A DNA stretch of 64,000 bases from Thermoflavimicrobium daqui. Its GTDB lineage: Bacteria > Bacillota > Bacilli > Thermoactinomycetales > Thermoactinomycetaceae. Location: NCBI RefSeq assembly GCF_003313465.1, contig NZ_KZ845665.1:372001-436000 (forward strand), read 5' to 3'. The first letter of the stretch is position 1. Each line of letters starts with the position of its first letter. Shown piece after piece: positions 1-64,000 of the stretch. Made by a program: the position numbers and the translations under genes. The notes beneath the pieces are model-generated. The model worked only from the letters and a program-made list of their open reading frames with translations. It did not search any database and was not told the DNA's origin.

Positions 1-773
1 GTGCGATTGTTATTCGTGAGCCGTTTGAAGAAAAAGATGAGTTTGGTGTTATCAAAAAAGCGGTAATTGGAACGTATGGGGATACGGTCCATACGCTAAT
101 TGAAAGAAAAGGGTATAAAGGGTTGTTTGCACCTGGTTTTATCCCATGTGACTTAGAGATTGAAAGCAGAGATACTGGAATAGTTGCCGTTGATCATGTA
201 GTAGGAAATGTGGAGACCATGGAAGAATGGGTATCTTATTATGAGAAAGTGATGGGATTTAAACAGATGATTCATTTTGATGATGAGGATATTAGTACGG
301 AATACTCCGCTTTAATGTCGAAAGTAATGCATAATGGTGGACGAATTAAATTTCCGATTAATGAGCCAGCTGAAGGGAAAAGGAAATCGCAAATTCAAGA
401 GTACTTGGATTTTTATAAAGGTGCAGGTGTTCAGCACATCGCCTTACTTACAAATGATATTGTGAAAACGGTTGCAGCTTTGAAAGAAAACGGAGTTCCC
501 TTCTTAAAAACACCAGATACGTATTATGAAGCACTAAGTGATCGTGTTGGTAATATTGATGAACCGATCGAAGATATTCGAAAGTTAAGTATTTTGGTGG
601 ATCGAGATGATGAAGGTTACCTGCTACAAATATTTACCCAGCCAATTGTGGATCGTCCTACCTTATTTTTTGAAATTATACAACGTAAAGGATCAAAAGG
701 GTTTGGGGACGGTAACTTTAAAGCTCTCTTCGAAGCGATTGAACGTGAACAAGCTCGTCGAGGTAATTTGTAA
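1..773 (+). CDS. hppD: 4-hydroxyphenylpyruvate dioxygenase, C-terminal part
   Basis: This enzyme converts 4-hydroxyphenylpyruvate to homogentisate in tyrosine breakdown, using non-haem iron. The reading frame is open from base 3, so the N-terminus lies outside the window and the TTG at 123 is only an internal codon. The three expected iron ligands are visible: His at 195-197 (VDHVVGNV), His at 435-437 (VQHIALL) and Glu at 672-674 (FFEIIQR), in the usual order of the C-terminal vicinal-oxygen-chelate domain. A hairpin terminator follows at 969-1012. Family assignment is secure; no other tyrosine degradation gene is in view. Confidence 0.95.
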
Positions 774-968
774 ATAAGCATGTTGCATCATTCGATTAAA
801 GACATAGGTTATTTCTAAACGAAGCCGTCAATCGTTTTTTCTGTAGATCGACTTTTGATTTAAGAAGGAAACAACAGAAGTGAATGGGGAAGTGATAAGC
901 ATCAGATTCATGTGATAATCTCTGTAAATAAATTGCTTTTTTATAATAAGTGGATAAGAAAATGCTAT

Positions 969-1012
969 GGAGCGATCTGGAAACCATGAATGGTTTTCGT
1001 CGCTCCTTTTTT
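969..1012 (+). terminator. Intrinsic terminator after hppD
   Basis: The arms ggagcga and tcgctcc, extended by an inner gaaacc/ggttttc pairing, close a hairpin followed by TTTTTT. The rest of 774-1120 holds no convincing gene. A TTGCATCATTCG motif near 783 resembles the TTGCATAA motif seen elsewhere in the window. Confidence 0.8.
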
Positions 1013-1120
1013 CATGGATCTTTAAAAACTAATTTGATTTGTTGGTGTACATTAAAATCCTAGAGATATAAGCTAGAAGGGTATATGTTTTTTACTAGAA
1101 TGTAAAGGGGAGTGTCGAAT

Positions 1121-1489
1121 ATGCGTGGACCCATACGTGGTCCTGTATGGGAAATCCTTAAATTTAAAGATGTTCAACCGCTCTTAGGAGAAGATTTGCT
1201 GCAGGTACTATATGAAAAGCTAGAGAAGGTAAAGAAAGGTTATCCATTAAAATTGCAGTTAGGCTCAACGAATATCAGAGTTCACTATCGTTGGTATATA
1301 GATGGTGTAGTTGGTAAACGACTTCAAATTCCTGGTGACTGGATCATCTTTATTGTTTTGAAAGAGAATGAAAATACGGGTCAAAAGGTAGAATGTACTC
1401 GTGATCACCATGAAGTGGTTAACTTACTAAAATTTTGGATTGACGTAGAGCGTTATGTGATAAAAAAAGAAGATGACAATAATCAATAA
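1121..1489 (+). CDS. Hypothetical protein, 122 aa
   Basis: I do not recognise this family. I chose the ATG at 1121 rather than the GTG at 1112, because AAAGGGGAG ends at 1112 and gives proper spacing only to the ATG. The product is soluble and basic in its first half. It has a tryptophan-rich stretch around RWYIDG and a charged C-terminus, with no signal peptide or membrane segment. It stands alone between hppD and the M1 peptidase. Confidence 0.7.
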   Translation: MRGPIRGPVWEILKFKDVQPLLGEDLLQVLYEKLEKVKKGYPLKLQLGSTNIRVHYRWYIDGVVGKRLQIPGDWIIFIVLKENENTGQKVECTRDHHEVVNLLKFWIDVERYVIKKEDDNNQ

Positions 1490-1599
1490 AAATAATATGA
1501 AAAAATGTAAATACGCCATTTTATTTTAAAGCTATATTTTTCCTCTTGTTGGATCATCCTAATTAGGACGGAAAAACCAACATATAGGAGGAAACTTCC

Positions 1600-3015
1600 A
1601 TGATTCATCGTCTTATTCAGATGGTGGGCTGTTTACTAAGTTTTTTATTGGTATTACAAAGCTCAGGCGGGATTGTTTGGGCGCATGAAAAGAATGTTCG
1701 CCCGACATATCAAATGGATGTAACCTATCAGCCTGACCAAGATGAAGTTATAGCACATATGACTTTAACCATACCAGTTACTTCTCAAGAAACAATGAAA
1801 GAAGCTTATTTTCACCTTTATCCAAAAGTATTTCATGACTGGAAATATGGGGATGAATCCAAACCAACAAAGCCAGGAAATATCCAAGTTAGCCAAGTAA
1901 AGGTAAATGATGTTGTAGCAAAACAATCAGTGCAAGATACCATTTTAAAGGTACCATTTCCGAAACCTGTAAGTAGCGGGGAACAAGTCAAAATAGACAT
2001 GGACTTTCAATTGAAACTACCTCATGGTGGTTCTCGGTTAAATACATTTAAACATACCGCTTTTCTAGCCCAATGGTATCCAATGCTAGCGGTGAAAGAT
2101 AAAGATGGTTGGCATGTTGAGCCTTATACCACCATTGGTGATCCATTTTATTCACAGATGTCTGATTTTGAAATTACGTTTCGCTTGCCCCAAGGCTATC
2201 GAGTTATTTCGTCAGCACAAGATCCAAAATTAGAATATCGCTCACCTATTACGCTAAAACAAAAAAATGTAAGAGACTTTGCAGCTGTTCTGACTAAGGA
2301 TTATCAAGTTAAAAGAGGAAAAGCTGGAAATGTAGATGTGAATCTCTGGTATTTAAAAGAAATGGAAGATGTTGTAAAAGATCTGCATGATGCAGCAATT
2401 TCAGGAATGGATTTTTATAGTAAAAAATTTGGAGCTTATCCTTATCCTGAGGTAGACGTCGTGTTGGGTGAGACAGGGTATGGAATTGCTGGTATGGAAT
2501 ATCCCGGACTTGTCACCTCTATCCCTAAAGTTCCTACTGAAAAAGGAGAAAAGCCTGCTGTAAATGTGGTAGTACATGAATTAGCACATCAGTGGTGGTA
2601 TGGAGTTGTAGGTAATAACCAAGCGAAGGAGCCTTGGCTAGATGAAGGACTAACCACTTTCTCTGAGTTTTTCTATATGCAAAAAGAGAAAAAAGAAGAT
2701 GAAAGAGAACTCCTAAAACGTGCTACCCAACGCACAAATGAAATTTATCAAGCAGTAGGTATTACCTCCGCCGAATCTTTATATAAATACCCTGATTCAA
2801 TTTATGCACTCATGGTATATATTCGACCTGCAGCCATGCTATTTGATTTGATGGATCAGATTGGAGAAGATAAAGTCCTAGAGATTCTCCGTAAGTATTA
2901 TGAGAAATATCGTTTTCATATAGCGACAACGAAGGACTTTATTCAAACAGCGAACGAAGTAGCTAATAAGGATTTAACATCTTTCTTTGAAAAGTGGCTT
3001 TATTTTAAGGAGTAA
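1600..3015 (+). CDS. M1 family zinc metallopeptidase, secreted
   Basis: This is predicted to be an aminopeptidase-like enzyme working outside the membrane. An N-terminal hydrophobic segment (residues 10-25) looks like a signal peptide or anchor. The zinc site is intact: His326-Glu327-x-x-His330 within HELAHQWWYG, with the third ligand Glu349 in WLDEG. A GMEYPG segment stands where classical M1 enzymes have GxMEN. At 471 residues it has the N-terminal beta domain and catalytic domain but lacks the long C-terminal helical domain of PepN. The start follows AGGAGGAAAC. A short GC hairpin with a T-run near 3047-3070 may end the transcript. Substrate unknown. Confidence 0.88.
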   Translation: MIHRLIQMVGCLLSFLLVLQSSGGIVWAHEKNVRPTYQMDVTYQPDQDEVIAHMTLTIPVTSQETMKEAYFHLYPKVFHDWKYGDESKPTKPGNIQVSQVKVNDVVAKQSVQDTILKVPFPKPVSSGEQVKIDMDFQLKLPHGGSRLNTFKHTAFLAQWYPMLAVKDKDGWHVEPYTTIGDPFYSQMSDFEITFRLPQGYRVISSAQDPKLEYRSPITLKQKNVRDFAAVLTKDYQVKRGKAGNVDVNLWYLKEMEDVVKDLHDAAISGMDFYSKKFGAYPYPEVDVVLGETGYGIAGMEYPGLVTSIPKVPTEKGEKPAVNVVVHELAHQWWYGVVGNNQAKEPWLDEGLTTFSEFFYMQKEKKEDERELLKRATQRTNEIYQAVGITSAESLYKYPDSIYALMVYIRPAAMLFDLMDQIGEDKVLEILRKYYEKYRFHIATTKDFIQTANEVANKDLTSFFEKWLYFKE

Positions 3016-3294
3016 TAATTTTATACTTGTTGTTTTTGTTTACAGGGAGCAGATTGCTCTCTTCTTTTTTATCCGTTGGCTTTTCGTTATAATAGATTTG
3101 TATTTTAAGAAGATACCCTATAAGCCTTTCCCATCTGAAGAGATGGGAGTTTCTTATCAGCAGCAAGAAATAAGGATCAATGCTTCTCATTTTGAAAATC
3201 ACTCCTGATTGATACAAGATAAGTATATTTAGGAATATAGCTTAGAACGGTGGATTAAGTGATGGATTTATAGAGCAGGAAGGACGAATATTGG

Positions 3295-4026
3295 ATGAAG
3301 TTTGATATATCCAAACGATTGCAGAAGATTGCTTCCTATATCCCTGATTATGCTAAAGTAGCAGATATTGGTGCTGACCATGCTTTTCTTCTTTTATCAG
3401 TAGCAATGGAAGGTAGATTGAAACAGGGAATTGTTGGGGAATTAAATAAGGGACCCTTTGAAAATGCTCGTCAGCAAATTGAGCAACAGGGATATGCATC
3501 GTTGATCGATACTCGCTTGGGTGATGGACTTGCGATTATTCATCCGGAAGAAGTAGACGTTATTGTGATAGCAGGGATGGGTGGTTCGCTCATTGTACAG
3601 ATTTTGGAGACAGGAAAAGAAAAGCTGTCACATGTAAAACGATTAATTCTTCAACCGAACATTGGTGGACATCGAGTTCGTCAATGGTTACATCATCATC
3701 GTTGGCAGTTAGTTGATGAAACCATTGTAGAAGAGGCTCAAATCTTATATGAAATCTTGGTAGCAGAGCAGGATATCACCTCTGATGCATACTTGGATGA
3801 TCAATTTGGCGTGGAAGAGCTAATGATAATAGGGCCTATTTTATGGAAAAAACGACATCCTTTACTTAGGAAAAAAGCTGCTCAAGAGTTGATGAGTAAA
3901 AAGCGGATTTTGGAGCAATTAGAAGAGGGGAAAACCGAACAAGCACAACAAAAAAGAGCAAAAGTGTTACAAGAATTACGAATCTGGGAAAGGATGATGA
4001 CATGTCTCTTAGAGGATATGAATTAA
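3295..4026 (+). CDS. trmK: tRNA (adenine(22)-N1)-methyltransferase
   Basis: TrmK (YqfN of Bacillus) methylates N1 of A22 in tRNA with S-adenosylmethionine. The N-terminal Rossmann motif VADIGADHA binds the cofactor. GLNKGP-like and VIAGMGG segments and a C-terminal charged helical region match the family, and 243 residues is the usual size. The ATG follows AGGAAGGA. It overlaps the downstream Nif3-like gene by 25 bases, the same pairing as yqfN-yqfO in Bacillus, which supports both identities. Confidence 0.93.
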   Translation: MKFDISKRLQKIASYIPDYAKVADIGADHAFLLLSVAMEGRLKQGIVGELNKGPFENARQQIEQQGYASLIDTRLGDGLAIIHPEEVDVIVIAGMGGSLIVQILETGKEKLSHVKRLILQPNIGGHRVRQWLHHHRWQLVDETIVEEAQILYEILVAEQDITSDAYLDDQFGVEELMIIGPILWKKRHPLLRKKAAQELMSKKRILEQLEEGKTEQAQQKRAKVLQELRIWERMMTCLLEDMN

Positions 4027-5108
4027 TGAAGCAGATGGAAGCTTATGCACCACCAAAATATGCTTGGTCAAAAGATCGAATTGGTCTGCAAATAGGAAAG
4101 CCCGATGCGGAAGTACAAGGAGTACTTGTGACTTTAGATGTTACTGAAGCGGTTGTTGATGAGGCCATTGCCAAGGGGGCGAATTGGATTGTTGCACACC
4201 ATCCAGTAATTTTTCATCCATTGACGAATCTACGGCTCGATCAGCCTTCGGGACGACTCATGGCCAAACTATTAAAACATGATCTTCAGGTATTTGTAGC
4301 CCACACTAACTTAGATGCTACCTTGGGTGGAGTGAATGATGTATTGGCAGCTAAGTTAAAGCTAGAAAAAACAAAGGTACTTGTTTCTGAGGGATCAGCT
4401 AAATTAAAAAAATTAGTCGTATTTGTCCCTGTCGACTATCATGAACAAGTATTAGAGGCTGTGGGAAAAGCAGGCGCGGGATGGATCGGGAATTATAGCC
4501 ATTGTACATTTAATCTACAAGGTATAGGTACATTTAAGCCTCAAGCAGGAACCAACCCATTTATAGGTCAGCAAGGAAAACTAGAAAAAGTGGATGAGAT
4601 TCGCCTAGAAACAATTATTACCGAAAATAATCAACAACAAGTGATTCAGGCTATGCTACAAGTCCATCCATATGAGGAAGTTGCTTATGATATCTATCCG
4701 TTGGATCTAAAAGGTGAGGAATGGGGATATGGAAGGATTGGCGAAATAAAACAGCCTCTTTCGCTTCAAGAGTTTGCAGAACAAGTTAAACAAGCTTACC
4801 GTATTTCTGGATTGCGAATGGTAGGGGATCCAGCAACTGTCATTAAAAAAGTAGCTATACTTGGCGGGTCAGGTTCACGGTATTTCATGGAGGCAAAGCG
4901 AATGGGAGCTGATGTATACATAACAGGAGATATTGATTTCCATACTGCTCAAGATGCATTAGCGGTAGGAATCTGCTTACTAGATCCTGGGCATCATGTA
5001 GAGCATCTCGTGGTTGAGCAAGTATGTCGAGAGTTAAAAGAACGTTTGCAAGGAAGAGTTACCATTTATGCTTCACAAGTGGATACCAACCCTTTTACTT
5101 TTGTCTAA
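4002..5108 (+). CDS. Nif3-like dinuclear metal centre hexameric protein (YqfO type)
   Basis: This is a member of the NIF3/DUF34 family, proteins with a two-metal site whose cellular role is still debated. The N-terminal metal-binding stretch VAHHPVIFHP and the C-terminal GGSGS...GADVYITGDIDFH and PGHHVEH segments are present. The insert of about 130 residues typical of Bacillus YqfO lies between the two halves. Length is 368 residues. The ATG at 4002 lies inside trmK and is preceded by GGAAAGGATGA. Confidence 0.92.
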   Translation: MSLRGYELMKQMEAYAPPKYAWSKDRIGLQIGKPDAEVQGVLVTLDVTEAVVDEAIAKGANWIVAHHPVIFHPLTNLRLDQPSGRLMAKLLKHDLQVFVAHTNLDATLGGVNDVLAAKLKLEKTKVLVSEGSAKLKKLVVFVPVDYHEQVLEAVGKAGAGWIGNYSHCTFNLQGIGTFKPQAGTNPFIGQQGKLEKVDEIRLETIITENNQQQVIQAMLQVHPYEEVAYDIYPLDLKGEEWGYGRIGEIKQPLSLQEFAEQVKQAYRISGLRMVGDPATVIKKVAILGGSGSRYFMEAKRMGADVYITGDIDFHTAQDALAVGICLLDPGHHVEHLVVEQVCRELKERLQGRVTIYASQVDTNPFTFV

Positions 5109-5123
5109 TCCAATCAATTCCAC

Positions 5124-5153
5124 TTGCATGTTGATGTGTATTTTTGTTAAAAT
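5124..5153 (+). promoter_or_regulatory. Probable promoter of rnpB
   Basis: TTGCAT (5124-5129) and TAAAAT (5148-5153) are separated by 18 bases. Transcription would begin about 7 bases on, just before the RNase P RNA. Confidence 0.6.
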
Positions 5154-5169
5154 ATATTTCTGCTGAAGG

Positions 5170-5586
5170 AAAAGTAAACAAGGCAATCGCCGGTGGGTAC
5201 CGCAAGGTCCCACGGGAGGAAAGTCCGAGCTCCATAGGGCAGGGTGCCGGCTAACGGCCGGTGGGGGCGACCCTAAGGCAAGTGCCACAGAAATGTAGAC
5301 CGCCGATGGAGGAGTTATTCCTCACAGGCAAGGATGCAACGGTGCGGTAAGAGCGCACCAGCAGCATGGAGACATGCTGGCTAGGTAAACCCCACCTGGA
5401 GCAAGACCTAATAGGAGATCAGTACACGAGGTGTACAGCTGTTGCCCGCAGTGATCTCGGGTAGGTCGCTGGAGCCATATAGCAATATATGGCCTAGATA
5501 GATGATTGCCACTCCAATGGGTGGAAGATGAATAAGCCATCGCTAATACCACTCGGAGTACAGAACTCGGCTTATTGTTTGCTTTT
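5170..5586 (+). ncRNA. rnpB: RNase P RNA, type A-like architecture
   Basis: This is the catalytic RNA that matures tRNA 5' ends. P1 pairs AAAAGTAAACAA (5170-5181) with TTGTTTGCTTTT (5575-5586). Universally conserved blocks are visible: GGAAAGTCCGAGCTCC, GGTGCGGTAAGAGCGCACC, GGTAAACCCCACC and GATAGATGATTGCC. The text closely follows proteobacterial type A RNA, including GGAGCAAGACC...GGGTAGGTCGCTGGAGCC and the hairpin ending in GGCCTAGAT. The type B signatures of Bacillus subtilis are not seen. Apparent open frames antisense to this gene are shadows. Confidence 0.95.
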
Positions 5587-5600
5587 CTGTTTGCTTAGAA

Positions 5601-5637
5601 CAAAAATGGGTACCCCATATGGGGTACCCATTTTTGT
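5601..5637 (+). terminator. Terminator after rnpB
   Basis: A 16-base perfect hairpin (acaaaaatgggtacccc / ggggtacccatttttgt) has A- and T-rich flanks and could act in both directions. Confidence 0.85.
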
Positions 5638-5847
5638 TATGAAGAGATCACTTAGTATGTCAATGGATAACAATTAAAAAAGTTGGGATCGAAGGATGAA
5701 GGTACATCAATCGCATTTTTTGTGTAAATAGGAAAGGATTCATTCAGTTATTCTAGCTTTTTGTATTCTGATCTCATGGATTTTCGTTGCATAGTTTAGC
5801 TTTCGCCAACAAAAGATAGGAACAAAAAAGTAAAGGTTGAATCTAAT

Positions 5848-6120
5848 ATGATCCAGGACTTTTCTTCTTATGAAGCTTATTTAGAAAGATATAAGATGTT
5901 TTATTGTGAAGAAGGAGATGGTCGCCCACCTATTTTGTCTGAAGATCAATTTCAATATTACTTTGATTTGCTAAAAGAGAGCTATCAAGCTTATAATGAG
6001 CTGGCAGAGATGGGGCATCGAGAAGAAGCGCGCAACTATTATCAACAAGTAATCAATGGTTTAGAAAATATGTTAGCTGTAGCTGATGGAACAGATAATT
6101 TTCCCTATCGTTCGATATGA
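5848..6120 (+). CDS. Hypothetical protein, 90 aa
   Basis: I do not recognise this family. It is acidic and rich in Tyr, Phe and Glu, predicted helical (EEARNYYQQVINGLENML), with no membrane segment. The ribosome binding site is weak (AAAGGTTGA). An imperfect hairpin at 6124-6172 (GCCCtCCGA...TCGGtGGGC) may end the transcript. Confidence 0.6.
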   Translation: MIQDFSSYEAYLERYKMFYCEEGDGRPPILSEDQFQYYFDLLKESYQAYNELAEMGHREEARNYYQQVINGLENMLAVADGTDNFPYRSI

Positions 6121-6297
6121 GTAAGGTATCCATGCCCTCCGAGTATAGAAATCGGTGGGCAATACTTTATTTGTTGATTATGCTAAAATGAACTTGTTAG
6201 AGAAGGCTGTAAAAAAACAAGTATGCTGCATAATTCGACCAAAAATCTAAGAATCTCCATAGACTAATTAACTGTATGGGATTTTAAATGGGGAAAA

Positions 6298-7095
6298 ATG
6301 AGCAGCAGATTAGGAGAGAAATCTCTATTAGAAAGATCAATTGATAAAATAGGAGGTCTTACCTTGGAAACACGCGCTTCTTTTTTTGAGTATATGGATA
6401 ATCTATCCAAAGAGTTGCCAAAAGTTCATGTAGAAGAATTGATTCAACAAGTTAATCATATAGATCATGTGTATCTCGTATTAGTAGATATTATCAAAGG
6501 GTTTTGCGAAACAGGTGCCTTATCCAGTGAGAAAGTGAATGAAATGGTGGAACCTGTTTGGAATTTAGCGCAGTCATTGTTAAAAAAAGGAATTCCTCAT
6601 CAAAATGTGGTATTTCTAAATGATGCACACCCTAAAGATGCAGTGGAATTCTCTGCTTTTGCCCCACACTGTGTACGAGGAACAGGGGAGGAGGAAGTAG
6701 TAGCTACTCTAAAGCCGCTACAAGATCTCCCAGGTGTACAAACTTTTTCTAAAAATGCGACCACTGGTTTGTTTGGAATCAACCAACAAGGACAAGCTTT
6801 TCACTCATGGCTAGAAGAGGTATTTACTAAAAGAGATAGTTTGTTTATTGTAGTTGGAGATTGCACCGACTTATGTATTTATCAAAATGCAATGGGAATT
6901 CGACTCTTAGCTAATGAGAGGAATGCTCAGACACAAGTGGTTGTTTCAAAAGAGCATGTACGAACTTATGATGTGAGTGTCAAGCAGGCAAAGCAATTGA
7001 ATATTCTAGCGCATCCGCATGAAGTGATAGATCAGTTTTTCTTATACCATATGAAACTAAATGGTATTCAAGTGGTTTCGTCGATTGAAACGTAA
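6298..7095 (+). CDS. Isochorismatase/nicotinamidase-family cysteine hydrolase
   Basis: The isochorismatase-like fold is recognisable with its catalytic triad: Asp64 in VLVDIIKGF, Lys152 in SKNATTGLFG and Cys193 in GDCTDLCIYQ. Relatives hydrolyse nicotinamide or other amides, and the substrate cannot be told here. At 265 residues it carries about 55 extra N-terminal residues before the core. It is a single gene with a poor ribosome binding site, between the 90-residue protein and a DedA protein. Confidence 0.82.
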   Translation: MSSRLGEKSLLERSIDKIGGLTLETRASFFEYMDNLSKELPKVHVEELIQQVNHIDHVYLVLVDIIKGFCETGALSSEKVNEMVEPVWNLAQSLLKKGIPHQNVVFLNDAHPKDAVEFSAFAPHCVRGTGEEEVVATLKPLQDLPGVQTFSKNATTGLFGINQQGQAFHSWLEEVFTKRDSLFIVVGDCTDLCIYQNAMGIRLLANERNAQTQVVVSKEHVRTYDVSVKQAKQLNILAHPHEVIDQFFLYHMKLNGIQVVSSIET

Positions 7096-7216
7096 TTTAG
7101 CTTTTAGATAGGAAACGAGTCCTAAAAGGCAGTGAAGTTGTTTTATTATATTTCGCTCTAAATGACCTGGTCTATCTGAAAGGACGGATAAGGAATTGCG
7201 CGAAAAACGAGGGTAG

Positions 7217-7831
7217 ATGATGGGAGAAACATTCTTAGAATTATTACTCCAATATGGTTATATCGGTATATTCTTATTTTTAGTGTTGGGAATTGCTGGA
7301 TTGCCTTTGCCCGATGAATTTATGATGACTTTTATAGGTTATCTAACATCAATTGGAAAGTTAAATTTGACATATACTTATTTAAGTGCATTTTTAGGTT
7401 CATGTGCTGGAATTACCCTTAGTTATATATTAGGGAAAAAATTAGGTCTACCTTTTTTAATGAAATATGGTGAAAAAATCTTTATTACACGACGAAGGCT
7501 TAAAATGACACAATTACTTTTTCGTAAATACGGTAGTTGGTTATTATTTTTTGGTTATTTTGTACCAGGTGTTCGTCACATTACAGCTTATATTGCTGGG
7601 ATCTCTAATCTTACTTATTACCGGTTTGCTATTTTTGCTTATATAGGAGCCATGTTTTGGTGTGCTGTATTTATTGGTTTGGGGCATATTTTAGGAGCTA
7701 ATTGGAAAATGGCTTTTAAAATGATACACGAATATGGACTAACTGCTTTTCTAGCTATTTTACCCCTTCTTTTAGTAGGAATTGGCTGGTGGATTTGGAA
7801 GCGTAAAAAAAACTTCGCAGGGAAAACATAA
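7217..7831 (+). CDS. DedA family membrane protein
   Basis: DedA/SNARE-associated proteins are membrane proteins linked to flipping of undecaprenyl phosphate or phosphatidylethanolamine. Several hydrophobic segments are visible. The signature region GLPLPDEF near the N-terminus and GYFVPGVRHITAYIAGIS with its conserved Arg are both present. Length (204) is usual. The start follows CGAGGG, and a second ATG lies one codon later. Confidence 0.88.
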   Translation: MMGETFLELLLQYGYIGIFLFLVLGIAGLPLPDEFMMTFIGYLTSIGKLNLTYTYLSAFLGSCAGITLSYILGKKLGLPFLMKYGEKIFITRRRLKMTQLLFRKYGSWLLFFGYFVPGVRHITAYIAGISNLTYYRFAIFAYIGAMFWCAVFIGLGHILGANWKMAFKMIHEYGLTAFLAILPLLLVGIGWWIWKRKKNFAGKT

Positions 7832-7929
7832 ACGAGGATTTACGTTTGAGAGTGATTATGGTCGATGCTAGATGATATTGACGAATGAAAAAATAGATTG
7901 ATAAAATGAACATATAGAAATTGCATAAC

Positions 7930-8024
7930 AAACACCACTAGGGGTGCATCAAAAGATGCTGAGAGGAGCAATTGCTCTGACCCTTTGAACTTGATCTGGT
8001 TGATACCAGCGTAAGGAATGTGGG
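7930..8024 (+). promoter_or_regulatory. TPP riboswitch (thi box)
   Basis: The thi-box hallmarks are present: ggggtgc...gctgagagga, then ccctttgaacttgatctgg, ttgataccagcgtaaggaa. It senses thiamine pyrophosphate and sits just before a terminator hairpin, so TPP binding should reduce expression of tenI-thiO-thiS-thiG. Confidence 0.96.
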
Positions 8025-8048
8025 GATGAATTGGACATAGGAATGTTT

Positions 8049-8079
8049 GCCCGATATCCCCTTGGATATCGGGTTTTTT
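8049..8079 (+). terminator. Riboswitch-controlled terminator
   Basis: Hairpin cccgatatcc / ggatatcggg followed by TTTTTT lies between the TPP aptamer and the first thiamine gene; it is the expression platform. Confidence 0.9.
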
Positions 8080-8104
8080 GATGGTGAAGGGCAGGTTAAA
8101 TCCC

Positions 8105-8692
8105 TTGGAACTACATGTAATCTCTCATTCTGCACAACAGTTTGACGATTTATCATTTCGCTGGAAGCAAGCTGCGCCTTGGGTTGACTATTTTCATTTA
8201 CGGCAAAAAGAGAAGACTCCCGATGAAGTGTTACAATTAGGTAGGCAAATTTTGAAAAAAAATGTGATTCCATCTTCTTCATTTATAATCAACCAACATA
8301 TAGAAGTAGCACTGAAGTTGAATTGTGTTGGGGTTCACTTACCAGAGGCAGTCACTATTAATCAGGTCCAGAAAAGTGGTCTTAGATGGGGGCGCTCTGT
8401 TCATTCGATTGAAAGTGCTAAGTGGGCTGAACAAGTTGGTGCGGACTATGTTATGTTTGGGCACATTTTTTCTTCTGCTTCAAAACCGGGACAGATACCA
8501 AGAGGCTTATCACAGCTCACTCAAATAGTACAAGCTGTAAAGATTCCTGTAATCGCAGTCGGTGGTATTCATGCAGAAAATGTAGCAGATGTCGCAAAAA
8601 CAGGTTGTGCTGGTATAGCCATTATCTCTGCACTTTTAAAGGATGATCCGCAAGTGGTGGTGCAAGACCTAAAAAGGAGATGGACCGAGTGA
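8105..8692 (+). CDS. tenI: Thiazole tautomerase TenI
   Basis: TenI isomerises the thiazole carboxylate phosphate made by ThiG. It resembles ThiE, but motifs such as GRSVHSIESA and DYVMFGHIFSS, with the His that serves catalysis in Bacillus TenI, favour TenI over thiamine phosphate synthase. I chose the TTG at 8105: AGGGCAGG lies 9 bases upstream and the protein then begins with an ELHVIS-like sequence, as TenI does. The ATG at 8081 lies directly behind the attenuator and lacks such a site. It leads the operon tenI-thiO-thiS-thiG. ThiE remains possible. Confidence 0.82.
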   Translation: MELHVISHSAQQFDDLSFRWKQAAPWVDYFHLRQKEKTPDEVLQLGRQILKKNVIPSSSFIINQHIEVALKLNCVGVHLPEAVTINQVQKSGLRWGRSVHSIESAKWAEQVGADYVMFGHIFSSASKPGQIPRGLSQLTQIVQAVKIPVIAVGGIHAENVADVAKTGCAGIAIISALLKDDPQVVVQDLKRRWTE

Positions 8693-9810
8693 AGCAAGAT
8701 GTTTTAATTATCGGTGGTGGGGTAATTGGTTGCTCGATTGCTTACCACTTGGCGAAGCAAGGAATAAGTGTGACCATATTGGAGAGAGATCATATAGCAG
8801 CCCATTCATCATCCGCAGCTGCAGGGATGCTTGGAGCACAGTCGGAGATGGAAAAGCCAGATCCTTTGGTAGATCTATCTTTGCAAAGCAGAAAGATGTT
8901 CCCTTCTTTGCAAGAAGAACTATTTAATATGACAGGAATTGATATTGAGCTTAATCCAGCTGGGATTTTAAAAGTAGCCACTACAGATGAGAGTAAAGAG
9001 CGTCTGAAACAGCGTGGAAAATGGCAACGCGAAATAGGCCAAGAAGCATATTGGTTAGATGAAAGGGAATTGTGTGAAAAAGAACCGAAATTAAAGGGAG
9101 CGCAAGGAGCTTTATTTTTACCTAATGATCATCAAGTATCTGCTCCTAAATTAACGATTGCGTTGGCAAAAGGGGCTATGCAGTGTGGTGCTCGTCTGAT
9201 TGAGCAATCTGAAGTGATTGAGATCAAACGAGATAAAGATCAAATTATTTCGGTTCGGACGAAAAGCACAACATTTTTTGCAGCCCAAGTTATTATAGCT
9301 GCAGGTATATGGAGTAGTGAGATCGGCAAATTGTGTGGTTTTCATCTACCGATGGTTCCATTAAAAGGAGAGTCATTATCGATCATACCTCCATATCCGA
9401 TGATTCATCATACGATTTTTGCTGAAAACGGTTATCTAGTTCCTAAGGCAGATGATCAAATCATTATAGGAGCCACTGAAATTCCTAGTGAACGAAGTGC
9501 TGATGTATCTGCAAAAGGGATTATGTCATTACTACAAGCTGCCATTCAATTGGTGCCTGAATTAATTCAAGCAAAATGGGGACGGTGTTGGGCTGGAATT
9601 CGACCTGATACGATTGACCAGAAACCGTATCTCGGGAAGATTCCAGATTTTAAGAATCTATTTGTAGCTTGTGGACATCGTCGTAATGGTATTTTACTTA
9701 GTCCAATAACTGGGAAAATTATGGCGGAAATGGTCATGGGTAAATCTGTTGATATTTCCTCTGACTTTAAAGTGGACCGTGTCATGAGCGGAAGGGGGGA
9801 ATTCATATGA
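8689..9810 (+). CDS. thiO: Glycine oxidase ThiO
   Basis: This FAD enzyme oxidises glycine to the imine used for thiazole formation. The N-terminal dinucleotide-binding motif DVLIIGGGVIGCSIAYHL is clear, and the DAO-family C-terminal WAGIRPDTIDQKPYLG...GHRRNGILLSP is present. I prefer GTG at 8689, which overlaps the tenI stop as GTGA and lies 9 bases after AAAGGAG. The ATG at 8680 touches that site. Length is about 373 residues, and it overlaps thiS by ATGA. Confidence 0.93.
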   Translation: MKQDVLIIGGGVIGCSIAYHLAKQGISVTILERDHIAAHSSSAAAGMLGAQSEMEKPDPLVDLSLQSRKMFPSLQEELFNMTGIDIELNPAGILKVATTDESKERLKQRGKWQREIGQEAYWLDERELCEKEPKLKGAQGALFLPNDHQVSAPKLTIALAKGAMQCGARLIEQSEVIEIKRDKDQIISVRTKSTTFFAAQVIIAAGIWSSEIGKLCGFHLPMVPLKGESLSIIPPYPMIHHTIFAENGYLVPKADDQIIIGATEIPSERSADVSAKGIMSLLQAAIQLVPELIQAKWGRCWAGIRPDTIDQKPYLGKIPDFKNLFVACGHRRNGILLSPITGKIMAEMVMGKSVDISSDFKVDRVMSGRGEFI

Positions 9811-10010
9811 AAATTCAACTGAATGGTAAACCATATCAAGTTCCATCAGAAGTGCAGACCATTGAGCAGTTAGTCATACAACTAAAGATTGAAGAACGTG
9901 TATTTGTGATCGAACATAATCGAAATATTTTACAACGTGAAGACTATCCTCAGACCTTATTATCCTCTGGGGACATCATAGAAATTGTTCACTTTGTTGG
10001 GGGAGGTTAA
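9807..10010 (+). CDS. thiS: Sulfur carrier protein ThiS
   Basis: This ubiquitin-like protein carries sulfur as a C-terminal thiocarboxylate for thiazole synthesis. It is 67 residues long and ends in the required Gly-Gly (HFVGGG). It follows thiO with an ATGA overlap and is preceded by GGAAGGGGGGA. No thiF adenylyltransferase is in this operon, so activation of the tail must rely on a gene elsewhere. Confidence 0.94.
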
Positions 10011-10014
10011 ATCA

Positions 10015-10779
10015 ATGCTTAAAATAGGCAAATATCAATTTCAATCCCGATTATTTTTGGGAACAGGTAAATTCTCTTCGCTCGATATACAAAAGCAAGC
10101 TGTAGATGTATCAGAAACGGAAGTATTAACGTTCGCAGTGCGGAGGATGAATCTAGTAGATCCAGATCAACCGAATTTTCTTGAAAAATTAGATTTAAAG
10201 CGATATAAACTGCTACCTAATACCGCCGGAGCTACAACTGTTGAGGAAGCAGTACGGATTGCACGATTAGCGAAGGCTTCTGGTTTATGTGATATGATTA
10301 AAGTCGAAGTGATTGCGGATACCAAAACTTTATTACCTGATCCATTAGCCACTTTAGAAACAACCAAGCTATTGGTTGAAGAAGGATTTACGGTTTTGCC
10401 TTATACTTCCGATGATCCTGTATTGGCTCGGAAATTGGTAGAAGCTGGGGCGCATGCAATTATGCCTGGTGGGGCACCGATTGGCTCTGGGCTTGGACTT
10501 CTAAATCCAAGATACTTAGAAATTATAATCGATGAGTCACCAGTACCTGTTATTATTGATGCGGGAATTGGTTCACCACAGGATGTGGTACAAGCGATGG
10601 AGCTAGGAGCAGATGGCGTATTATTAAACACAGCTGTCTCAGGAGCCAAAGACCCTGTAAAAATGGCTGAAGCGATGAAATGGGCAATCATTGCCGGTCG
10701 TTTAGGATATGAAGCAGGTCGTATTCCTAAGAAACGTTATGCTACAGCAAGTAGTCCACTCGAAGGGATGCTGGAATAG
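10015..10779 (+). CDS. thiG: Thiazole synthase ThiG
   Basis: ThiG builds the thiazole phosphate from deoxyxylulose phosphate, dehydroglycine and ThiS thiocarboxylate. Family motifs are intact: the N-terminal RLFLGTGKF, the Schiff-base lysine in [23 protein letters not shown] and [11 protein letters not shown] take the ATG at 10015, behind GGGGGAGG, rather than an upstream in-frame codon inside thiS. It is the last gene of the operon, with a terminator straight after. Confidence 0.95.
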
Positions 10780-10786
10780 ATTTTGG

Positions 10787-10817
10787 AAGGACATCACAAA
10801 GTTGGTGTCCTTTTTTT
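10787..10817 (+). terminator. Terminator of the thiamine operon
   Basis: Stem aaggacatcac / gttggtgtcctt followed by seven T. Confidence 0.88.
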
Positions 10818-10906
10818 GTTAAACATTCATTGTTTATCGATTTTATATCGTGTTACTATGTATATAATGTATCGGAATACAAAAAGTAGTGATGAGAGGG
10901 ATCAAT

Positions 10907-11353
10907 ATGGATAAAGAAATGATGAAAGGGAGTATTGATCTCCTAATCTTGGCTTTATTGGCACAAGAAGATATGTATGGTTATGATATTGCTAAACGGA
11001 TAAAAAAAGAGAGCAATCATTTATACAAAATGAGTGAAGGAACCCTTTATCCAGCACTTAAGCGTCTAGAAGGAAAAGGATATCTAGTTTCTTATTGGCA
11101 AGAAACAAAAGCAGGAAAGAAAAGAAAATATTATTCTCTGACGGAGAATGGTAAAGAGTTGTATAAACAAAAAGTAGAAGAATGGCAAAAAGTAAATGCG
11201 CTTGTTGTTAGAGTGACTACACGAGGGAGATTATTGGTATGAGAGAATAGGAGCATATCTCCAAATCATGTGGAAGATGAATTGCAATAACTCTGAAGCA
11301 CAAGAGATAAAAGAAGAATTAGAAATACATTTGGAGATGCTTGTCGAAGAGTA
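10907..11353 (+). pseudogene. PadR-family regulator with HAAS-like tail, frameshifted
   Basis: The first 100 residues are a PadR winged helix: MKGSIDLLILALL, YGYDIAKRI and SEGTLYPALKRLE. The frame then runs into VVRVTTRGRLLV and stops at 11242. In the next frame from about 11223, EGDYWYERIGAYLQIMWK continues with EIKEELEIHLEMLVEE to a stop at 11353, which reads like a HAAS/permease-prefix domain. A one-base shift between 11214 and 11223 reconnects them. Start chosen at 10907 behind GAGAGGG. The tail could instead be the start of a lost downstream gene. No target transporter remains. Confidence 0.65.
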
Positions 11354-11394
11354 ATAAACAAACTTCAGCGTTTGAGCGTGTCCAGTGACCCAAA

Positions 11395-11494
11395 CTTTTA
11401 AATTCATTGTTTGATAATGGTTTTCTGTCACTCCATTTTCTTTTCTTTGTCGATATTGCCACAGCGGATCAGCATAGATAATGTTATATTTCAT
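11395..11494 (-). pseudogene. Relic of an MT-A70-type adenine methyltransferase
   Basis: The frame starting at 11494 behind GAGGTGAT reads MKYNIIYADPLWQYR and ENHYQTMNLK. This is the N-terminus of phage-type DNA adenine methyltransferases, whose catalytic DPPW is here DPLW. After about 33 residues similarity ends, so only a fragment survives. Confidence 0.55.
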
Positions 11495-11635
11495 TTTTAT
11501 CACCTCAAATTTGCACAATAAAAAATGTCATTTGTCAACGCTTACCGTTTAAATGACATTTAAGATTTATTTAATTATCATAAGAATGCATAGTATAAAT
11601 TGAAGTTTTATACTTTTATCACTCGATTTTTCCAT

Positions 11636-11668
11636 AAAAAAAGACGCTTCAATTGAAACGTCTCTTGT
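11636..11668. terminator. Hairpin, likely bidirectional terminator
   Basis: agacg-c-ttc / gaa-a-cgtct flanked by A-run and T-rich sequence. The 11521-11740 stretch otherwise shows only an aatgtcattt...aaatgacatt inverted repeat (11524-11564). Confidence 0.45.
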
Positions 11669-11785
11669 TTAAGATATCAAATATTTATAGTGATAATTCT
11701 AAACTGTGATTTGCATTTATTGCATTATTTTAACATACTTGTGTAAGAAGTCTCCCGCTTCTATAAGAGGTGAGATGAATGACGC

Positions 11786-12226
11786 GTCAGACGAGGGAGG
11801 GAGGTTTTTTGCCCCTCTCGCAAGTCTGACCATTTTTTCGTTTTTCAGAATCGTTTGTTGTCTATTCATTTCACCTTGATGTATAATCACAAAAAATACA
11901 TGGAATCACAGGGACAGAAAGCGAAGTGACCTTATACCAGTCAGACATGTCCTGTCTGCAAGAAGAGAAAAAAGGTCTCTTCTAGAAGCTATCGTTGTTC
12001 CTGTGGGTATCAAGAACATCGAGACACACATGGAGCGATTCAGCATCTTGATGTTTCCACGAAACAAACGTATCTACGGATCGCTTAGCGAGAAGTAGTA
12101 GATGGTCTGTTCCGACCCTGGTACATCCCTTTTGTACCTACTTAGGAATCCAGATGACTTTCCGATCACTTCGATACGTGAGAGCTTCTTGATTCTGATG
12201 GTAAGAACCTCTCCCACTTCTTAGCG
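11786..12226 (+). mobile_element. IS200/IS605-type element remnant (tnpB 3' part and end structures)
   Basis: Translation of 11930-12088 gives PYTSQTCPVCKKRKK, then RCSCGYQEHRD and GAIQHL. This is the C-terminal zinc ribbon and final catalytic Asp region of TnpB, ending in a stop at 12086. An in-frame TGA at 11927 and loss of everything upstream make it a pseudogene. A hairpin with a T-run (11786-11838) lies before it. A hairpin-rich tail after it could be the right end, from which TnpB guide RNA normally derives. No TnpA is seen. Confidence 0.65.
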
Positions 12227-12754
12227 TTAGCGTAAGTGAGAGAGGTTTATTTTCTCTACCAGTACATCTAAATTATTCCACGTTTGCGTGATACCTTCCA
12301 ACACTCCCATGTCCAAAACAGCTTGCAGGGAATCCGCTGAATCGAATTCAGAACGACTGACCAATTTTGTTTGACTGCCTAAATCGATGAATTCCATCGT
12401 GACCTCTGGAGAAGGCATAGACTCATTGATATTACCTTCTGCATCTGAAAAATAATCGTTATAGACAATCTTTTCAGGCTCAATAATTTCTTTATAAATG
12501 GTTTTGCTCCAAGATTCCATTCCATATTCTTCTTGATTCTTATCGATACATTTCATGCAATAGTGCCAAACGCCTCCCGAGCGAAAGTCCATGTTGCAGA
12601 CAGATAGTTCCCAACCGTCCGTACTCCACCAGCGCTTTAAATGCTCTGGTTCTTTAAATAATTGAAATAGTTGATTACGCGGCATATCATAAACGCGCTC
12701 TAAAACTAGAAACCTTTCATTCTCTACTCTTGAAACCATTTTGTTATTTGACAT
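12227..12754 (-). CDS. SRPBCC (AHSA1-type) domain protein
   Basis: This is a START-like/polyketide-cyclase-type fold of the Aha1 C-terminal family. Typical features are RVYDMPRNQLFQLFKEPEHLKRWW at the start, followed by a beta-sheet with FRSGGVWHYCMK, and EFIDLGSQTKLV in place of the usual late strand. Function of these stand-alone proteins is generally unknown. The start follows AAGGAGGAAAAA. It is the second gene after arsR on the same strand, a very common pairing in Bacillus, which suggests control by the upstream repressor. Confidence 0.88.
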   Translation of the reverse strand: MSNNKMVSRVENERFLVLERVYDMPRNQLFQLFKEPEHLKRWWSTDGWELSVCNMDFRSGGVWHYCMKCIDKNQEEYGMESWSKTIYKEIIEPEKIVYNDYFSDAEGNINESMPSPEVTMEFIDLGSQTKLVSRSEFDSADSLQAVLDMGVLEGITQTWNNLDVLVEKINLSHLR

Positions 12755-12773
12755 AATTTTTCCTCCTTATTTT

Positions 12774-13124
12774 TCACTCTTCTCTTTTTCGTTTGTTTTT
12801 CAATTCTTGTACATAATCGTCCAAGTTGTCGAGTCTCTTTTCCATATGCTTTTGAAAGGAAGTTGCCCAATATTCTATTACTTGGAAGGGTTCAGGTCGT
12901 AGCTTGTAATATCGACGATTAGCTTCTGGCTTTACTTCTACAATTCCATTGTCACTCAGCACCTTTAAATGCTTTGAGGTATGCGGTTGGCTCAGTTCCA
13001 GCTGATTAGCGATTTCTCCCACCGTTAGAGGTCCATCGCGTAGCAACTCAACGATTGCCATCCGATTAGGTTCAGCCAATGCGCTCAGCATAGATGTATC
13101 TAAGCTTTTAAATTTACCCAACAA
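12774..13124 (-). CDS. ArsR-family transcriptional regulator
   Basis: This is a winged-helix repressor of about 116 residues: ALAEPNRMAIVELL, then the recognition helix region LSQPHTSKHLKVL and the wing EANRRYYKL. No cysteine metal site is seen. The start is TTG at 13124 (or the adjacent TTG), spaced correctly after GAGGTG. It is followed 19 bases later by the SRPBCC gene. A long perfect palindrome lies about 75 bases upstream and could hold its promoter or operator. Confidence 0.88.
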   Translation of the reverse strand: MLGKFKSLDTSMLSALAEPNRMAIVELLRDGPLTVGEIANQLELSQPHTSKHLKVLSDNGIVEVKPEANRRYYKLRPEPFQVIEYWATSFQKHMEKRLDNLDDYVQELKNKRKREE

Positions 13125-13200
13125 TGTTGTTCACCTCATTAATTCAATTTCTATTTTCATCGCATCCCCTTTCTGATGTTTGACATATTGATATAATTGA

Positions 13201-13252
13201 ATATAACATAATTGTAATATAACTGTAAAGTTATATTACAATTATGTTATAT
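13201..13252. repeat. Perfect 24-bp-arm palindrome upstream of arsR
   Basis: Arms 13201-13224 and 13229-13252 are exact reverse complements around a GTAA loop and are very AT-rich. A second hairpin downstream is the ftsW terminator. No gene is seen between 13125 and 13458. Confidence 0.9.
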
Positions 13253-13398
13253 CGTTAATGGTTGGCTGGCTACTCTTCCATTGATTGCGATTCTAATGTG
13301 GTTAAAAAATGATTCGCTCTAATTCTAGGAATGATCTAGGTTTTGGTTCCAATTATGCAACACGCTCAATCTTGATAAAATAATTTTTATTTATAAAA

Positions 13399-13450
13399 AA
13401 AGAGATGGCCTTAAAGGGCGCTAAAGTACCTTTAAGGATATCTCTCTTTT
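13399..13450 (-). terminator. Terminator of the FtsW/RodA-type gene
   Basis: The stem agagat-gg-ccttaaagg / cctttaagg-atatctct is flanked by A- and T-runs. It ends the leftward ftsW-type transcript. Confidence 0.82.
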
Positions 13451-13458
13451 TCCTTGTG

Positions 13459-14595
13459 TTAGCTAACTTTGACGTGCTTGGCTTGTCCTTTTTTTACCTT
13501 ACGATAGCGTGAGAGATTCAGCAAAATACCCATCGCAACCAATTTAAATAATAAAGATGTACCTCCATAACTAATAAAAGGGAGGGATATTCCGGTAACA
13601 GGTAATAAAGCTGTGACAACACCTAAATTAAAAATGGTTTCTACTGCAAGTAAAGTGACAATCCCAATTCCGAGCAAGGTGCCAAATTGATCAGGAGCTT
13701 GTACCGCGATCCGAATGCCTCGAACGACAAAGACAATGAATAGTAAAATTAAAGCAGCACCTCCAAAAAAACCCAATTCTTCTGCTATAATCGAAAAAAT
13801 AAAGTCATTGTGCGCTTCTGGAAGATAAGCCATTTTTTGAATGCTATTTCCAAGGCCTGCACCTGTTAAACCACCAGGAGCGATAGCATATAACGAGGAT
13901 ATCGTTTGGTATCCCGAGTTTTGGGGATCACTAAATGGATTAAAGACAGTGGCCAAGCGCTTGACTCGATAATCATCCATATATAAAATGCCAATCATAA
14001 TGGGGATACCCGAAAGAAAAAGAAAAAATAGATGCTTCAATTTTGCCCCTGCACAATAGATAATGACAATACTTGTTGTTAGCACAACCACCGTTGCGCT
14101 AAAGTGGGGTTGTTTAACAAGAAACAAACAAATGATGCCAATAACGATAAGAGGAGGCATAAGTGCACGTTTAAATTGATCGATAATAGGTTGTTTTTTT
14201 ACCATGATGGAGGCCATATAAATAACCACGACCAATTTTACAAATTCAGAAGGTTGAAAAGAGAATTCTCCCAATTCAAGCCAGCGTCTAGCTCCATTAA
14301 TCCGATCAGCTAAAAGGAGAACAGCAGCAAGAAACCCTATCGAGAGAAGAAGCATAATCCCTACATGTTTTCTGTAGAAATTGTAATTAATATTTGAAAC
14401 AATGAAAAACAACAATAAGCCTAATAAAGCATAAATGAGCTGTCTTTTAATAAAAAAATAGGAGTCATGATAGTCGAGAAGTCCTTTGTAATAACTTGAA
14501 CTAAATACCATAACGAGTCCAAAGCCTAATAGTAAAAACGTAACCAGAATCAGCCAATAGTCAGGTTTTTCACGTTTTAGCTGTTCTTGTTTCAT
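13459..14595 (-). CDS. ftsW: FtsW/RodA/SpoVE-family SEDS glycosyltransferase
   Basis: SEDS proteins polymerise lipid II into glycan strands during division, elongation or sporulation. About ten membrane segments are visible. Family motifs include INGARRWLELGEFSFQPSE, KQPHFSATVV and YLPEAHNDFIFSIIAEELG, with a late GISLPFISYGGTSL. Length is 378 residues. Because it stands alone, FtsW and SpoVE cannot be separated; ftsW is the default. A C-terminal basic tail (RYRKVKKGQAKH) is cytoplasmic. Confidence 0.85.
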   Translation of the reverse strand: MKQEQLKREKPDYWLILVTFLLLGFGLVMVFSSSYYKGLLDYHDSYFFIKRQLIYALLGLLLFFIVSNINYNFYRKHVGIMLLLSIGFLAAVLLLADRINGARRWLELGEFSFQPSEFVKLVVVIYMASIMVKKQPIIDQFKRALMPPLIVIGIICLFLVKQPHFSATVVVLTTSIVIIYCAGAKLKHLFFLFLSGIPIMIGILYMDDYRVKRLATVFNPFSDPQNSGYQTISSLYAIAPGGLTGAGLGNSIQKMAYLPEAHNDFIFSIIAEELGFFGGAALILLFIVFVVRGIRIAVQAPDQFGTLLGIGIVTLLAVETIFNLGVVTALLPVTGISLPFISYGGTSLLFKLVAMGILLNLSRYRKVKKGQAKHVKVS

Positions 14596-14820
14596 AAGGA
14601 ATCTCCAATCTACACAAATTCACTAATTTGTAACTTATCATAACATATCTATAGTTTTATGGTTTCCACTTTTGCTAGCAATTACACGTTTATGTATGGG
14701 TGTTCTCTTAGAATTGATTTTTTCCTGTTTATTTAGTGCAAATTTTGTCATATTTTTCGAAGTATGGTGTTTAATCCTTTAGGTTTAAAATAAAGAAAAA
14801 AGTATAGGGATGTGTTTGCT

Positions 14821-15105
14821 TTGAAAATTACTGTCCTTACCCTACAAGTAAAGGAGTATGACTATAATTTATTGGAACAGCATCTAGTCAAACATGGTTG
14901 GGTAAAAGTCCCTAGGCAGCATATTTATCGAAAGAAATTTCATGGGTTAGAGGTAGAGGTGAAAGAACATTTACCATCGTTTAGTATGGATGTTACTTTA
15001 CATGTATCTGCGAAGAATCCCAAAGGGATTCGACTCAATGAGATTTGCAAAATCGTAGAGGAGTTAGAACAGATGGATGTAACACCAGACATAGATGAAG
15101 ATTAA
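14821..15105 (+). CDS. Hypothetical protein, about 94 aa
   Basis: I do not recognise this family. It is small and soluble, with alternating strand and helix and an acidic tail (VTPDIDED). TTG at 14821 fits the AGGGAT site better than GTG at 14812, which nearly touches it. The 15106-15304 gap to the antiporter gene holds nothing I can support. Confidence 0.55.
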   Translation: MKITVLTLQVKEYDYNLLEQHLVKHGWVKVPRQHIYRKKFHGLEVEVKEHLPSFSMDVTLHVSAKNPKGIRLNEICKIVEELEQMDVTPDIDED

Positions 15106-15304
15106 TAAAGTGCTTCGTAAATGCTTTATCAATTAACCTCTTATCACTTGAACTATCACTTCTATGTATTTTGGTACTCCTTTTCCGTTTTACTCCCACG
15201 GTTAAAAAACAAGTAAAAGCTGTTCATCTGGAAAAGAAATACCGATTTTACCTCAAATAAGCGTCGCCAATGAAGCTTATATTTCATTTCTGACTAAAAA
15301 ACAT

Positions 15305-16519
15305 TTATTTTGGACTCGCTATTTTCTTATGATTGGAGAAGAATGCTTTTAATAATGGTGGTGTTACCAAAGTGGTGATAAGTACGATAACAATGGTGGC
15401 TGTAAACAAATCATGAGGAATGAGTCCTTTTGATAGCCCGATACTACCCACGATTAATCCAACTTCTCCACGAGCAATCATTCCAGCACCAATCCCAAAG
15501 GCGCTTCGTTGGTTAAATCCAGCTAATCTTCCTCCTATTGCTCCTCCAATTAGCTTTGTTAAAATGGCGACTATCGTTAGAAGGATCATTTGTCCCAAGA
15601 GAGTTGAATTGATCTCAGAAATATTGGCAACGAGTCCAATATTAACGAAAAAAATGGGAACAAAGAAAGAATAGGAAAGGGTTTCCACTTTTGCAAATAA
15701 CTCTTCGTGATAAGGAGTCAAACTTAACATAAGTCCTGCAAAATAAGATCCAACGATTCCAGCCATCCCCATCATTTCGGCGATATAGGCAAATCCCAGA
15801 GCTGTTATCAATCCAAAGGTTAAGATGATCTCTGAAGTCATTAAGTCAGTCGATTTATGAAAAGCCCATGGTAGTACTTTTTTCCCCATCACCCAAACGA
15901 AAACAAAAAACAGGATGATTTTGGAAAATAAAATGAATAGATCAACGACTCCACCGCCATTGGTATCTGCGGTAAAACCGATAACGAGGGAAAGGATAAT
16001 GATACCGAGTATATCATCAAGTACAGCAGCTCCAAGAATGGTTACTCCTTCTTTCGACTGTAATTTGCCCATCTCACGAAGTGTTTGTACTGAAATGCTA
16101 ACACTTGTCGCCACAAGTAGTGTACCGATAAAGGCAGAAGTAGATGTATTAAATCCCAACCATATTCCCGTTAAAAACCCCCCCAGAAAAGGCAACAATA
16201 CACCAAGAATAGCTACTAATGTAGAAGCGAAGGCAGACTTCCTAAATTCTTTCATATCGGTTTCTAACCCAGCAATAAACATTAATAAAATAACACCAAT
16301 CTCTGCCAGCTCTTTAATCAGAGGAGTAGGATGTAACCAGCCTAAGATCGTTGGGCCTAAGATAATACCAGCGAGTAGCTCTCCCATAACGGAAGGTTGA
16401 CCGATCCGTTTACTTAGATGACCTGCGATTTTGACGAAAAACCAGATTAATGCAAGCTCAAATAAATAATGAAAATGCTTAAGGGAAGTAAAGTCAATAA
16501 ACTTGTCCATCCATTGCAT
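15305..16519 (-). CDS. CPA2-type cation/proton antiporter (GerN/NapA-like)
   Basis: This is a membrane transporter exchanging Na+ or K+ for protons, with about 12 hydrophobic segments. The paired aspartates of the ion site are in GAAVLDDILG, and GQPSVMGELLAGIILGP and MIARGEVGLIVG are typical of the family. It lacks the RCK/TrkA domain of KefB, and 404 residues matches GerN. GerN acts in spore germination in Bacillus cereus, but that role here is only a guess. It is divergent from the yugP-like gene. Confidence 0.88.
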   Translation of the reverse strand: MQWMDKFIDFTSLKHFHYLFELALIWFFVKIAGHLSKRIGQPSVMGELLAGIILGPTILGWLHPTPLIKELAEIGVILLMFIAGLETDMKEFRKSAFASTLVAILGVLLPFLGGFLTGIWLGFNTSTSAFIGTLLVATSVSISVQTLREMGKLQSKEGVTILGAAVLDDILGIIILSLVIGFTADTNGGGVVDLFILFSKIILFFVFVWVMGKKVLPWAFHKSTDLMTSEIILTFGLITALGFAYIAEMMGMAGIVGSYFAGLMLSLTPYHEELFAKVETLSYSFFVPIFFVNIGLVANISEINSTLLGQMILLTIVAILTKLIGGAIGGRLAGFNQRSAFGIGAGMIARGEVGLIVGSIGLSKGLIPHDLFTATIVIVLITTLVTPPLLKAFFSNHKKIASPK

Positions 16520-16696
16520 CCTAGTCTGCCAATAGGAATTATTTCCCTGCTCAGCAGATGCTCACCACCTTTATCAAATATGATATTATTTTATTAAGTG
16601 TATGATATTAATAACCTAAATGAATAACAATGGAAAAGCCTACAATAAAATATAAACAATCTCCTAAATAAAAATACGGAATAAGGAAGGGAAAAA

Positions 16697-17371
16697 ATGA
16701 TTTGGTTAGGTTTAGCCTTTATTGGAATGGCTTTATCTTTATGGGCGCAGTTTAGAGTCAAGTCTAATTTTCGTCGCTATGCTGAAATTCCTGCTTACTC
16801 GGGAATGACGGGTGCAGAAGTTGCTAGACGAATTTTGGATATGAATGGTCTTTATGATGTTCATGTAGATATGGTGCCAGGAACATTAACGGATCACTAT
16901 GATCCGACTGCCAGAGTGATTCGCTTATCTGAACCAGTATACAGTTCAAGCTCTATTGCAGCTGTGTCTGTAGCAGCTCATGAATGCGGTCATGCGATAC
17001 AACATAAAGAAGAATATGGTGCCCTCGTATTTAGACACCGGTTGGTTCCAATGCTTAATTTCTCTTCTGGACTAGCTCCTTGGTTATTTATGGGTGGTAT
17101 ATTACTCAAAATGACCAATTTGATTTGGTTAGGTGTTATTCTATTTGCCGCTGTAGTTTTATTTCATCTGGTTACGTTACCTGTGGAATTTAATGCAAGT
17201 GCTCGTGCCAAAGATATACTGGTGAACCAAGGAATGGTAGCTCTGAACGAAAAGAGTGGGGTTGATCGTGTGTTAAATGCAGCTGCACTGACGTATGTAG
17301 GTAGTGCAGTAGTAGCTTTAGGGCAATTATTATATTACCTGTCGTTCCTCTTGCAAGGAAATGATGATTGA
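16697..17371 (+). CDS. YugP-type membrane zinc metallopeptidase
   Basis: The protein has an N-terminal membrane helix, then a HECGH metal motif (AAHECGHAIQHK) and two or three C-terminal membrane helices. VTLPVEFNASARAK is the conserved Glu-bearing segment. Length 224 is normal. The start follows AAGGAAGGGA. The physiological substrate of this family is not known to me. Confidence 0.9.
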   Translation: MIWLGLAFIGMALSLWAQFRVKSNFRRYAEIPAYSGMTGAEVARRILDMNGLYDVHVDMVPGTLTDHYDPTARVIRLSEPVYSSSSIAAVSVAAHECGHAIQHKEEYGALVFRHRLVPMLNFSSGLAPWLFMGGILLKMTNLIWLGVILFAAVVLFHLVTLPVEFNASARAKDILVNQGMVALNEKSGVDRVLNAAALTYVGSAVVALGQLLYYLSFLLQGNDD

Positions 17372-17390
17372 TAAGACGTTCAATTATACA

Positions 17391-17435
17391 AAAAGGGAAT
17401 GGATTTCTTGCTAAAAGAAATCCATTCCCTTTTTC
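17391..17435 (+). terminator. Terminator after yugP-like gene
   Basis: 19-base perfect stem (17391-17409 / 17415-17433) rich in GGGAATGGA, ending in a T-run. Confidence 0.92.
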
Positions 17436-17533
17436 TGGATTCCTCCTTTGATCATATCCATACATATTTTTAGATACCGACTTCAATACTATCGATATAT
17501 CGATAAATTGAAATATTGAAGGAGGAGCTATTT

Positions 17534-18154
17534 ATGCGTTGGTTACTACATGGATTTATTATTCTGTCTTTTTTATGTGTTTCTGTTGGTTGTGCGGGTC
17601 AAACGAAAAAAGGAGCGGAAGATACACGTCCTGCACCTACACGAGTTGTCTACCCCACCAATGATATTCCATCTAAATATGTAAATGATCGTGATCGTAT
17701 GAGGAATCGTGCTGGGACAGTAAATGATCGTACTATCAATAATCGTAATGGGGTAGCAAATGATCGTATTATCAATAACCGGGCAAATTTGGCTACACCT
17801 ACACCAGTACGATCCTACAATGTTCGTGCCGCAGATCAAATTGTTCACTCAGTTACAAGGTTACCTGAAGTAAGATCAGCGGCGGCATTGAATATGGGGC
17901 ATAATGCGTATGTTGCTGTAACTTTGGATAAGAAAGTTCGAAATGGTCGTTTAACCGATGCACTAAAACAAAAAATTGCTAATCAAGCTAGAAAAGCAGA
18001 GCCGGCTATTCGAAATGTTTATGTTTCAGCAAATCCCGATTTTGCTAAGCAGTTAACTGGCTATGCTGATGATGTACGTTCCGGTCGTCCTGTACAAGGT
18101 TTAATGGACCGATTAACCGATTTAATCCATCGTACTTTTCCAGAATCCAAATAG
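17534..18154 (+). CDS. YhcN/YlaJ-family sporulation lipoprotein
   Basis: A signal peptide ends in the lipobox SVGC. A low-complexity spacer follows with the repeated VNDRTINNR / ANDRIINNR units. Then comes the YhcN/YlaJ domain with AADQIVHSVTRLPEV and AYVAVTLD. Relatives are found in the spore coat or inner membrane. The ATG at 17534 has GAAGGAGGA in front and begins with MRWLLHG. The palindrome atcgatatatcgat (17491-17504) may belong to its promoter. Confidence 0.88.
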   Translation: MRWLLHGFIILSFLCVSVGCAGQTKKGAEDTRPAPTRVVYPTNDIPSKYVNDRDRMRNRAGTVNDRTINNRNGVANDRIINNRANLATPTPVRSYNVRAADQIVHSVTRLPEVRSAAALNMGHNAYVAVTLDKKVRNGRLTDALKQKIANQARKAEPAIRNVYVSANPDFAKQLTGYADDVRSGRPVQGLMDRLTDLIHRTFPESK

Positions 18155-18199
18155 TAAAACCGTCAAATTTTAATATAAAAATCTTTTTTTACTTCCTTT

Positions 18200-18225
18200 A
18201 GCCGTTGATTCCCCAACGGCTTTTT
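18200..18225 (+). terminator. Terminator after the sporulation lipoprotein
   Basis: agccgttg / caacggct followed by TTTTT. Confidence 0.82.
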
Positions 18226-18346
18226 AGATGATGTATTATTTTAACTCCATGATAATATCTAGTTTTTTTTCTATTATTTTTGCGGAAAGTATAGAAGAAT
18301 TCATATATAATGATGTCTTAGATACAAGTTTTTAGGGAGTGACATC

Positions 18347-18652
18347 ATGAGACGTTTGACCCCAATGGATATATATAATAAAGAGTTTAAGAATGCAATT
18401 CGTGGTTATGATGTAAATGAAGTAAATGAGTTTTTAGATGTAGTTATTAGCAATTATGAAGATGTATTAGAAGAGAATAAACGTTTAAAAGAACAGTTAA
18501 AAAAGTTAGAAAAGGACCAACCGCATGTTCCTCAAAATACAGGTAGGTATCAAGTAATGGAAAAAGATATGAGTCAATATGATCAGATTATCCGCGACAT
18601 ACTAATAAGAATAGAGCAAATTGAACGTCGAATCGGCTTATATGCTAGATAA
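18347..18652 (+). CDS. GpsB/DivIVA-family protein
   Basis: The N-terminal lipid-binding domain of DivIVA/GpsB is clear: RLTPMDIYNKEFKNAIRGYDVNEVNEFLD. A coiled coil (residues 38-60) and a short C-terminal helix (DIIRDILIRIEQIERRIG-like) follow. At 101 residues it matches GpsB in size. GpsB coordinates penicillin-binding proteins at the division site. The start follows TAGGGAGTGA. Confidence 0.85.
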   Translation: MRRLTPMDIYNKEFKNAIRGYDVNEVNEFLDVVISNYEDVLEENKRLKEQLKKLEKDQPHVPQNTGRYQVMEKDMSQYDQIIRDILIRIEQIERRIGLYAR

Positions 18653-18733
18653 AAACTGGATATCAATAATTGAATGATCTTCCCTCACAGATACAAATAC
18701 TATCTGTAGATCTAAGCAATGGAGGGAAGAAAA

Positions 18734-19099
18734 ATGGACAATGACCAAAATAAAAGAAACGTTGGTTACACAGATGAAGAAAGACGAAACAGAGTGGATA
18801 AAGATGATGTAGAATTTGCACAAGCTTATGGTACAGCATTACCTGATAATCAAGTAGATCGGCTAAAAAATAGAGATGATGATGTTACCGGCGATAAAGG
18901 TAGAGGGCTTGGAATTACAGGATTAATTCTTTCCATTATCGCATTTTTTATCTGGCCATTTATTTTGGCACCAGCAGGGATTATTATTGGGGCTATTTCG
19001 ATTCGTCGTGGAAGTTCATATGGTTGGTGGGCAGTTGGGATTGGACTAGTCGCACTGGTTTTTGCAGTAATTGCCTTTCCATTTCGTCTCATATTTTAA
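18734..19099 (+). CDS. Small membrane protein with charged N-terminus (DUF4190-like)
   Basis: The first 60 residues are very hydrophilic (many Asp, Asn, Arg). Two or three hydrophobic segments follow: LGITGLILSIIAFFIWPF, APAGIIIGAISI and WWAVGIGLVALVFAVIAF. The pattern resembles DUF4190-type proteins, but I am not certain. I take ATG at 18734, correctly spaced after GGAGGGAAG, as the start. An inverted repeat acagata/tatctgt (18687-18707) lies in the leader. Confidence 0.7.
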   Translation: MDNDQNKRNVGYTDEERRNRVDKDDVEFAQAYGTALPDNQVDRLKNRDDDVTGDKGRGLGITGLILSIIAFFIWPFILAPAGIIIGAISIRRGSSYGWWAVGIGLVALVFAVIAFPFRLIF

Positions 19100-19112
19100 T
19101 ACGACCCAGATG

Positions 19113-19140
19113 AGTAAGCTCCCAGATGGGAGCTTACTTT
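19113..19140 (+). terminator. Terminator
   Basis: agtaagctccca / gggagcttact plus short T-run after the membrane protein. Confidence 0.82.
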
Positions 19141-19150
19141 GTCCTTTATA

Positions 19151-19279
19151 GGAAATAAACAAGCAATTCATGCTTATGAAAAATGTGGATTTGTCTAAGC
19201 AGGTGTTTTGCGTTAAGCCTTAAATGGTCAAGTAAAGGACATCAAGATCAGGGATCACGGCGATAGGTGTCATTTATAA
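19151..19279 (+). pseudogene. Relic of a GNAT acetyltransferase C-terminus
   Basis: The frame from 19151 reads GNKQAIHAYEKCGFV, stop, AGVLR, stop, ALNGQVKD. This is the canonical C-terminal GNAT signature (N-x-x-A-x-x-Y-E-K-x-G-F) with two internal stops (19196 and 19214). Nothing upstream of it survives. Confidence 0.7.
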
Positions 19280-19293
19280 AAGGAGGGTGAATA

Positions 19294-19926
19294 ATGACAG
19301 CCAATGATTATATTCGATCGCTTTTTGTGAAAGAAGATGAAGTCCAGAAATCAATTGAACAAGGACTAACTGAAAGAAATATGCCACAGATTTCTGTACC
19401 ACCAGAGGTAGGGCAAACCCTATATTTACTTGCTAAAATTTCAGGAGCAAAAAAAATACTGGAAATAGGAGCTTTAGGTGGTTATAGTTCGATTTGGTTA
19501 GCTAAAGCATTGCCTCTAGATGGCAAACTTATCTCTTTGGAATTAAAACAAGAACACGCCGATTTTGCCATAGAAAATATCCAAAAGGCAGGCTTGGATC
19601 AGAAAGTATCCTTGCTGGTTGGAGATGCTTCGGAAATTCTAGATCGGTTAGAAAAGAATGGGGAGAAATTTGATTTCTTTTTCATAGATGCTGATAAACT
19701 CAATTTTGTGCACTATGTTGAAAAAGCTATTCAGCTGTCCAAGCCGGGAGCCATTATTACACTGGATAATTTACTTCTAGGTGGTCGTATATTGGATGAA
19801 GCAGATCAGAATCCTGCTCCTACTGCTGTACGACAAGTCAATCAAATGATAGCACAAGATCCACGCTTAGAATCGATGCTTCTTACCATTGGAGATGGAT
19901 TAGGGATTGCCAGGGTTAAAGAATGA
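19294..19926 (+). CDS. Class I SAM-dependent O-methyltransferase
   Basis: The protein resembles the caffeoyl-CoA/catechol O-methyltransferase family. The SAM-binding motif is ILEIGALGGYSSIWLA; SLELKQEHADFA binds the ribose. The metal-binding Asp cluster lies in FFIDADKLNF and ITLDNLLLGG. Its 210 residues are typical. Substrate unknown. The start is behind AAAGGAGGGTGA. A hairpin terminator gcgacacc/ggtgtcgc follows. Confidence 0.9.
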   Translation: MTANDYIRSLFVKEDEVQKSIEQGLTERNMPQISVPPEVGQTLYLLAKISGAKKILEIGALGGYSSIWLAKALPLDGKLISLELKQEHADFAIENIQKAGLDQKVSLLVGDASEILDRLEKNGEKFDFFFIDADKLNFVHYVEKAIQLSKPGAIITLDNLLLGGRILDEADQNPAPTAVRQVNQMIAQDPRLESMLLTIGDGLGIARVKE

Positions 19927-19945
19927 GAAGAAAGAGGGATTAAAT

Positions 19946-19977
19946 ACGCGACACCCGTCTTTTCTAGGTGTCGCTTT
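19946..19977. terminator. Terminator between the methyltransferase and DUF454 genes
   Basis: gcgacacc / ggtgtcgc with TTT on one side and A-rich sequence on the other; probably serves both converging genes. Confidence 0.7.
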
Positions 19978-19994
19978 ACTAAACAAAAAACCCG

Positions 19995-20240
19995 TTAACT
20001 AAATTTTTTTTTCCAACGACTAATAAACTGATCAGCTTTCGCTGCAACTTTAGGAAAACGGTTTCGTAACTTATTTAATATACTTTTGGCCCATGTAGAG
20101 CTAAACGATAAGAAATATAATCCAATGAGAATAAATAACCAACCTTGTAAGATAGGAAGAAAGCATCCAATTATCCCGATTACGATAAAGATCCATCCCA
20201 AGATAGTGAATCCAATTGTTTTCCATTTCGCTGGTTTCAT
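19995..20240 (-). CDS. DUF454 (YbaN-like) small membrane protein
   Basis: The 81-residue product has two hydrophobic segments: TIGFTILGWIFIVIGIIGCFLP and GWLFILIGLYFLSFSS. A basic C-terminus (RWKKKF) follows, and the LPILQGWLFILIGLYFLS stretch matches the YbaN/DUF454 pattern. The start at 20240 follows AAGGGG. An upstream in-frame ATG would add 21 unlikely residues. Confidence 0.8.
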   Translation of the reverse strand: MKPAKWKTIGFTILGWIFIVIGIIGCFLPILQGWLFILIGLYFLSFSSTWAKSILNKLRNRFPKVAAKADQFISRWKKKFS

Positions 20241-20303
20241 GTTAAACCCCTTAATTTTCGACTTTCCACTTATATTTAGTATATCTTGAAAATGGAATAT
20301 CAA

Positions 20304-20688
20304 TCAATGAACAAAACCTTAATTAACTTTGTTGGTAAGTATGTAAATAGAGGCGGATTTTGAAAATATAGAGCAATCATAAATAAACTAATTCCAATTT
20401 ATTAAATAAAAATGTTACTATGTATTTTAAAGAGATATCTATATTATATAAACATATTGATCATAGAGAAGGTTGCATAATCCGATCTCAAAACCTAGAC
20501 CATTCCCAGAATTTAGAAACCTCTTTATTAGTAGTGTTGATTTGCATCACTAAGTATAAGGAGGGCATGTTATCGAAATGTTACTAAACCAAATAAATGA
20601 TTTGTCAATTAATTAGAAATGAGGCTTTCTATTCATGAGAAATACACTACTTTTTTGAAGTATGGGTACAGTAAAAGAGGGGTTAGGT
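20304..20688. other. Intergenic region without a supported gene
   Basis: AT-rich. It holds one TTGCATAATCCGA motif (around 20472) related to the TTGCATAA repeats elsewhere, and a tagtg...cacta inverted repeat near 20530-20553. Only very short open frames follow AAGGAGGG at 20559. Confidence 0.5.
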
Positions 20689-21216
20689 ATGAAGCAAATC
20701 ATGTTAAGTCAGAGCGGTGAAGTAAGCAATATTACACTTCCAGCCAGCTTTTTACAAAATGGATGGAATTTGTTTTTACCAAAAGGAACCATTTCGATCA
20801 TGCTTAGTGTTATGACATATATTTTACAAGGATATAGTAAAGCAGAGATTTTAGAGTTAATGATAATGGAAGAAGAAGAATTGTCTTTGACTCCATTTAA
20901 CTTTACCGTTCCTTTTACTTATAAAACCGAAGAAGAAAAACAGGTGTATTTAACCATTTCTCGACAGGAAAAAAGAATTTATAAAGTTTTAGAACGGTCG
21001 GGTTATACCTATCCAAAAACCATTCAAGAATGGGTGGAGCTACTTATTGAATTAAAGATAATTCAAGAAGTGATCAGAGAAGAAAAGATATTTTTGGATA
21101 TCGTAATCGAACCATTTCCACATCCGAAAGAGGTATTAACACTCACAACAGATGAATTAAAAAAGCTAGATAAATACCAAATAAATCAACATATCGAATC
21201 CTTATCAGAGGTGTGA
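20689..21216 (+). CDS. Hypothetical protein, 175 aa
   Basis: I do not recognise this family. It has no signal peptide. It combines beta-rich N-terminal sequence, an acidic helix (EMMIMEEEELS-like) and a charged C-terminal half. ATG at 20689 sits behind AGAGGGGTTAGG. It lies 40 bases upstream of the carbonic anhydrase gene on the same strand and may be cotranscribed with it. Confidence 0.65.
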   Translation: MKQIMLSQSGEVSNITLPASFLQNGWNLFLPKGTISIMLSVMTYILQGYSKAEILELMIMEEEELSLTPFNFTVPFTYKTEEEKQVYLTISRQEKRIYKVLERSGYTYPKTIQEWVELLIELKIIQEVIREEKIFLDIVIEPFPHPKEVLTLTTDELKKLDKYQINQHIESLSEV

Positions 21217-21256
21217 TATAAAGAAAATAGAATAGTATAGATGGGGGAAGTGATTG

Positions 21257-21817
21257 ATGAGTAGACTAGAAGAAATCATGGGTTATAATCGTCAATTTAT
21301 CGAAGGTAAGGAATATGAACCTTTTATTACCTCAAAATATCCTAATAAAAAACTGGTTATCGTCACATGTATGGATACACGTTTGATTGAACTGTTACCT
21401 AAAGCACTTCATATCAAAAATGGCGATGCCAAAATGATCAAAACAGCAGGAGCTCTGATTACACACCCTTTTGGTAGTGCGATGAAGAGTGTCTTAGTCG
21501 CTTTAACTATGTTAAAAGCAGAAGAAGTGTTGGTAATCGGTCATTTGGAGTGTGGGATGATCGGTTTACATGGTGATCAGGTGGTAAGCCAATTAGAGGA
21601 GAAAGGCGTAGCCAAGGAAAAAATAGAAACGTTACGTCATGCTGGTATCGATGTAGATCATTGGCTAGATGGCTGTGACCAAATTGAGCAAGGTGTGTTA
21701 GATACGGTGAAACTTATTAAAAATCATCCACTTTTACCACCAAATACACTCGTACATGGTTTAACGATTGATCCCAAGACAGGGGAGTTAACACTTCTTC
21801 ATCAAGATCAGCTGTAA
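21257..21817 (+). CDS. Beta-carbonic anhydrase
   Basis: The enzyme interconverts CO2 and bicarbonate. The zinc ligands of the short Bacillus YtiB-like class are visible: Cys and the Asp/Arg pair in VTCMDTR, then His and Cys in GHLECGM. Residues KTAGALITHPFGSAMKS form the active-site wall. Length is about 186. ATG at 21257 (or TTG at 21254) follows GGGGGAAG. Confidence 0.92.
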   Translation: MSRLEEIMGYNRQFIEGKEYEPFITSKYPNKKLVIVTCMDTRLIELLPKALHIKNGDAKMIKTAGALITHPFGSAMKSVLVALTMLKAEEVLVIGHLECGMIGLHGDQVVSQLEEKGVAKEKIETLRHAGIDVDHWLDGCDQIEQGVLDTVKLIKNHPLLPPNTLVHGLTIDPKTGELTLLHQDQL

Positions 21818-21853
21818 ATTTGTACATTTATTTTAGGAAAGGAGAGATAAGAA

Positions 21854-22324
21854 TTGGGTCTAGCGACCTTTGGGGCTGGTTGCTTTTGGGGAGTAGAAGA
21901 AGCTTTCCGTAATGTATCCGGAGTTACTCAAACAGCAGTGGGTTATATGGGTGGTCATACCGAAAATCCAACCTATGAGGAAGTTTGTACAGATCGAACT
22001 GGACATGCAGAAGTGATTCAGTTAGAGTATGATCCCGAGCAGGTTTCTTATGATGAACTATTAAACCTGTTTTGGACGATGCATGATCCGACTACCTTAA
22101 ATAGACAAGGGCCTGATATTGGTACCCAATATCGCTCTGTCATCTTTTATCATACACCCGAACAAAAGCAGCTTGCAGAAGCATCTAAAAACAATCTGAA
22201 TCAATCGGGTAGATTTTCAAAGCCGATTGTTACTGAAATTGTCCCAGCGGCTACTTTTTATCGTGCTGAAGAGTATCATCAACGTTATTTACAAAAAAGA
22301 GGCTTAGGTTCTTGCCACTTCTAA
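21854..22324 (+). CDS. msrA: Peptide methionine sulfoxide reductase MsrA
   Basis: MsrA repairs methionine-S-sulfoxide. The catalytic Cys10 is in GAGCFWG, and [13 protein letters not shown] and [11 protein letters not shown] are conserved. A late Cys (GLGSCHF) could be resolving. It is 156 residues long and starts at TTG behind GGAAAGGAGAG. No msrB is adjacent. Confidence 0.95.
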
Positions 22325-22350
22325 GTAAAAATTTTTGAAGAAAAAGAATG

Positions 22351-22385
22351 ATTCCAAACCACAACCATGTGGTTTGGAATTTTTT
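22351..22385 (+). terminator. Terminator after msrA
   Basis: 12-base stem attccaaaccac / gtggtttggaat then TTTTTT. Confidence 0.9.
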
Positions 22386-22470
22386 GGTTAAAACGCTAAA
22401 TAATAAAAAATAAGTAATTATTCACTCCTTATTGAATCAAGTTGCAAGAAGTAATTTGTTTTAATTATCG

Positions 22471-22736
22471 AAGGAGGTGAAGCCCTGTTTCTAAGGTGAA
22501 TGTCAAACAGGATGGTAATGACGGCAAAGAAATGGAAGCTAATTCGGATTATATTAGTAGAATGCCTGTTTTAACCCTTCTTTCAAAAGATTAATCTTGT
22601 TTCCTTTAAGGTTCTATCAGTCGCTCAGATCGATAATTGGTTGGGTGTAAGATCGAAAGCGAAGATGTAGCTGATTTAATGAGCACTCTAAGGTCATACT
22701 AGAAAAAGTAGGTGAACCTTTTCCTACTTTTTTTCT
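22471..22736 (+). other. Possible small transcription unit or short ORF
   Basis: A perfect AAGGAGGTGA (22471-22480) is followed by no well-spaced start. GTG at 22496 opens 32 codons to 22594; ATG at 22500 opens 24 codons ending in a hydrophobic tail. A clean terminator, aaaagtagg/cctactttt with T7, sits at 22702-22736. This could be a small RNA, a micropeptide or the rest of a lost gene. Confidence 0.35.
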
Positions 22737-22808
22737 TTTGTGACCACTTTTCTATAGATTATGGTATCATGTTGGCAGTGTAGGTTAAGTATAGGAAGGA
22801 GTCATTCA

Positions 22809-23963
22809 TTGATTTATCTTGATAATAGTGCAACAACACAAACACACCCTGATGTCATTTCGGTGATGACAGATGTCATGCAAAATTTATATGGTAATCC
22901 TTCTTCGTTACATAAAGAAGGAGTCAAAGCAGAACGCCTGATGGAACAGGCGAGAAAAGTAATAGCTAAAAAATTAAATTGTCACCCAGCAGAGATCATT
23001 TTTACATCAGGTGGCACCGAAGCAAATAACTTAGCTATTAAAGGGGTTGCAGAGCAACTTCAACATCGTGGAAGGCATTTAATTACCTCCAAAATAGAAC
23101 ATCCGTCTGTATATGATGTGATGCGGCAGTTGGAACAAAGAGGTTGGAAAGTAACTTATTTGGATGTAGATCAGTGGGGACATATATCAGTCGAAAGTGT
23201 AGAAAAAGCGTTGACAAAGGAAACGGTTTTGGTTTCTATTATGCATGTAAACAATGAACTTGGTACCATTCAGCCCATCGCGGAAATTGGACAGCTTCTT
23301 GCTAAATATCCAAAAGTTCTTTTTCATGTCGATGCTATTCAATCCTTTGGCAAATTACAGTTAGCTATCGATATGGCGCAGGTGGATCTTTTATCTATTT
23401 CTGCTCATAAGTTTCATGGACCCAAAGGGATAGGTGCTTTATATGTTAAAAAAAATATCCAATTAGCACCTCTTTTAGTCGGTGGTGGTCAGGAGCAAGG
23501 ATTACGTTCAGGAACTCAGAATGTCCCAGGAATTGTCGGTATGGCCAAAGCCACAATGTTAACTGATAGACACCCCGATTTTTTACAGAGAAGTTACGAG
23601 TGGAAAAAAGCCTTTTTAGACAATGTTACTCGTAACTTAGATCATATATTAATTAATGGAGATACTACTACAGAAAAAGCAGTTCCTTATATCATTAACT
23701 TATCCTTCCCCGGTCTAAAATCAGAGGTCCTTGTCCATGCACTTGAAAATGAGGGAGTTATGGTTTCCACTAAATCAGCTTGCTCCTCAAAACTAGAAGT
23801 ACCAAGTCGTGTTTTAAAGGCCATAGGGAGAAAAGATCAGGAGGCTCTTTCGTCCATTCGGATCAGTATGGGCTATCAAACCAAGCAAGAAGAGATGGAA
23901 CAATTAGCCCAGGTCTTACTTCAAGTTGTTCCAAAACTACAACAAGTCATGAAGGTGCGGTAA
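22809..23963 (+). CDS. Cysteine desulfurase (NifS/NifZ type)
   Basis: This PLP enzyme removes sulfur from cysteine as a persulfide. It has IYLDNSATT at the start, the PLP lysine in SISAHKFHGPKG, and the persulfide Cys in STKSACSSKLE. The start is TTG at 22809 after AGGAAGGAG. It is directly followed (2 bases) by thiI, as nifZ-thiI in Bacillus, which suggests that its sulfur goes to 4-thiouridine and thiazole. Confidence 0.93.
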   Translation: MIYLDNSATTQTHPDVISVMTDVMQNLYGNPSSLHKEGVKAERLMEQARKVIAKKLNCHPAEIIFTSGGTEANNLAIKGVAEQLQHRGRHLITSKIEHPSVYDVMRQLEQRGWKVTYLDVDQWGHISVESVEKALTKETVLVSIMHVNNELGTIQPIAEIGQLLAKYPKVLFHVDAIQSFGKLQLAIDMAQVDLLSISAHKFHGPKGIGALYVKKNIQLAPLLVGGGQEQGLRSGTQNVPGIVGMAKATMLTDRHPDFLQRSYEWKKAFLDNVTRNLDHILINGDTTTEKAVPYIINLSFPGLKSEVLVHALENEGVMVSTKSACSSKLEVPSRVLKAIGRKDQEALSSIRISMGYQTKQEEMEQLAQVLLQVVPKLQQVMKVR

Positions 23964-23965
23964 AC

Positions 23966-25162
23966 ATGAAGTTCGATTTGATTTTATTACGATATGGTGA
24001 GTTGGCATTAAAAGGAAAAAATAAGGCGGCATTTGAACAAAAATTAATACAAAATATTCGTCAACAATTAATAGAGTTCGAAGCAGTGCGTATTACGAAA
24101 GAACAGGGTCGACTATTTGTTGAATTAAATGGGCAAGAGATGGAGCCCGTTCTGGAGAAATTAAGGGATGTGTTTGGTTTAGTGGGATTTAGTCCAGCAT
24201 TACGAGTTGAGTCAAAGTTAGAATCTCTACAACAAGCAGCCCTGCAAATTGTACAACATGCTCCTAATAAACGCACGTTTAAAGTGATTAGTAAACGAGC
24301 TAACAAAAGCTTTCCGATTGGCTCACAAGAGTTGAATCATCAAATTGGCGGATATGTGCTGAAAAATGCTCAGCCCATTCAAGTTGATGTACATTACCCA
24401 GAGTTATTCGTTCATGTGGAAGTTCGCTCGAAAGCATCATATGTTTATGGAAATGACATAGTAGGATTAGGTGGCTTACCAGTTGGCTCAAGCGGGAAAG
24501 TATTATTGTTATTGTCAGGCGGGATCGATAGTCCAGTAGCTGGCTTTTTAGCTTTAAAAAGAGGCGTTGAGCTTCAAGCTATTCATTTTCACAGTTTCCC
24601 TTTTACGAGTGAGCGTGCGAAACAAAAAGTAATTGACTTAGCTCAGATCTTAACACGTTTCGGTGGTTCGATTCGCCTTCATATTGTCCCGTTTACTGAA
24701 ATACAAACGGAGATTAATAAGCACTGTTATGAATCCTATTCGATTACAATTATGCGTCGGATTATGCTACGTATTGCGGAAGAAATCGCAAAGCAAAACG
24801 GTGCTTTAGCTTTAGTTACTGGAGAAAGTTTAGGGCAAGTAGCTAGTCAAACCTTAGAAAGTATGAACACGATTAATGCAGTAACCAATATGCCGATTTT
24901 ACGCCCAGTGGTTGGAATGGACAAGCAAGAAATCATGTCCTTGGCTAAGCAAATTGGTACATATGAAACATCCATTTTACCTTATGAAGATTGTTGTACA
25001 GTCTTTTTGCCCAAAGCTCCCAAAACAAAACCAGATCAAGAGACAGCAGAAAGACAAGAAGCAAGGCTGGAGATGGAGCGATTAGTTAGGGAAGCAGTAG
25101 AAGGTACTGAAGTCATGGTATTATCAGCAGAACAAGAGGATGAATTTTCCTATTTCGAATAG
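23966..25162 (+). CDS. thiI: tRNA 4-thiouridine synthase ThiI
   Basis: ThiI adenylates and thiolates uridine-8 of tRNA. An N-terminal ferredoxin-like and THUMP region precedes the PP-loop ATP site LLSGGIDSPVAGFLAL. A Cys pair follows late (YEDCCTVF). It has 399 residues and no C-terminal rhodanese domain, as in Bacillus, so the neighbouring desulfurase is the likely sulfur donor. The true start is ATG at 23966, not codons inside the desulfurase gene. Confidence 0.95.
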   Translation: MKFDLILLRYGELALKGKNKAAFEQKLIQNIRQQLIEFEAVRITKEQGRLFVELNGQEMEPVLEKLRDVFGLVGFSPALRVESKLESLQQAALQIVQHAPNKRTFKVISKRANKSFPIGSQELNHQIGGYVLKNAQPIQVDVHYPELFVHVEVRSKASYVYGNDIVGLGGLPVGSSGKVLLLLSGGIDSPVAGFLALKRGVELQAIHFHSFPFTSERAKQKVIDLAQILTRFGGSIRLHIVPFTEIQTEINKHCYESYSITIMRRIMLRIAEEIAKQNGALALVTGESLGQVASQTLESMNTINAVTNMPILRPVVGMDKQEIMSLAKQIGTYETSILPYEDCCTVFLPKAPKTKPDQETAERQEARLEMERLVREAVEGTEVMVLSAEQEDEFSYFE

Positions 25163-25176
25163 GGAGAGGAAACAGG

Positions 25177-26826
25177 ATGATTCAATTTCGTGAAGAAGTC
25201 TATCGAATGACCCAAGAGCTTGTGGAACATCCAAGTATTGTCGGTACCATCGGTGAACGTAATATAGCAGCTCAGATCTACGAAATGCTTGGAGAAATAC
25301 CCTACTTTCAGGATCACCCTGCTTATTTACGATTAGTACCCACGATCCAAGATGATCATGACCGTTTTAACGTCATGGCACTTTTAAAAGGGGCAGACGG
25401 ATCTAAAAAGGAAACAGTGATCTTAATGGGGCATATGGATACCCATGATATTGAAAACTATGGGGAATGGAAGCGTCTTGCTTTTTCACCATCTGAACTC
25501 TTAGATCAGTGGAATAAAGAAAATCTGCCAGCCCCGATCCAAGAAGATTTAAACACCAATAATTGGCTTCCGGGTCGTGGTGTACTAAGTATGAAAAGTG
25601 GTATAGCTATTCAATTAGCTGTAATGAAATATTTTGCCAAGCATGTTAAACAATTAAATGGAAACATTCTTTTTATAGCAACTTGTGATGGTAAAAGACA
25701 TTCTAGGGGGATTTTATCGCTTTTAAAAGAAATTAATCATATGGCTAAGAAAGAAAATCTTACTTATATTACAGCCATTAATCAAAATTATACTACTCCA
25801 CGTTATGAAGGGGATTCTTCTCATTATATTTATTTAGGTGCGACAGGAAAACTAAACCCTTCCTTTTTTGTTGTAGGTAAAGTTTCACATGTGGAGCAAG
25901 CTTTTGCAGGCTTTGATCCGAATTTATTACTTGCAGAGCTGACTCACCGATTGGATTACAACCCAGAATATTGTGATGAGATGTTTGGTGAAGTAACATT
26001 ACCTCCTGTCTCCATCGAGCAAACTGACTTAAAAAGATGTAGTGATCCTGTTATATCAAATACAGCATTTGCTTCTTATAATCTTTTTGTACACAGCTGG
26101 TCTCCAAAAGAAGTACTGGAACGTTTACGTAAATTAGCCATGACAGCTTTTGAAGTTGCCATTTCCAAATATCAGTCGAGATACCGTGCGTTTTGCGAAT
26201 TGAGCGGTAGACCCTATCAGCCGATTCAAATAAAACCACGTGTATATACTTATGAAGAGTTTTATAATAGATGTAGAAGGAAATATCCTGATTTTGAAAA
26301 GCAAATATTATATTTTGCTATGAATTTATTAAATGATGAGTCCATTGATCTTCAAGAGTATTCAAAGCGAATGGTTGAAGAGCTATGGAAGTGGGGAGGA
26401 GATAACGAACCAGCGATTATTTTATTTTACTCTTCTTACTATGTTCCACGTATTGTTTTTAATGAAGATGATGATTTAAGTCAACGACTTATTCATGTGA
26501 TACAAGCATCCGTTCAACAGTTAAAGAAGAGTTGGAATAAAACAATACAAATTAGAAAGTTTTATCCTTATGCCTCTGAAATGAACTTTGTTGCAATGAG
26601 TGATAAGGAAATCGAACAACAAAGCTTTGAGAAAAATATGCCTGCTTGGGGAATTAAATATCCATTTGATATGGAAGAGATTCGCAAGCTCAATGTTCCT
26701 GTGATCAATATTGGTCCTTATGGTAAAGATCCACACGGAAAATGGGAACGAATGGAAATAGACTACTCGATGCAAATTGTTCCAAATTTGACTTATCTAG
26801 TCATTCAAAACCTTTTTCAATCATAA
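25177..26826 (+). CDS. M20-family (RocB-like) protein with lost metal ligands
   Basis: Length (549) and landmarks follow RocB-type M20 peptidases: GHMDTHDIENYGEW with His86, GRGVLSMKSGIA, and near the C-terminus GPYGKDPHGKWERM with His520. In active relatives the second motif reads GRGxxDMKSG, but Ser138 replaces that Asp here. The PDEE motif is CDGKR (170-174), so the bridging Asp and both Glu are gone while the fold is kept. A binding or regulatory role is an inference. It follows thiI by 14 bases and has a good GGGAGAGG site. Confidence 0.8.
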   Translation: MIQFREEVYRMTQELVEHPSIVGTIGERNIAAQIYEMLGEIPYFQDHPAYLRLVPTIQDDHDRFNVMALLKGADGSKKETVILMGHMDTHDIENYGEWKRLAFSPSELLDQWNKENLPAPIQEDLNTNNWLPGRGVLSMKSGIAIQLAVMKYFAKHVKQLNGNILFIATCDGKRHSRGILSLLKEINHMAKKENLTYITAINQNYTTPRYEGDSSHYIYLGATGKLNPSFFVVGKVSHVEQAFAGFDPNLLLAELTHRLDYNPEYCDEMFGEVTLPPVSIEQTDLKRCSDPVISNTAFASYNLFVHSWSPKEVLERLRKLAMTAFEVAISKYQSRYRAFCELSGRPYQPIQIKPRVYTYEEFYNRCRRKYPDFEKQILYFAMNLLNDESIDLQEYSKRMVEELWKWGGDNEPAIILFYSSYYVPRIVFNEDDDLSQRLIHVIQASVQQLKKSWNKTIQIRKFYPYASEMNFVAMSDKEIEQQSFEKNMPAWGIKYPFDMEEIRKLNVPVINIGPYGKDPHGKWERMEIDYSMQIVPNLTYLVIQNLFQS

Positions 26827-26917
26827 GTTTTACATAGCACTAGCATGTACCATTAAAGTTGTTAACTTAATTTGAACCAGCAATATTTTCATCACATGTA
26901 ATCCGGGATAATGAGAT

Positions 26918-27065
26918 AAGCTCTTAAGAATAAGACAAATTTATTCGCTTAAGTTTACAAATAAAGGAGGGAATACTGCTACATGATGATTATACATGGA
27001 CAGGTAAGGTTCAAGAATGAAGAATGAACTTATTCTTAGAGCTTGTCTATGTGAATAGGTAGCAG
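26918..27065 (+). promoter_or_regulatory. Structured mRNA leader of terC with alternative helices
   Basis: Three pairings are visible. 26918-26934 pairs with 27029-27044 (16 pairs, one bulge). 26994-27005 pairs with 27041-27052 (12 pairs, some G-U). CTGCTAC 26976-26982 pairs with GTAGCAG 27059-27065, just before the ATG at 27073. The first two share 27041-27044 and exclude each other. This suggests a cis-acting switch. It does not show the yybP-ykoY manganese riboswitch consensus. Confidence 0.55.
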
Positions 27066-27072
27066 GCCAATT

Positions 27073-27744
27073 ATGGATGCGAACTTTTGGATTGGTTTTT
27101 TTAATATTATTGTGTTGGATTTAATTTTAAGCGGTGATAATGCTGTAGTCATCGGGATGGCAGCGCGTTCTTTACCTGCTGAACAGCGAAAAAAAGCAAT
27201 TATGTTTGGAACTGCTGCGGCGATTGTTTTGCGGGCAGCCCTTACAGCGATCGCTGCTTATCTCCTTAAAATTCCATTCTTAATGACAATTGGAGGGCTT
27301 TTATTACTATGGATTGCTGTGAAATTGCTGATTGAAGAAGAAAAAGAAACCGAAATTTCCGTTGGAAATAATATGCGTAGTGCCATTAAGACAATTATTA
27401 TCGCGGATGTCGTGATGAGCTTAGATAATGTACTCGCAGTTGCTGGAGCTGCTCATGGTAATATTATATTGGTATTATTTGGACTAGCCTTAAGTATTCC
27501 GATTATTATGTGGGGAAGTAAACTCATTGCTACAATCATGGATAAGTTCCCTTGGATTGTCTATTTAGGTTCAGCTATTTTAGGCTATACAGCAGGCGAT
27601 TTAATTGTAGGAGATAAGCTAGTAGCGAGATGGATTGAAATAGATATTTTAGAAAGAGTAATTCCAATTGCGCTGGCTATCTTAGTTGTGATCATCGGGG
27701 CGATTTGGAGAAAAAAAATGCAAGCCAATCAAAAAACAGTATAG
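27073..27744 (+). CDS. TerC-family membrane protein (YjbE-like)
   Basis: TerC/YjbE/YkoY proteins are polytopic membrane proteins linked to manganese export and metalation of secreted enzymes. Both hallmark acidic helices are present: VLDLILSGDNAVVIGMA and IADVVMSLDNVLAVAGAA. Seven or so hydrophobic segments fill 223 residues. No strong Shine-Dalgarno is present (only AGCAGG), and that piece is paired in the predicted leader helix, so translation may be controlled there. Confidence 0.9.
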   Translation: MDANFWIGFFNIIVLDLILSGDNAVVIGMAARSLPAEQRKKAIMFGTAAAIVLRAALTAIAAYLLKIPFLMTIGGLLLLWIAVKLLIEEEKETEISVGNNMRSAIKTIIIADVVMSLDNVLAVAGAAHGNIILVLFGLALSIPIIMWGSKLIATIMDKFPWIVYLGSAILGYTAGDLIVGDKLVARWIEIDILERVIPIALAILVVIIGAIWRKKMQANQKTV

Positions 27745-27761
27745 TACGGCTCGTTGATTGT

Positions 27762-27811
27762 AAAAGTGGGTTCTTCAGTTCTCAAAGAGAGTTGAAGAAT
27801 CCACTTTTTTG
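27762..27811 (+). terminator. Terminator after terC
   Basis: aaaagtgggttcttca / tgaagaatccacttttt, long stem with T-run. Confidence 0.9.
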
Positions 27812-27937
27812 TGTATGAAATTTTTATCCATATTATTTGTATAAAGATAAACAAAATTGTAAAAAACAGGAGGTTTTTAAGAGTTAAGGTCGAAAAAGAA
27901 AGGTGGGACGAAAGATTGTTCGAAAGGTGGGGATTGA

Positions 27938-29041
27938 TTGGATGTAGTAGCTTATATTTCAGAATTACTTACTCAAGCGATTGATAATCGTGCGAGTGAT
28001 ATACATATTGAACCACAAGCAGATCATTTGCGAATACGACAGCGAATCGATGGTTTTTTGGTACAAACAGATGAGGTGCCTACAGAGCATTCGTTGGCTA
28101 TTCTTTCTCGACTTAAAATTATGGGGCATTTGGATATTGGTGAGAGGCGAATTCCCCAGGATGGAGCGATGACACTCACACAAGCTCAAGCAACTTATGA
28201 TGTACGGATTTCTACATTACCTACACTTTATGGTGAGAAAGTGGTTTTGCGGCTATTTCGTAACCAATTTGAAAATATTACTTTAGAGCAACTAGGGATC
28301 GATACAGATGAACAAGAGCGGCTTGAAAAGTTAATCAAACGGGAAAGTGGACTGTTGATTGTAACAGGTCCAACTGGATCCGGAAAGACTACGACATTAT
28401 ATGCTATTTTACAAAAGTTAAATCAGGAACATCGAAATTTAGTTACTTTAGAAGATCCTGTAGAATTGCAAATCCCAGGTATGAATCAAGTCCAAATTAA
28501 TACAAAAGCTGGATTAACTTTCGCTCAGGGTTTACGAGCGATCATGCGGCAAGATCCCAATGTGATTATGATCGGTGAAATACGCGACCGTGAGACAGCT
28601 GATATTGCTATCCAAGCAGCATTAACTGGGCATCTTGTATTAACAACGTTGCATACTTCGGATTGTGCCAGTACAGTGACCAGATTGCTAGATATGAAAA
28701 TAGAGCCTTATCGAATTGCTGCAGCACTGGTTGGCGTTGTAGCTCAACGACTCATTCGACTAAGGTGTATTCAATGTTTAGGTAATGGATGTATAGAGTG
28801 TAAACGAACGGGTTATTTAGGCAGAACGGGTGTTTTTGAGATTACAGTCGTTAGTGAAGAATTGAAACATTTTATCATTAACATGAGTTCAAATACGTCA
28901 TTGCGAAAATATCTGAAACAACATGGGATCATTTCTTTAAGTGAGACGACTATGAATAAAGTTCAGTTAGGGTATACCACAATGGAAGAATATTATCGGG
29001 TGATTGAACATGTGGAAGAGATGGGATCGATGGAAAGCTGA
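27938..29041 (+). CDS. comGA: Competence ATPase ComGA
   Basis: ComGA powers assembly of the competence pseudopilus for DNA uptake. It has the GspE-like N-domain, Walker A GPTGSGKTTTL, the Asp box LEDPVE and Walker B region IMIGEIRDRETADIA. A CxxC-like pair of clusters (RCIQCLGNGCIEC) binds zinc in the family. The start is TTG at 27938 behind AAGGTGGGGA. First gene of comGA-comGG. Confidence 0.95.
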   Translation: MDVVAYISELLTQAIDNRASDIHIEPQADHLRIRQRIDGFLVQTDEVPTEHSLAILSRLKIMGHLDIGERRIPQDGAMTLTQAQATYDVRISTLPTLYGEKVVLRLFRNQFENITLEQLGIDTDEQERLEKLIKRESGLLIVTGPTGSGKTTTLYAILQKLNQEHRNLVTLEDPVELQIPGMNQVQINTKAGLTFAQGLRAIMRQDPNVIMIGEIRDRETADIAIQAALTGHLVLTTLHTSDCASTVTRLLDMKIEPYRIAAALVGVVAQRLIRLRCIQCLGNGCIECKRTGYLGRTGVFEITVVSEELKHFIINMSSNTSLRKYLKQHGIISLSETTMNKVQLGYTTMEEYYRVIEHVEEMGSMES

Positions 29042-30038
29042 CCAACTTGTGGTCTTTAGTAGTCAATTGGCCAATTTATTAACGAGTGGAATTCCACTTA
29101 TCCCCAGTTTAAATATACTCATCGAGCAAGAAGTTATTTCCTATCCATTTGGTAAACGAATCATCCACCATTTGGAAGAAGGACAAAGCTTCTCAAATGC
29201 TCTTATGCAAGAACAAATTCCTAGTTTATTTGTATCGTTTATTCGAGCTGCGGAAGAGCACGGGGACTATCCATTTGGACTTAAACAGTGTCAATCTTAT
29301 TATCAATCACGAGCTAAGTTTTCTCGGGAAATAAAAAAAGCAACCACTTATCCGGCCATTGTTTTATTACTAGTGATGGGGGCATTTCTGTTTTTAATGG
29401 TGTTTGTTTTGCCCCGTTTTCATGAACTTTATCAAACTATGGGTATTCAAATGCCAGTGATGACAGAGTGGATGCTGCACTCTTTTGAGCTGATTCGCAT
29501 TTGCATGGGAGTAGTGTTTACATTCCTACTTATTGCTTACTTATGGATCAGAACTTCGAAAAAGCAGCAATGGTTTTTAATTTTATTACATTTACCATTT
29601 GTAAATCGTTTTTTTCGGTTTCGTATAACACATTATGTAGCCATACAGTTAGGGGCATTATTACAAGCTGGTGTTCCGTTACTTACTGCACTTGAACTCA
29701 TTGAAAGCTTATCACCTTGGAGTCAACTATCTAAACAAATAAGAGCGATCAAAGATCAGGTTACACAGGGATATTCACTTTGTGAATCAATTGAAAATAT
29801 ATGCCACTCCTACTTCCTGCCAACCTTTTCTAAAATGGTAGCCTTAGGAGAGTCAAGTGGGCGGCTTGATGAATCACTACTCAACTTTGCAAACGGAGTT
29901 GAAATGATATTTAAGGAGCGAATGGAACAATTTACTCGTAGTTTAGAACCGATTCTTATTTTAATTATTGGGGTTTTTATATCGATCACTGTGATTAGCC
30001 TTTTTATGCCCATGTTGCAAGTAGTTAAAGGACTTTAG
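29010..30038 (+). CDS. comGB: Competence pseudopilus platform protein ComGB
   Basis: This GspF-type inner membrane platform protein has two cytoplasmic halves (QLANLLTSGIPL and QLGALLQAGVPLLTALE) and three membrane helices, the last near the C-terminus (LIIGVFISITVISLFMPM). It overlaps comGA by about 30 bases. ATG at 29010 is preferred to TTG at 29004. Confidence 0.92.
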   Translation: MWKRWDRWKADQLVVFSSQLANLLTSGIPLIPSLNILIEQEVISYPFGKRIIHHLEEGQSFSNALMQEQIPSLFVSFIRAAEEHGDYPFGLKQCQSYYQSRAKFSREIKKATTYPAIVLLLVMGAFLFLMVFVLPRFHELYQTMGIQMPVMTEWMLHSFELIRICMGVVFTFLLIAYLWIRTSKKQQWFLILLHLPFVNRFFRFRITHYVAIQLGALLQAGVPLLTALELIESLSPWSQLSKQIRAIKDQVTQGYSLCESIENICHSYFLPTFSKMVALGESSGRLDESLLNFANGVEMIFKERMEQFTRSLEPILILIIGVFISITVISLFMPMLQVVKGL

Positions 30039-30058
30039 AAGGTGGTTGATTATGTCTT

Positions 30059-30409
30059 ATGAAAAAAATACGATCCAATTCAAATGAAAAGGGATTTACT
30101 TTGGTAGAGATGATCGTTGTTTTGTTTATTATTGGTTTAGTTGTAGCTTGTGCGATTCCTAATTTAAAGGCAGCTGGAGAGACAGCGAGGGAGAGAGTGG
30201 ATCAAATGAACCGAAAGCTAATTAGTGCTCAAGCAGATAACTATTATCTCGAATATGGTGAGTATCCAGCATCGGTTCAAGAATTAGTGAAGAGAAATTT
30301 TCTTCGTTCAGAACCAGAATGCCCTGGTGGTAAGGGAAAATATATTATTCATCGTTCACCAAATATTTCAAGTGAAAAGCGAGTCACTTGTGAAAAAGAT
30401 GGAAAATAA
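30059..30409 (+). CDS. comGC: Major pseudopilin ComGC
   Basis: The class III prepilin signal KGFTLVEMIVVLFIIGLVVA marks the ComC cleavage site after Gly, and the mature helix follows. A Cys pair (ECPGG and VTCEK) may form the known disulfide. It is 116 residues long. The ribosome binding site AGAAGGTGG is unusually far (about 13 bases) from the ATG; a closer out-of-frame ATG at 30052 opens only 11 codons. Confidence 0.93.
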   Translation: MKKIRSNSNEKGFTLVEMIVVLFIIGLVVACAIPNLKAAGETARERVDQMNRKLISAQADNYYLEYGEYPASVQELVKRNFLRSEPECPGGKGKYIIHRSPNISSEKRVTCEKDGK

Positions 30410-30848
30410 GTTGATTCAAGATGAATCAGGTTGGACTCTGATTGAAATTATTCTGATTTTATTCTTATGGGGTAGCTGGCTTTGGATGGTGTATCCTACT
30501 GTAAGTCATATTGGAGATCGTTTAGAGCGTGAAATGTTGTTAGAATTACTAGCATCAGAACTCCAATTAGCACAAACGGAAGCAAAGAGTCGACAGCAAG
30601 AGGTGGAAGTTATTCATTCGGCAAAAAAGATTCAGATAGTTCAAGCCGAGCGCTCAATACGCTTAGTGGAACTCCCCAAACAATATCAACTGAAAAGTAA
30701 TTACCCTAAACAAAGAATCGTTTTTCGTAAAACAGGTCAAGTACGAGGAGGGACAATGAAGCTATTTCAGGGCAAGCACATGGTGGGAATGATTAAAATA
30801 CAAGTTGCTTCAGGACGATCAAAGGTAGAGTGGGAAGGGAATGAATGA
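30399..30848 (+). CDS. comGD: Minor pseudopilin ComGD
   Basis: A short leader ending ESG is followed by WTLIEIILILFLWGSWLWM, a prepilin helix in which the usual Phe+1 is Trp. ATG at 30399 (or GTG at 30390) overlaps the end of comGC. About 149 residues, with a beta-rich C-terminal part as in minor pseudopilins. Confidence 0.88.
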   Translation: MENKLIQDESGWTLIEIILILFLWGSWLWMVYPTVSHIGDRLEREMLLELLASELQLAQTEAKSRQQEVEVIHSAKKIQIVQAERSIRLVELPKQYQLKSNYPKQRIVFRKTGQVRGGTMKLFQGKHMVGMIKIQVASGRSKVEWEGNE

Positions 30849-31230
30849 TCATAGAAAAGGGGAAAAAGGGTTTACCTTAGCCGAAGTCATAACTTCATTG
30901 ATGATATTCGGTTTGGTTCTTTCATTTGTTGTTCCTATCTACCAAAATCTCAAAAAGCAAAGTGATGAGCATATCATTGAAGTAGAAGCTCAGATAAAAT
31001 TACAAGAAAAGTTGGAAAATATCTTAGCGGATTCATTCGAAAATAAACAGGATAAAGGAAATGAGTTTCAACGAAGTAAAATTAAGCCCAATTTAACATA
31101 TCAACTTCATTGGTATAAAAAACTTAGACGAACTGGGCTATGGCAAATTCATGTGGAGGTACAATGGGAAGATCCATCCAAGCGAAAGAGAAAACTAAAT
31201 CTACAAACATCTCGCTATATACCTATATGA
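30841..31230 (+). CDS. comGE: Minor pseudopilin ComGE
   Basis: The prepilin signal EKGFTLAEVITSLMIFGLVLSF lies at residues 8-29. It overlaps comGD by 8 bases and comGF by ATGA. It is 129 residues long, and its identity as comGE comes mainly from operon position. Confidence 0.88.
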   Translation: MNDHRKGEKGFTLAEVITSLMIFGLVLSFVVPIYQNLKKQSDEHIIEVEAQIKLQEKLENILADSFENKQDKGNEFQRSKIKPNLTYQLHWYKKLRRTGLWQIHVEVQWEDPSKRKRKLNLQTSRYIPI

Positions 31231-31697
31231 AAGAGCAAGGATTTACTTATATCGAACTGATCATTTCATTATCGATTGGGTTGCTTTTGATCCCTGCATT
31301 TTATTTTTGTGCACAATTATTAGAAAAAGAAGTAAAACAAATGATGGGACAAGCTCGTCTCTCTATGGAGTATCAACAATTTCTCCATGATTTTCAAGAT
31401 GAGGTTAAACAAGGAACAAACTTTCGTACAGTACAAGGAGCCTTATTATTTGATTTGCCCACAGGTGATACCGTTCGCTATGAGCTTAAAAAAAGGCAAA
31501 TAATTCGTAGTATCAAAAAAGAAGATGAAGTAAGGTTTCAAGGAAGAACTATTCTTTTAAGCCATGTCTATTTTGTTCTTTTTAAACCTGAGCGCTCAGG
31601 AGTGAGTTTAGAAATAGGATTACAGAATTGGTATGCAGACTTCGAAATGAAAATCTTTATTTATGGGAGAGATCGAGAGATTTATGAGAAAAAATGA
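31227..31697 (+). CDS. comGF: Minor pseudopilin ComGF
   Basis: MKEQGFTYIELIISLSIG is a prepilin signal with a very short leader. The C-terminal region has the ComGF-like beta domain (DEVKQGTNF, YELKKRQIIRSI). The start at 31227 overlaps the comGE stop as ATGA. About 156 residues. Confidence 0.88.
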   Translation: MKEQGFTYIELIISLSIGLLLIPAFYFCAQLLEKEVKQMMGQARLSMEYQQFLHDFQDEVKQGTNFRTVQGALLFDLPTGDTVRYELKKRQIIRSIKKEDEVRFQGRTILLSHVYFVLFKPERSGVSLEIGLQNWYADFEMKIFIYGRDREIYEKK

Positions 31698-32064
31698 ACA
31701 GGGCATGATCCTTCCTATTGTACTGGCGGTCTCTATACTGCTATTTATCCTATTTACTTCCTTTTTATCTCAAATTGCTCGCAGTCATCAAGTGAAAAAG
31801 TTATATATTGAATCATCCCGAGCTCAGTATGCAGCAGAGAGTGGAATTGCTTGGAGACAAGCTCAGCTTGCAAGAAATAGCCAAGATTTAAAAGTCGCTT
31901 ATACAAAAACAGATGATATTCGTGTAAAAACAGAAGTAACCTATTTGGAAAATGTCCATTCGTTTCAGGTCAAGGCAACTGCATTTGCTCGTTATGGAGT
32001 AAATCAAACAGTCATTGCTTTGCTCGAACCGGATACGCTAGAGATTTTACGTGTAATGCGGTAA
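31684..32064 (+). CDS. comGG: Minor pseudopilin ComGG
   Basis: MRKNEQGMILPIVLAVS leads into a hydrophobic helix without the usual Glu+5, as in ComGG and GspK-type tip pseudopilins. It overlaps comGF by 14 bases. I take ATG at 31684, 126 residues. Confidence 0.85.
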   Translation: MRKNEQGMILPIVLAVSILLFILFTSFLSQIARSHQVKKLYIESSRAQYAAESGIAWRQAQLARNSQDLKVAYTKTDDIRVKTEVTYLENVHSFQVKATAFARYGVNQTVIALLEPDTLEILRVMR

Positions 32065-32098
32065 TATGAGCGTAAAAAGAAAGAAGAGAAATGGATCT

Positions 32099-32614
32099 AT
32101 GACTAAACAACATGTGATCTTAATCGGACTAATGGGAACGGGTAAAACAACGGTTGGACAAGAATTACATAAACGAATCGCTTATCCATGGGTGGATACG
32201 GATCAAGCACTAGAAAGCAAATGGGGATTTTCAATTGCTAGGTATTTTGCCCAATACGGAGAAGAGGCATTTCGCAAGGAAGAAACAACCATATTAAAAG
32301 CAATATTGGATGGACCACCTTCAATCATTACCACAGGAGGAGGTATTGTGCTTAGACAGGAAAATTGTGAATGGATGCGGCAAAAGGGTTGGGTTATTCA
32401 TCTTACTGCTCATCCAGAAGTACTGATTCAACGTCTGTCTCATGATCAGTCACGTCCACTTCTCTTGGGAAATGTAGCGGACAAAATATGGCAATTGATA
32501 AAGGAGCGAAAAGGAAAATATGATTTTGCAGACATAACCATTGATACTAGCAAGCAGACCATTGATGGTGTTATACAAGAAATCATTCGAGAGTGGCAGA
32601 AGTTTAAGCGATAA
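32099..32614 (+). CDS. aroK: Shikimate kinase
   Basis: The enzyme phosphorylates shikimate in aromatic amino acid synthesis. It has Walker A GLMGTGKTTVG, the shikimate-binding DTD and FRKEE motifs, GGGIV, and the lid QSRPLL. ATG at 32099 has an AGAAGAGAAATGGA stretch in front. ATG at 32066, two bases after comGG, would add 11 basic residues and cannot be excluded. It lies within the comG-yqzE run and is probably cotranscribed. Confidence 0.93.
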   Translation: MTKQHVILIGLMGTGKTTVGQELHKRIAYPWVDTDQALESKWGFSIARYFAQYGEEAFRKEETTILKAILDGPPSIITTGGGIVLRQENCEWMRQKGWVIHLTAHPEVLIQRLSHDQSRPLLLGNVADKIWQLIKERKGKYDFADITIDTSKQTIDGVIQEIIREWQKFKR

Positions 32615-32650
32615 ATAAATGGGTCATCCTAATGGATGAGGTGGAATACA

Positions 32651-32839
32651 ATGTCTTTTAAAGATTGGATTCAATATTTACTTGGACGGATCATCTGGTA
32701 CATGGAGACCCCAAAAGAACAACGTAAAGAAGTGAAACAATCACAAAAGGAAAGTTGGTCTGTTCGTTGGTTTGGTTTAATTCCTTTATCGATTAAAATG
32801 TATGTTCATAAACAGCGTTCGCGAATCCGAGGTGGATAA
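32651..32839 (+). CDS. yqzE: YqzE family protein
   Basis: Like B. subtilis YqzE, also found just after comG, it reads SFKDWIQYLLGRIIWYMETPKEQRKE, then SWSVRWFGLIPLSIKM and a basic tail. About 62 residues. ATG at 32651 follows GAGGTGG. Function unknown. Confidence 0.88.
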   Translation: MSFKDWIQYLLGRIIWYMETPKEQRKEVKQSQKESWSVRWFGLIPLSIKMYVHKQRSRIRGG

Positions 32840-32841
32840 AG

Positions 32842-32997
32842 ATGGGAGAAAAAGCAAAACAACCTTTTCAACTACTGAATGTAAAAGAACACCCAGATGC
32901 ACTAAAGATGATCACCGAGTTTGAGCGAGAGTTAAATGATGCGGTAAAAGGAAATGTTGCTTTGGTAGCATATATAGATAAAGAACAAAAAAGTTAA
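32842..32997 (+). CDS. Small hypothetical protein, 51 aa
   Basis: It follows yqzE by two bases behind GAGGTGGATAAAG. The product is soluble and mixed-charge, beginning MGEKAKQPFQLL and ending DKEQKS. Tight spacing and the terminator straight after it make it the last gene of the competence transcript. Not recognised. Confidence 0.65.
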   Translation: MGEKAKQPFQLLNVKEHPDALKMITEFERELNDAVKGNVALVAYIDKEQKS

Positions 32998-33008
32998 ACT
33001 TTCTTGAT

Positions 33009-33036
33009 AAAAAAGGAGCAAATGGCTCCTTTTTTG
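33009..33036 (+). terminator. Terminator of the comG-yqzE transcript
   Basis: aaaaaggagc / ggctcctttttt around AAAT. Confidence 0.88.
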
Positions 33037-33122
33037 ATTGAGAAGATATGATATACTGTATGGCGAGTAATTGATTTTCATGGTTTTAATTTGATGTGAG
33101 GAATTAAAGGAGCGAATGCTTC

Positions 33123-34247
33123 ATGACTTATGGTACAGAAGTCAAGACAATAACCCACCGTACCCAAACAAGAGCGGTAAAAGTGGGGAATGTACAAATC
33201 GGTGGAAATGATCAAGTTGTTATTCAAAGTATGACTACAACCAAGACACATGATGTAAAAGCAACTGTTGCAGAGATTCATCGTTTGACAGAAGCGGGAT
33301 GTCAAATTGTTCGTGTAGCTTGCCCAGATATGCGAGCAGCTGAAGCAATCCCTGAAATTAAAAAAGAGATTTCTATCCCGTTGGTAGCAGATATCCACTT
33401 CGATTATCGCTTAGCATTAAAAGCAATCGAAGGTGGTATTGATAAAATTCGCATTAACCCAGGGAATATTGGAAAGCGGGAAAAAGTAGAAGCTGTGGTT
33501 CAAGCTGCTAAAGATCGTGGGATTCCTATTCGTATTGGGGTAAATGCGGGCTCTTTAGAAAGACGAATATTAGAAAAGTATGGATATCCTACAGCTGATG
33601 GAATGGTAGAAAGTGCTTTATACCACATAGGAATATTAGAAGAACTGGACTTTCATGATATCATTGTTTCACTCAAAGCTTCAGATGTACGTCTGGCGAT
33701 TGAGGCTTATCGAAAAGCGGCTGAGACATTTAATTATCCACTTCACTTGGGTATTACTGAATCAGGAACACTATTTTCTGGAACGGTAAAAAGCGCTGCT
33801 GGTCTTGGAGCTCTTTTATCCATGGGAATTGGATCAACAGTTCGAATTTCACTAAGTGCAGATCCAGTTGAAGAAGTAAAGGTTGCACGTGAGTTGTTAA
33901 AGTCATTTGGCTTAGCTGCAAATGCAGCAACTCTGATCTCATGCCCAACTTGTGGTCGGATTGAGATTGACCTTATTCGGATCGCCAATGAAGTTGAAGA
34001 ATATATCTCAAAAATCCAAGCCCCCATTAAAGTATCAGTCCTTGGATGTGCTGTTAACGGTCCAGGTGAGGCCAAAGAAGCAGATATTGGTATTGCTGGG
34101 GCTCGTGGTGAAGGATTGTTATTTAGACATGGGGAAACCATTCGTAAAATCCCTGAATCTAAAATGGTTGAAGAGTTGAAGAAAGAAATTGATAAACTAG
34201 CTGAAGAATATAAGCGTTATGGTACTATAGCTGGTAAAAAAAGATAA
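33123..34247 (+). CDS. ispG: 4-hydroxy-3-methylbut-2-enyl diphosphate synthase
   Basis: IspG (GcpE) makes HMBPP in the MEP isoprenoid pathway. It has a TIM barrel ([30 protein letters not shown]) and the C-terminal 4Fe-4S site: two Cys in SCPTCGR, the third in [10 protein letters not shown]. It is 374 residues long. AAAGGAG precedes the ATG by 12 bases. Confidence 0.96.
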
Positions 34248-34316
34248 GTATATTTTGGATAATGAAGTGAGTGCATCCGCATACTATGGTTGGACCTATG
34301 GAGAAGGAGGGACATC

Positions 34317-34541
34317 GTGGAGCGATTTGCACTCTCTTTAGTTATTATTGGTGCGATTAACTGGTTGCTAGTTGGAATATTCCAATGGGATTTAGTTGCT
34401 GCGATTTTTGGTGGAGATATGATTCGTTCATCTTCTCCGCTCGCACGTCTAATCTATACATTGGTCGGACTGGCAGGATTGTATGCGATCAAATTCTTAT
34501 TTAATCAACGAGAGTCTGTAAATAATCAGCAGGAAAAATAG
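34317..34541 (+). CDS. DUF378 family membrane protein
   Basis: The 74-residue product has two membrane helices: LVIIGAINWLLVGIFQWDLVA, carrying the family's conserved INW...F-D-L, and IYTLVGLAGLYAIKFL. GTG at 34317 is correctly spaced after GAAGGAGGGA. Function unknown. Confidence 0.88.
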   Translation: MERFALSLVIIGAINWLLVGIFQWDLVAAIFGGDMIRSSSPLARLIYTLVGLAGLYAIKFLFNQRESVNNQQEK

Positions 34542-34556
34542 ATCAAAAAAGAATTT

Positions 34557-34596
34557 AAAAAGGCGATACCTATCGGATTATGGTATCGCCTTTTTA
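34557..34596. terminator. Bidirectional terminator
   Basis: aaaaaggcgatacc / ggtatcgccttttt lies between the DUF378 gene (+) and cydB (-). Confidence 0.92.
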
Positions 34597-34603
34597 TATG
34601 GCG

Positions 34604-35617
34604 CTATTTCCGTCCTTGGACATATTTAGCATTAAATAAGAATAAGCGAAGAAGTAGATATAGAGAAGGTATTAATAAACATAGCCCTGCGATAAAGGCA
34701 ATCACTAAGGCCCATCCCATTGTGGAATTCGTTAAGGCACTTTGAATCGTGATATATGGATAAAGTAGATAAGGAAGGTGGCCAAATCCATATCCATAAA
34801 AAGCGAAGGCAAACTGTAACATAACAAAAGTAAAAGCCAGCCCGAGTCGCTTTTTTTTCCAGATCAAATAGATAGCAACGAAAAAGCAGATCAGAGAAGC
34901 CACAAACATCCAAGCAATATCTAACATAGAACGAAAATGTTCTGGATTATGCTTGGATATTCCCCAAAAAACCAATAAACTGGCTAAAATAGTGGGACCA
35001 CTCCAAAATAAGGCATATCTTCGTAGTAAGTCTCGAGCTTGGATATCATTAGCTTTATCTGCATAAAAGGTAAGAAAACTAGCACTGATATAAAGAATAC
35101 TTACTAAAGCAAGGAATACGACCGACCATGAGTAAGGGCTCATCAATAGGCGGTCTGCGTGAAAAACTACATTTTCCCCAACTTTTTCAATAAAGCCTCC
35201 TTCTGAGATGGTAAGTACTGTAGAGAGAGAGGCAGGAATAAAGAGACCTGTTATTCCATACAGAAACATATATATTCGGCTTTTACGTGCTCCATAGTTG
35301 GCAAAAGCATAAAATGAACCACGTATAGAAAGGAGTAATAAAGCAATTCCCCCAGGAATGAGGAGGGCTGTTCCATAATAATAAGCAGTATCTGGAAAAA
35401 AGCCGACTAGACCTACAAAGAAAAAGACCAAAAATACATTTGTTACCTCCCACACAGGAGAAAGATAGCGATCAATAATTTGACTGACAATGTGTTCTTT
35501 TTTGGTTAACATGCTGTAATAACTGAAAAAGCCTGCACCAAAGTCGATTGAAGCAATAATGACATAACCATAAAGAAAAGTCCAAAGAACGGTAATTCCA
35601 ATCAGTTCAAGTGGCAT
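34604..35617 (-). CDS. cydB: Cytochrome bd oxidase subunit II
   Basis: CydB partners CydA in the quinol oxidase that reduces O2 with high affinity. It has eight or nine hydrophobic segments; IDFGAGFFSYYS at residues 24-35 and SPVWEVTNVFLVFFFVGLVGFFP are family landmarks. 337 residues, overlapping cydA by 11 bases. The cydCD haem transporter genes are not nearby. Confidence 0.93.
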   Translation of the reverse strand: MPLELIGITVLWTFLYGYVIIASIDFGAGFFSYYSMLTKKEHIVSQIIDRYLSPVWEVTNVFLVFFFVGLVGFFPDTAYYYGTALLIPGGIALLLLSIRGSFYAFANYGARKSRIYMFLYGITGLFIPASLSTVLTISEGGFIEKVGENVVFHADRLLMSPYSWSVVFLALVSILYISASFLTFYADKANDIQARDLLRRYALFWSGPTILASLLVFWGISKHNPEHFRSMLDIAWMFVASLICFFVAIYLIWKKKRLGLAFTFVMLQFAFAFYGYGFGHLPYLLYPYITIQSALTNSTMGWALVIAFIAGLCLLIPSLYLLLRLFLFNAKYVQGRK

Positions 35618-36965
35618 TTTTCATCCCTCCAGACGAATGGGATGCTATTTTTTCTAATTCAGCCTCGGGACCTTTATTTCGAAATAGGCGAATTAATACC
35701 ATTGACGCAATCAAAGTTAAAGCAATGTAAAGGGCTGTAAACAAGTAAAACATGGAATCAACCTGGGTAGCGGTCGTAGCTGCCTGATCTACACGCATGA
35801 TTTTATTAATAATCCATGGTTGGCGACCTACCTCAGCATAGATCCATCCTGCTTCAATAGCGATAAAAGCAAGTGGTGCGCCTAACACAATGGACCGAAG
35901 TAACCATTTATTCCACTCATTTCTCTTTTTTCGTATGAGGCAAAATAGGAAGAGTCCTGAAACAATTAGTAAATAAACACCGATTAGAACCATAATATCG
36001 AATAAGTAATGAATATAAAGAGGCGGCCATTCATCACGTGGAATATCTTTGAGACCGATTACCTTACCGGATGGTGTGTTATGAGCTAGAATACTCAATA
36101 CATTTGGGATCACAATCGCATTTTTAACTTCAAGTGTTTTTTCATCAAGTGTACCACCAATGATAAGTGGTGCATGTGTTTGTGTCTCAAAATGCCATTC
36201 TGCTGCAGCTAGTTTTGCTGGCTGATGTTTGGCTAGAAATTTACCGGATAGATCACCTGCGATGATGGTTAAAATCGCTAACACAAATCCAGAAATCATC
36301 GTTAAACGAAGTGCCTTTTTATAATAATCATGCTTTCGACCTTTGAGAATGTGATAAGCAGCAATTCCAGCGAGCAGAAAGCCACTGGTAAGATAGGCTG
36401 ATGAGACGACATGAGCGACTTGGCTCGGGGTTGAAGGATTAAGCATAGCAGCAATGGGGTCAATATCTGATATTTTCCCCGTTATTTTATCTAGCTTAAA
36501 TCCTTGGGGTGTATTCATAAAAGCGTTAACAGTAGTAATAAAGACTGCTGAGAGGGTTGAACCAATTATAATTGGTATGGATGTAAGCCAATGATAAATA
36601 GGATTTTTAAAACGATCCCAAGTGTAAAGATAAATTCCAAGAAAAATAGCTTCAAAGAAAAAAGCAAACGTTTCTAAAAAAAGGGGGAGACTGATAATAT
36701 TTCCGACTAACTTCATAAATTGTGGCCATAATAGCGAAAGCATCAATCCAATACAAGTACCCGTTACAACACCTACAGCAACAGTGATGACAAAACCACG
36801 TGTCCATCTTTTGGCCATTAAGATATAATGTGGATCTTTTTTGTAGATTCCCCATCCCTCAGCCAGAGAGATAAAAATAGGGACACCTACCCCAATCGTG
36901 GCCCAAATAATATGAAAGCCTAATGTTTCCGCTGTTAACAGTCGACTCCACATAACTGAATCCAT
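35607..36965 (-). CDS. cydA: Cytochrome bd oxidase subunit I
   Basis: The subunit carries the haems b558, b595 and d. It has the N-terminal LLTAETLGFHIIWATIGVGVPIF with an axial His, and the GRQPWII motif (EVGRQPWIINKIMRVDQA). At 452 residues it has the short Q-loop typical of Bacillota. The ATG follows GGAGGTCGA. The leader up to 37100 contains palindrome-like TTTCA/TGAAA pieces, but I could not confirm a Rex site. Confidence 0.94.
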   Translation of the reverse strand: MDSVMWSRLLTAETLGFHIIWATIGVGVPIFISLAEGWGIYKKDPHYILMAKRWTRGFVITVAVGVVTGTCIGLMLSLLWPQFMKLVGNIISLPLFLETFAFFFEAIFLGIYLYTWDRFKNPIYHWLTSIPIIIGSTLSAVFITTVNAFMNTPQGFKLDKITGKISDIDPIAAMLNPSTPSQVAHVVSSAYLTSGFLLAGIAAYHILKGRKHDYYKKALRLTMISGFVLAILTIIAGDLSGKFLAKHQPAKLAAAEWHFETQTHAPLIIGGTLDEKTLEVKNAIVIPNVLSILAHNTPSGKVIGLKDIPRDEWPPLYIHYLFDIMVLIGVYLLIVSGLFLFCLIRKKRNEWNKWLLRSIVLGAPLAFIAIEAGWIYAEVGRQPWIINKIMRVDQAATTATQVDSMFYLFTALYIALTLIASMVLIRLFRNKGPEAELEKIASHSSGGMKNAT

Positions 36966-37237
36966 GGGTATTCGACCTCCCTCTACCTTATTTCTTCCAT
37001 TACACTTGTATCATATGAAATAGGTGTTACTTTGTACATTATTTCACGTTCTTTGTCACTTAAGTTTCATAAATAGCATAAATTAGATGGCCATATTGTT
37101 TAATTATGAACATAATCGGGTAATATAATCGTTTAAGCTGTTTTAATGAGTGGCTGATTAATGCAAACATCCTCTTAAAGTAATAGGTTTAACCTTACCC
37201 AAATTGATACAAACTAAGGGCGAAGGAAGTGGTACGG

Positions 37238-38152
37238 ATGATACTTAAGATAATTGTGATGCTTTTTTTATTAAGTCAAAACATTGTATATACCCCGTTC
37301 TCTTACCCTTATTCGCCTATTTTTACATTATATTTTCAGGATCAGGAGTGGTCTCTTTCTTTGAATGATGTTGGCTTTGATGGAATCGACCCAACTACCC
37401 TTGACCGACAAGCGTTTCGTAGTTGGTTACATTTGGTTGTAGAAAAAGAAGTGAATCATCCTCCGAAATCAGCTACTTTTCATAATCGCCATATTGTCCC
37501 ACATAAACTGGGAAGAAAAGTAGATCGGAAGAAAATCGAATATTGGTTAGATCATATCCATGAATATATGGATCGGCGATTAGAGTTACCCATCATCTAT
37601 ACAAAACCTCTAATCACTACAGAGAAATTAAAGAAATTAAAGGAGAAAAAGCTAAGTTCTTATAGTACAATATTTGATGAAAAAAATGAAAGTCGATCAA
37701 AAAATATATATTTATCATCAAAAGCAATTGACCATCATATTCTATTACCAGGAGAAACTTTTTCTTTTAATAAGGTGGTGGGAATTCGGTCATTAGAACG
37801 TGGTTATCGTATTGCTACCATTATTGTGAAAGGAGAGTATAGTGAAGGTATTGGAGGTGGAATTTGCCAAACATCTTCTACTCTCTTCAATAGTGTAGAT
37901 CAGGCAGGCTTAAAGATTATAGAACGTATTAGCCATAGTAAAGAGGTAGCCTATGTTCCTAAAAATAGAGATGCTACAGTTTCTTGGGGAGGACCTGATT
38001 TTCGATTTCAAAATCAATTAAATAAACCGGTTTTAATTGTTTCAACAGTAAAAAAAGGGAAAATAACGATTGAGATATTTAGTTCGAAAACCATTCGGTA
38101 TACACCTAAAAAAGTTCCTACTCCTCCAAAGTCTGTCTTATTATTGAATTAA
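37238..38152 (+). CDS. VanW-like protein
   Basis: An N-terminal hydrophobic segment suggests export. The VanW signature follows mid-protein: LLPGETFSFNKVVG and the Cys-bearing GIGGGICQTSSTLFNS, then NRDATVSWGGPDFRFQN. About 305 residues; function in cell wall biology is presumed, not known. ATG at 37238 is better spaced from CGAAGGAAG than GTG at 37229. Confidence 0.85.
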   Translation: MILKIIVMLFLLSQNIVYTPFSYPYSPIFTLYFQDQEWSLSLNDVGFDGIDPTTLDRQAFRSWLHLVVEKEVNHPPKSATFHNRHIVPHKLGRKVDRKKIEYWLDHIHEYMDRRLELPIIYTKPLITTEKLKKLKEKKLSSYSTIFDEKNESRSKNIYLSSKAIDHHILLPGETFSFNKVVGIRSLERGYRIATIIVKGEYSEGIGGGICQTSSTLFNSVDQAGLKIIERISHSKEVAYVPKNRDATVSWGGPDFRFQNQLNKPVLIVSTVKKGKITIEIFSSKTIRYTPKKVPTPPKSVLLLN

Positions 38153-38302
38153 AAATAGGGGTAATACATCGCTTAGGAAAGAAATATCTATCTAAAAAAG
38201 TAAAAAAAGGCTATAAAATGGTAAATCCTATCAATTTACTAGAATTACATAGAATTTATAAAAAGACTTTGTTATAATAGCTCCCGTCTTCTCCTTAATG
38301 AG

Positions 38303-38396
38303 ATTGTTGCATAAAGCACCAGGATTATAGAATACATGATAAGTCATTTGTCACTGGGGTTCTATGGGCGAATGGCTGGCGAATTATGCAACAACC
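38303..38396. repeat. MITE-like repeat with TTGTTGCATAA ends
   Basis: The ends ATTGTTGCATAA and (inverted) GGTTGTTGCATAATTCG bracket about 94 bases with no coding capacity. Similar single ends occur near 783, 6224, 13355 (inverted) and 20472. It lies just upstream of the first 3D-domain gene. Confidence 0.5.
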
Positions 38397-38433
38397 TCCT
38401 TAAAGAAAAAAATATGGACTTAGGGGGAATGGG

Positions 38434-39447
38434 ATGTCTAGAAGGATTGGTATAAGTTTAGCTGTGACTTTTTTACTCGTATTTGTGGGAGCTTTTGTGG
38501 CGATAGCCATGGAAAAGAAAGTGGAAATTGCTTTTAGTGATCAATCAGGAGAAGTAGAAATAAGTGGTTATTATGATACACTATCCGAAGCATTACAAAG
38601 TGAAGGCTATAACCCAGCTCAGTTAAAGAAGAAATATCAACCAAATATCTCTTGGGAACAGGAGTTGCATGATAATGCCAAGGTATTTCTTGCTTGTAAC
38701 TGTGAAGTAACCATCAAAGAAAATGGAAAAGTCAAAGAAAAAATCAAAACAACACAACCAACAGTAGGTAAACTTCTAGAAGCACAAAATATTAAGTTGA
38801 CTAAATGGGATGATGTTTATCCAAAACCGAAGCAGAAAATTGAAAATGGTATGACTATTACCATGAATAAAGTAGAAACAAAAGTAAAAAAAGAGGTAAA
38901 AGTAACTCCATATCAAGTGAAAAAAGTGAAAGATTCGAGCTTACCTATGGGAACAACCAAAGTACAAACGGTCGGAAAAGAAGGTAAAGAAATTTTTCAA
39001 GTCACAACATTGTATAAGAATAATCAACCGATTAAAGAAAATGGGAAGATTATTGAACAAAGAAAACGTATTGAAAAAACGGATGTTGTTCATCAAGTGA
39101 TTAAAATAGGAACTAAAAAGGAAACATCAAAATCACTTTCAAAGAAAGTAACCTCTAGTAAAGCGGGTTGTCGTACTCTAAGTGCAGAAGTAACCGCATA
39201 TACTTATTATCTAGGTGAAAATATTACTTATGCTGGAGCTCCGGTAAAACGAGGAGTTATTGCTGTAGATCCAAAGGTGATTCCGCTTCATTCGCGTATT
39301 TATGTCCCAGGTTATGGCTGGGGGACAGCACTAGATACAGGAGGAAGAATTAAAGGAAATATTATTGACGTATTTATGGAATCAAAACAAGAAGCACTTG
39401 ACTGGGGTAAACCTAATAAAACGATTAAAGTTTGTCCACCTAAATAA
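38434..39447 (+). CDS. DUF348/G5/3D-domain cell-wall protein (first copy)
   Basis: It has an N-terminal membrane anchor, two DUF348-like repeats (VEISGYYDTLSEAL; VTIKENGKVKEKIKT) and a G5-like stretch. The C-terminal 3D domain has three aspartates: AVDPKVIP, ALDTGGRIKG and IIDVFM. The architecture resembles YabE/Rpf-like lytic proteins, so it may cleave peptidoglycan. 337 residues. It is followed by a near-parallel paralogue. Confidence 0.88.
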   Translation: MSRRIGISLAVTFLLVFVGAFVAIAMEKKVEIAFSDQSGEVEISGYYDTLSEALQSEGYNPAQLKKKYQPNISWEQELHDNAKVFLACNCEVTIKENGKVKEKIKTTQPTVGKLLEAQNIKLTKWDDVYPKPKQKIENGMTITMNKVETKVKKEVKVTPYQVKKVKDSSLPMGTTKVQTVGKEGKEIFQVTTLYKNNQPIKENGKIIEQRKRIEKTDVVHQVIKIGTKKETSKSLSKKVTSSKAGCRTLSAEVTAYTYYLGENITYAGAPVKRGVIAVDPKVIPLHSRIYVPGYGWGTALDTGGRIKGNIIDVFMESKQEALDWGKPNKTIKVCPPK

Positions 39448-39483
39448 CATAGGAATCAATGATGATGCATAAGTTGTACTAGG

Positions 39484-39517
39484 ATACCTGTAATAAACAC
39501 TATTACAGGTATTTTTT
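39484..39517 (+). terminator. Terminator after first 3D-domain gene
   Basis: atacctgtaata / tattacaggtat, then TTTTT. Confidence 0.9.
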
Positions 39518-39754
39518 GTACTTATTTTGTCCAAATGGAGAATACTTTATTGCGATTTTGTAGATTTAGTTCAAATCATACGTTCTCGACTTGTCCGACT
39601 AATATTAATGGTATAAAATACAAATAGTTGTTTAAAGATTAGATGCCAGGCTATACATATTAATCAAAATGCTTGGTCTATTTCCATATTGGAAATGAAA
39701 ATAAAGGGAATCTTTTCCTTTTATTTCAAAAGGTTTTCTATCAGGGGGAATGTG

Positions 39755-40774
39755 ATGAAAAAAAGTGTAATCATTGGTGTAGCAGTACTTGTAATCGTGT
39801 TGATCTCTGGAACTGCCGCAGCATTCGCCATGAAGAAAAATGTTGAGATTACGTTTAGTGATAAAGCTGAACAGGTGAAAATTAGTGGGTATTATGACAC
39901 ACTTGCTGAGGCACTCAAAGGTGAAGGACATAATGTCGATCAGCTAAAAAGTCAATATAAGCCCAGTGTTCCATGGGACCAAAAATTAAGTAGTAATACC
40001 AAGGTAAACTTTATTTGTAATTGTGAAGTGACCTTAAAGGAAAATGGGACAGATAAGGGAAAAATTAAAACAACCGAACTCACTGTTGGAGCCTTTGTAC
40101 AATCGCAAAAGTTAACTGTTAGCAAATGGGATCAAGTTAAACCAGCATTAGACCAGAAAATAACGAATGGACTCACCATTACGATTGATCGAGTTGAGAC
40201 GAAGATTACTAAAGAAGTAAAAGAAATCCCATTTGAAGTAAAAGAAGAAAAAGATCCTGAACTTTCCAAAGGAAAAAAAGTTGAAAAAACGCAAGGGAAA
40301 AAAGGAAAAGAGATTTATCAAGTAACTAGCCTCTTTAAAAATGGCCAGCCTGTTGAAAAGGATGGGAAACCGGTCGTTGAAAAGAAATTGGTTGAAAAAG
40401 TGGAACCAGTCGCTAAAGTCGTTAAAATTGGAACAAAGCAAGAACAGGAAAAAGTTGAAAAGAAAGATGAGCCAAAACAAGATGAATCAGGTTGTAAAGT
40501 GATGAGCGGGTTTGAATCAACCGCATATGATGGATCTGTTGGTAGTATAACAGCAACAGGTGCACCAGTAGGTCATGGTGTGATCGCTGTTGACCCCAGT
40601 GTGATTCCACTATACTCTCGAGTTTATGTTCCTGGTTACGGTTGGGGAAAAGCTCTAGATACTGGTGGTGTTATTAAGGGTAAAATTATAGATGTATTTA
40701 TGGTAGATCCAAGTAAAACCAGAAAATGGGGTCGGAAATACAATCTCACCTTAAAAGTATGTCCACCTAAATAA
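39755..40774 (+). CDS. DUF348/G5/3D-domain cell-wall protein (second copy)
   Basis: This is a tandem paralogue of the preceding gene with the same order of parts: VKISGYYDTLAEALKGEGH, CNCEVTLKENGTDKGKIKT, a lysine/glutamate-rich G5-like part, then AVDPSVIP, ALDTGGVIKG and IIDVFM. The real start is ATG at 39755 after CAGGGGGAA; an upstream in-frame ATG at 39689 lacks a ribosome binding site. The linker before 3D (residues 235-260) is longer and more charged than in copy one. Confidence 0.88.
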   Translation: MKKSVIIGVAVLVIVLISGTAAAFAMKKNVEITFSDKAEQVKISGYYDTLAEALKGEGHNVDQLKSQYKPSVPWDQKLSSNTKVNFICNCEVTLKENGTDKGKIKTTELTVGAFVQSQKLTVSKWDQVKPALDQKITNGLTITIDRVETKITKEVKEIPFEVKEEKDPELSKGKKVEKTQGKKGKEIYQVTSLFKNGQPVEKDGKPVVEKKLVEKVEPVAKVVKIGTKQEQEKVEKKDEPKQDESGCKVMSGFESTAYDGSVGSITATGAPVGHGVIAVDPSVIPLYSRVYVPGYGWGKALDTGGVIKGKIIDVFMVDPSKTRKWGRKYNLTLKVCPPK

Positions 40775-40784
40775 ATCACTCGCT

Positions 40785-40821
40785 ACCTACAATGTAAAAA
40801 ATACATTGTAGGTTTTTTTTT
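40785..40821 (+). terminator. Terminator after second 3D-domain gene
   Basis: acctacaatgta / tacattgtaggt, then a long T-run. Confidence 0.92.
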
Positions 40822-41048
40822 GCCAAAAATACTTGGATTAGTAGTGTCGATTAACCAGAATACGTAGCGAACTCGACTCATCTCTGTTTTACATCATCGG
40901 TCAAATGACGAAAATATGCTCTCTACCTCTTTCATTATTATGCTAGTCGATCCTACTGTAATTAGATACACTTTTCTAAAATATCTTTGTCTAATGCGAA
41001 ATTTTCATATATACTGGAAGAAAGGAAATCTGCATTTGAGGTGTATCC

Positions 41049-42512
41049 ATGGTAGGTCGTAATGTTCCTTGTCCATATGGTAACGGTCACAAACATAATT
41101 ATTGCCGTGAGAGAGTAATTACGATTGTACAAGCCGAAAAAAAACGTGAGCAAAGAGACAAAGAGTATAAAAATAGTTTTTTATTGGATTTAACTAATTG
41201 GTTTAAAGGGAATGTGAAATTAAAGGAACAAATAAAATGGGCTAACCATTTTAAACAGCTCCTACATCTGCCTCTTGACCAATCTATCCCCCAAAATTTC
41301 GTTTCTTCCTTTCAATCTTGGCTTATATTTGATGCCCCGTGTATTTTGAAAAGAAGACCTGTGGAATTTTGGATGTTACACAAGCGTGAAGAGTTACTAG
41401 GAAAGGAAAGGGTGGTTAATAGTTTAATAAATGCTCAGTTTACCTGTTACGAAGTTTTAAAAGTCGGGAAAGAAAGTATGGTTTTCCGATCACTAGTGGA
41501 TCAGGTAGAATATGAAGTGATAAAAGAGAATGATTTTATTTCAGAAGAAAGCATTCTTTTTACCCGGTTGATTCGTATAGGTAAACGATATGAGATATGT
41601 GGACCATTTATATCCTTTATGCATGAGATGAGAGGGGAGATACTCGTGCAGCTAGAGAAATACAATCATTTAGAAGAAGAACATCAAGAACTCTCGGCTA
41701 GGGAACACGGTTGGAAGGTACTCGGCTGGTCAATTCAACGGGCTAAAGAACTAGAAAAAATCGAAAAGCTTGTCTCTGCTTCTCCAGAAATGTTCGAAAG
41801 TATGCGTGAAGAAATGTTACTAACAACGATTGAAGCAAAGTCTGAGCATCCGGGTTTACCGATTCAAATCATACAACAATTGGAACAGTTTTATGTTACG
41901 CAAGTTGCACCACTGCAAAAAATAACCCAAACCTTTTATAGTCACTCACTAGAGATGCTTTATCAATATCTCTCCTTACGCTTTGGACAGTCGTTTGACT
42001 GGTCTTCGTTAAATGAGGATTATCTAAATCATTATTTTAGTGTATGGTATCTAGAACATGCAAAAACCACTCCTGCTACCTCTAAAATCTTCCTAAATAC
42101 TTCGAAGCATCTTTTTCGCTGGCTTTATAGTCAAGGAATAAGTAATGTATATTTAACTTTTAAAAAGGTGTATATTTCCTTAATTCGGAGTCTGCCTATT
42201 ACAATTGAAGCAAGAAGATGGATTTGGGAGAATGGTTTACGACCGATCAATGAAGATCATAGTAATCTCACAGCAGATATGTTTATGCTAGCTGTTTCTT
42301 CTGCGGGTCCTGTCTTATTAGTGAAAAATAAGTGGAAGCCCATTTATTTGCGAGGGTTTCCAACGATTTGGTCAGACTACCGCTTTTGGGTCAGAGGGTT
42401 GATACAGTCAGATGAAAATGGATGCTCATTTGTACAAGTGGAAAATTTATATCCCATGGTAACGTTGCTAGATGCTTCTTCAAACGAAAATCAAGTGCTT
42501 GGACATAAGTAA
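41049..42512 (+). CDS. Large hypothetical protein with degenerate SEC-C motif
   Basis: The N-terminus GRNVPCPYGNGHKHNYC follows the SEC-C zinc motif (CxCx8CC), but the second Cys is Tyr10 and the last pair is a single Cys19. The remaining 460 residues are helical and rich in aromatic residues (WLYSQGI-like, IWENGLRP), and I do not recognise them. Other Bacillota carry SEC-C plus unknown domain proteins. ATG at 41049 follows GAGGTG. Confidence 0.65.
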   Translation: MVGRNVPCPYGNGHKHNYCRERVITIVQAEKKREQRDKEYKNSFLLDLTNWFKGNVKLKEQIKWANHFKQLLHLPLDQSIPQNFVSSFQSWLIFDAPCILKRRPVEFWMLHKREELLGKERVVNSLINAQFTCYEVLKVGKESMVFRSLVDQVEYEVIKENDFISEESILFTRLIRIGKRYEICGPFISFMHEMRGEILVQLEKYNHLEEEHQELSAREHGWKVLGWSIQRAKELEKIEKLVSASPEMFESMREEMLLTTIEAKSEHPGLPIQIIQQLEQFYVTQVAPLQKITQTFYSHSLEMLYQYLSLRFGQSFDWSSLNEDYLNHYFSVWYLEHAKTTPATSKIFLNTSKHLFRWLYSQGISNVYLTFKKVYISLIRSLPITIEARRWIWENGLRPINEDHSNLTADMFMLAVSSAGPVLLVKNKWKPIYLRGFPTIWSDYRFWVRGLIQSDENGCSFVQVENLYPMVTLLDASSNENQVLGHK

Positions 42513-42588
42513 AAGATGGCCAGTTGTGATGTAGTTGGCTGTCTTTTTATTTTGGGATTGAAATAGAAGAAAATGATCATAATAAAGA

Positions 42589-42752
42589 TACACTTGGCGA
42601 AAGAAAAAACGCTTTTACTTTGTAAAACTAATCACAAACTCCGTCAACGAAAAGGTATGAAAGTATTATAAAAAGCGTATGAAGTTCAGTCGCCTAAGTG
42701 TAGATAACAAAGAGTGCCTTTTCCATCAGAGGTGCTCTTTGTTCGTTTTTTA
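42589..42752 (+). ncRNA. Unassigned structured RNA with terminator
   Basis: TACACTTGGCGA (42589-42600) pairs with TCGCCTAAGTGTA (42690-42702) over 12 pairs with one bulge. Inside, ACGCTTTT (42609-42616) pairs with AAAAGCGT (42671-42678) and TTTGT with ACAAA. A terminator hairpin (aacaaagag-tgcc / ggtgctctttgtt, T-run) follows at 42705-42752. A promoter candidate TTGAAA (42558) / TAATAA (42580), 16 apart, would start RNA at the first stem. I cannot match it to a known class. The remaining sequence to 42969 holds nothing clear. Confidence 0.55.
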
Positions 42753-42969
42753 TGGATGGAGAAAATCAAAAAAGGGTAATGTATTAAGAGTATGTTTCAA
42801 CATTTAATTATAGCTTGAATTGCCACTATATAAAAATGGGATCATTTTTGAAATAAACAGCTATTCACTAATCATAGGCTGGAAGTAAGTTCAACAGATC
42901 CATAATGATTAATTTAGAGGGTAGTCTTAAAATAATAATGAATCATATTTACAAGGTAGGAAGTGAAAC

Positions 42970-43815
42970 ATGGGAAAAGCAGATTTACATGCACATACAA
43001 CAGCTTCAGATGGTTTATTTACTCCATCTCAGTTAGTACAGCATGCACAAAGTCTAGGAATACAAGCTGTTGCGATAACTGATCATGACACGGTAAGTGG
43101 AATAGCGGAAGGACTGGAAGCAGGAAAGAAATTAGGTATCCAAGTGATTCCCGGAGTCGAACTCAGTACTCTATGGAATGGGAAAGAAATTCATATGTTA
43201 GGATATTATATTCAATTTGATAATGAAAATTTCCGTACATTACTTATGAAACAACGTAATACTAGAAAATTGCGTAATGAAATGATGATTAGGAAGTTAA
43301 ATGAACTAGGTATTTCAATTTCTTTGGAAGAAGTGAATCAAAAGAAAAAAAGCTCTTCGAAGGAGCTCAACGTTGGTCGACCACATATAGCAGAAGTACT
43401 TATTGAAAAAGGGATAGTCGGGTCGATGAATGAAGCTTTTGATAAGTATTTGGGGAAAGATGGACTTGCCTATATCACTCCGGAGCGGATAAGTCCGTTT
43501 GAAGCAATTGATCTTGTTAAGCAAAATGGAGGAGTGACCGTACTTGCTCATCCTGGACTGTATCAACAAGACGATCTAATTCCTCAATTAGTTCAACATG
43601 GCTTAATAGGTATAGAGGTTAATCATCCTGATCATACAGCAGAAGATCGTAAACGTTACCAAGAGATTGCTACTAAGTATCAATTGATTACAACGGCAGG
43701 TTCTGATTTTCACGGGGAACGACAAGGTTCCATGTATCATGCAGAGCTTGGAACATGTACAGTTGACATCAGTCAAGTTGCTGCATTACAAAAAAAGTCT
43801 GGCTCGAATAAGTAG
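42970..43815 (+). CDS. PHP-domain phosphoesterase (RNase AM/YciV-like)
   Basis: All metal motifs are intact: ADLHAHTTASDG (His7, His9), ITDHDTVSG, PGVELS, VLAHPGLY, EVNHPDH and GSDFHGER. Relatives remove 5' nucleotides from short RNAs or phosphates from nucleotides. 281 residues; the start follows AGGAAGTGA. A degenerate relative begins near 63320 at the right window edge. Confidence 0.9.
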   Translation: MGKADLHAHTTASDGLFTPSQLVQHAQSLGIQAVAITDHDTVSGIAEGLEAGKKLGIQVIPGVELSTLWNGKEIHMLGYYIQFDNENFRTLLMKQRNTRKLRNEMMIRKLNELGISISLEEVNQKKKSSSKELNVGRPHIAEVLIEKGIVGSMNEAFDKYLGKDGLAYITPERISPFEAIDLVKQNGGVTVLAHPGLYQQDDLIPQLVQHGLIGIEVNHPDHTAEDRKRYQEIATKYQLITTAGSDFHGERQGSMYHAELGTCTVDISQVAALQKKSGSNK

Positions 43816-43873
43816 AGGTCAATTTGGCATCTGAAATTGTTTAACATTCTAATTTAACTAAGCCCATGTAAAA

Positions 43874-43912
43874 GAAAAAGGCGTTTAACCATTTTGTTAG
43901 ACGCCTTTTTCT
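43874..43912. terminator. Bidirectional terminator
   Basis: aaaaggcgtttaac / gttagacgccttttt between converging PHP and YjcG-like genes. Confidence 0.88.
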
Positions 43913-43964
43913 TTTATATAGGTTTTGTTGTTTCGATCTTACAGATTGATTCCTTTTTCACTAT

Positions 43965-44477
43965 TTAACGTTTCTTCAACAGAAAGGATTGGTAATTGAC
44001 CCAAGATTTATTTTCTAATTGATATAATAGATGAAAACGATCGATGAGTGATGTCAGCGCAAAAGAATGCATTCGTAAGCTTCCATAAACATCATGAAGT
44101 TCATCTTCGGACATCTTTTGTCCAATAGTGAGATGTGGAATAAAGTCATAAGTTGGCTTGTGAGAATCTAATTCTTTAAGTAGCTGCTGATGAAGATGGA
44201 TAATAGGCTCTTGGTTTTCAATGGATAAATAAATGGTAGGACTTGTTGGAAAGAAGTGAGATACTTTTTTCATTTCAATGGTAAAGGAATCCGTATTTTT
44301 GGCGATTTCCTCAAACTTAGGAATCAGGGAGAGCATCTCATTTTCACCTAGCTCAAACTTCTCGATAATCGTAATATGAGGAGCTATAAAGTTATAATGA
44401 GGATCATATCTTTTTCGATAAGAGTTTACGATATCTTGTACATGTTGTTGTGGAAATAAAGCAATACCAAAGTACAT
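43965..44477 (-). CDS. 2'-5' RNA ligase-family phosphoesterase (YjcG-like)
   Basis: The two HxTx motifs of the 2H phosphoesterase fold are present: PHITII and PHLTIG. Length 170 fits Bacillus YjcG. The start is behind GAGGAGGGA. Substrate unknown. Confidence 0.9.
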   Translation of the reverse strand: MYFGIALFPQQHVQDIVNSYRKRYDPHYNFIAPHITIIEKFELGENEMLSLIPKFEEIAKNTDSFTIEMKKVSHFFPTSPTIYLSIENQEPIIHLHQQLLKELDSHKPTYDFIPHLTIGQKMSEDELHDVYGSLRMHSFALTSLIDRFHLLYQLENKSWVNYQSFLLKKR

Positions 44478-44719
44478 TAAAATCCCTCCTCAGTAAATGA
44501 AAAGGCGCTGCTTCTTTCTATTATATCGTAAATCGTTATTCATATTGAAGGGTAAATCTTTTTACAATCGTATTGTATTCGGGTTATAAAATTCATATTA
44601 TTCACACGAATAATTAGACCAAAGAATAACCTCTTTTGAATGAGTATTTTACTTTATAAAGGCTCGAATATGTTAAGATACATATACCGATAGCAAAATG
44701 GACTTGGGAGGAATGACCA

Positions 44720-45265
44720 TTGAGACGCATTCATAGTAATGAAGTAAAAATGGCAGCGATGCAAAAGCTGAAAGATCGAGGAGTGACTATTGAAGCTATC
44801 GCTGAGATCGTTCATGAAATGCAGTCACCTTATGCTCCCGATTTAAAGATGGAAAGCTGTGTAGAAAGTGTCTTAGCTGTTTTAAATAAAAGAGAAATTC
44901 AACATGCTATTCTCGTTGGGATTGAACTGGATTTGTTGGCTGAAAAAAATATGTTGTCAGAGCCGTTATTATCATTGGTTCGTAATGATGAAGGTCTGTT
45001 TGGTTGTGATGAAACTTTAGCATTGGGTTCTGTATTTGGTTATGGAAGTATTGCTGTAACGACTTTTGGTCATTTGGATAAACATAAAATAGGGCTTATT
45101 AAACAACTAGATACCAAAAAAGGTGGCCCCATTCATACTTTTATGGATGATTTAGTGGCTAGTATTGCAGCTGCGGCTTCTAGTCGATTAGCCCATCGTA
45201 TGCGTGATGAGGAAGAGTCTCTTAATGATTTGGGGAAAGCGAGTACAGATCAACACGTTAGTTGA
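44720..45265 (+). CDS. pgpA: Phosphatidylglycerophosphatase A (YutG-like)
   Basis: This is the YutG form of PgpA, which dephosphorylates phosphatidylglycerophosphate. Landmarks are IAEIVHEMQSPYAPDL near the start, GLFGCDETLALGSVFGYGSIAVTTFG, and LDTKKGGPIHTFMDDLVASIAAA. It lacks strong membrane helices, as Bacillus relatives do. The start is TTG at 44720 behind GGGAGGAAT. Confidence 0.9.
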   Translation: MRRIHSNEVKMAAMQKLKDRGVTIEAIAEIVHEMQSPYAPDLKMESCVESVLAVLNKREIQHAILVGIELDLLAEKNMLSEPLLSLVRNDEGLFGCDETLALGSVFGYGSIAVTTFGHLDKHKIGLIKQLDTKKGGPIHTFMDDLVASIAAAASSRLAHRMRDEEESLNDLGKASTDQHVS

Positions 45266-45290
45266 GAATGATATTTAATAAAACATAAGA

Positions 45291-45334
45291 AAAAAAGAAG
45301 CTGTTAGCTATATGATGCTACAGCTTCTTTTTTA
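45291..45334 (+). terminator. Terminator after pgpA
   Basis: aaagaagctgt / acagcttcttt with T-run. Confidence 0.85.
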
Positions 45335-45467
45335 GAGCATAGGATGTGATTTTGATACAAGTTGAATCGTTTTTTTATCTAGTTTGGTTATAGAAATAAC
45401 CAGAGTAGAGCATCATATGCGAGTAGATATCTAAGATGAAAAGTAAGGTTAGTTAGGAGGAAAGCTA

Positions 45468-45647
45468 ATGAATAATCGTTGGGTTTATTGGGCTAGACTA
45501 TATGATTCTCGTTTCCAAGCGAAATGCTTAGCAACACGTATGTTAGAAGACTGGTGGGTATATGGTTATGACTGTCCTGAAGAAGTAGAAGTATTTCGTT
45601 CGAAAAATGGCAGATTTGGTGTAAGATACTCTTGGGGAAAAAAATAA
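45468..45647 (+). CDS. Small hypothetical protein, 59 aa
   Basis: TAGGAGGAAA precedes the ATG by five bases. The product is rich in Trp and Tyr (WVYWARLYDSRFQAK, DWWVYGYDC), soluble and compact, ending YSWGKK. Not recognised, but the ribosome binding site and composition make it a credible gene. Confidence 0.65.
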   Translation: MNNRWVYWARLYDSRFQAKCLATRMLEDWWVYGYDCPEEVEVFRSKNGRFGVRYSWGKK

Positions 45648-45725
45648 AAAAAATGCTTGCACTTTTTATCAATATGATATATATTATTAATTGTCACTGC
45701 TGATAAACAAATACCTTATCACTGG

Positions 45726-45801
<76 letters not shown>

Positions 45802-45806
45802 ATCTT

Positions 45807-45883
45807 GGAGCTGTGGTGTAGAGGCCTAACATGCCTGCCTGTCACGCAGGAGATCGCGGGTTCGAATCCCGTCAGCTCCGCCA
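45807..45883 (+). tRNA. tRNA-Asp (GTC)
   Basis: 77 bases, GGAGCTG/CAGCTCC acceptor, anticodon loop CTGTCAC, TTCGAAT T-loop and encoded CCA. Confidence 0.95.
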
Positions 45884-45890
45884 TATGCCC

Positions 45891-45966
45891 GGGCCTATAG
45901 CTCAGTTGGTAGAGCAGTCGGCTCATAACCGATCGGTCACAGGTTCGAGTCCTGTTGGGCCCACCA
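45891..45966 (+). tRNA. tRNA with CAT anticodon (elongator Met or Ile2)
   Basis: 76 bases with GGGCCTA/TGGGCCC acceptor, anticodon stem TCGG-CTCATAA-CCGA, TTCGAGT T-loop and CCA. CAT could be elongator Met or lysidine-modified Ile; I cannot decide by eye. Confidence 0.92.
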
Positions 45967-45975
45967 TGAGTATAC

Positions 45976-46050
45976 GGGCAGTTAGCTCAGTGGGAGAGCG
46001 CTACCTTGACACGGTAGAGGTCGCTAGTTCGATCCTAGTACTGCCCACCA
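45976..46050 (+). tRNA. tRNA-Val (GAC), integration target
   Basis: 75 bases, GGGCAGT/ACTGCCC acceptor, anticodon loop TTGACAC, encoded CCA. Its last 45 bases are repeated at 60687-60731. Confidence 0.95.
46006..46050 (+). repeat. attL: 3' end of tRNA-Val
   Basis: TTGACACGGTAGAGGTCGCT onward to CCCACCA is identical to the attR copy except GTCGCT versus GTTGCT. Confidence 0.88.
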
Positions 46051-46053
46051 ACC

Positions 46054-46081
46054 AAACCCCTTGAATATCAAGGGGTTTTTT
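46054..46081 (+). terminator. Terminator of the tRNA cluster
   Basis: aaacccctt / aaggggttt with T6. A near copy follows attR at 60735. Confidence 0.88.
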
Positions 46082-46120
46082 GTTTTGCATGGGATTTAAT
46101 TAGGTGGAAATCGGGCAATT

Positions 46121-46144
46121 GACCACATTTTGACCACGCACTTA
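46121..46144. repeat. 24-base direct repeat near attL
   Basis: GACCACATTTTGACCACGCA plus CTTA is identical to 60552-60575 near attR. It looks like the 3' end of a lost integrase gene. Confidence 0.7.
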
Positions 46145-46194
46145 AGTGAAAGATTGGAGCTAACTGACTTTTTAAGCATGATGAAACTTAATAA

Positions 46195-46233
46195 TTAATT
46201 TATGACTGGATTAGGAGGATCACCAATCATCAT
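46195..46233 (-). CDS. Micro-ORF encoding MMIGDPPNPVIN
   Basis: 12 codons behind GAGGTGA with 4-7 bases spacing. The D-P-P core is shared with the other micro-ORFs. It may encode a short signalling peptide; size and composition give no other clue. Speculative, but the ribosome binding site and the recurrence support it. Confidence 0.4.
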   Translation of the reverse strand: MMIGDPPNPVIN

Positions 46234-46300
46234 CGTTTCACCTCATAAGTAATTTTTCTTGTCCACGAAGCTATTACATTGGAAATTCATACTTTTTAGT

Positions 46301-46336
46301 TTAATCAGGTGGATCAGACTCAAATTTAAACATCAT
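46301..46336 (-). CDS. Micro-ORF encoding MMFKFESDPPD
   Basis: 11 codons behind AAGAGGTGAT. A TATAAT lies immediately upstream on the same strand (about 46351-46356), so it could have its own promoter. Near-identical peptides occur at 60787 and 60899. Confidence 0.45.
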   Translation of the reverse strand: MMFKFESDPPD

Positions 46337-46580
46337 ATCACCTCTTTTGATATTATAATTTAATTTTCCTCTTAATCAGAATAGTAAAACTATTTTATTG
46401 GTTTAAATAACTTATATTAATTGAGTTGTATTTTTATATCATAAATAAAACTCTTCATCAAAAGGGGTTGACATTTCTGACAAAATGGGCATTTTTTTAT
46501 TAAAATTAATCATTGTATGATAAAGATAGAACAATTAATCCCGAATCTTGGAAGACCGGGATTGATTATTAGTAAATTTT

Positions 46581-47255
46581 TTAGTTGTTATTTAATGCCT
46601 TACTGAAGTTTTGAGCAGCCTTTTCTTGCATAGTTGGGATTACATGACTATAGATGTCTAAAGTAATGCCAGTTCGACTATGTCCAAGCCTTTCGCTAAC
46701 TACTTTGGGATGCTCTCCGAGTTGAAGCATAATGGTGGCGTGCGAGTGCCTGAGATCATGGAATCGGATTCTAGGTACACCGCTTTCTTTGATCATTCTG
46801 TCAAAATGGCGAGTTAAATTTCGGGGGATCATGGGTGTTCCTAAGCTTGTGCAAACCACCAGATCGTGATCTTGATAAGCGTGTCCGAGCTTTAAGCGGT
46901 TTTCATTTTGTTTACGTTTGTGTTGTTTTAAAGCTTGGATGACATCAGGCGTAATTTGGATGTTTCTTTTGGAGCCTTTTGTTTTTGGTTCTTGAAAAAT
47001 CAGTTCTTTACTGGTTCGAGCTAGTACGTTTTTTACACTAATTCTCCCTTGTTCGAGATCACAATCTTTCCAGCGAAGTCCTAGAATCTCACCTTTTCTC
47101 ATCCCAGTATAGATCGCGAGTAAGTAAGCGACGTGTAAAGGCTCATTTTTGGTGTAATGAAGAAATTGGTTCACTTCTTGAATCGTCCATGTTTGTTTTT
47201 CTTTTTCTTCTGTTTTTGGTGGTACGACTAAGCTGGTAGGATTGCGGGGGATCAA
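46581..47255 (-). pseudogene. int: Tyrosine integrase, N-terminally truncated
   Basis: The catalytic domain is complete: Arg in YTGMRKGEILGLRW, HDLRHSHAT with the second Arg, and the nucleophile Tyr in LDIYSHVIPTM. At about 224 residues the SAM-like and arm-binding N-terminal domains of phage integrases (usually 370-390 residues) are missing. The upstream sequence turns abruptly into an unrelated fragment near 47255. The TTG start is therefore artificial. It presumably derives from the enzyme that inserted an element here. Confidence 0.82.
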
Positions 47256-47260
47256 TCTCT

Positions 47261-47500
47261 GTGCTTTTGACTGAGAATGGGTTTATTGATTCGGGATATG
47301 ATTCAGTTGTTTTGAAGAGTATTGATAAATTAAAATGGATTGCAAAATCGCATGTTGTGGTTCTAGAAAAAGTATTTAATTGGAAAAGAGATAAAAATCG
47401 AAATTTGGACGGGAATAATCTTGGTAACATATCTAAAACTAACGATTTGTTTAGTTCTTTAAGTCTGAAACGAAAATATGCATCAGATAGAAAGGCAATA
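47261..47500 (+). pseudogene. Relic of a small 'ENGFID' protein (copy 1)
   Basis: Reads LLTENGFIDSGYDSVVLK and IAKSHVVVLEKVFNWKR, then loses coherence. Related pieces are at 49321-49581 (IAEAHVIALEKAFGWKKK) and 61693-61824 (LLTENGFIDCLKDL, IARAHISALDKIW). Probably a small phage-island protein; function unknown. Confidence 0.5.
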
Positions 47501-47587
47501 TCTCATGAAATAATATGGAGATATTGTCTTTCTTCATATTATAAATGGAAAAACTTGAGTCCCTATCACGATCTCAAGTTTTCCTAT

Positions 47588-47881
47588 TTATCCACTATTA
47601 CAAAGACTTTGAACACTTGCTACAAAAGGTCTCCCTTTTTTCACGCTAAATCTACCACTACAGATAATATAAGGAGCCCATCCTTGGTGATATAAGCTTA
47701 CGGCAGTACAGATCTTACCATCTAGAAATTTGATATTTCCTCTTGTGCCTGCAAGCACAATAATCGCATCAGCTTTGTGAAGACGATCCCGTAATGCAAA
47801 TTGCCTTCCTTTTAAATAGAAAAAAAACCAAACTACTAGTAATAACAAGATAAAACTGATAAGAAGCAATATAGTTTTCAT
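47588..47881 (-). pseudogene. YdcF/DUF218-family protein, truncated
   Basis: An N-terminal membrane helix (LLLISFILLLLVVWFFFYL) is followed by the DUF218 core KADAIIVLAGTRGNIKFLDGK-like and PYIICSGRFS. After about 80 residues the frame becomes KKGRPFVASVQSLCNSG and stops, whereas full proteins run about 190 residues. ATG at 47881 overlaps the end of the upstream TPR fragment. Confidence 0.6.
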
Positions 47882-47882
47882 T

Positions 47883-48152
47883 TCACTCACACTCAGCAAG
47901 TACGTCGCTCAAATCAGCAACGTACCTATCCTTTCTCCATGAAGTTTGTAACAAGTTATCATGTAATGCTCTTATTCTACTTATAATCTTACATGATCCA
48001 GCTGAGCGGGCAAGGGTAAAAGCATCTTGTGCGTTATGAACACAAGCATCAAGGATACCAAGTCCATAATAAGCTTCTGCTTTTTGAATAAGTAATCTTG
48101 CACGGCCTCGAATTAGTGTAGGATCATAATTAGTGAGGCTACAATCGAGCAA
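47883..48152 (-). pseudogene. C-terminal fragment of a TPR-type XRE regulator
   Basis: The sequence DPTLIRGRARLLIQKAEAYYGLG, then DACVHNAQDAFTLARSAGS and a basic-acidic end, matches the last 85 residues of large XRE-TPR regulators known to me from actinomycete-like and Thermoactinomyces genomes. Nothing of its N-terminus remains upstream. Confidence 0.55.
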
Positions 48153-48173
48153 TTATCCAGATTATCCTAGCTC

Positions 48174-48332
48174 GATAACCCTAGCCCATGCAGAACATGA
48201 TGCATATCGAATGTATCTAGTCGACAAATACCTGATGAAAGGATTGGACGAATGGAACACATCAACTTAGTAGTCGCGTCGATCATCGCGGGCGGCATTA
48301 CCCCAAACCTTAAGAATCAGGCAACTCAATAG
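48174..48332 (+). pseudogene. Two overlapping plus-strand gene ends
   Basis: DYPSSITLAHAEHDAYRM leads into a KGLDEWNTST end (stop 48268), overlapped by ATG 48252 opening the 26-codon MEHINLVVASIIAGGITPNL frame. The overlap resembles a phage-type operon. It lies between oppositely oriented TPR fragments and was probably inserted there. Not recognised. Confidence 0.35.
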
Positions 48333-49230
48333 CCCATGGAAGAAACAATTCTTCCAATTCAGTTATACGTCTTTCTTTCGGCCACTTCACATTCAATTCG
48401 TTAAAACTATGAACAAGTTTATCAAAATATAGGCGTGACCCAAGATCTTTTGCAAGTGTTGCTGCCTCAGTCAAAATGATAATACTTTGGTCCATTTCCC
48501 TCTTTTGAATTTGTACCTCTGCTTGATAATAGAGCAAATCTAGTTTCGTGATTGGCTCTATTTCAGGATCATTTGTTTCTTTTTCCATAGCAATCAGTGC
48601 TTCATTAGCTTCTTTTGGTTGATTAAGGAAGAGACGAGATTGAGCATCTCCAAAGACATAGAGTGCGTAACGAGATGCACGCAAATATGGATACGCTGGG
48701 TCTTTTTCGGGTTCGAGAGGGAAATACTGATAAGCCAGTCCCAATGCTCGCATGGTCTCCTGAAATTGTCCACGCATTGCATATACCTCCGCAATGCCAG
48801 CATAAGTCCTCCCTTTCAGCAGTGGTGTCGCATGATCCATCAATGATATTGCTTTTTGAAATACATGCAATGCGATGCTGCTCAACTTCCGATGAAAAGC
48901 AATATTCCCTAAACCAATGAGTGATGCAACCTGTAAGTTTACGTCACCAGCGAGTTGACCATACATAAACGCTGTTTTCCCAGCTTGTTCTGCTGCACCG
49001 AAATTTTCTCGATCAGCAAATAATTCACATGCCAATAGATGAGCTAGAGAAGCAAGTTTGGCAGCCTCCTGCTGAATTGGTGATGATTGACGAGAAAGTA
49101 ATGCTGTCTGACTACAATATAATGGCAAAATAGCCTCGATCTGATGAGGTTGACCACTAAAATACAAATCTTGACAAGCGGTTATTCCTTGTGAAAGCAG
49201 GTCATTATGCCACAGTTCCATAGTATTCAT
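48310..49230 (-). pseudogene. TPR regulator lacking its DNA-binding domain
   Basis: About 306 residues of helical TPR repeats (QVASLIGLGNIAFHRKLSSI, GRTYAGIAEVYAMRGQFQE) end normally in WPKERRITELEELF. The N-terminal XRE helix-turn-helix expected in this class is absent, and the start at 49230 lies mid-domain, without a ribosome binding site. It is either a broken regulator or a receptor-only derivative. Confidence 0.6.
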
Positions 49231-49320
49231 TGTGCTGGTGTTGAATAGGGACTGGGTTAATCTGAGCCTTTGGGATGAAAACGCTGGAGTAGTTGTGGAA
49301 GAAAATCTAAAAGGGAAGCA

Positions 49321-49581
49321 ATGTTATGGCGAATTGAATCTTTCCTTTGTCTCGGACTTAACGGCTTGGGTGATATCGCAGAGGCTCATGTGATAGCACT
49401 TGAAAAGGCGTTTGGCTGGAAAAAGAAAACTCAAGAACAAAAAGGATATCAAATTCTTGTGAAAGAAAATGGAGAATGGAAAGAGAAAATGTTGACAGCA
49501 AATTGTAGTATGGTAATAGATATAATTACAGAATTGATCAACTTAAGGGAACATGAAATATTAATTAAAAGAAAAAAATGA
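49321..49581 (+). pseudogene. 'ENGFID' family relic or small protein (copy 2)
   Basis: GDIAEAHVIALEKAFGWKKK matches the second half of the family. Here a C-terminal extension (YQILVKENGEWKEKMLTANCS, then a charged end) is preserved. The N-terminal LLTENGFID part is missing. A 17-base-pair hairpin terminator follows. Confidence 0.45.
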
Positions 49582-49590
49582 TCCGTTACT

Positions 49591-49635
49591 TAAATAAAGC
49601 ACTTACCAGTAGCATTGGGTAAGTGCTTTATTTAA
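49591..49635. terminator. Strong bidirectional terminator
   Basis: taaataaagcacttacc / gggtaagtgctttattta, 17 pairs. Confidence 0.9.
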
Positions 49636-49667
49636 GTAGTAGCTTATTCTGTTGAATTTAATAAATA

Positions 49668-49721
49668 TTAACCTTCGGGGGGATCTGGTTGTGAGTACTT
49701 TTTATTGATCTGTGTATTCAT
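49668..49721 (-). CDS. Nested micro-ORF encoding MNTQINKKYSQPDPPEG
   Basis: Inside the 3' end of the receptor gene and in the same frame, AGGAGGTGA stands six bases before an ATG, giving a 17-residue peptide with P-D-P-P. Such a perfect site inside a gene is rarely accidental. It corresponds in position and length to the separate micro-ORF downstream of the receptor at 62208. Confidence 0.5.
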   Translation of the reverse strand: MNTQINKKYSQPDPPEG

Positions 49722-51041
49722 AATAAAATCACCTCCTGATTGTGACTTTTCTTGAAGTTCGAAATAGTAGTCTGTATAATCCTTATATTTGCTATCACCT
49801 GTCATTTTACAACATCTTATTAATTTAGACAAAGCATCTAAAGTAATTTCTATATTAAAATTATGCACTTCTGCCAATTCGAATGCCTTATGAAAATAAT
49901 TTTTAGCCTCAGAATGCACTTTTTGTATTAAATACCAATCCCCTAATGCAATATAAGCTTCGCAACATCCAAATTTATCATATTTACCATACTTAACTGC
50001 TAATTCCAAATTATTCTTTGCCTCGGTGCTATTGCCAAGCTTATTATATACTAGACCTAGCTGTAGATAGGTTTTGGTATATAAGTGCTTTTTATTAATT
50101 TTCTTTTTTAAGTTAAGAGCCTTAGAGAGACATTTTTCTGCTTTGTGAAGGTTTCCGAGATTACTATAGCTAGTACTTAAGGTAGTCCAAAGTTCAAAAG
50201 AACGGTCGAACATTTTATATACACGTGCAATTTCAATACCTTTCAAGGCATACTTAATTGCTTCATTGTACAACTGAAACTTATTAAGTATGATAGCTTT
50301 CATTTCATACATATTCAATATTACATCTGTTCCATCAATTTCATCTCTTTTTTTCCACATATTGTCTAAAATACGAGAAGCTTCTTCTGTATTGTTTAAT
50401 TTGAATAGATAAATTACTTGATTTATAAGTAGATGGAAATAGTAGTAATTTCTTTCACCTTTAAAAATGAAGCTTTCTAAACCCTTTTGAACATAGTTTA
50501 ATGCCTGTTGCAAGTATCCCTGATGATAAAAAGTCCTACTTAATTCACAGTAACTAGCGGCTTTAATATTCGTTTGGGAAATTTTCTTGTAATTCTCATC
50601 ATAGAGACGAATTGCTTGATGGAAGTGGAAGTTCGCCTTTTTCCAATTTCTCTTTTTATTTAGGTATTTTCCTTTTAGGTAATGGACAACTGCCATATGT
50701 GGATTGTCCTCTTGAAGATTTAATTTTCGTAGATCATTGATGGCTTGTTCTTTGTTATACATGTCTAAATCTTGTTCTATGATTAATAAATCGAAAACAA
50801 TTTCTTCGTTGTTAGCTTTTTCTTCTGGATCTATAAGTGTTAGATTGTCAAAGTTGATATCCAATTCCTTGAAAATTTTCTCTAGATTTTCTATTTTGGT
50901 CTGAGCTTTCCCTTTCTCAACTTTACTAAGTGTAGCTATAGAAATGCCACATCTTTTTGCCAAATCTTTTAAACGTAATCCCTTTTGCTTTCGATGTTTT
51001 CGAATGATCTTTCCTTGCGTTATTATATCAAAGTTTTCCAT
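49668..51041 (-). CDS. XRE-TPR receptor/regulator (RRNPP-like)
   Basis: Residues 8-62 are an XRE helix-turn-helix (KIIRKHRKQKGLRLKDLAKR, GISIATLSKVEKGKAQ). The rest is about eight TPR-like repeats (YLQLGLVYNKLGNSTEAKNN, LGNLHKAEKCLSKAL). This is the layout of peptide-binding RRNPP regulators. The start follows GGAGGGGGAACC. It shares motifs such as DRSFELW and a YLKGKY segment with the TPR protein at 62208. Its last 17 codons coincide with a micro-ORF that has its own perfect ribosome binding site, so receptor and putative peptide are fused in frame. Palindrome TACAA-AAAA-TTGTA (51066-51079) upstream is an operator candidate. Confidence 0.8.
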   Translation of the reverse strand: MENFDIITQGKIIRKHRKQKGLRLKDLAKRCGISIATLSKVEKGKAQTKIENLEKIFKELDINFDNLTLIDPEEKANNEEIVFDLLIIEQDLDMYNKEQAINDLRKLNLQEDNPHMAVVHYLKGKYLNKKRNWKKANFHFHQAIRLYDENYKKISQTNIKAASYCELSRTFYHQGYLQQALNYVQKGLESFIFKGERNYYYFHLLINQVIYLFKLNNTEEASRILDNMWKKRDEIDGTDVILNMYEMKAIILNKFQLYNEAIKYALKGIEIARVYKMFDRSFELWTTLSTSYSNLGNLHKAEKCLSKALNLKKKINKKHLYTKTYLQLGLVYNKLGNSTEAKNNLELAVKYGKYDKFGCCEAYIALGDWYLIQKVHSEAKNYFHKAFELAEVHNFNIEITLDALSKLIRCCKMTGDSKYKDYTDYYFELQEKSQSGGDFIMNTQINKKYSQPDPPEG

Positions 51042-51438
51042 TGGTTCCCCCTCCCAATTCCATAGTACAAAAAATTGTATTTTTTGAACAGTTTTCTGAT
51101 TTGACGAAAATTAAACCGCATAATTTAACTTTTTCGAATGATTAACGATATATATATGTTGATTTATGAAAATTTTCTCTTGAACAACGTAAAAATGTAT
51201 TCATTTAACCGAACCATTAATTTGAATTGAATTTTAGTTGTTTATATACTATTGGTAAGAATATTTTTAATGGTTTAGAGATTGGGTCACAAATTAAAAA
51301 TTGCGAGTTTGGTGAATAGTAACTGCAATAAGCCTTAGGGGGTCTCGATGTAATAGATTAAGTATTGTTTAGACTTTGTATGATGATTTAAGCAGTTTCT
51401 CGATACTTTATTCTAGAAAAATATTAGGAGAGATGCAG
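51042..51438. other. Intergenic region between the receptor and the small paralogue genes
   Basis: AT-rich, with the TACAA/TTGTA palindrome near the receptor start and no credible gene. It should hold the divergent promoters of both units. Confidence 0.45.
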
Positions 51439-51729
51439 ATGAAGCTGTATGTAAAAGGTGAACCTCAAGAAGTAGAAACCTTCTTAGACAATGTAAAATC
51501 CCAAAAATACGATGTTATCACGCATTTTAAAGAAAAAGACTGCTTTTATTCGGATAACCTCAGAGTGGGAGCAACAATTGAAATGAGTGAAAAATCACGT
51601 CAATCTCTTCTTGTAAAAATAACCACTTCGGACGGAAATAAAATTGAATTGGATCTTTTAGACGGTAAAGTCATCGAAATGGATCAAACTAAGCTCATCA
51701 TTGGCAAAGTCTACGATATATTTGGATAA
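51439..51729 (+). CDS. Small paralogue 1 (DUF3970-like)
   Basis: 96 residues beginning MKLYVKGEPQEVETFLDNVK, with a later ITTSDGNKIELDLLDGK and the end IGKVYDIFG. The opening resembles DUF3970-type proteins of Bacillus mobile elements; not certain. ATG at 51439 follows TTAGGAGAG. First of three tandem genes. Confidence 0.65.
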   Translation: MKLYVKGEPQEVETFLDNVKSQKYDVITHFKEKDCFYSDNLRVGATIEMSEKSRQSLLVKITTSDGNKIELDLLDGKVIEMDQTKLIIGKVYDIFG

Positions 51730-51745
51730 TAGGAGGAATTGAAAG

Positions 51746-52042
51746 TTGATAAAAATGCAAGTGCTTGGTGATCGTAATAAGGTAAATTTATTTATGAAAG
51801 ACTTTAAGTCACTTCCTCAGTACCATGTTATTACTGAATCAATTTTCAACAAGTTTTTGGATGAGAATGTTATTGGTTATACTGTGTTTGATTTGATTAA
51901 CCCAGTTTGCAAGCCGATTGTTCTCCAAATTACAACCTCAAATGAGAAAGAGCTTTTGCTAGATTTGCGTAATGCTCAAGTAGTTAAATCAGATAACGGA
52001 GTGACATGGATTAAAGGAAAAGTAAATGATATCTACTGGTAG
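51746..52042 (+). CDS. Small paralogue 2
   Basis: 98 residues with the same plan as paralogue 1: MQVLGDRNKVNLFMKDFK, then ITTSNEKELLLDLRNAQ and the end KGKVNDIYW. It lies 16 bases after it with AGGAGGAATTG. The pair clearly arose by duplication. Confidence 0.65.
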   Translation: MIKMQVLGDRNKVNLFMKDFKSLPQYHVITESIFNKFLDENVIGYTVFDLINPVCKPIVLQITTSNEKELLLDLRNAQVVKSDNGVTWIKGKVNDIYW

Positions 52043-52096
52043 AAAGAGAGTTACTATATGATGTCTCGATAACCTAGAGGAGGTCAGAATCGAGAG

Positions 52097-52525
52097 ATGC
52101 CCAAAGTAGAAATGACATTAAAAGGTTCTTCACAGGATATTCAAAAGGTCATCTCTATGTTGACTGAACATTTCGACATAAGAGTCCGGTATAAAGAAAA
52201 ACAAAATGAACAGGTAGATCAAGTTGAAATCATGGTCGAAAAAATAAGAGATGAACGAGCTCCAGAGCTCCTTGCCAACAAGCTATTTTATAGTTTAGCT
52301 TTTCGTTTCTTTGATACAACAGTAGGTAAGAAACTACAGGCGAGATTTCTTTGGAGTTTAGAAAAGGAAGATGAGGAAGAATCGAAAAATGTAAGGTACC
52401 AAACGATCGAAATAATCCATAAACAACTGTTGCTGCAAATACAGGAATTGATTAAGCAGAAAAAGCAATATGTTAGCTCCAACCAGCTGATCTCAACGAA
52501 AAAAATTAAAGCAAAGAATTATTAG
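52097..52525 (+). CDS. Small paralogue 3 with extended C-terminus
   Basis: VEMTLKGSSQDIQKVISMLT at the start matches the first strand-helix of the other two. The C-terminal half differs: a charged helix (EKEDEEESKNV) and a lysine-rich end. 142 residues, behind AGAGGAGGTC. Function unknown. Confidence 0.6.
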   Translation: MPKVEMTLKGSSQDIQKVISMLTEHFDIRVRYKEKQNEQVDQVEIMVEKIRDERAPELLANKLFYSLAFRFFDTTVGKKLQARFLWSLEKEDEEESKNVRYQTIEIIHKQLLLQIQELIKQKKQYVSSNQLISTKKIKAKNY

Positions 52526-52625
52526 TAAGTCCCCCACAATGATTGCCGTCATTGTGGGAGGCAATCCATTTAAAAATACATTCAACATTATTATAACATA
52601 TTTTGAATATTCCGGGGGTTAAAAA

Positions 52626-52868
52626 ATGAGTCTGATCAAGTTTTGGATTGATCGATGTACCCAGACTTTATATATCCTCGAATTATCATCAAATCGGATC
52701 AAAACCATTACTAGGAGGAAGAAGATTGATCAATTTCTATCAGCTTATGGTTATCATTGGGATGATATGCGTGGGCCTGTTTTGGGAGAAGATAAGTTAA
52801 ATATTTTTGGAAAATGGAAAAATTCATTTCTCATTCGTTGGCTGAAAGGTGGAGAAGAAGACTTATGA
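52626..52868 (+). CDS. Hypothetical protein, 80 aa
   Basis: Basic product (FWIDRCTQTLYILELSSNR, WKNSFLIRWLKGG) following an AT-rich gap. The upstream GGGGG is a fair ribosome binding site. Not recognised; it may be a separate island gene. Confidence 0.5.
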   Translation: MSLIKFWIDRCTQTLYILELSSNRIKTITRRKKIDQFLSAYGYHWDDMRGPVLGEDKLNIFGKWKNSFLIRWLKGGEEDL

Positions 52869-52948
52869 TATTCTCCAAATCGAAATTCTAAATGATATAG
52901 CTTAGATTCAATACATTTTATTTGTGTTGAATCTAATGAGGGATTCGT

Positions 52949-52984
52949 GTGTTTGCAGGGAAGGTTTATGACGTGTTTGATTGA
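52949..52984 (+). pseudogene. Tail of a lost fourth paralogue
   Basis: The frame VFAGKVYDVFD, stop, matches the C-terminal IGKVYDIFG of paralogue 1. Everything before it is gone. Confidence 0.45.
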
Positions 52985-53014
52985 TGAAAATTTATAGGAA
53001 ATAAGGTGATGAAC

Positions 53015-53440
53015 GTGAAAACTGGTATAAAAGTAATGGCAATCGGAGCTCATCCAGATGATATAGAATACTTCATGGGTGGTACTTTGTTGAAATATAA
53101 AAAAAGAGAGTGTGAGATTTGTTATGTAGTCGCAACGGATGGAAGTAAAGGAGGAAAGATAGAGCCAAATAAACTTATTAAAATAAGAAAAAACGAGTCA
53201 AAATATGCAGCTTCTTTTTTGGACACTGAACCTATATTCTTAGATTTTCCAGACGGGGAATTAATTTATGATCAAAAATCTTACAACATAATAAGAGGGT
53301 TAATCCACGATAATAGACCTGACATCATCTTTACTCATAATCCTGCCGATTACCACCCTGATCATAGAGTATTAAGTCAATTGGTTAGCAACAAATGCAT
53401 TAAAAATAGCTTTAAAAATCAAGGAGTACATTTATACTAA
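53015..53440 (+). pseudogene. PIG-L-type deacetylase, truncated
   Basis: The zinc motif AIGAHPDDIEYFMGG and FTHNPADYHPDHRV are intact. The family normally runs about 220 residues, but here the frame turns into CIKNSFKNQGVHLY and stops after about 142. Relatives deacetylate GlcNAc-containing substrates. GTG at 53015 has AAGGTG in front; ATG at 53009 is the alternative. Confidence 0.7.
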
Positions 53441-53464
53441 TTGTTAAATGGACAAAAAATGAGT

Positions 53465-53503
53465 TTTGCTCTTGTTCCATATTTTTCGGAACAAGGGCTT
53501 CAT
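53465..53503. terminator. Hairpin between PIG-L relic and murA
   Basis: gctcttgttcc / ggaacaagggc; on the minus strand it is followed by a T-rich stretch, suiting the end of murA. Confidence 0.6.
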
Positions 53504-53506
53504 GTA

Positions 53507-54802
53507 TTATGAAAGTGAACTCTGAGAAACAATAGAGTTTTTTAAAGGAACACGTTCTATCTTAGCTCCTAGACTACGGAACTTTTCAACAAGTTCTACG
53601 TATCCACGATCTATATGATGTAAGCCAGTTATTGTAGTAGTTCCACTTGCTACTAATCCAGCTAAAATCATAGCAGCGCCAGCTCTTAAATCTGTTGCTT
53701 CTACTTCTGTTCCCATAAGTGGCTTTCCACCCTCAATAAGGGCTGTTTGCCCAGTGACTTTAACAGAGGCCCCCATTCTTCTGAACTCTTCTACATGCAT
53801 AAAGCGATTTTCAAAAACAGTTTCTGTGAGCAGACTATTTCCACTAATTGATAATTGTAAAGCCATCATTTGTGCTTGAAGGTCCGTAGGAAAACCAGGA
53901 TAAGGAAGTGTTTTTACAGTGGTTGGCTTTAGATCATCTTTTGCACTAACATGTATACCTTTTGCTGACTCTAGTAACTGAACTCCCATTTCACGTAATT
54001 TAACTATCAAAGAAGTTAAATGTTCTGATTTGGCCCCTTCTACAAAAACTTCTCCACGAGTAATTGCAGCAGCTATCATATAAGTCCCAGCTTCAATCCG
54101 ATCAGGGATTACTGTATATTCTGTTCCATGTAAAATATCAACTCCATAAATCTGAATGAAAGGTGTTCCAGCACCTTCAATTTTAGCACCCATGGACTTT
54201 AGAAAAATTGCTAAATCTATGATTTCAGGTTCACAAGCGGCATTGACAATTGTGGTTGCACCTTCTGCAAGTGTAGCAGCCATCATTATATTTTGAGTAG
54301 CCCCCACACTTGGAATGTCAAGGTAAACATTGCTTCCCCTTAATTTTTTGGGAACATACCCCTCAACATAACCGTTTTGGATATTAAATTGTGCTCCTAA
54401 TGCTTCTAATCCTTTCAAGTGTTGATCAATTGGACGATTTCCAATTTTGCAACCACCAGGCAAGGCGACTCGAGCATGTTTTTTTCGAGCAAGGAGAGGG
54501 CCTAAAACTGTAACAGATGCTCTCATTTTACTAACTAAATCATATGATGCTTCGGTTAAATCAAAGTCCTCTGCATCAATAACAACTTGATCATTGGATA
54601 GATTTGCATCTATTCCGAGTTTCTTCAGTAATTGGGTAATGATTATTACATCCACTAATGAACTTGGGACATTATCAATAACTGTTTTATTGCGAGTAGC
54701 CAATATAGAAGCTGCAATTAATGGTAAGACCGAATTTTTTGAACCATCGACTTTGACTGTTCCTTTTAATCTTGTTCCACCTTGAACCGTAATTTTATCC
54801 AC
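53507..54802 (-). CDS. murA: UDP-N-acetylglucosamine 1-carboxyvinyltransferase
   Basis: MurA performs the first committed step of peptidoglycan synthesis and is the fosfomycin target. The catalytic Cys118 (ALPGGCKIGNRPIDQHL) is present, so it should be sensitive to that drug. SKNSVLPL, VGATQNIMMAATLAEG and the late LRAGAAMILAGL match the family. 431 residues with a GTG start behind GGAGGG. It is intact inside an otherwise decayed island, probably an accessory copy. Confidence 0.92.
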   Translation of the reverse strand: MDKITVQGGTRLKGTVKVDGSKNSVLPLIAASILATRNKTVIDNVPSSLVDVIIITQLLKKLGIDANLSNDQVVIDAEDFDLTEASYDLVSKMRASVTVLGPLLARKKHARVALPGGCKIGNRPIDQHLKGLEALGAQFNIQNGYVEGYVPKKLRGSNVYLDIPSVGATQNIMMAATLAEGATTIVNAACEPEIIDLAIFLKSMGAKIEGAGTPFIQIYGVDILHGTEYTVIPDRIEAGTYMIAAAITRGEVFVEGAKSEHLTSLIVKLREMGVQLLESAKGIHVSAKDDLKPTTVKTLPYPGFPTDLQAQMMALQLSISGNSLLTETVFENRFMHVEEFRRMGASVKVTGQTALIEGGKPLMGTEVEATDLRAGAAMILAGLVASGTTTITGLHHIDRGYVELVEKFRSLGAKIERVPLKNSIVSQSSLS

Positions 54803-55381
54803 GTTAAGCCCTCCATAATTAATTAGATAATACCAATAAAAATGGTAAAATTTGAAAAAAGTTCATTTCAATACAATATATGCCAAAATGGTATCTAGTG
54901 TGAGTTTGATTTTATGATATAATCTTCTTTCGAATATATGTAGATTGGCACTAGCTGTTTGCTGTATTTTCATGTTTAATCAATTGTTATGGCATACCCT
55001 AAAACGAACTTAACAACCGCTTTTTAGTTTAACGAATTGATTGTATTTTGTAAATGGTATGTATTGTCTATTGCTGTACAAACCTTAGAAGAAGGGTATT
55101 CGATCCCATGAATATTCAACATCCATGGATACACGAGCTAATAAAAGAGAAAGCACCAAAAAAGAGTCTTTAAAATAACAAAGAATCGCTTCTTAAAAAA
55201 CTGTTTTCGGAATGTTTCTTATCAATTAATATCGGAAGATTCGTGTGACATTGTTTATTTATTATCATTAAATATTTAGCGTAATCATGTAATGTGCCCA
55301 CTCGAGAAAGAATAGATTCATTTTTTGTAATATATTAAAATATCCTTATATATGGAGTCGTAATTCTCTCCGATCTGGCCT
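54803..55381. other. Long AT-rich gap
   Basis: No supported gene. A 21-codon frame (MNIQHPWIHELIKEK) at 55108 follows AGAAGGG at poor spacing. Probably decayed sequence. Confidence 0.4.
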
Positions 55382-55669
55382 TTGGAAGCGATGAATGGGA
55401 TCGCCTTGTCCTATATCGGGTTAGATGAACTGTGTATAGCAAAAGAGTGGTTAGAAAGTACTATGCAGGCTTTCCCCAACATGACGCATCTTATTGTGAA
55501 CATGGGAATCTTACTTCAAAAAATGGGATACCATGATGAAGCGATAACATATTTCAAGAAAGCTGTAAAACGTTGTAGCTTTTTACGTGATGCCCGCTTA
55601 GATCAGAAACCTTGTGTCCATCCCTTTTCATCTGTATTGCCAGGAATGAAATATGATTTATTTATTTAG
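55382..55669 (+). pseudogene. TPR-protein relic
   Basis: MNGIALSYIGLDELCIAKEW and LLQKMGYHDEAITYFKKAVK look like two TPR units, after which the frame becomes irregular. No ribosome binding site. Possibly part of a glycosyltransferase-associated TPR protein. Confidence 0.4.
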
Positions 55670-55679
55670 TTAGAATAAT

Positions 55680-56069
55680 ATGATCATTTTCTCAATTCAC
55701 CAACCGACTTATCTAGCATGGGGTGGATATTTCAACAAGATTATGGTGAGTGCTATATACATCATTCTTGATAATGCACAGTTTAACCGTCGATGATTTC
55801 AAAATAGAAATGGAATTATGACTTCGAATCATCCATTTTGGTTAACAGTGCCTGTGAAATATGCTGATCAGGATACAAAAATAAACTCGATTCTTATTGA
55901 TAATTCAAAGCGATGTTGGGTAGATCATCAAAAATCTATTATCATGTCTTATCGGAAATCTCTAGGTCTACCTACTCTTGAAAAATTATTAACTGTTTAC
56001 GAAAGACAATGGACCAAATTAGTAGACTTAAATATAATAACTAAATACCTCCGTTCTTGTGTGAAATAA
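55680..56069 (+). pseudogene. WbqC-family protein, nonsense-mutated
   Basis: MIIFSIHQPTYLAWGGYFNK and ILDNAQFNRR, then TGA at 55794, continue in the same frame with FQNRNGIMTSNHPFWLTVPV and SILIDNSKRCWVDHQKS. This is the WbqC signature with one stop in place of a sense codon. The C-terminal third of the family (about 230 residues) is missing. Relatives sit in surface-polysaccharide clusters. Confidence 0.72.
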
Positions 56070-56252
56070 CTTAAAACAGCATATGATTATGAACATACAT
56101 AAGTTTACAAGGTTTTGTACACAAAAAAAGGAGAAATCCATGATTCCTTCGCTGTACCTCTGTATGTTCAGAAATATACAACTTTGTGAACATACAGATA
56201 AACATCTCGTCACTAATTTATAAGCAAAGGAGAAATGCTATAATAGATGGAA

Positions 56253-56282
56253 ATAAAAAAAGACTGGGGTAATCCCAGTCGC
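56253..56282 (-). terminator. Terminator of the zinc-ribbon gene
   Basis: gactgggattaccccagtc hairpin followed by seven T on the minus strand. Confidence 0.82.
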
Positions 56283-56284
56283 TT

Positions 56285-56413
56285 TTATTTTTCAACCATG
56301 TACACTTTTATTCCTTTCTCTTGGTCAGAGCAGTCTGGACAGATTGGGTCATCCCTTTCAGATTTAAATTCCATACCACACCCATTTGGACAAACCCATT
56401 CTTTCGCTGCCAT
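56285..56413 (-). CDS. Small zinc-ribbon protein, 42 aa
   Basis: The minus-strand frame gives MAAKEWVCPNGCGMEFKSER, then DDPICPDCSDQEKG and VYMVEK: a CPNGC and CPDC pair, a compact zinc ribbon. AAGGAG precedes the ATG by nine bases and a terminator follows. The overlapping plus-strand frame 56247-56447 is its shadow. It may bind nucleic acid; role unknown. Confidence 0.75.
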   Translation of the reverse strand: MAAKEWVCPNGCGMEFKSERDDPICPDCSDQEKGIKVYMVEK

Positions 56414-56443
56414 CCAATCACGCTCCTTAGGAGGTTGTGAGTA

Positions 56444-56950
56444 TTGAAAAAACAAGAAGCATTTATTAAAGGCATTAAACCAGCTTTGTTATGTTCTCAT
56501 ACATATGAACATGATATATTCAAAAAACTTCTTAGTCTAAAATATCCCAACATCATAGAATATGAATTAAAAGACTTTGATAATCCAGATGAAATATTTG
56601 ATCGAGGAACCTTATTCTTTCAAAGCGAAGATATGAAAGAAAAGTACCTCAATGAATCAAAGGGACTTAAAAAGAAATCTAGAGAAGCTATTATTTTACT
56701 AGGAAAGGTATTGGGATACCCACCAATCGCTTGTGAATTCTTTGCCGATTCTGAAAAAGATATAAGCCTAAGGTCTAAAAGAGTAGTGTTTGATTATTAC
56801 GGAATCAGATTTGCTGGAAATATGGATGATCGAGATGAGATATGCAAATGGTTGTGGGAGAATGTGAAAGCTCCACCTGCGGAAGTTAAAATAGAATCCA
56901 GGAACGGGGTACAAATTCAAATAGTTGAGCCAAGCGTAGTTTCTATATAG
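56444..56950 (+). CDS. Hypothetical protein, 168 aa
   Basis: Starts at TTG 56444 behind TAGGAGG, only 30 bases from the divergent zinc-ribbon start. KPALLCSHTYEHDIFKKLLS and LLGKVLGYPPIACEFFADSE suggest a mixed alpha/beta fold. Unrecognised. A C-terminal IQIVEPSVVSI ends it. Confidence 0.65.
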   Translation: MKKQEAFIKGIKPALLCSHTYEHDIFKKLLSLKYPNIIEYELKDFDNPDEIFDRGTLFFQSEDMKEKYLNESKGLKKKSREAIILLGKVLGYPPIACEFFADSEKDISLRSKRVVFDYYGIRFAGNMDDRDEICKWLWENVKAPPAEVKIESRNGVQIQIVEPSVVSI

Positions 56951-57080
56951 ATTTCTACTATTCTCTATGCCCTAATATTACTATTTATAAACTACATAAT
57001 TTCATATATTTATACCCGATTTCCACTATGTAACTGGTTGAAAATCGGGATTTTACATTTTTATCCATTTATCATACCGC

Positions 57081-57425
57081 TTTTGTGTGTATCTCGAATA
57101 TACCCCTATCAGAGTACCTCTTGGATTTTGTCTAGCTTCTAAAAAAGAAGGATGCCCTTATGTAGTGACACCATGTCTGACTTGCCCCAACTTCTGTACC
57201 ACTCCTGACAATCTGTCTGACTTTGAGAGGGAAATTCAGCGTGTTGAAGAGCATATTCAGATGACGCAGAACTATCCGATCTACAATGAGAAGACCAAGT
57301 AACAACTGGATAATCTCATCAAGATTCGAGATCAACTTGCCGAAGGCAAGTCTCATTGGGGAGACAGTGCCAAGAAAGTTCTCTTTGATGCACAAATTAC
57401 TAAAGAAAAGGGTGTATTACAATGA
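57081..57425 (+). pseudogene. Tn554-type tnpB (recombinase) C-terminal remnant
   Basis: VPLGFCLASKKEGCPY, TPCLTCPNFCTTPDNL and DNLIKIRDQLAEG match the cysteine-rich C-terminus of Tn554-family site-specific recombinases. An in-frame TAA (57300-57302) and loss of the catalytic domain make it non-functional. It ends in ATGA overlap with tnpC. Confidence 0.7.
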
Positions 57426-57706
57426 CACATAAGCGTTCAACAGGTGCCATTGTAGCCCTGGCAAAAAAGAAACGTGAAGAAACCGCTCAACAAGTTGAGC
57501 AAGCAATTAAGCAATTGATTAAAAAAAATGAACGAATTAACTTTAACTCTGTCTCCTGCGAAGCAGAGGTCTCTAAGTCTTATCTGTACAGCCACCCAGA
57601 GTTTCGTGAGCGTATTGAAACACTCCGTAAACAACAACAGCAACAGGTCAAATCTCCCAAAGCTGTAAAACGTCAATTATATTTAGGAGAAACAATTCAT
57701 TCATAA
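57422..57706 (+). pseudogene. Tn554-type tnpC (DUF6262), truncated
   Basis: KRSTGAIVALAKKKREETAQ, NFNSVSCEAEVSKSYLYSHP and EFRERIETLRKQQQQQ fit the helix-turn-helix-like accessory protein of Tn554-type elements. The usual coiled-coil C-terminus is replaced by LYLGETIHS. 94 residues. Confidence 0.7.
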
Positions 57707-57764
57707 AATTGCAATTGATGCTTAATTCTAACCGACAAATAGTATTCCTTTTTTATAAGAAACA

Positions 57765-58487
57765 TTATTTGATGTTCCCTTTAATAAATTTATCTGTACT
57801 CATCTGATATGCTTTCAACAACTCATACGGTACTCTTTTCGGTACACCTTTCAACCCTTGATCCTGTTGCTCCCTAATCGCCATCAGTTCCATTATTTCA
57901 GGATGTTTTGGCTTGCGTCTTTTTACTCCAACAGGTTTCGTCCACTCTTCAGAATATAGATCTATTGGTTCCTTAATCACTTGAACGGTTCTGGGATCGA
58001 TATAGACGCGACTCTCTGCCAAGTCGTATACCTCCCATAGCTTGTCTTTTTTCTTGGCTCGTTGAAACATATAAATGGTGTCGGTATCATCATAGTTCCA
58101 TAAGATCGGCAAGCGGAAACTATTTTTAAGTACTACTAAACCGACACGCCAAAGCTTAGGAACGACTGCTGGATGAAGTTCACCAAGTAAGACATCTTTT
58201 TCCCTTAAACATTTACCACAATAATAGCGTTTATGCCAAATGAAGCCAGGATTGACATTGGAGCAACGATAACAGCGTGGTGCTTCAAGATCATCAATTC
58301 CAAAAATGTCATCAGGAGTTTTTATTTTGGTAAGATCAATTGATAAACTTGACTCGTCTCCTTGATAGATGTCAGACGTTAAGTCTTCCGTACTTACTGT
58401 TTCAATCTGAACATCATGTACATGGCTATGGAAGTTATTGGGATTAACTCCAAGCAGACGTGCCAATCCTCGAACTAACAATTCCAT
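57765..58487 (-). CDS. Hypothetical protein with CxxC pair, 240 aa
   Basis: CYRCSNVNPGFIWHKRYYCG and KC form a four-Cys zinc site at about residues 72-93. N-terminal LVRGLARLLGVNPNNFHSHV and a basic region (GVKRRKPKHPEIMELMAIRE) suggest a nucleic-acid-related protein. Not recognised. It is intact and oriented against its neighbours. Confidence 0.6.
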   Translation of the reverse strand: MELLVRGLARLLGVNPNNFHSHVHDVQIETVSTEDLTSDIYQGDESSLSIDLTKIKTPDDIFGIDDLEAPRCYRCSNVNPGFIWHKRYYCGKCLREKDVLLGELHPAVVPKLWRVGLVVLKNSFRLPILWNYDDTDTIYMFQRAKKKDKLWEVYDLAESRVYIDPRTVQVIKEPIDLYSEEWTKPVGVKRRKPKHPEIMELMAIREQQDQGLKGVPKRVPYELLKAYQMSTDKFIKGNIK

Positions 58488-58710
58488 TTTCCTAAATCAC
58501 CCATTATAAGAGATTATAATTTTCTTCTTCCCTTCTTAGTTCCAAAATCACTCTTTTCTTGCGATTTCTTGGACTTTTCTCTCCTTTCGGTGGGGTAGGG
58601 AGGAGTCTAAGCCTACTGATATCAAGAAATCTACATTTTGACATTGTTTTATAATATATATTGGTAGGGGAGGAGTTCCCTAATGATATTGGCCTATTTT
58701 CATTATATTT

Positions 58711-58827
58711 GCTAATGCCCTTGTTGGGGCTAGTAAACCTGATCAAATTCAACAAAGTGTTAAAGCTTCTGGTGTCAACTTAACACAACAAACAATAGAC
58801 AAAATAGATTATATATTATTAAAATAG
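58711..58827 (+). pseudogene. Aldo/keto reductase C-terminal relic
   Basis: ANALVGASKPDQIQQSVKAS and LTQQTIDKIDYILLK are the canonical end of AKR proteins (VGAS-x-P-x-Q). Nothing upstream remains. The minus-strand open frame 58504-58755 is judged noncoding. Confidence 0.6.
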
Positions 58828-58870
58828 TAATTGTTCGATATAAAATTTCTGAATAAAGGGGATTACAAAC

Positions 58871-59308
58871 ATGGCAAAAAATCGCTTCACTGCTCCAGTA
58901 ACTATTCATCTTTTTTTCATTCAGGATGGTAATATTCTTTTGTTACGTCGATTTAATACTGGCTATGAAGATGGAAATTATTCCGTAGTTGCAGGGCATT
59001 TAGATGGAGGAGAAACTGTAATTCAGGCAGCTATCCGTGAGGCAAAAGAGGAAGCAGGGGTTGATCTTAAAGAAGAAAATGTGGAGATTGTTGGAGTAAT
59101 GCATCGGAAAGCTGGCGACGAGCGTGTAGATTTCTTTGCTGTAGTAAAAAATTGGGAAGGAGAAATTCAAAATTTAGAGCCTCATAAATGTGATGACTTG
59201 AGATTTTTTCCCTTGAATGATCTTCCTACCAATATCATTCCATATATTCTACGAGCTATTAACAATTACAAGGAAGATCAATGGTTTGATAGCTTTGGCT
59301 GGAACTAA
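58871..59308 (+). CDS. NUDIX hydrolase
   Basis: The Nudix box is complete: GHLDGGETVIQAAIREAKEE followed by AGV, giving the metal-binding REAKEE. Relatives clean up damaged nucleotides or hydrolyse NDP-x compounds. 145 residues behind AAAGGGGA. It neighbours a nucleoside kinase, which suggests nucleotide metabolism. Confidence 0.9.
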   Translation: MAKNRFTAPVTIHLFFIQDGNILLLRRFNTGYEDGNYSVVAGHLDGGETVIQAAIREAKEEAGVDLKEENVEIVGVMHRKAGDERVDFFAVVKNWEGEIQNLEPHKCDDLRFFPLNDLPTNIIPYILRAINNYKEDQWFDSFGWN

Positions 59309-59370
59309 AAAGTATAAGCCCCTTCGATTTAAATAGTCGAAGGGGTAATTTAAAAAAGGGAAGGTTAAAT

Positions 59371-59989
59371 ATGATTTGCTTTGCGGGTATGTTCGGGATC
59401 GGTAAAACCACATATGCTGCTGTCCTTGGAGAGCATTTAGATAGAAAAGTATACTATGAACCAGTAGATCAAAATCCAGTGTTAGAAATGTTCTACAAAA
59501 ATCCCAAACAATATGCATTTTTATTGCAGATCTATTTTTTATCTAAACGGTTGAAGAATATTAAAAGTGCACAAGGTCATCCTTATGGTATATTAGACCG
59601 AAGTATCTATGAAGATGCTTTAATTGTTGAGGTATTATATGAACTGTAACATATCTTTCGAAGAAAAGATGGCATATAATATGCTTACTTTTGAGTTATT
59701 TACAGAAGATATAGAGCCTGACTTACTAATTTATCTTAGAGGCTCTTTTGAGACTGCATTAAAGCGAATTAAGAAACGAGGACGCGGTTATGAGCAAGAA
59801 GAAAGTAAGATTGAGTATTTTAAGCTCCTTCACAGTCAATATGATAGTTGGATATATAAACAGACTCATTTCCGAGAAATGTTAGTTATTGATGCGGATA
59901 AATATGATATTCTAAAAAATGAAGATAAAAGAGAGGTTCTGGATTTAATAGACCAAAAAATAAAAAAACTAAAAAATAGATATTACTAA
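59371..59989 (+). pseudogene. Deoxynucleoside kinase, frameshifted
   Basis: The first frame has Walker A GMFGIGKTTYA, VYYEPVDQNP, and DRSIYEDALI, then stops at 59649. The +1 frame, entered near 59640, carries MAYNMLTFELF, PDLLIYLRGSFETALKRIKK (lid) and RGRGYEQEE to 59989. A single base loss explains the break. Product would phosphorylate deoxyadenosine or deoxyguanosine. Sequencing error cannot be excluded. Confidence 0.8.
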
Positions 59990-60346
59990 TGCATGCGTAT
60001 ACCAGATGATAAGGTTATTAACCTCTAGATTATAGAATATTTATCATATCAATTTAAATTAAAATATATATTTACCTTTTCGGTTTTGATAATGAGTATA
60101 CTGGCTTACGAAATAAATCCTGACTCTCAAACGAGAATTGGGATTTTCTTTTTGTCTGTAGCTATTATTAGTTGCCTTCTTGAAAAGAACCTTTTATCAG
60201 GTACTTTCACCTTTTTGTAATTCAGTAAGGTTCATTCTATTTATTATAAAAATATATTTATTTAATTAAAATAACAAAACTATATTGACAATATCAGAAT
60301 ATTTAGTTAATATACACACAAGCTAAAGAACAAGGGGGAATCAATT
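59990..60346. other. AT-rich gap
   Basis: No supported gene. A weak aatcc...ggatt hairpin lies near 60114-60152. Confidence 0.4.
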
Positions 60347-60514
60347 ATGAAAAAGAATTTCATTGGAAAACAATTTGGTTGTGTACCAACTTTGGATGTG
60401 GCGCTAGAGAAGTACCTTGGAGAAGAAATTATCAGGTTCGAGGAGCCGGAAAAAAACAAAACGTTCCTATTTACCACTCAAACGGGTACAAAAGGCATAG
60501 CCAAACAGCCGTGA
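60347..60514 (+). CDS. Hypothetical 55-aa frame, possibly truncated
   Basis: A good GGGGGAATCAATT precedes the ATG. It reads MKKNFIGKQFGCVPTLDVAL and EKYLGEEIIRFEEPE, then runs over the integrase relic in another frame (FTTQTGTKG). The first 35 residues look like a real protein start joined to foreign sequence. Confidence 0.45.
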   Translation: MKKNFIGKQFGCVPTLDVALEKYLGEEIIRFEEPEKNKTFLFTTQTGTKGIAKQP

Positions 60515-60564
60515 CGATGGATATATACAGCCATGTATCCCCGATATCCAAGACCACATTTTGA
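60490..60564 (+). pseudogene. Integrase C-terminal relic
   Basis: GHSQTAVTMDIYSHVSPISK is the tyrosine-recombinase box with the nucleophile Tyr, as in the integrase at 46581 but pointing rightward to attR. The 24-base repeat follows it. Confidence 0.6.
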
Positions 60565-60575
60565 CCACGCACTTA
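60552..60575. repeat. 24-base direct repeat near attR
   Basis: Exact copy of 46121-46144. Confidence 0.7.
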
Positions 60576-60686
60576 CGTGAATTTGGGTAAATAAAAGGGA
60601 GCGGTTTGATCTACGAAATCCTGAAAAGTCGCACTAAATTTGGGTTTATTGCACTAAGGTATACTAGAAAGCATAAGCGCATTAGA

Positions 60687-60731
60687 TTGACACGGTAGAG
60701 GTTGCTAGTTCGATCCTAGTACTGCCCACCA
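60687..60731 (+). repeat. attR: duplicate of the tRNA-Val 3' end
   Basis: 44 of 45 bases match the tRNA-Val end; the tRNA 5' part is absent. A terminator aaccccctt/aagggggtt follows at 60735-60762. Confidence 0.88.
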
Positions 60732-60786
60732 GACAACCCCCTTGAATATCAAGGGGGTTTTTATTTGGGAATTTATACCTTTTAGT

Positions 60787-60822
60787 TTAATCAGGCAGAT
60801 CAGACTCTAATTTAAACAACAT
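60787..60822 (-). CDS. Micro-ORF encoding MLFKLESDLPD
   Basis: 11 codons behind AAGGAGAG. Close relative of 46301 with Leu replacing Pro in the core. Confidence 0.4.
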   Translation of the reverse strand: MLFKLESDLPD

Positions 60823-60898
60823 ATCATTCTCTCCTTATCTACGTATTATGTGTTTGAAGGATCTCTAATTATCTAATTACCTTAGAAGTCCATACTTT

Positions 60899-60937
60899 TT
60901 AGTTATCAGGTGGATCAGGCTCAAATTTAAACAACAT
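60899..60937 (-). CDS. Micro-ORF encoding MLFKFEPDPPDN
   Basis: 12 codons behind AAGGAGAG with the same leader as 60787. D-P-P-D core. Confidence 0.42.
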   Translation of the reverse strand: MLFKFEPDPPDN

Positions 60938-60960
60938 ATCATTCTCTCCTTACCTACATA

Positions 60961-60990
60961 TTATGTGCTAGGTGAAGCACCAATCATCAT
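60961..60990 (-). CDS. Micro-ORF encoding MMIGASPST
   Basis: 9 codons behind AAGAGGTGAT. The opening MMIG equals the 46195 peptide, but the D-P-P core is lost. A TATAAA lies just upstream on this strand. Confidence 0.35.
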   Translation of the reverse strand: MMIGASPST

Positions 60991-61191
60991 ATCACCTCTT
61001 TTATAGTTTAATTTTACCCCGGATCAGAATAATCAAATCATTTTGTTAAAGTAGTAGATTTATACTAATTATACTATATTTTTCTATGATAAATAAAAAT
61101 CTTCATCAAAAGTGTTTGATATTTCTAGTGAAATTTACATTTTTTTCATTAAAAATTAATCATAGTATGATAAAAATAGAACAATTAACTT

Positions 61192-61447
61192 CGTTGCCGG
61201 GAAGCAAAGAGGCAAAGCAGATCACCGTCACCTCTGGCCAGAAATGTTTTGGATTATACGGGATCTTAAGCTTACTTGGGTGCTTGGAGAGAATGTTACT
61301 GGAATCATCAAGTTGGCACTCGATGATATGTTATCTGACTTGGAAAGTGAAGGCTAAATCTCCGGGCGTTGGTATTTACAGCTTGTGCCGTCGGTGCGTC
61401 TCACCGAAGGCAAAGAGTCTTCATTGTTGACGAACGCCATTAGGTTC
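61192..61447 (+). pseudogene. C5 cytosine methyltransferase relic
   Basis: AGKQRGKADHRHLWPEMFW, then WVLGENVTGI (the ENV motif) and LALDDMLSDLESEG end at a stop. A shifted frame continues with ACAVGASHRRQRVFIVDERH, the next conserved block. A truncated, frameshifted phage-type Dcm gene. Confidence 0.72.
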
Positions 61448-61621
61448 AGTCTAACATTGTCACAACGCACCAAGAAAGCAAATCGACGGTGAGCCGATTT
61501 TTATTTAAGTATCCATATTAATGCTGGTGGTAGTATTGGTTGAGAATCTTATAGTTATAGTGGGGATTATTCGACCAAGTATTGTACGCTTGTACTTCAA
61601 AATTTACTACATGGTAGCATC

Positions 61622-61824
61622 ATGGAAAAACTATCCTTTTTTAAGGATCGTAAGCCACAGCAGCAAGATCTCATGTTTGTCGCGAAACCAACATGCCTGC
61701 ACTTTTAACTGAAAATGGGTTTATTGATTGTTTGAAAGACTTGGCTATTTTGAGAGATCCAATGAATGTTATACAGATTGCGAGAGCTCATATTTCAGCA
61801 CTTGATAAAATATGGTCTCCCTAA
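61622..61824 (+). pseudogene. 'ENGFID' protein (copy 3), frameshifted
   Basis: Frame one (61622-61708) reads MEKLSFFKDRKPQQQDLMFV. The overlapping frame from ATG 61693 reads MPALLTENGFIDCLKDLAIL and IARAHISALDKIWSP. Joined, they give the most complete copy of the small protein also seen at 47261 and 49321. Confidence 0.5.
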
Positions 61825-61871
61825 AATAATCATGTTGGGACTCTTTTCTATCAAAAAATAGAGTTTCAAAT

Positions 61872-61914
61872 AAAAGACGAACCTAGTCAGTCAATTTACT
61901 GGTTCGTCTTTTTT
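61872..61914. terminator. Hairpin terminator
   Basis: aaaagacgaacc / ggttcgtctttttt. Confidence 0.82.
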
Positions 61915-62031
61915 AATTCTAAAATACTAATAATATGGGCAGAGATAAACAATATTTCTAAAAATCATGGGTTTCCCTCTTTTTATGTTCCATTTTTAAG
62001 CCTGTCACTAGGATCTTGGTTAACTAGATAA

Positions 62032-62072
62032 AATCCAACCCTTCTTATAATTAAAAGTAGGGTTGGATTAAG
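62032..62072 (-). terminator. Terminator after receptor-peptide unit
   Basis: aatccaaccct / agggttggatt with a T-rich tail on the minus strand, 45 bases after the micro-ORF. Confidence 0.75.
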
Positions 62073-62116
62073 TATTTTGAATAAATAATGATTTCGATAA
62101 AGAGGTAGACTGTCTG

Positions 62117-62170
62117 TTATAATGGTTGATCTGGTGGTGGATCACCAATTATTTGATGTAATAGTTTCAT
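62117..62170 (-). CDS. Micro-ORF encoding MKLLHQIIGDPPPDQPL
   Basis: 17 codons behind GAGGTGAGAAC, starting 38 bases after the stop of the TPR receptor on the same strand and before a terminator. The position is exactly that of pheromone genes in Rap-Phr-like pairs. IIGDPPP links it to the MMIGDPP micro-ORF at 46195. Confidence 0.55.
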   Translation of the reverse strand: MKLLHQIIGDPPPDQPL

Positions 62171-62207
62171 GTTCTCACCTCTTCCCAATGGAATATGAAT
62201 TTTGAAA

Positions 62208-63330
62208 TTAATCTCTTGGGGGAAATGTAGTTTGTTTTCGCTTTATATTCTGTTTCACTTCCAATTGTATAGCAACCTGAAAGTATTGGTCTACACATTT
62301 TTTATACTTATCTACATTTAGATCTTCATAGCTTTTGGCCATTTTCATTAGTATCTTACTTTGTTGTTCTAAGAGATTATATTTTTCAGCGATTTTCAAT
62401 GCCTCTGTATAAAACTTGTTAGCTTTTAGGTTTGACTTTTTTTTCACAAGGAGATCACCCATTGCTACTTTAGAGTCTAGAATATAAAAGTCATTTTTTG
62501 ATTGGATACTTAAAGATATGGCTTCCTCTATTGCCGACTGTGACAGCTCTACTTTTTCAGTTTCTAAGTATAATAAACCTAATGATGTATATATTGGTGC
62601 GAGTAGGTATTTATTCCTGATCTTGTGTTTTAGCCCCAAAGACGATTTGAAACATATTTCTGCATTTCGAAAGTAACCCTTTTTACTGTAAATATCGGCT
62701 AGGGTAGCCCAAAGTTCAAAGGAACGATCATACATTCGATTTATTCGTGCCATTTCGATCCCTTCAAATGCATAGCAAATAGCTTGCTCAAACAGTTCCA
62801 ATTTGTTGCATAAGTGAGCTCTCATTTGATATAGATTAAGAACGGTTTCTGAGCTGACGATATGGAGTATTTTAGACCAAATTTTTTCAATTAATGCTAG
62901 TGCTTCATCATCTCTGTTTAACTTCTCTAGATAAATCACCTTGTTTATATAAAGGTTATGCTCAATGTAGCTTCGGTTCCCATCATGAACAAAATATTTT
63001 AATCCTTCTTCTACAAAAAATAATGCTTGATCTAGATTGTTTAAACGATGGTGGATTCTACCTAACCCGTTAAAGCTAGCAGCTTTTAGGTTAGTACAAT
63101 TTTTTTCGGGATGACAATCAACTAGTTTTATCGTTTTTTGATAGTGTTCTATGGATTCATTCCATTTTCCAAGACCCTCATAGTATTTCCCTTTTAGATA
63201 AGAAATATCAATGAGTAAAAGGTTATTTTTATCAATGTCCAACTCCCCTAATATTTCCCCTAATATTTCCCATGCTTCTTCAAAGTTAACCATGTCTATA
63301 TAATGACTGGCTTGCTCGAAAAGGAAGAGT
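62208..63330 (-). pseudogene. TPR receptor without its N-terminal domain
   Basis: About 370 residues of TPR repeats (NLKAASFNGLGRIHHRLNNL; DRSFELWATLADIYSKKGYF), clearly homologous to the receptor at 49668. The XRE domain is absent. Upstream the frame continues only into antisense of a PHP gene (junction near 63310-63330), so the apparent start at 63377 is false. The C-terminus (KRKQTTFPPRD) looks natural. Confidence 0.65.
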
Positions 63331-64000
63331 AGACTTACATGTACATACAAACTTTGGATTGGGGAAATATAGTCCAACTGAAATCGTCAAAGCTGCCAAA
63401 TTTTTAGGGATAGAAGCAATTGCAATTACAGATTATATGTCAGTTCAAGGATTAGATGAAGCCAATAAGATAGGAAAAAAATTAGGAATATATGTTGTCC
63501 CTGGTATAGAAATACCAGTGAGAGAGTTAGGACAAATAGAAAAAATTATTGGATATGGTGAGGGTTTAAGAAAAGAAAGATTTATTAAATCCTTAAAAAA
63601 CGCTCCTCTCTCAACTAAAAAAACTATTCAATTAATCAAAGATTATCAAGGTATCTCAGTACTTTCATATTCAGAAAGGATACCTTCTATTATTGAACTG
63701 TTGATTGATATGGGATTAGATGGGGTTGAGGTTATTCATCCCTGTTTAACTAAAAAGGAACAAATAAAGTGGAAAATGTTTGCTCGTAAACATCGCTTAT
63801 TATTATTTGGTGGTAGCAATTTTCAGGGCTCTTCTATTAACAATTCCATACTATTAGGACTAGGACATCGGAATTTAAAGAATGTAGATGTCCCTTATGG
63901 GTACTTTACAAGAGGGATTTTAGGAATTAAGCAAGCACCTCTTATGGAAGGAGTTACAGACGTTACTAAACTTACTCTAGAGGAAAAGCTAGGATTAATA
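63314..64000 (+). pseudogene. PHP-domain protein, degenerate and 5'-truncated
   Basis: The frame opens without a start at the receptor junction and runs past the window end. GRVDLHVHTNFGLGKYSP keeps the first metal motif, but ITDYMSVQG replaces ITDHD and GGSNFQG replaces GSDFHG. LSYSER also stands where the intact relative at 42970 has LAHPG. PGIEIP is kept. Catalysis is unlikely. Confidence 0.6.

Follow-up and report, generated by a model that had tools for sequence, protein, structure and literature searches.

The window, a stretch of 64,000 nucleotides from the Thermoflavimicrobium daqui genome, carries on its forward strand, at positions 42589 to 42752, a unit of about 160 bases flanked by two protein-coding genes of the same orientation. 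The upstream gene (41049–42512, + strand) encodes a protein of 487 aa that is present in 22 of the 23 genomes of the family and marks the corresponding slot in relatives. Neither Pfam nor NCBIfam gives a match to this protein at E ≤ 0.001, and its start (CPYGNGHKHNYC) resembles a SEC-C-like zinc motif. The downstream gene (42970–43815, + strand) encodes a PHP-domain protein that is RNase RNM-like, with a score under the cut-off of that model, and is found in 21 of the 23 family genomes. Named relatives of the PHP protein place the genome in the Thermoactinomycetaceae. Farther upstream in the window lie two adjacent, similar-looking genes (38434–39447 and 39689–40774), the first of which matches DUF348, G5 and 3D domains and is resembled by the second when the two are compared by eye. 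Elsewhere in the window, an Rfam scan identifies positions 5171–5589 as a class A RNase P RNA; Bacillus relatives usually carry class B RNase P RNA.

The unit opens with the 5' arm of a closing stem (42589–42600, + strand, TACACTTGGCGA), located at the expected first transcribed base. The 3' arm (42690–42702, + strand) reads TCGCC-T-AAGTGTA, and fold prediction joins the two arms by 12 pairs with one bulged U. Inside this stem, the predicted fold places an inner stem between 42609–42616 and 42671–42678 (+ strand), and the unit ends with an intrinsic terminator (42706–42743, + strand) made of a 16-pair stem followed by a T run. The initial annotation had described these elements as a 12-pair closing stem with one bulge, an inner stem of eight pairs and a clean terminator, 218 bases ahead of the PHP gene, and all of them lie where it placed them. 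It was also right in treating the unit of about 160 bases as self-contained. The fold energy of 42580–42760 is −50.2 kcal/mol (z −5.1), and that of 42589–42702, which excludes the terminator, is −27.8 (z −4.1), with none of 200 shuffled sequences as stable in either case. The closing stem has a probability of 0.97 in the ensemble of the window RNA and, according to the fold prediction, coexists with the terminator. The + strand of the window has nine stems of at least 12 Watson–Crick pairs with at most one bulge and a comparable spacing, and ten shuffled windows have 2–10 each (mean 4.9). At a frequency so near the shuffle level in 64 kb, the stem alone proves nothing, and it is comparison that supplies its meaning.

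A −10 element of the sequence CATAATA, which is sigma-G-like and homologous to the −10 of the corresponding gene in relatives, lies just ahead of the stem (42578–42584, + strand), six bases before the core of the 5' arm, as in the homologous loci. The initial annotation had proposed a promoter whose start would fall on the first stem base; the −10 element fits this proposal, but a simple sigma-70 scan finds none at this place, and the −35 looks weak by eye. A transcript start on the first stem base is plausible from the position of the −10.

Rfam, which the initial annotation had suggested scanning, yields no match to a known family for the window element: in Rfam 15, no family reaches its gathering threshold, and nothing convincing appears at a permissive threshold. 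This bears out the view that no known riboswitch or small RNA class is present, and likewise nothing points to a riboswitch that acts on the PHP gene. None of 11 related end-pairing loci matched Rfam either. A DNA search of the genome itself at E ≤ 0.001 returned one match, the element, and in a search of 100 related genomes all the matches listed were short, the best having an E value of 1.3e-4 over 35 nt. Six of these short matches were inspected by eye and none resembles the unit; two of them (L003 and L004) lie inside open reading frames. Phage records gave no match to the element.

In relatives, a small open reading frame of about 50 to 104 codons fills the slot behind the 487-aa gene, and in the window the unit sits at this position, between the genes for the 487-aa and PHP-domain proteins. 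Other genes intervene between the slot gene and the PHP gene in several relatives. Profile searches found the slot gene in 15 of the 23 family genomes (E ≤ 0.01), in 26 of 42 genomes of the order (E ≤ 1e-3, including two weak partial matches in family f6) and, in a sample of 299 genomes of the class, in 18, none of which lies outside this order. In the sister family f3, the slot position was seen only in two named loci (L088 and L089). Eight family genomes are without the gene in the profile search: the window genome (G000), G008 and six others (G002, G007, G010, G011, G019 and G021), whose slots were inspected by eye and held no slot gene. The two profiles, A1 and A2, had no match in the window genome or in G002, which is the nearer of the two genus mates by its flanking proteins; the other genus mate, G001, retains the gene. 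In the slot of G002 (L032, L062), an apparent mobile-element end, presumably of the IS200/IS605 type, lies between the upstream gene and a terminator.

The slot protein is small and polar. When compared with the SASP alpha/beta model PF00269 (cut-off 22 bits), the best score was 13.9 bits (E 0.056), reached by one of five proteins, and a comparison with SspF covered 11 columns at a probability of 8.4 percent and an E value of 0.004, which does not establish kinship. The slot proteins of L111 and L112 (G004 and G017) look tandem-duplicated, with two ELG-type motifs, both matched by the profile, in one frame of about 103–104 aa, and the 3' stem arm overlaps the stop codon; the same proteins are present in the Laceyella loci L085 and L086. 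In G012, TGAATA lies about 17 nt upstream of the −10, and a slot-gene −10 preceded by TGAATA is presumably, by its consensus, of the sigma-G type.

The two ends of the slot-gene mRNA appear to be complementary to each other. In 20 of the 24 slot loci read, CACTC in the 5' UTR has a GAGTG counterpart that follows the coding sequence or overlaps its stop codon. Three further loci (G001, G005 and G014) use other letters, which are complementary once the register is set by hand, and in G009 neither arm was found. In the resulting table of arms, G009 is thus absent, the registers of G001, G005, G014 and the window copy are hand-set, and the bulged U of the window copy is omitted. The arrangement is also seen in eight of nine named loci, from Lihuaxuella, Thermoactinomyces, Laceyella (two), Paenactinomyces, Melghirimyces, Kroppenstedtia and Shimazuella, and was not seen in the ninth, from Paenibacillus; the nine come from 16 that were fetched and repeat sequences already present in the G-labelled set, so they do not count as independent. 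The core of the stem begins 6 to 8 nt past a −10 of the CATACTA or CATAATA type, with exactly 6 nt in 18 of the 22 rows that could be placed, that is, those of the 24 slot rows with a recognised −10. Terminator-like hairpins follow the 3' arm in most relatives inspected. The window unit has both the 6–8 nt spacing from the −10 to the arm core and a second arm close before its terminator.

Among 20 distinct rows, 196 of 240 cells are paired (shuffle mean 174), and 27 cells, distributed over 11 of the 12 pairs, have changed on both sides (shuffle mean 10.4). Neither count was reached in any of 5000 column shuffles, which ignore kinship, so that these figures overstate the case somewhat. When the window's genus is left out, 175 of 216 cells are paired and 15 double-change cells are left in six of the 12 pairs (plain counts); the drop means that the covariation of the slot gene rests partly on that genus. 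In predicted folds of the transcripts of 23 loci, the arms pair with a mean probability of 0.74, compared to 0.15 with shuffled 3' arms, and the weaker, differently lettered stem of G001 has an ensemble probability of 0.01. Permissive duplex folding proved too loose, and contiguous stems were used instead to test each locus. Most loci gave P values of about 0.00 to 0.06, three were weak (G001, 0.22; G015, 0.14; G003, 0.09) and two were at chance (G005, 0.40; G009, 0.81). At interrupted pairs, G-U exceeds A-C by 23 to 11. At the level of the aligned DNA, the arrangement in the relatives can be taken as established, together with its conservation and covariation.

The window copy has preserved some parts of this arrangement better than others. 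Scored with a matrix for the −10 plus 5' arm, built from 23 relatives, the best of 127942 window positions is 42573, with 17.6 bits against 14.8 for the next. The 3' matrix, placed in register, scores −6.7 bits and ranks 6677 of 127926, probably because the arm changed along with its partner and has a bulge. The best joint pair of 5' and 3' matches in the window is on the other strand (27.3 bits, against 21.1 for the unit) and is taken for chance. Directly after the 5' arm, 42601–42625 (+ strand) aligns to the Shine–Dalgarno and start region of G012, G001 and G040 above all of 500 shuffles and appears to be a remnant of that region; for the other relatives among the 23 tested, the alignment was equalled by two shuffles (G035), seven (G041) or at least 24 (the remaining 18). 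A run of five G that is present in G012 is absent from the window, between 42609 and 42610, and the start position has become TTG (42620–42622), immediately followed by a TAA stop (42623–42625). When the interior was compared with the coding sequences of 24 orthologs, 23 of the comparisons were at chance, and in that with G003, five of 300 shuffles were as good, which is not significant across 24 tests. No relative of the 89-base interior was present among the matches listed in the genomes searched.

As read from the DNA, the window copy has kept the −10, both arms and a terminator, and has lost the Shine–Dalgarno sequence, the start and the coding sequence. With the frame kept and its contents gone, the unit is best read as a gutted spore mRNA, either a relic or a derived untranslated RNA; it is probably the former and possibly an RNA under selection. 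On balance, we therefore favour the reading that the unit is an emptied frame, left by the end-paired transcript of a small forespore gene, and that it is a relic rather than a selected small RNA. The initial annotation had called it an unassigned structured RNA, perhaps free, and would have counted a lack of conservation against it. It may indeed be a free RNA now, but an unassigned class does not fit a unit whose position, promoter, 5' arm and Shine–Dalgarno region are homologous to the frame of a small spore-gene mRNA. The frame is conserved, and it is only for the interior that no relative was found. The earlier interpretation is thus partly supported.

Pairing between the ends of the message is also found in a second type of spore gene. 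A starting control consisted of 22 SASP-family genes from five genomes. Among the 17 outside the sspF type, end pairing never reached significance (lowest P 0.07), while three of the five sspF-type genes gave P values below 0.04. The survey of sspF across many Bacilli was then based on 80 loci chosen for family spread rather than at random, four of them (G031, G008, G023 and G028) from a separate search and the others from 139 matching genomes. Fourteen of the 80 gave no readable gene, 47 further loci were added from these two sources, and two of the resulting 113 were dropped as mis-called genes, which left 111 loci in 34 families. The stem was searched between the 5' UTR and the region past the stop codon. 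The best-stem scores sum to 2127, compared to 1624 ± 28 when partners are permuted, with a maximum of 1750 among 20000 permutations. The signal persists when each family is reduced to a single locus (z 8.5 to 9.5) and when f1 and f3 are removed (z 14.2). Untranscribed upstream DNA (z 0.4) and coding sequence (z 0.1), used as controls, show no such signal. Pairing of the 5' UTR with the end of the coding sequence gives z 2.5, and with DNA farther downstream z 4.0, perhaps because some arms sit farther out.

The position of the sspF stem resembles that in the slot gene. Among stems with a score of at least 17 at loci with a recognised −10, the start falls 3–8 nt after the −10 in 51 of 57 own pairs, compared to 17 of 59 swapped ones. 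The arm letters vary between families with complementarity retained, and at interrupted pairs G-U stands to A-C as 32 to 20 (137 to 169 in swapped pairs). The G-U excess, in the slot gene and here, is as expected for pairing in a sense RNA, although the asymmetry is modest. In 47 of the 111 loci, the own partner outscored 95 percent of swaps. None did so in families f9 (0 of 6) and f20 (0 of 5), and the SspF proteins of f20 look like B. subtilis SspF. An end-pairing stem was not detected in sspI (11 loci) or sspH (13 loci). In the sspF gene of the window species itself (L172, G000, C7:17924-18106), CCCTGTTA pairs with TAACAGGG (P 0.03), and the stop codon lies inside the 3' arm. Searches of open-licence full texts yielded no report of end pairing in sspF or other SASP mRNAs, and the fact that no stem was detected in the B. 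subtilis-like sspF group may be why it went unnoticed.

Pairing between the 5' and 3' ends of a bacterial mRNA is already known, with icaR, hok and RNAIII as examples (PMC5502269). In the icaR mRNA of Staphylococcus aureus, as here, the ends of one message pair (PMC3868564), and its 3' UTR covers the Shine–Dalgarno region and forms an RNase III target. In the slot gene, by contrast, the first bases of the transcript pair with bases ahead of the terminator, which leaves the Shine–Dalgarno sequence free, and pairing of the 3' UTR with that sequence was not found in the slot-gene loci. The hok mRNA of plasmid R1 and S. aureus RNAIII are likewise closed on themselves through the 3' end (PMC5502269). 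They differ in being toxin or regulatory RNAs, and the closure of hok affects its translation. To our knowledge, there is no relation in gene or promoter to either of them. Similar in the effect proposed here are the 5' stem-loops that stabilise Bacillus mRNAs, whose 5' structure blocks decay that depends on the 5' end (PMC3997798), but those are local hairpins, whereas the partner of the 5' end is here the 3' end of the message. Among the SASP genes (Pfam SASP, SspH and SspI), sspF, itself a Pfam SASP match, shares the closing stem. The slot gene is like SASP genes in its small polar protein and its sigma-G-type promoter. Unlike the slot gene and sspF, the 17 other SASP-family genes, sspH and sspI are without a detected stem.

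In the proposed mechanism, a sigma-G-type promoter in the relatives would start the slot-gene mRNA so that its first 8–12 bases form the 5' arm, and the partner segment would lie between the stop codon and the terminator or overlap the stop. The helix would then close the mRNA beside the terminator hairpin, with the ribosome-binding site and the coding region in the loop; running from the first base and adjoining the terminator, it would seal both ends. RppH of B. subtilis acts only where two or more bases at the 5' end are unpaired, and RNase J1 then attacks the monophosphate end so produced; hairpins at the 5' end make mRNAs more stable, and 5' structures can protect long downstream stretches (PMC3997798). 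A helix of this kind would presumably leave RppH and RNase J no single-stranded 5' end, and the sealed mRNA might last longer in the forespore and the dormant spore. We infer such a longer life through end pairing from the arrangement. In the window species, a transcript would likewise exist, starting at the first stem base, and would yield an RNA of some 160 bases that is not translated. The mRNAs of sspF and sspI are both reported to be abundant in dormant B. subtilis spores (PMC7407066). That sspI mRNA is abundant and yet shows no stem (11 loci) means that the stem cannot be a general requirement for persistence. The sspF genes of f20 show no stem either and the group resembles that of B. 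subtilis, so sspF mRNA, too, can be abundant in spores without a stem.

The gutted mRNA may by now be a selected untranslated small RNA that has kept stem and terminator for an action of its own in the forespore, a reading that we hold as a tentative possibility. The stem is perfect, with 12 of 12 pairs apart from the bulge, despite the lost Shine–Dalgarno and coding sequences, the six pairs that differ from G012 have either changed on both sides or turned Watson–Crick, and the stem probability of 0.97 in the ensemble points the same way; the −35, which looks weak by eye, and an interior with no match among those listed in the genomes searched argue against selection. It is highly improbable that the unit is a free small RNA of a new class belonging to the locus, as the initial annotation suggested, or a riboswitch of such a class. 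Such an RNA would be consistent with a self-contained unit of fold z −5.1 and with the lack of an Rfam match at cut-off, but not with a frame that is homologous to a protein-coding transcript, nor with the syntenic gene in relatives, nor with a closing stem and terminator that coexist in the predicted fold, nor with a search of 100 related genomes in which only short matches were among those listed.

The stem itself could have a different meaning as well. That the arms are an inverted repeat acting at the DNA level, such as operator half-sites or the ends of a small mobile element, is scarcely credible. The letters of the slot-gene arms are themselves conserved (CACTCAAC with GTTGAGTG), and a possible 4-base AGAT repeat was seen by eye to flank the window element, but a DNA-level repeat is hard to reconcile with a single genome match at E ≤ 0.001, a near-fixed spacing to the −10, sspF arms that differ in letters between families while complementarity stays, and a G-U over A-C excess of the kind expected for sense RNA, modest as it is. 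Unlikely as well is a control of translation similar to that of icaR, in which the 3' region would act on initiation or ribosome release. Pairing between the 5' and 3' UTRs governs icaR translation in S. aureus (PMC3868564), and the 3' arm includes the stop codon in Laceyella and in some sspF genes. The 5' arm, on the other hand, starts where the transcript itself is expected to start and, in the slot-gene loci inspected, lies upstream of the Shine–Dalgarno sequence; this control is less likely because that sequence stays free. A more sweeping version of end sealing, in which the mRNAs of sspF and the slot gene would be closed as panhandles across the Bacilli to survive into the dormant spore, and the window copy would be a sealed untranslated RNA under selection, appears distinctly doubtful.

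With the unit read as the emptied frame of a forespore mRNA, the window shows that a transcript frame can outlive its protein. The greater interest is in the end-sealing stem rather than in the window unit. It would represent a pairing of 5' and 3' ends in bacterial mRNA that has been kept over many families of one class, and it makes one answer to the question of what lets certain mRNAs persist in forespores and in dormant spores open to direct test.
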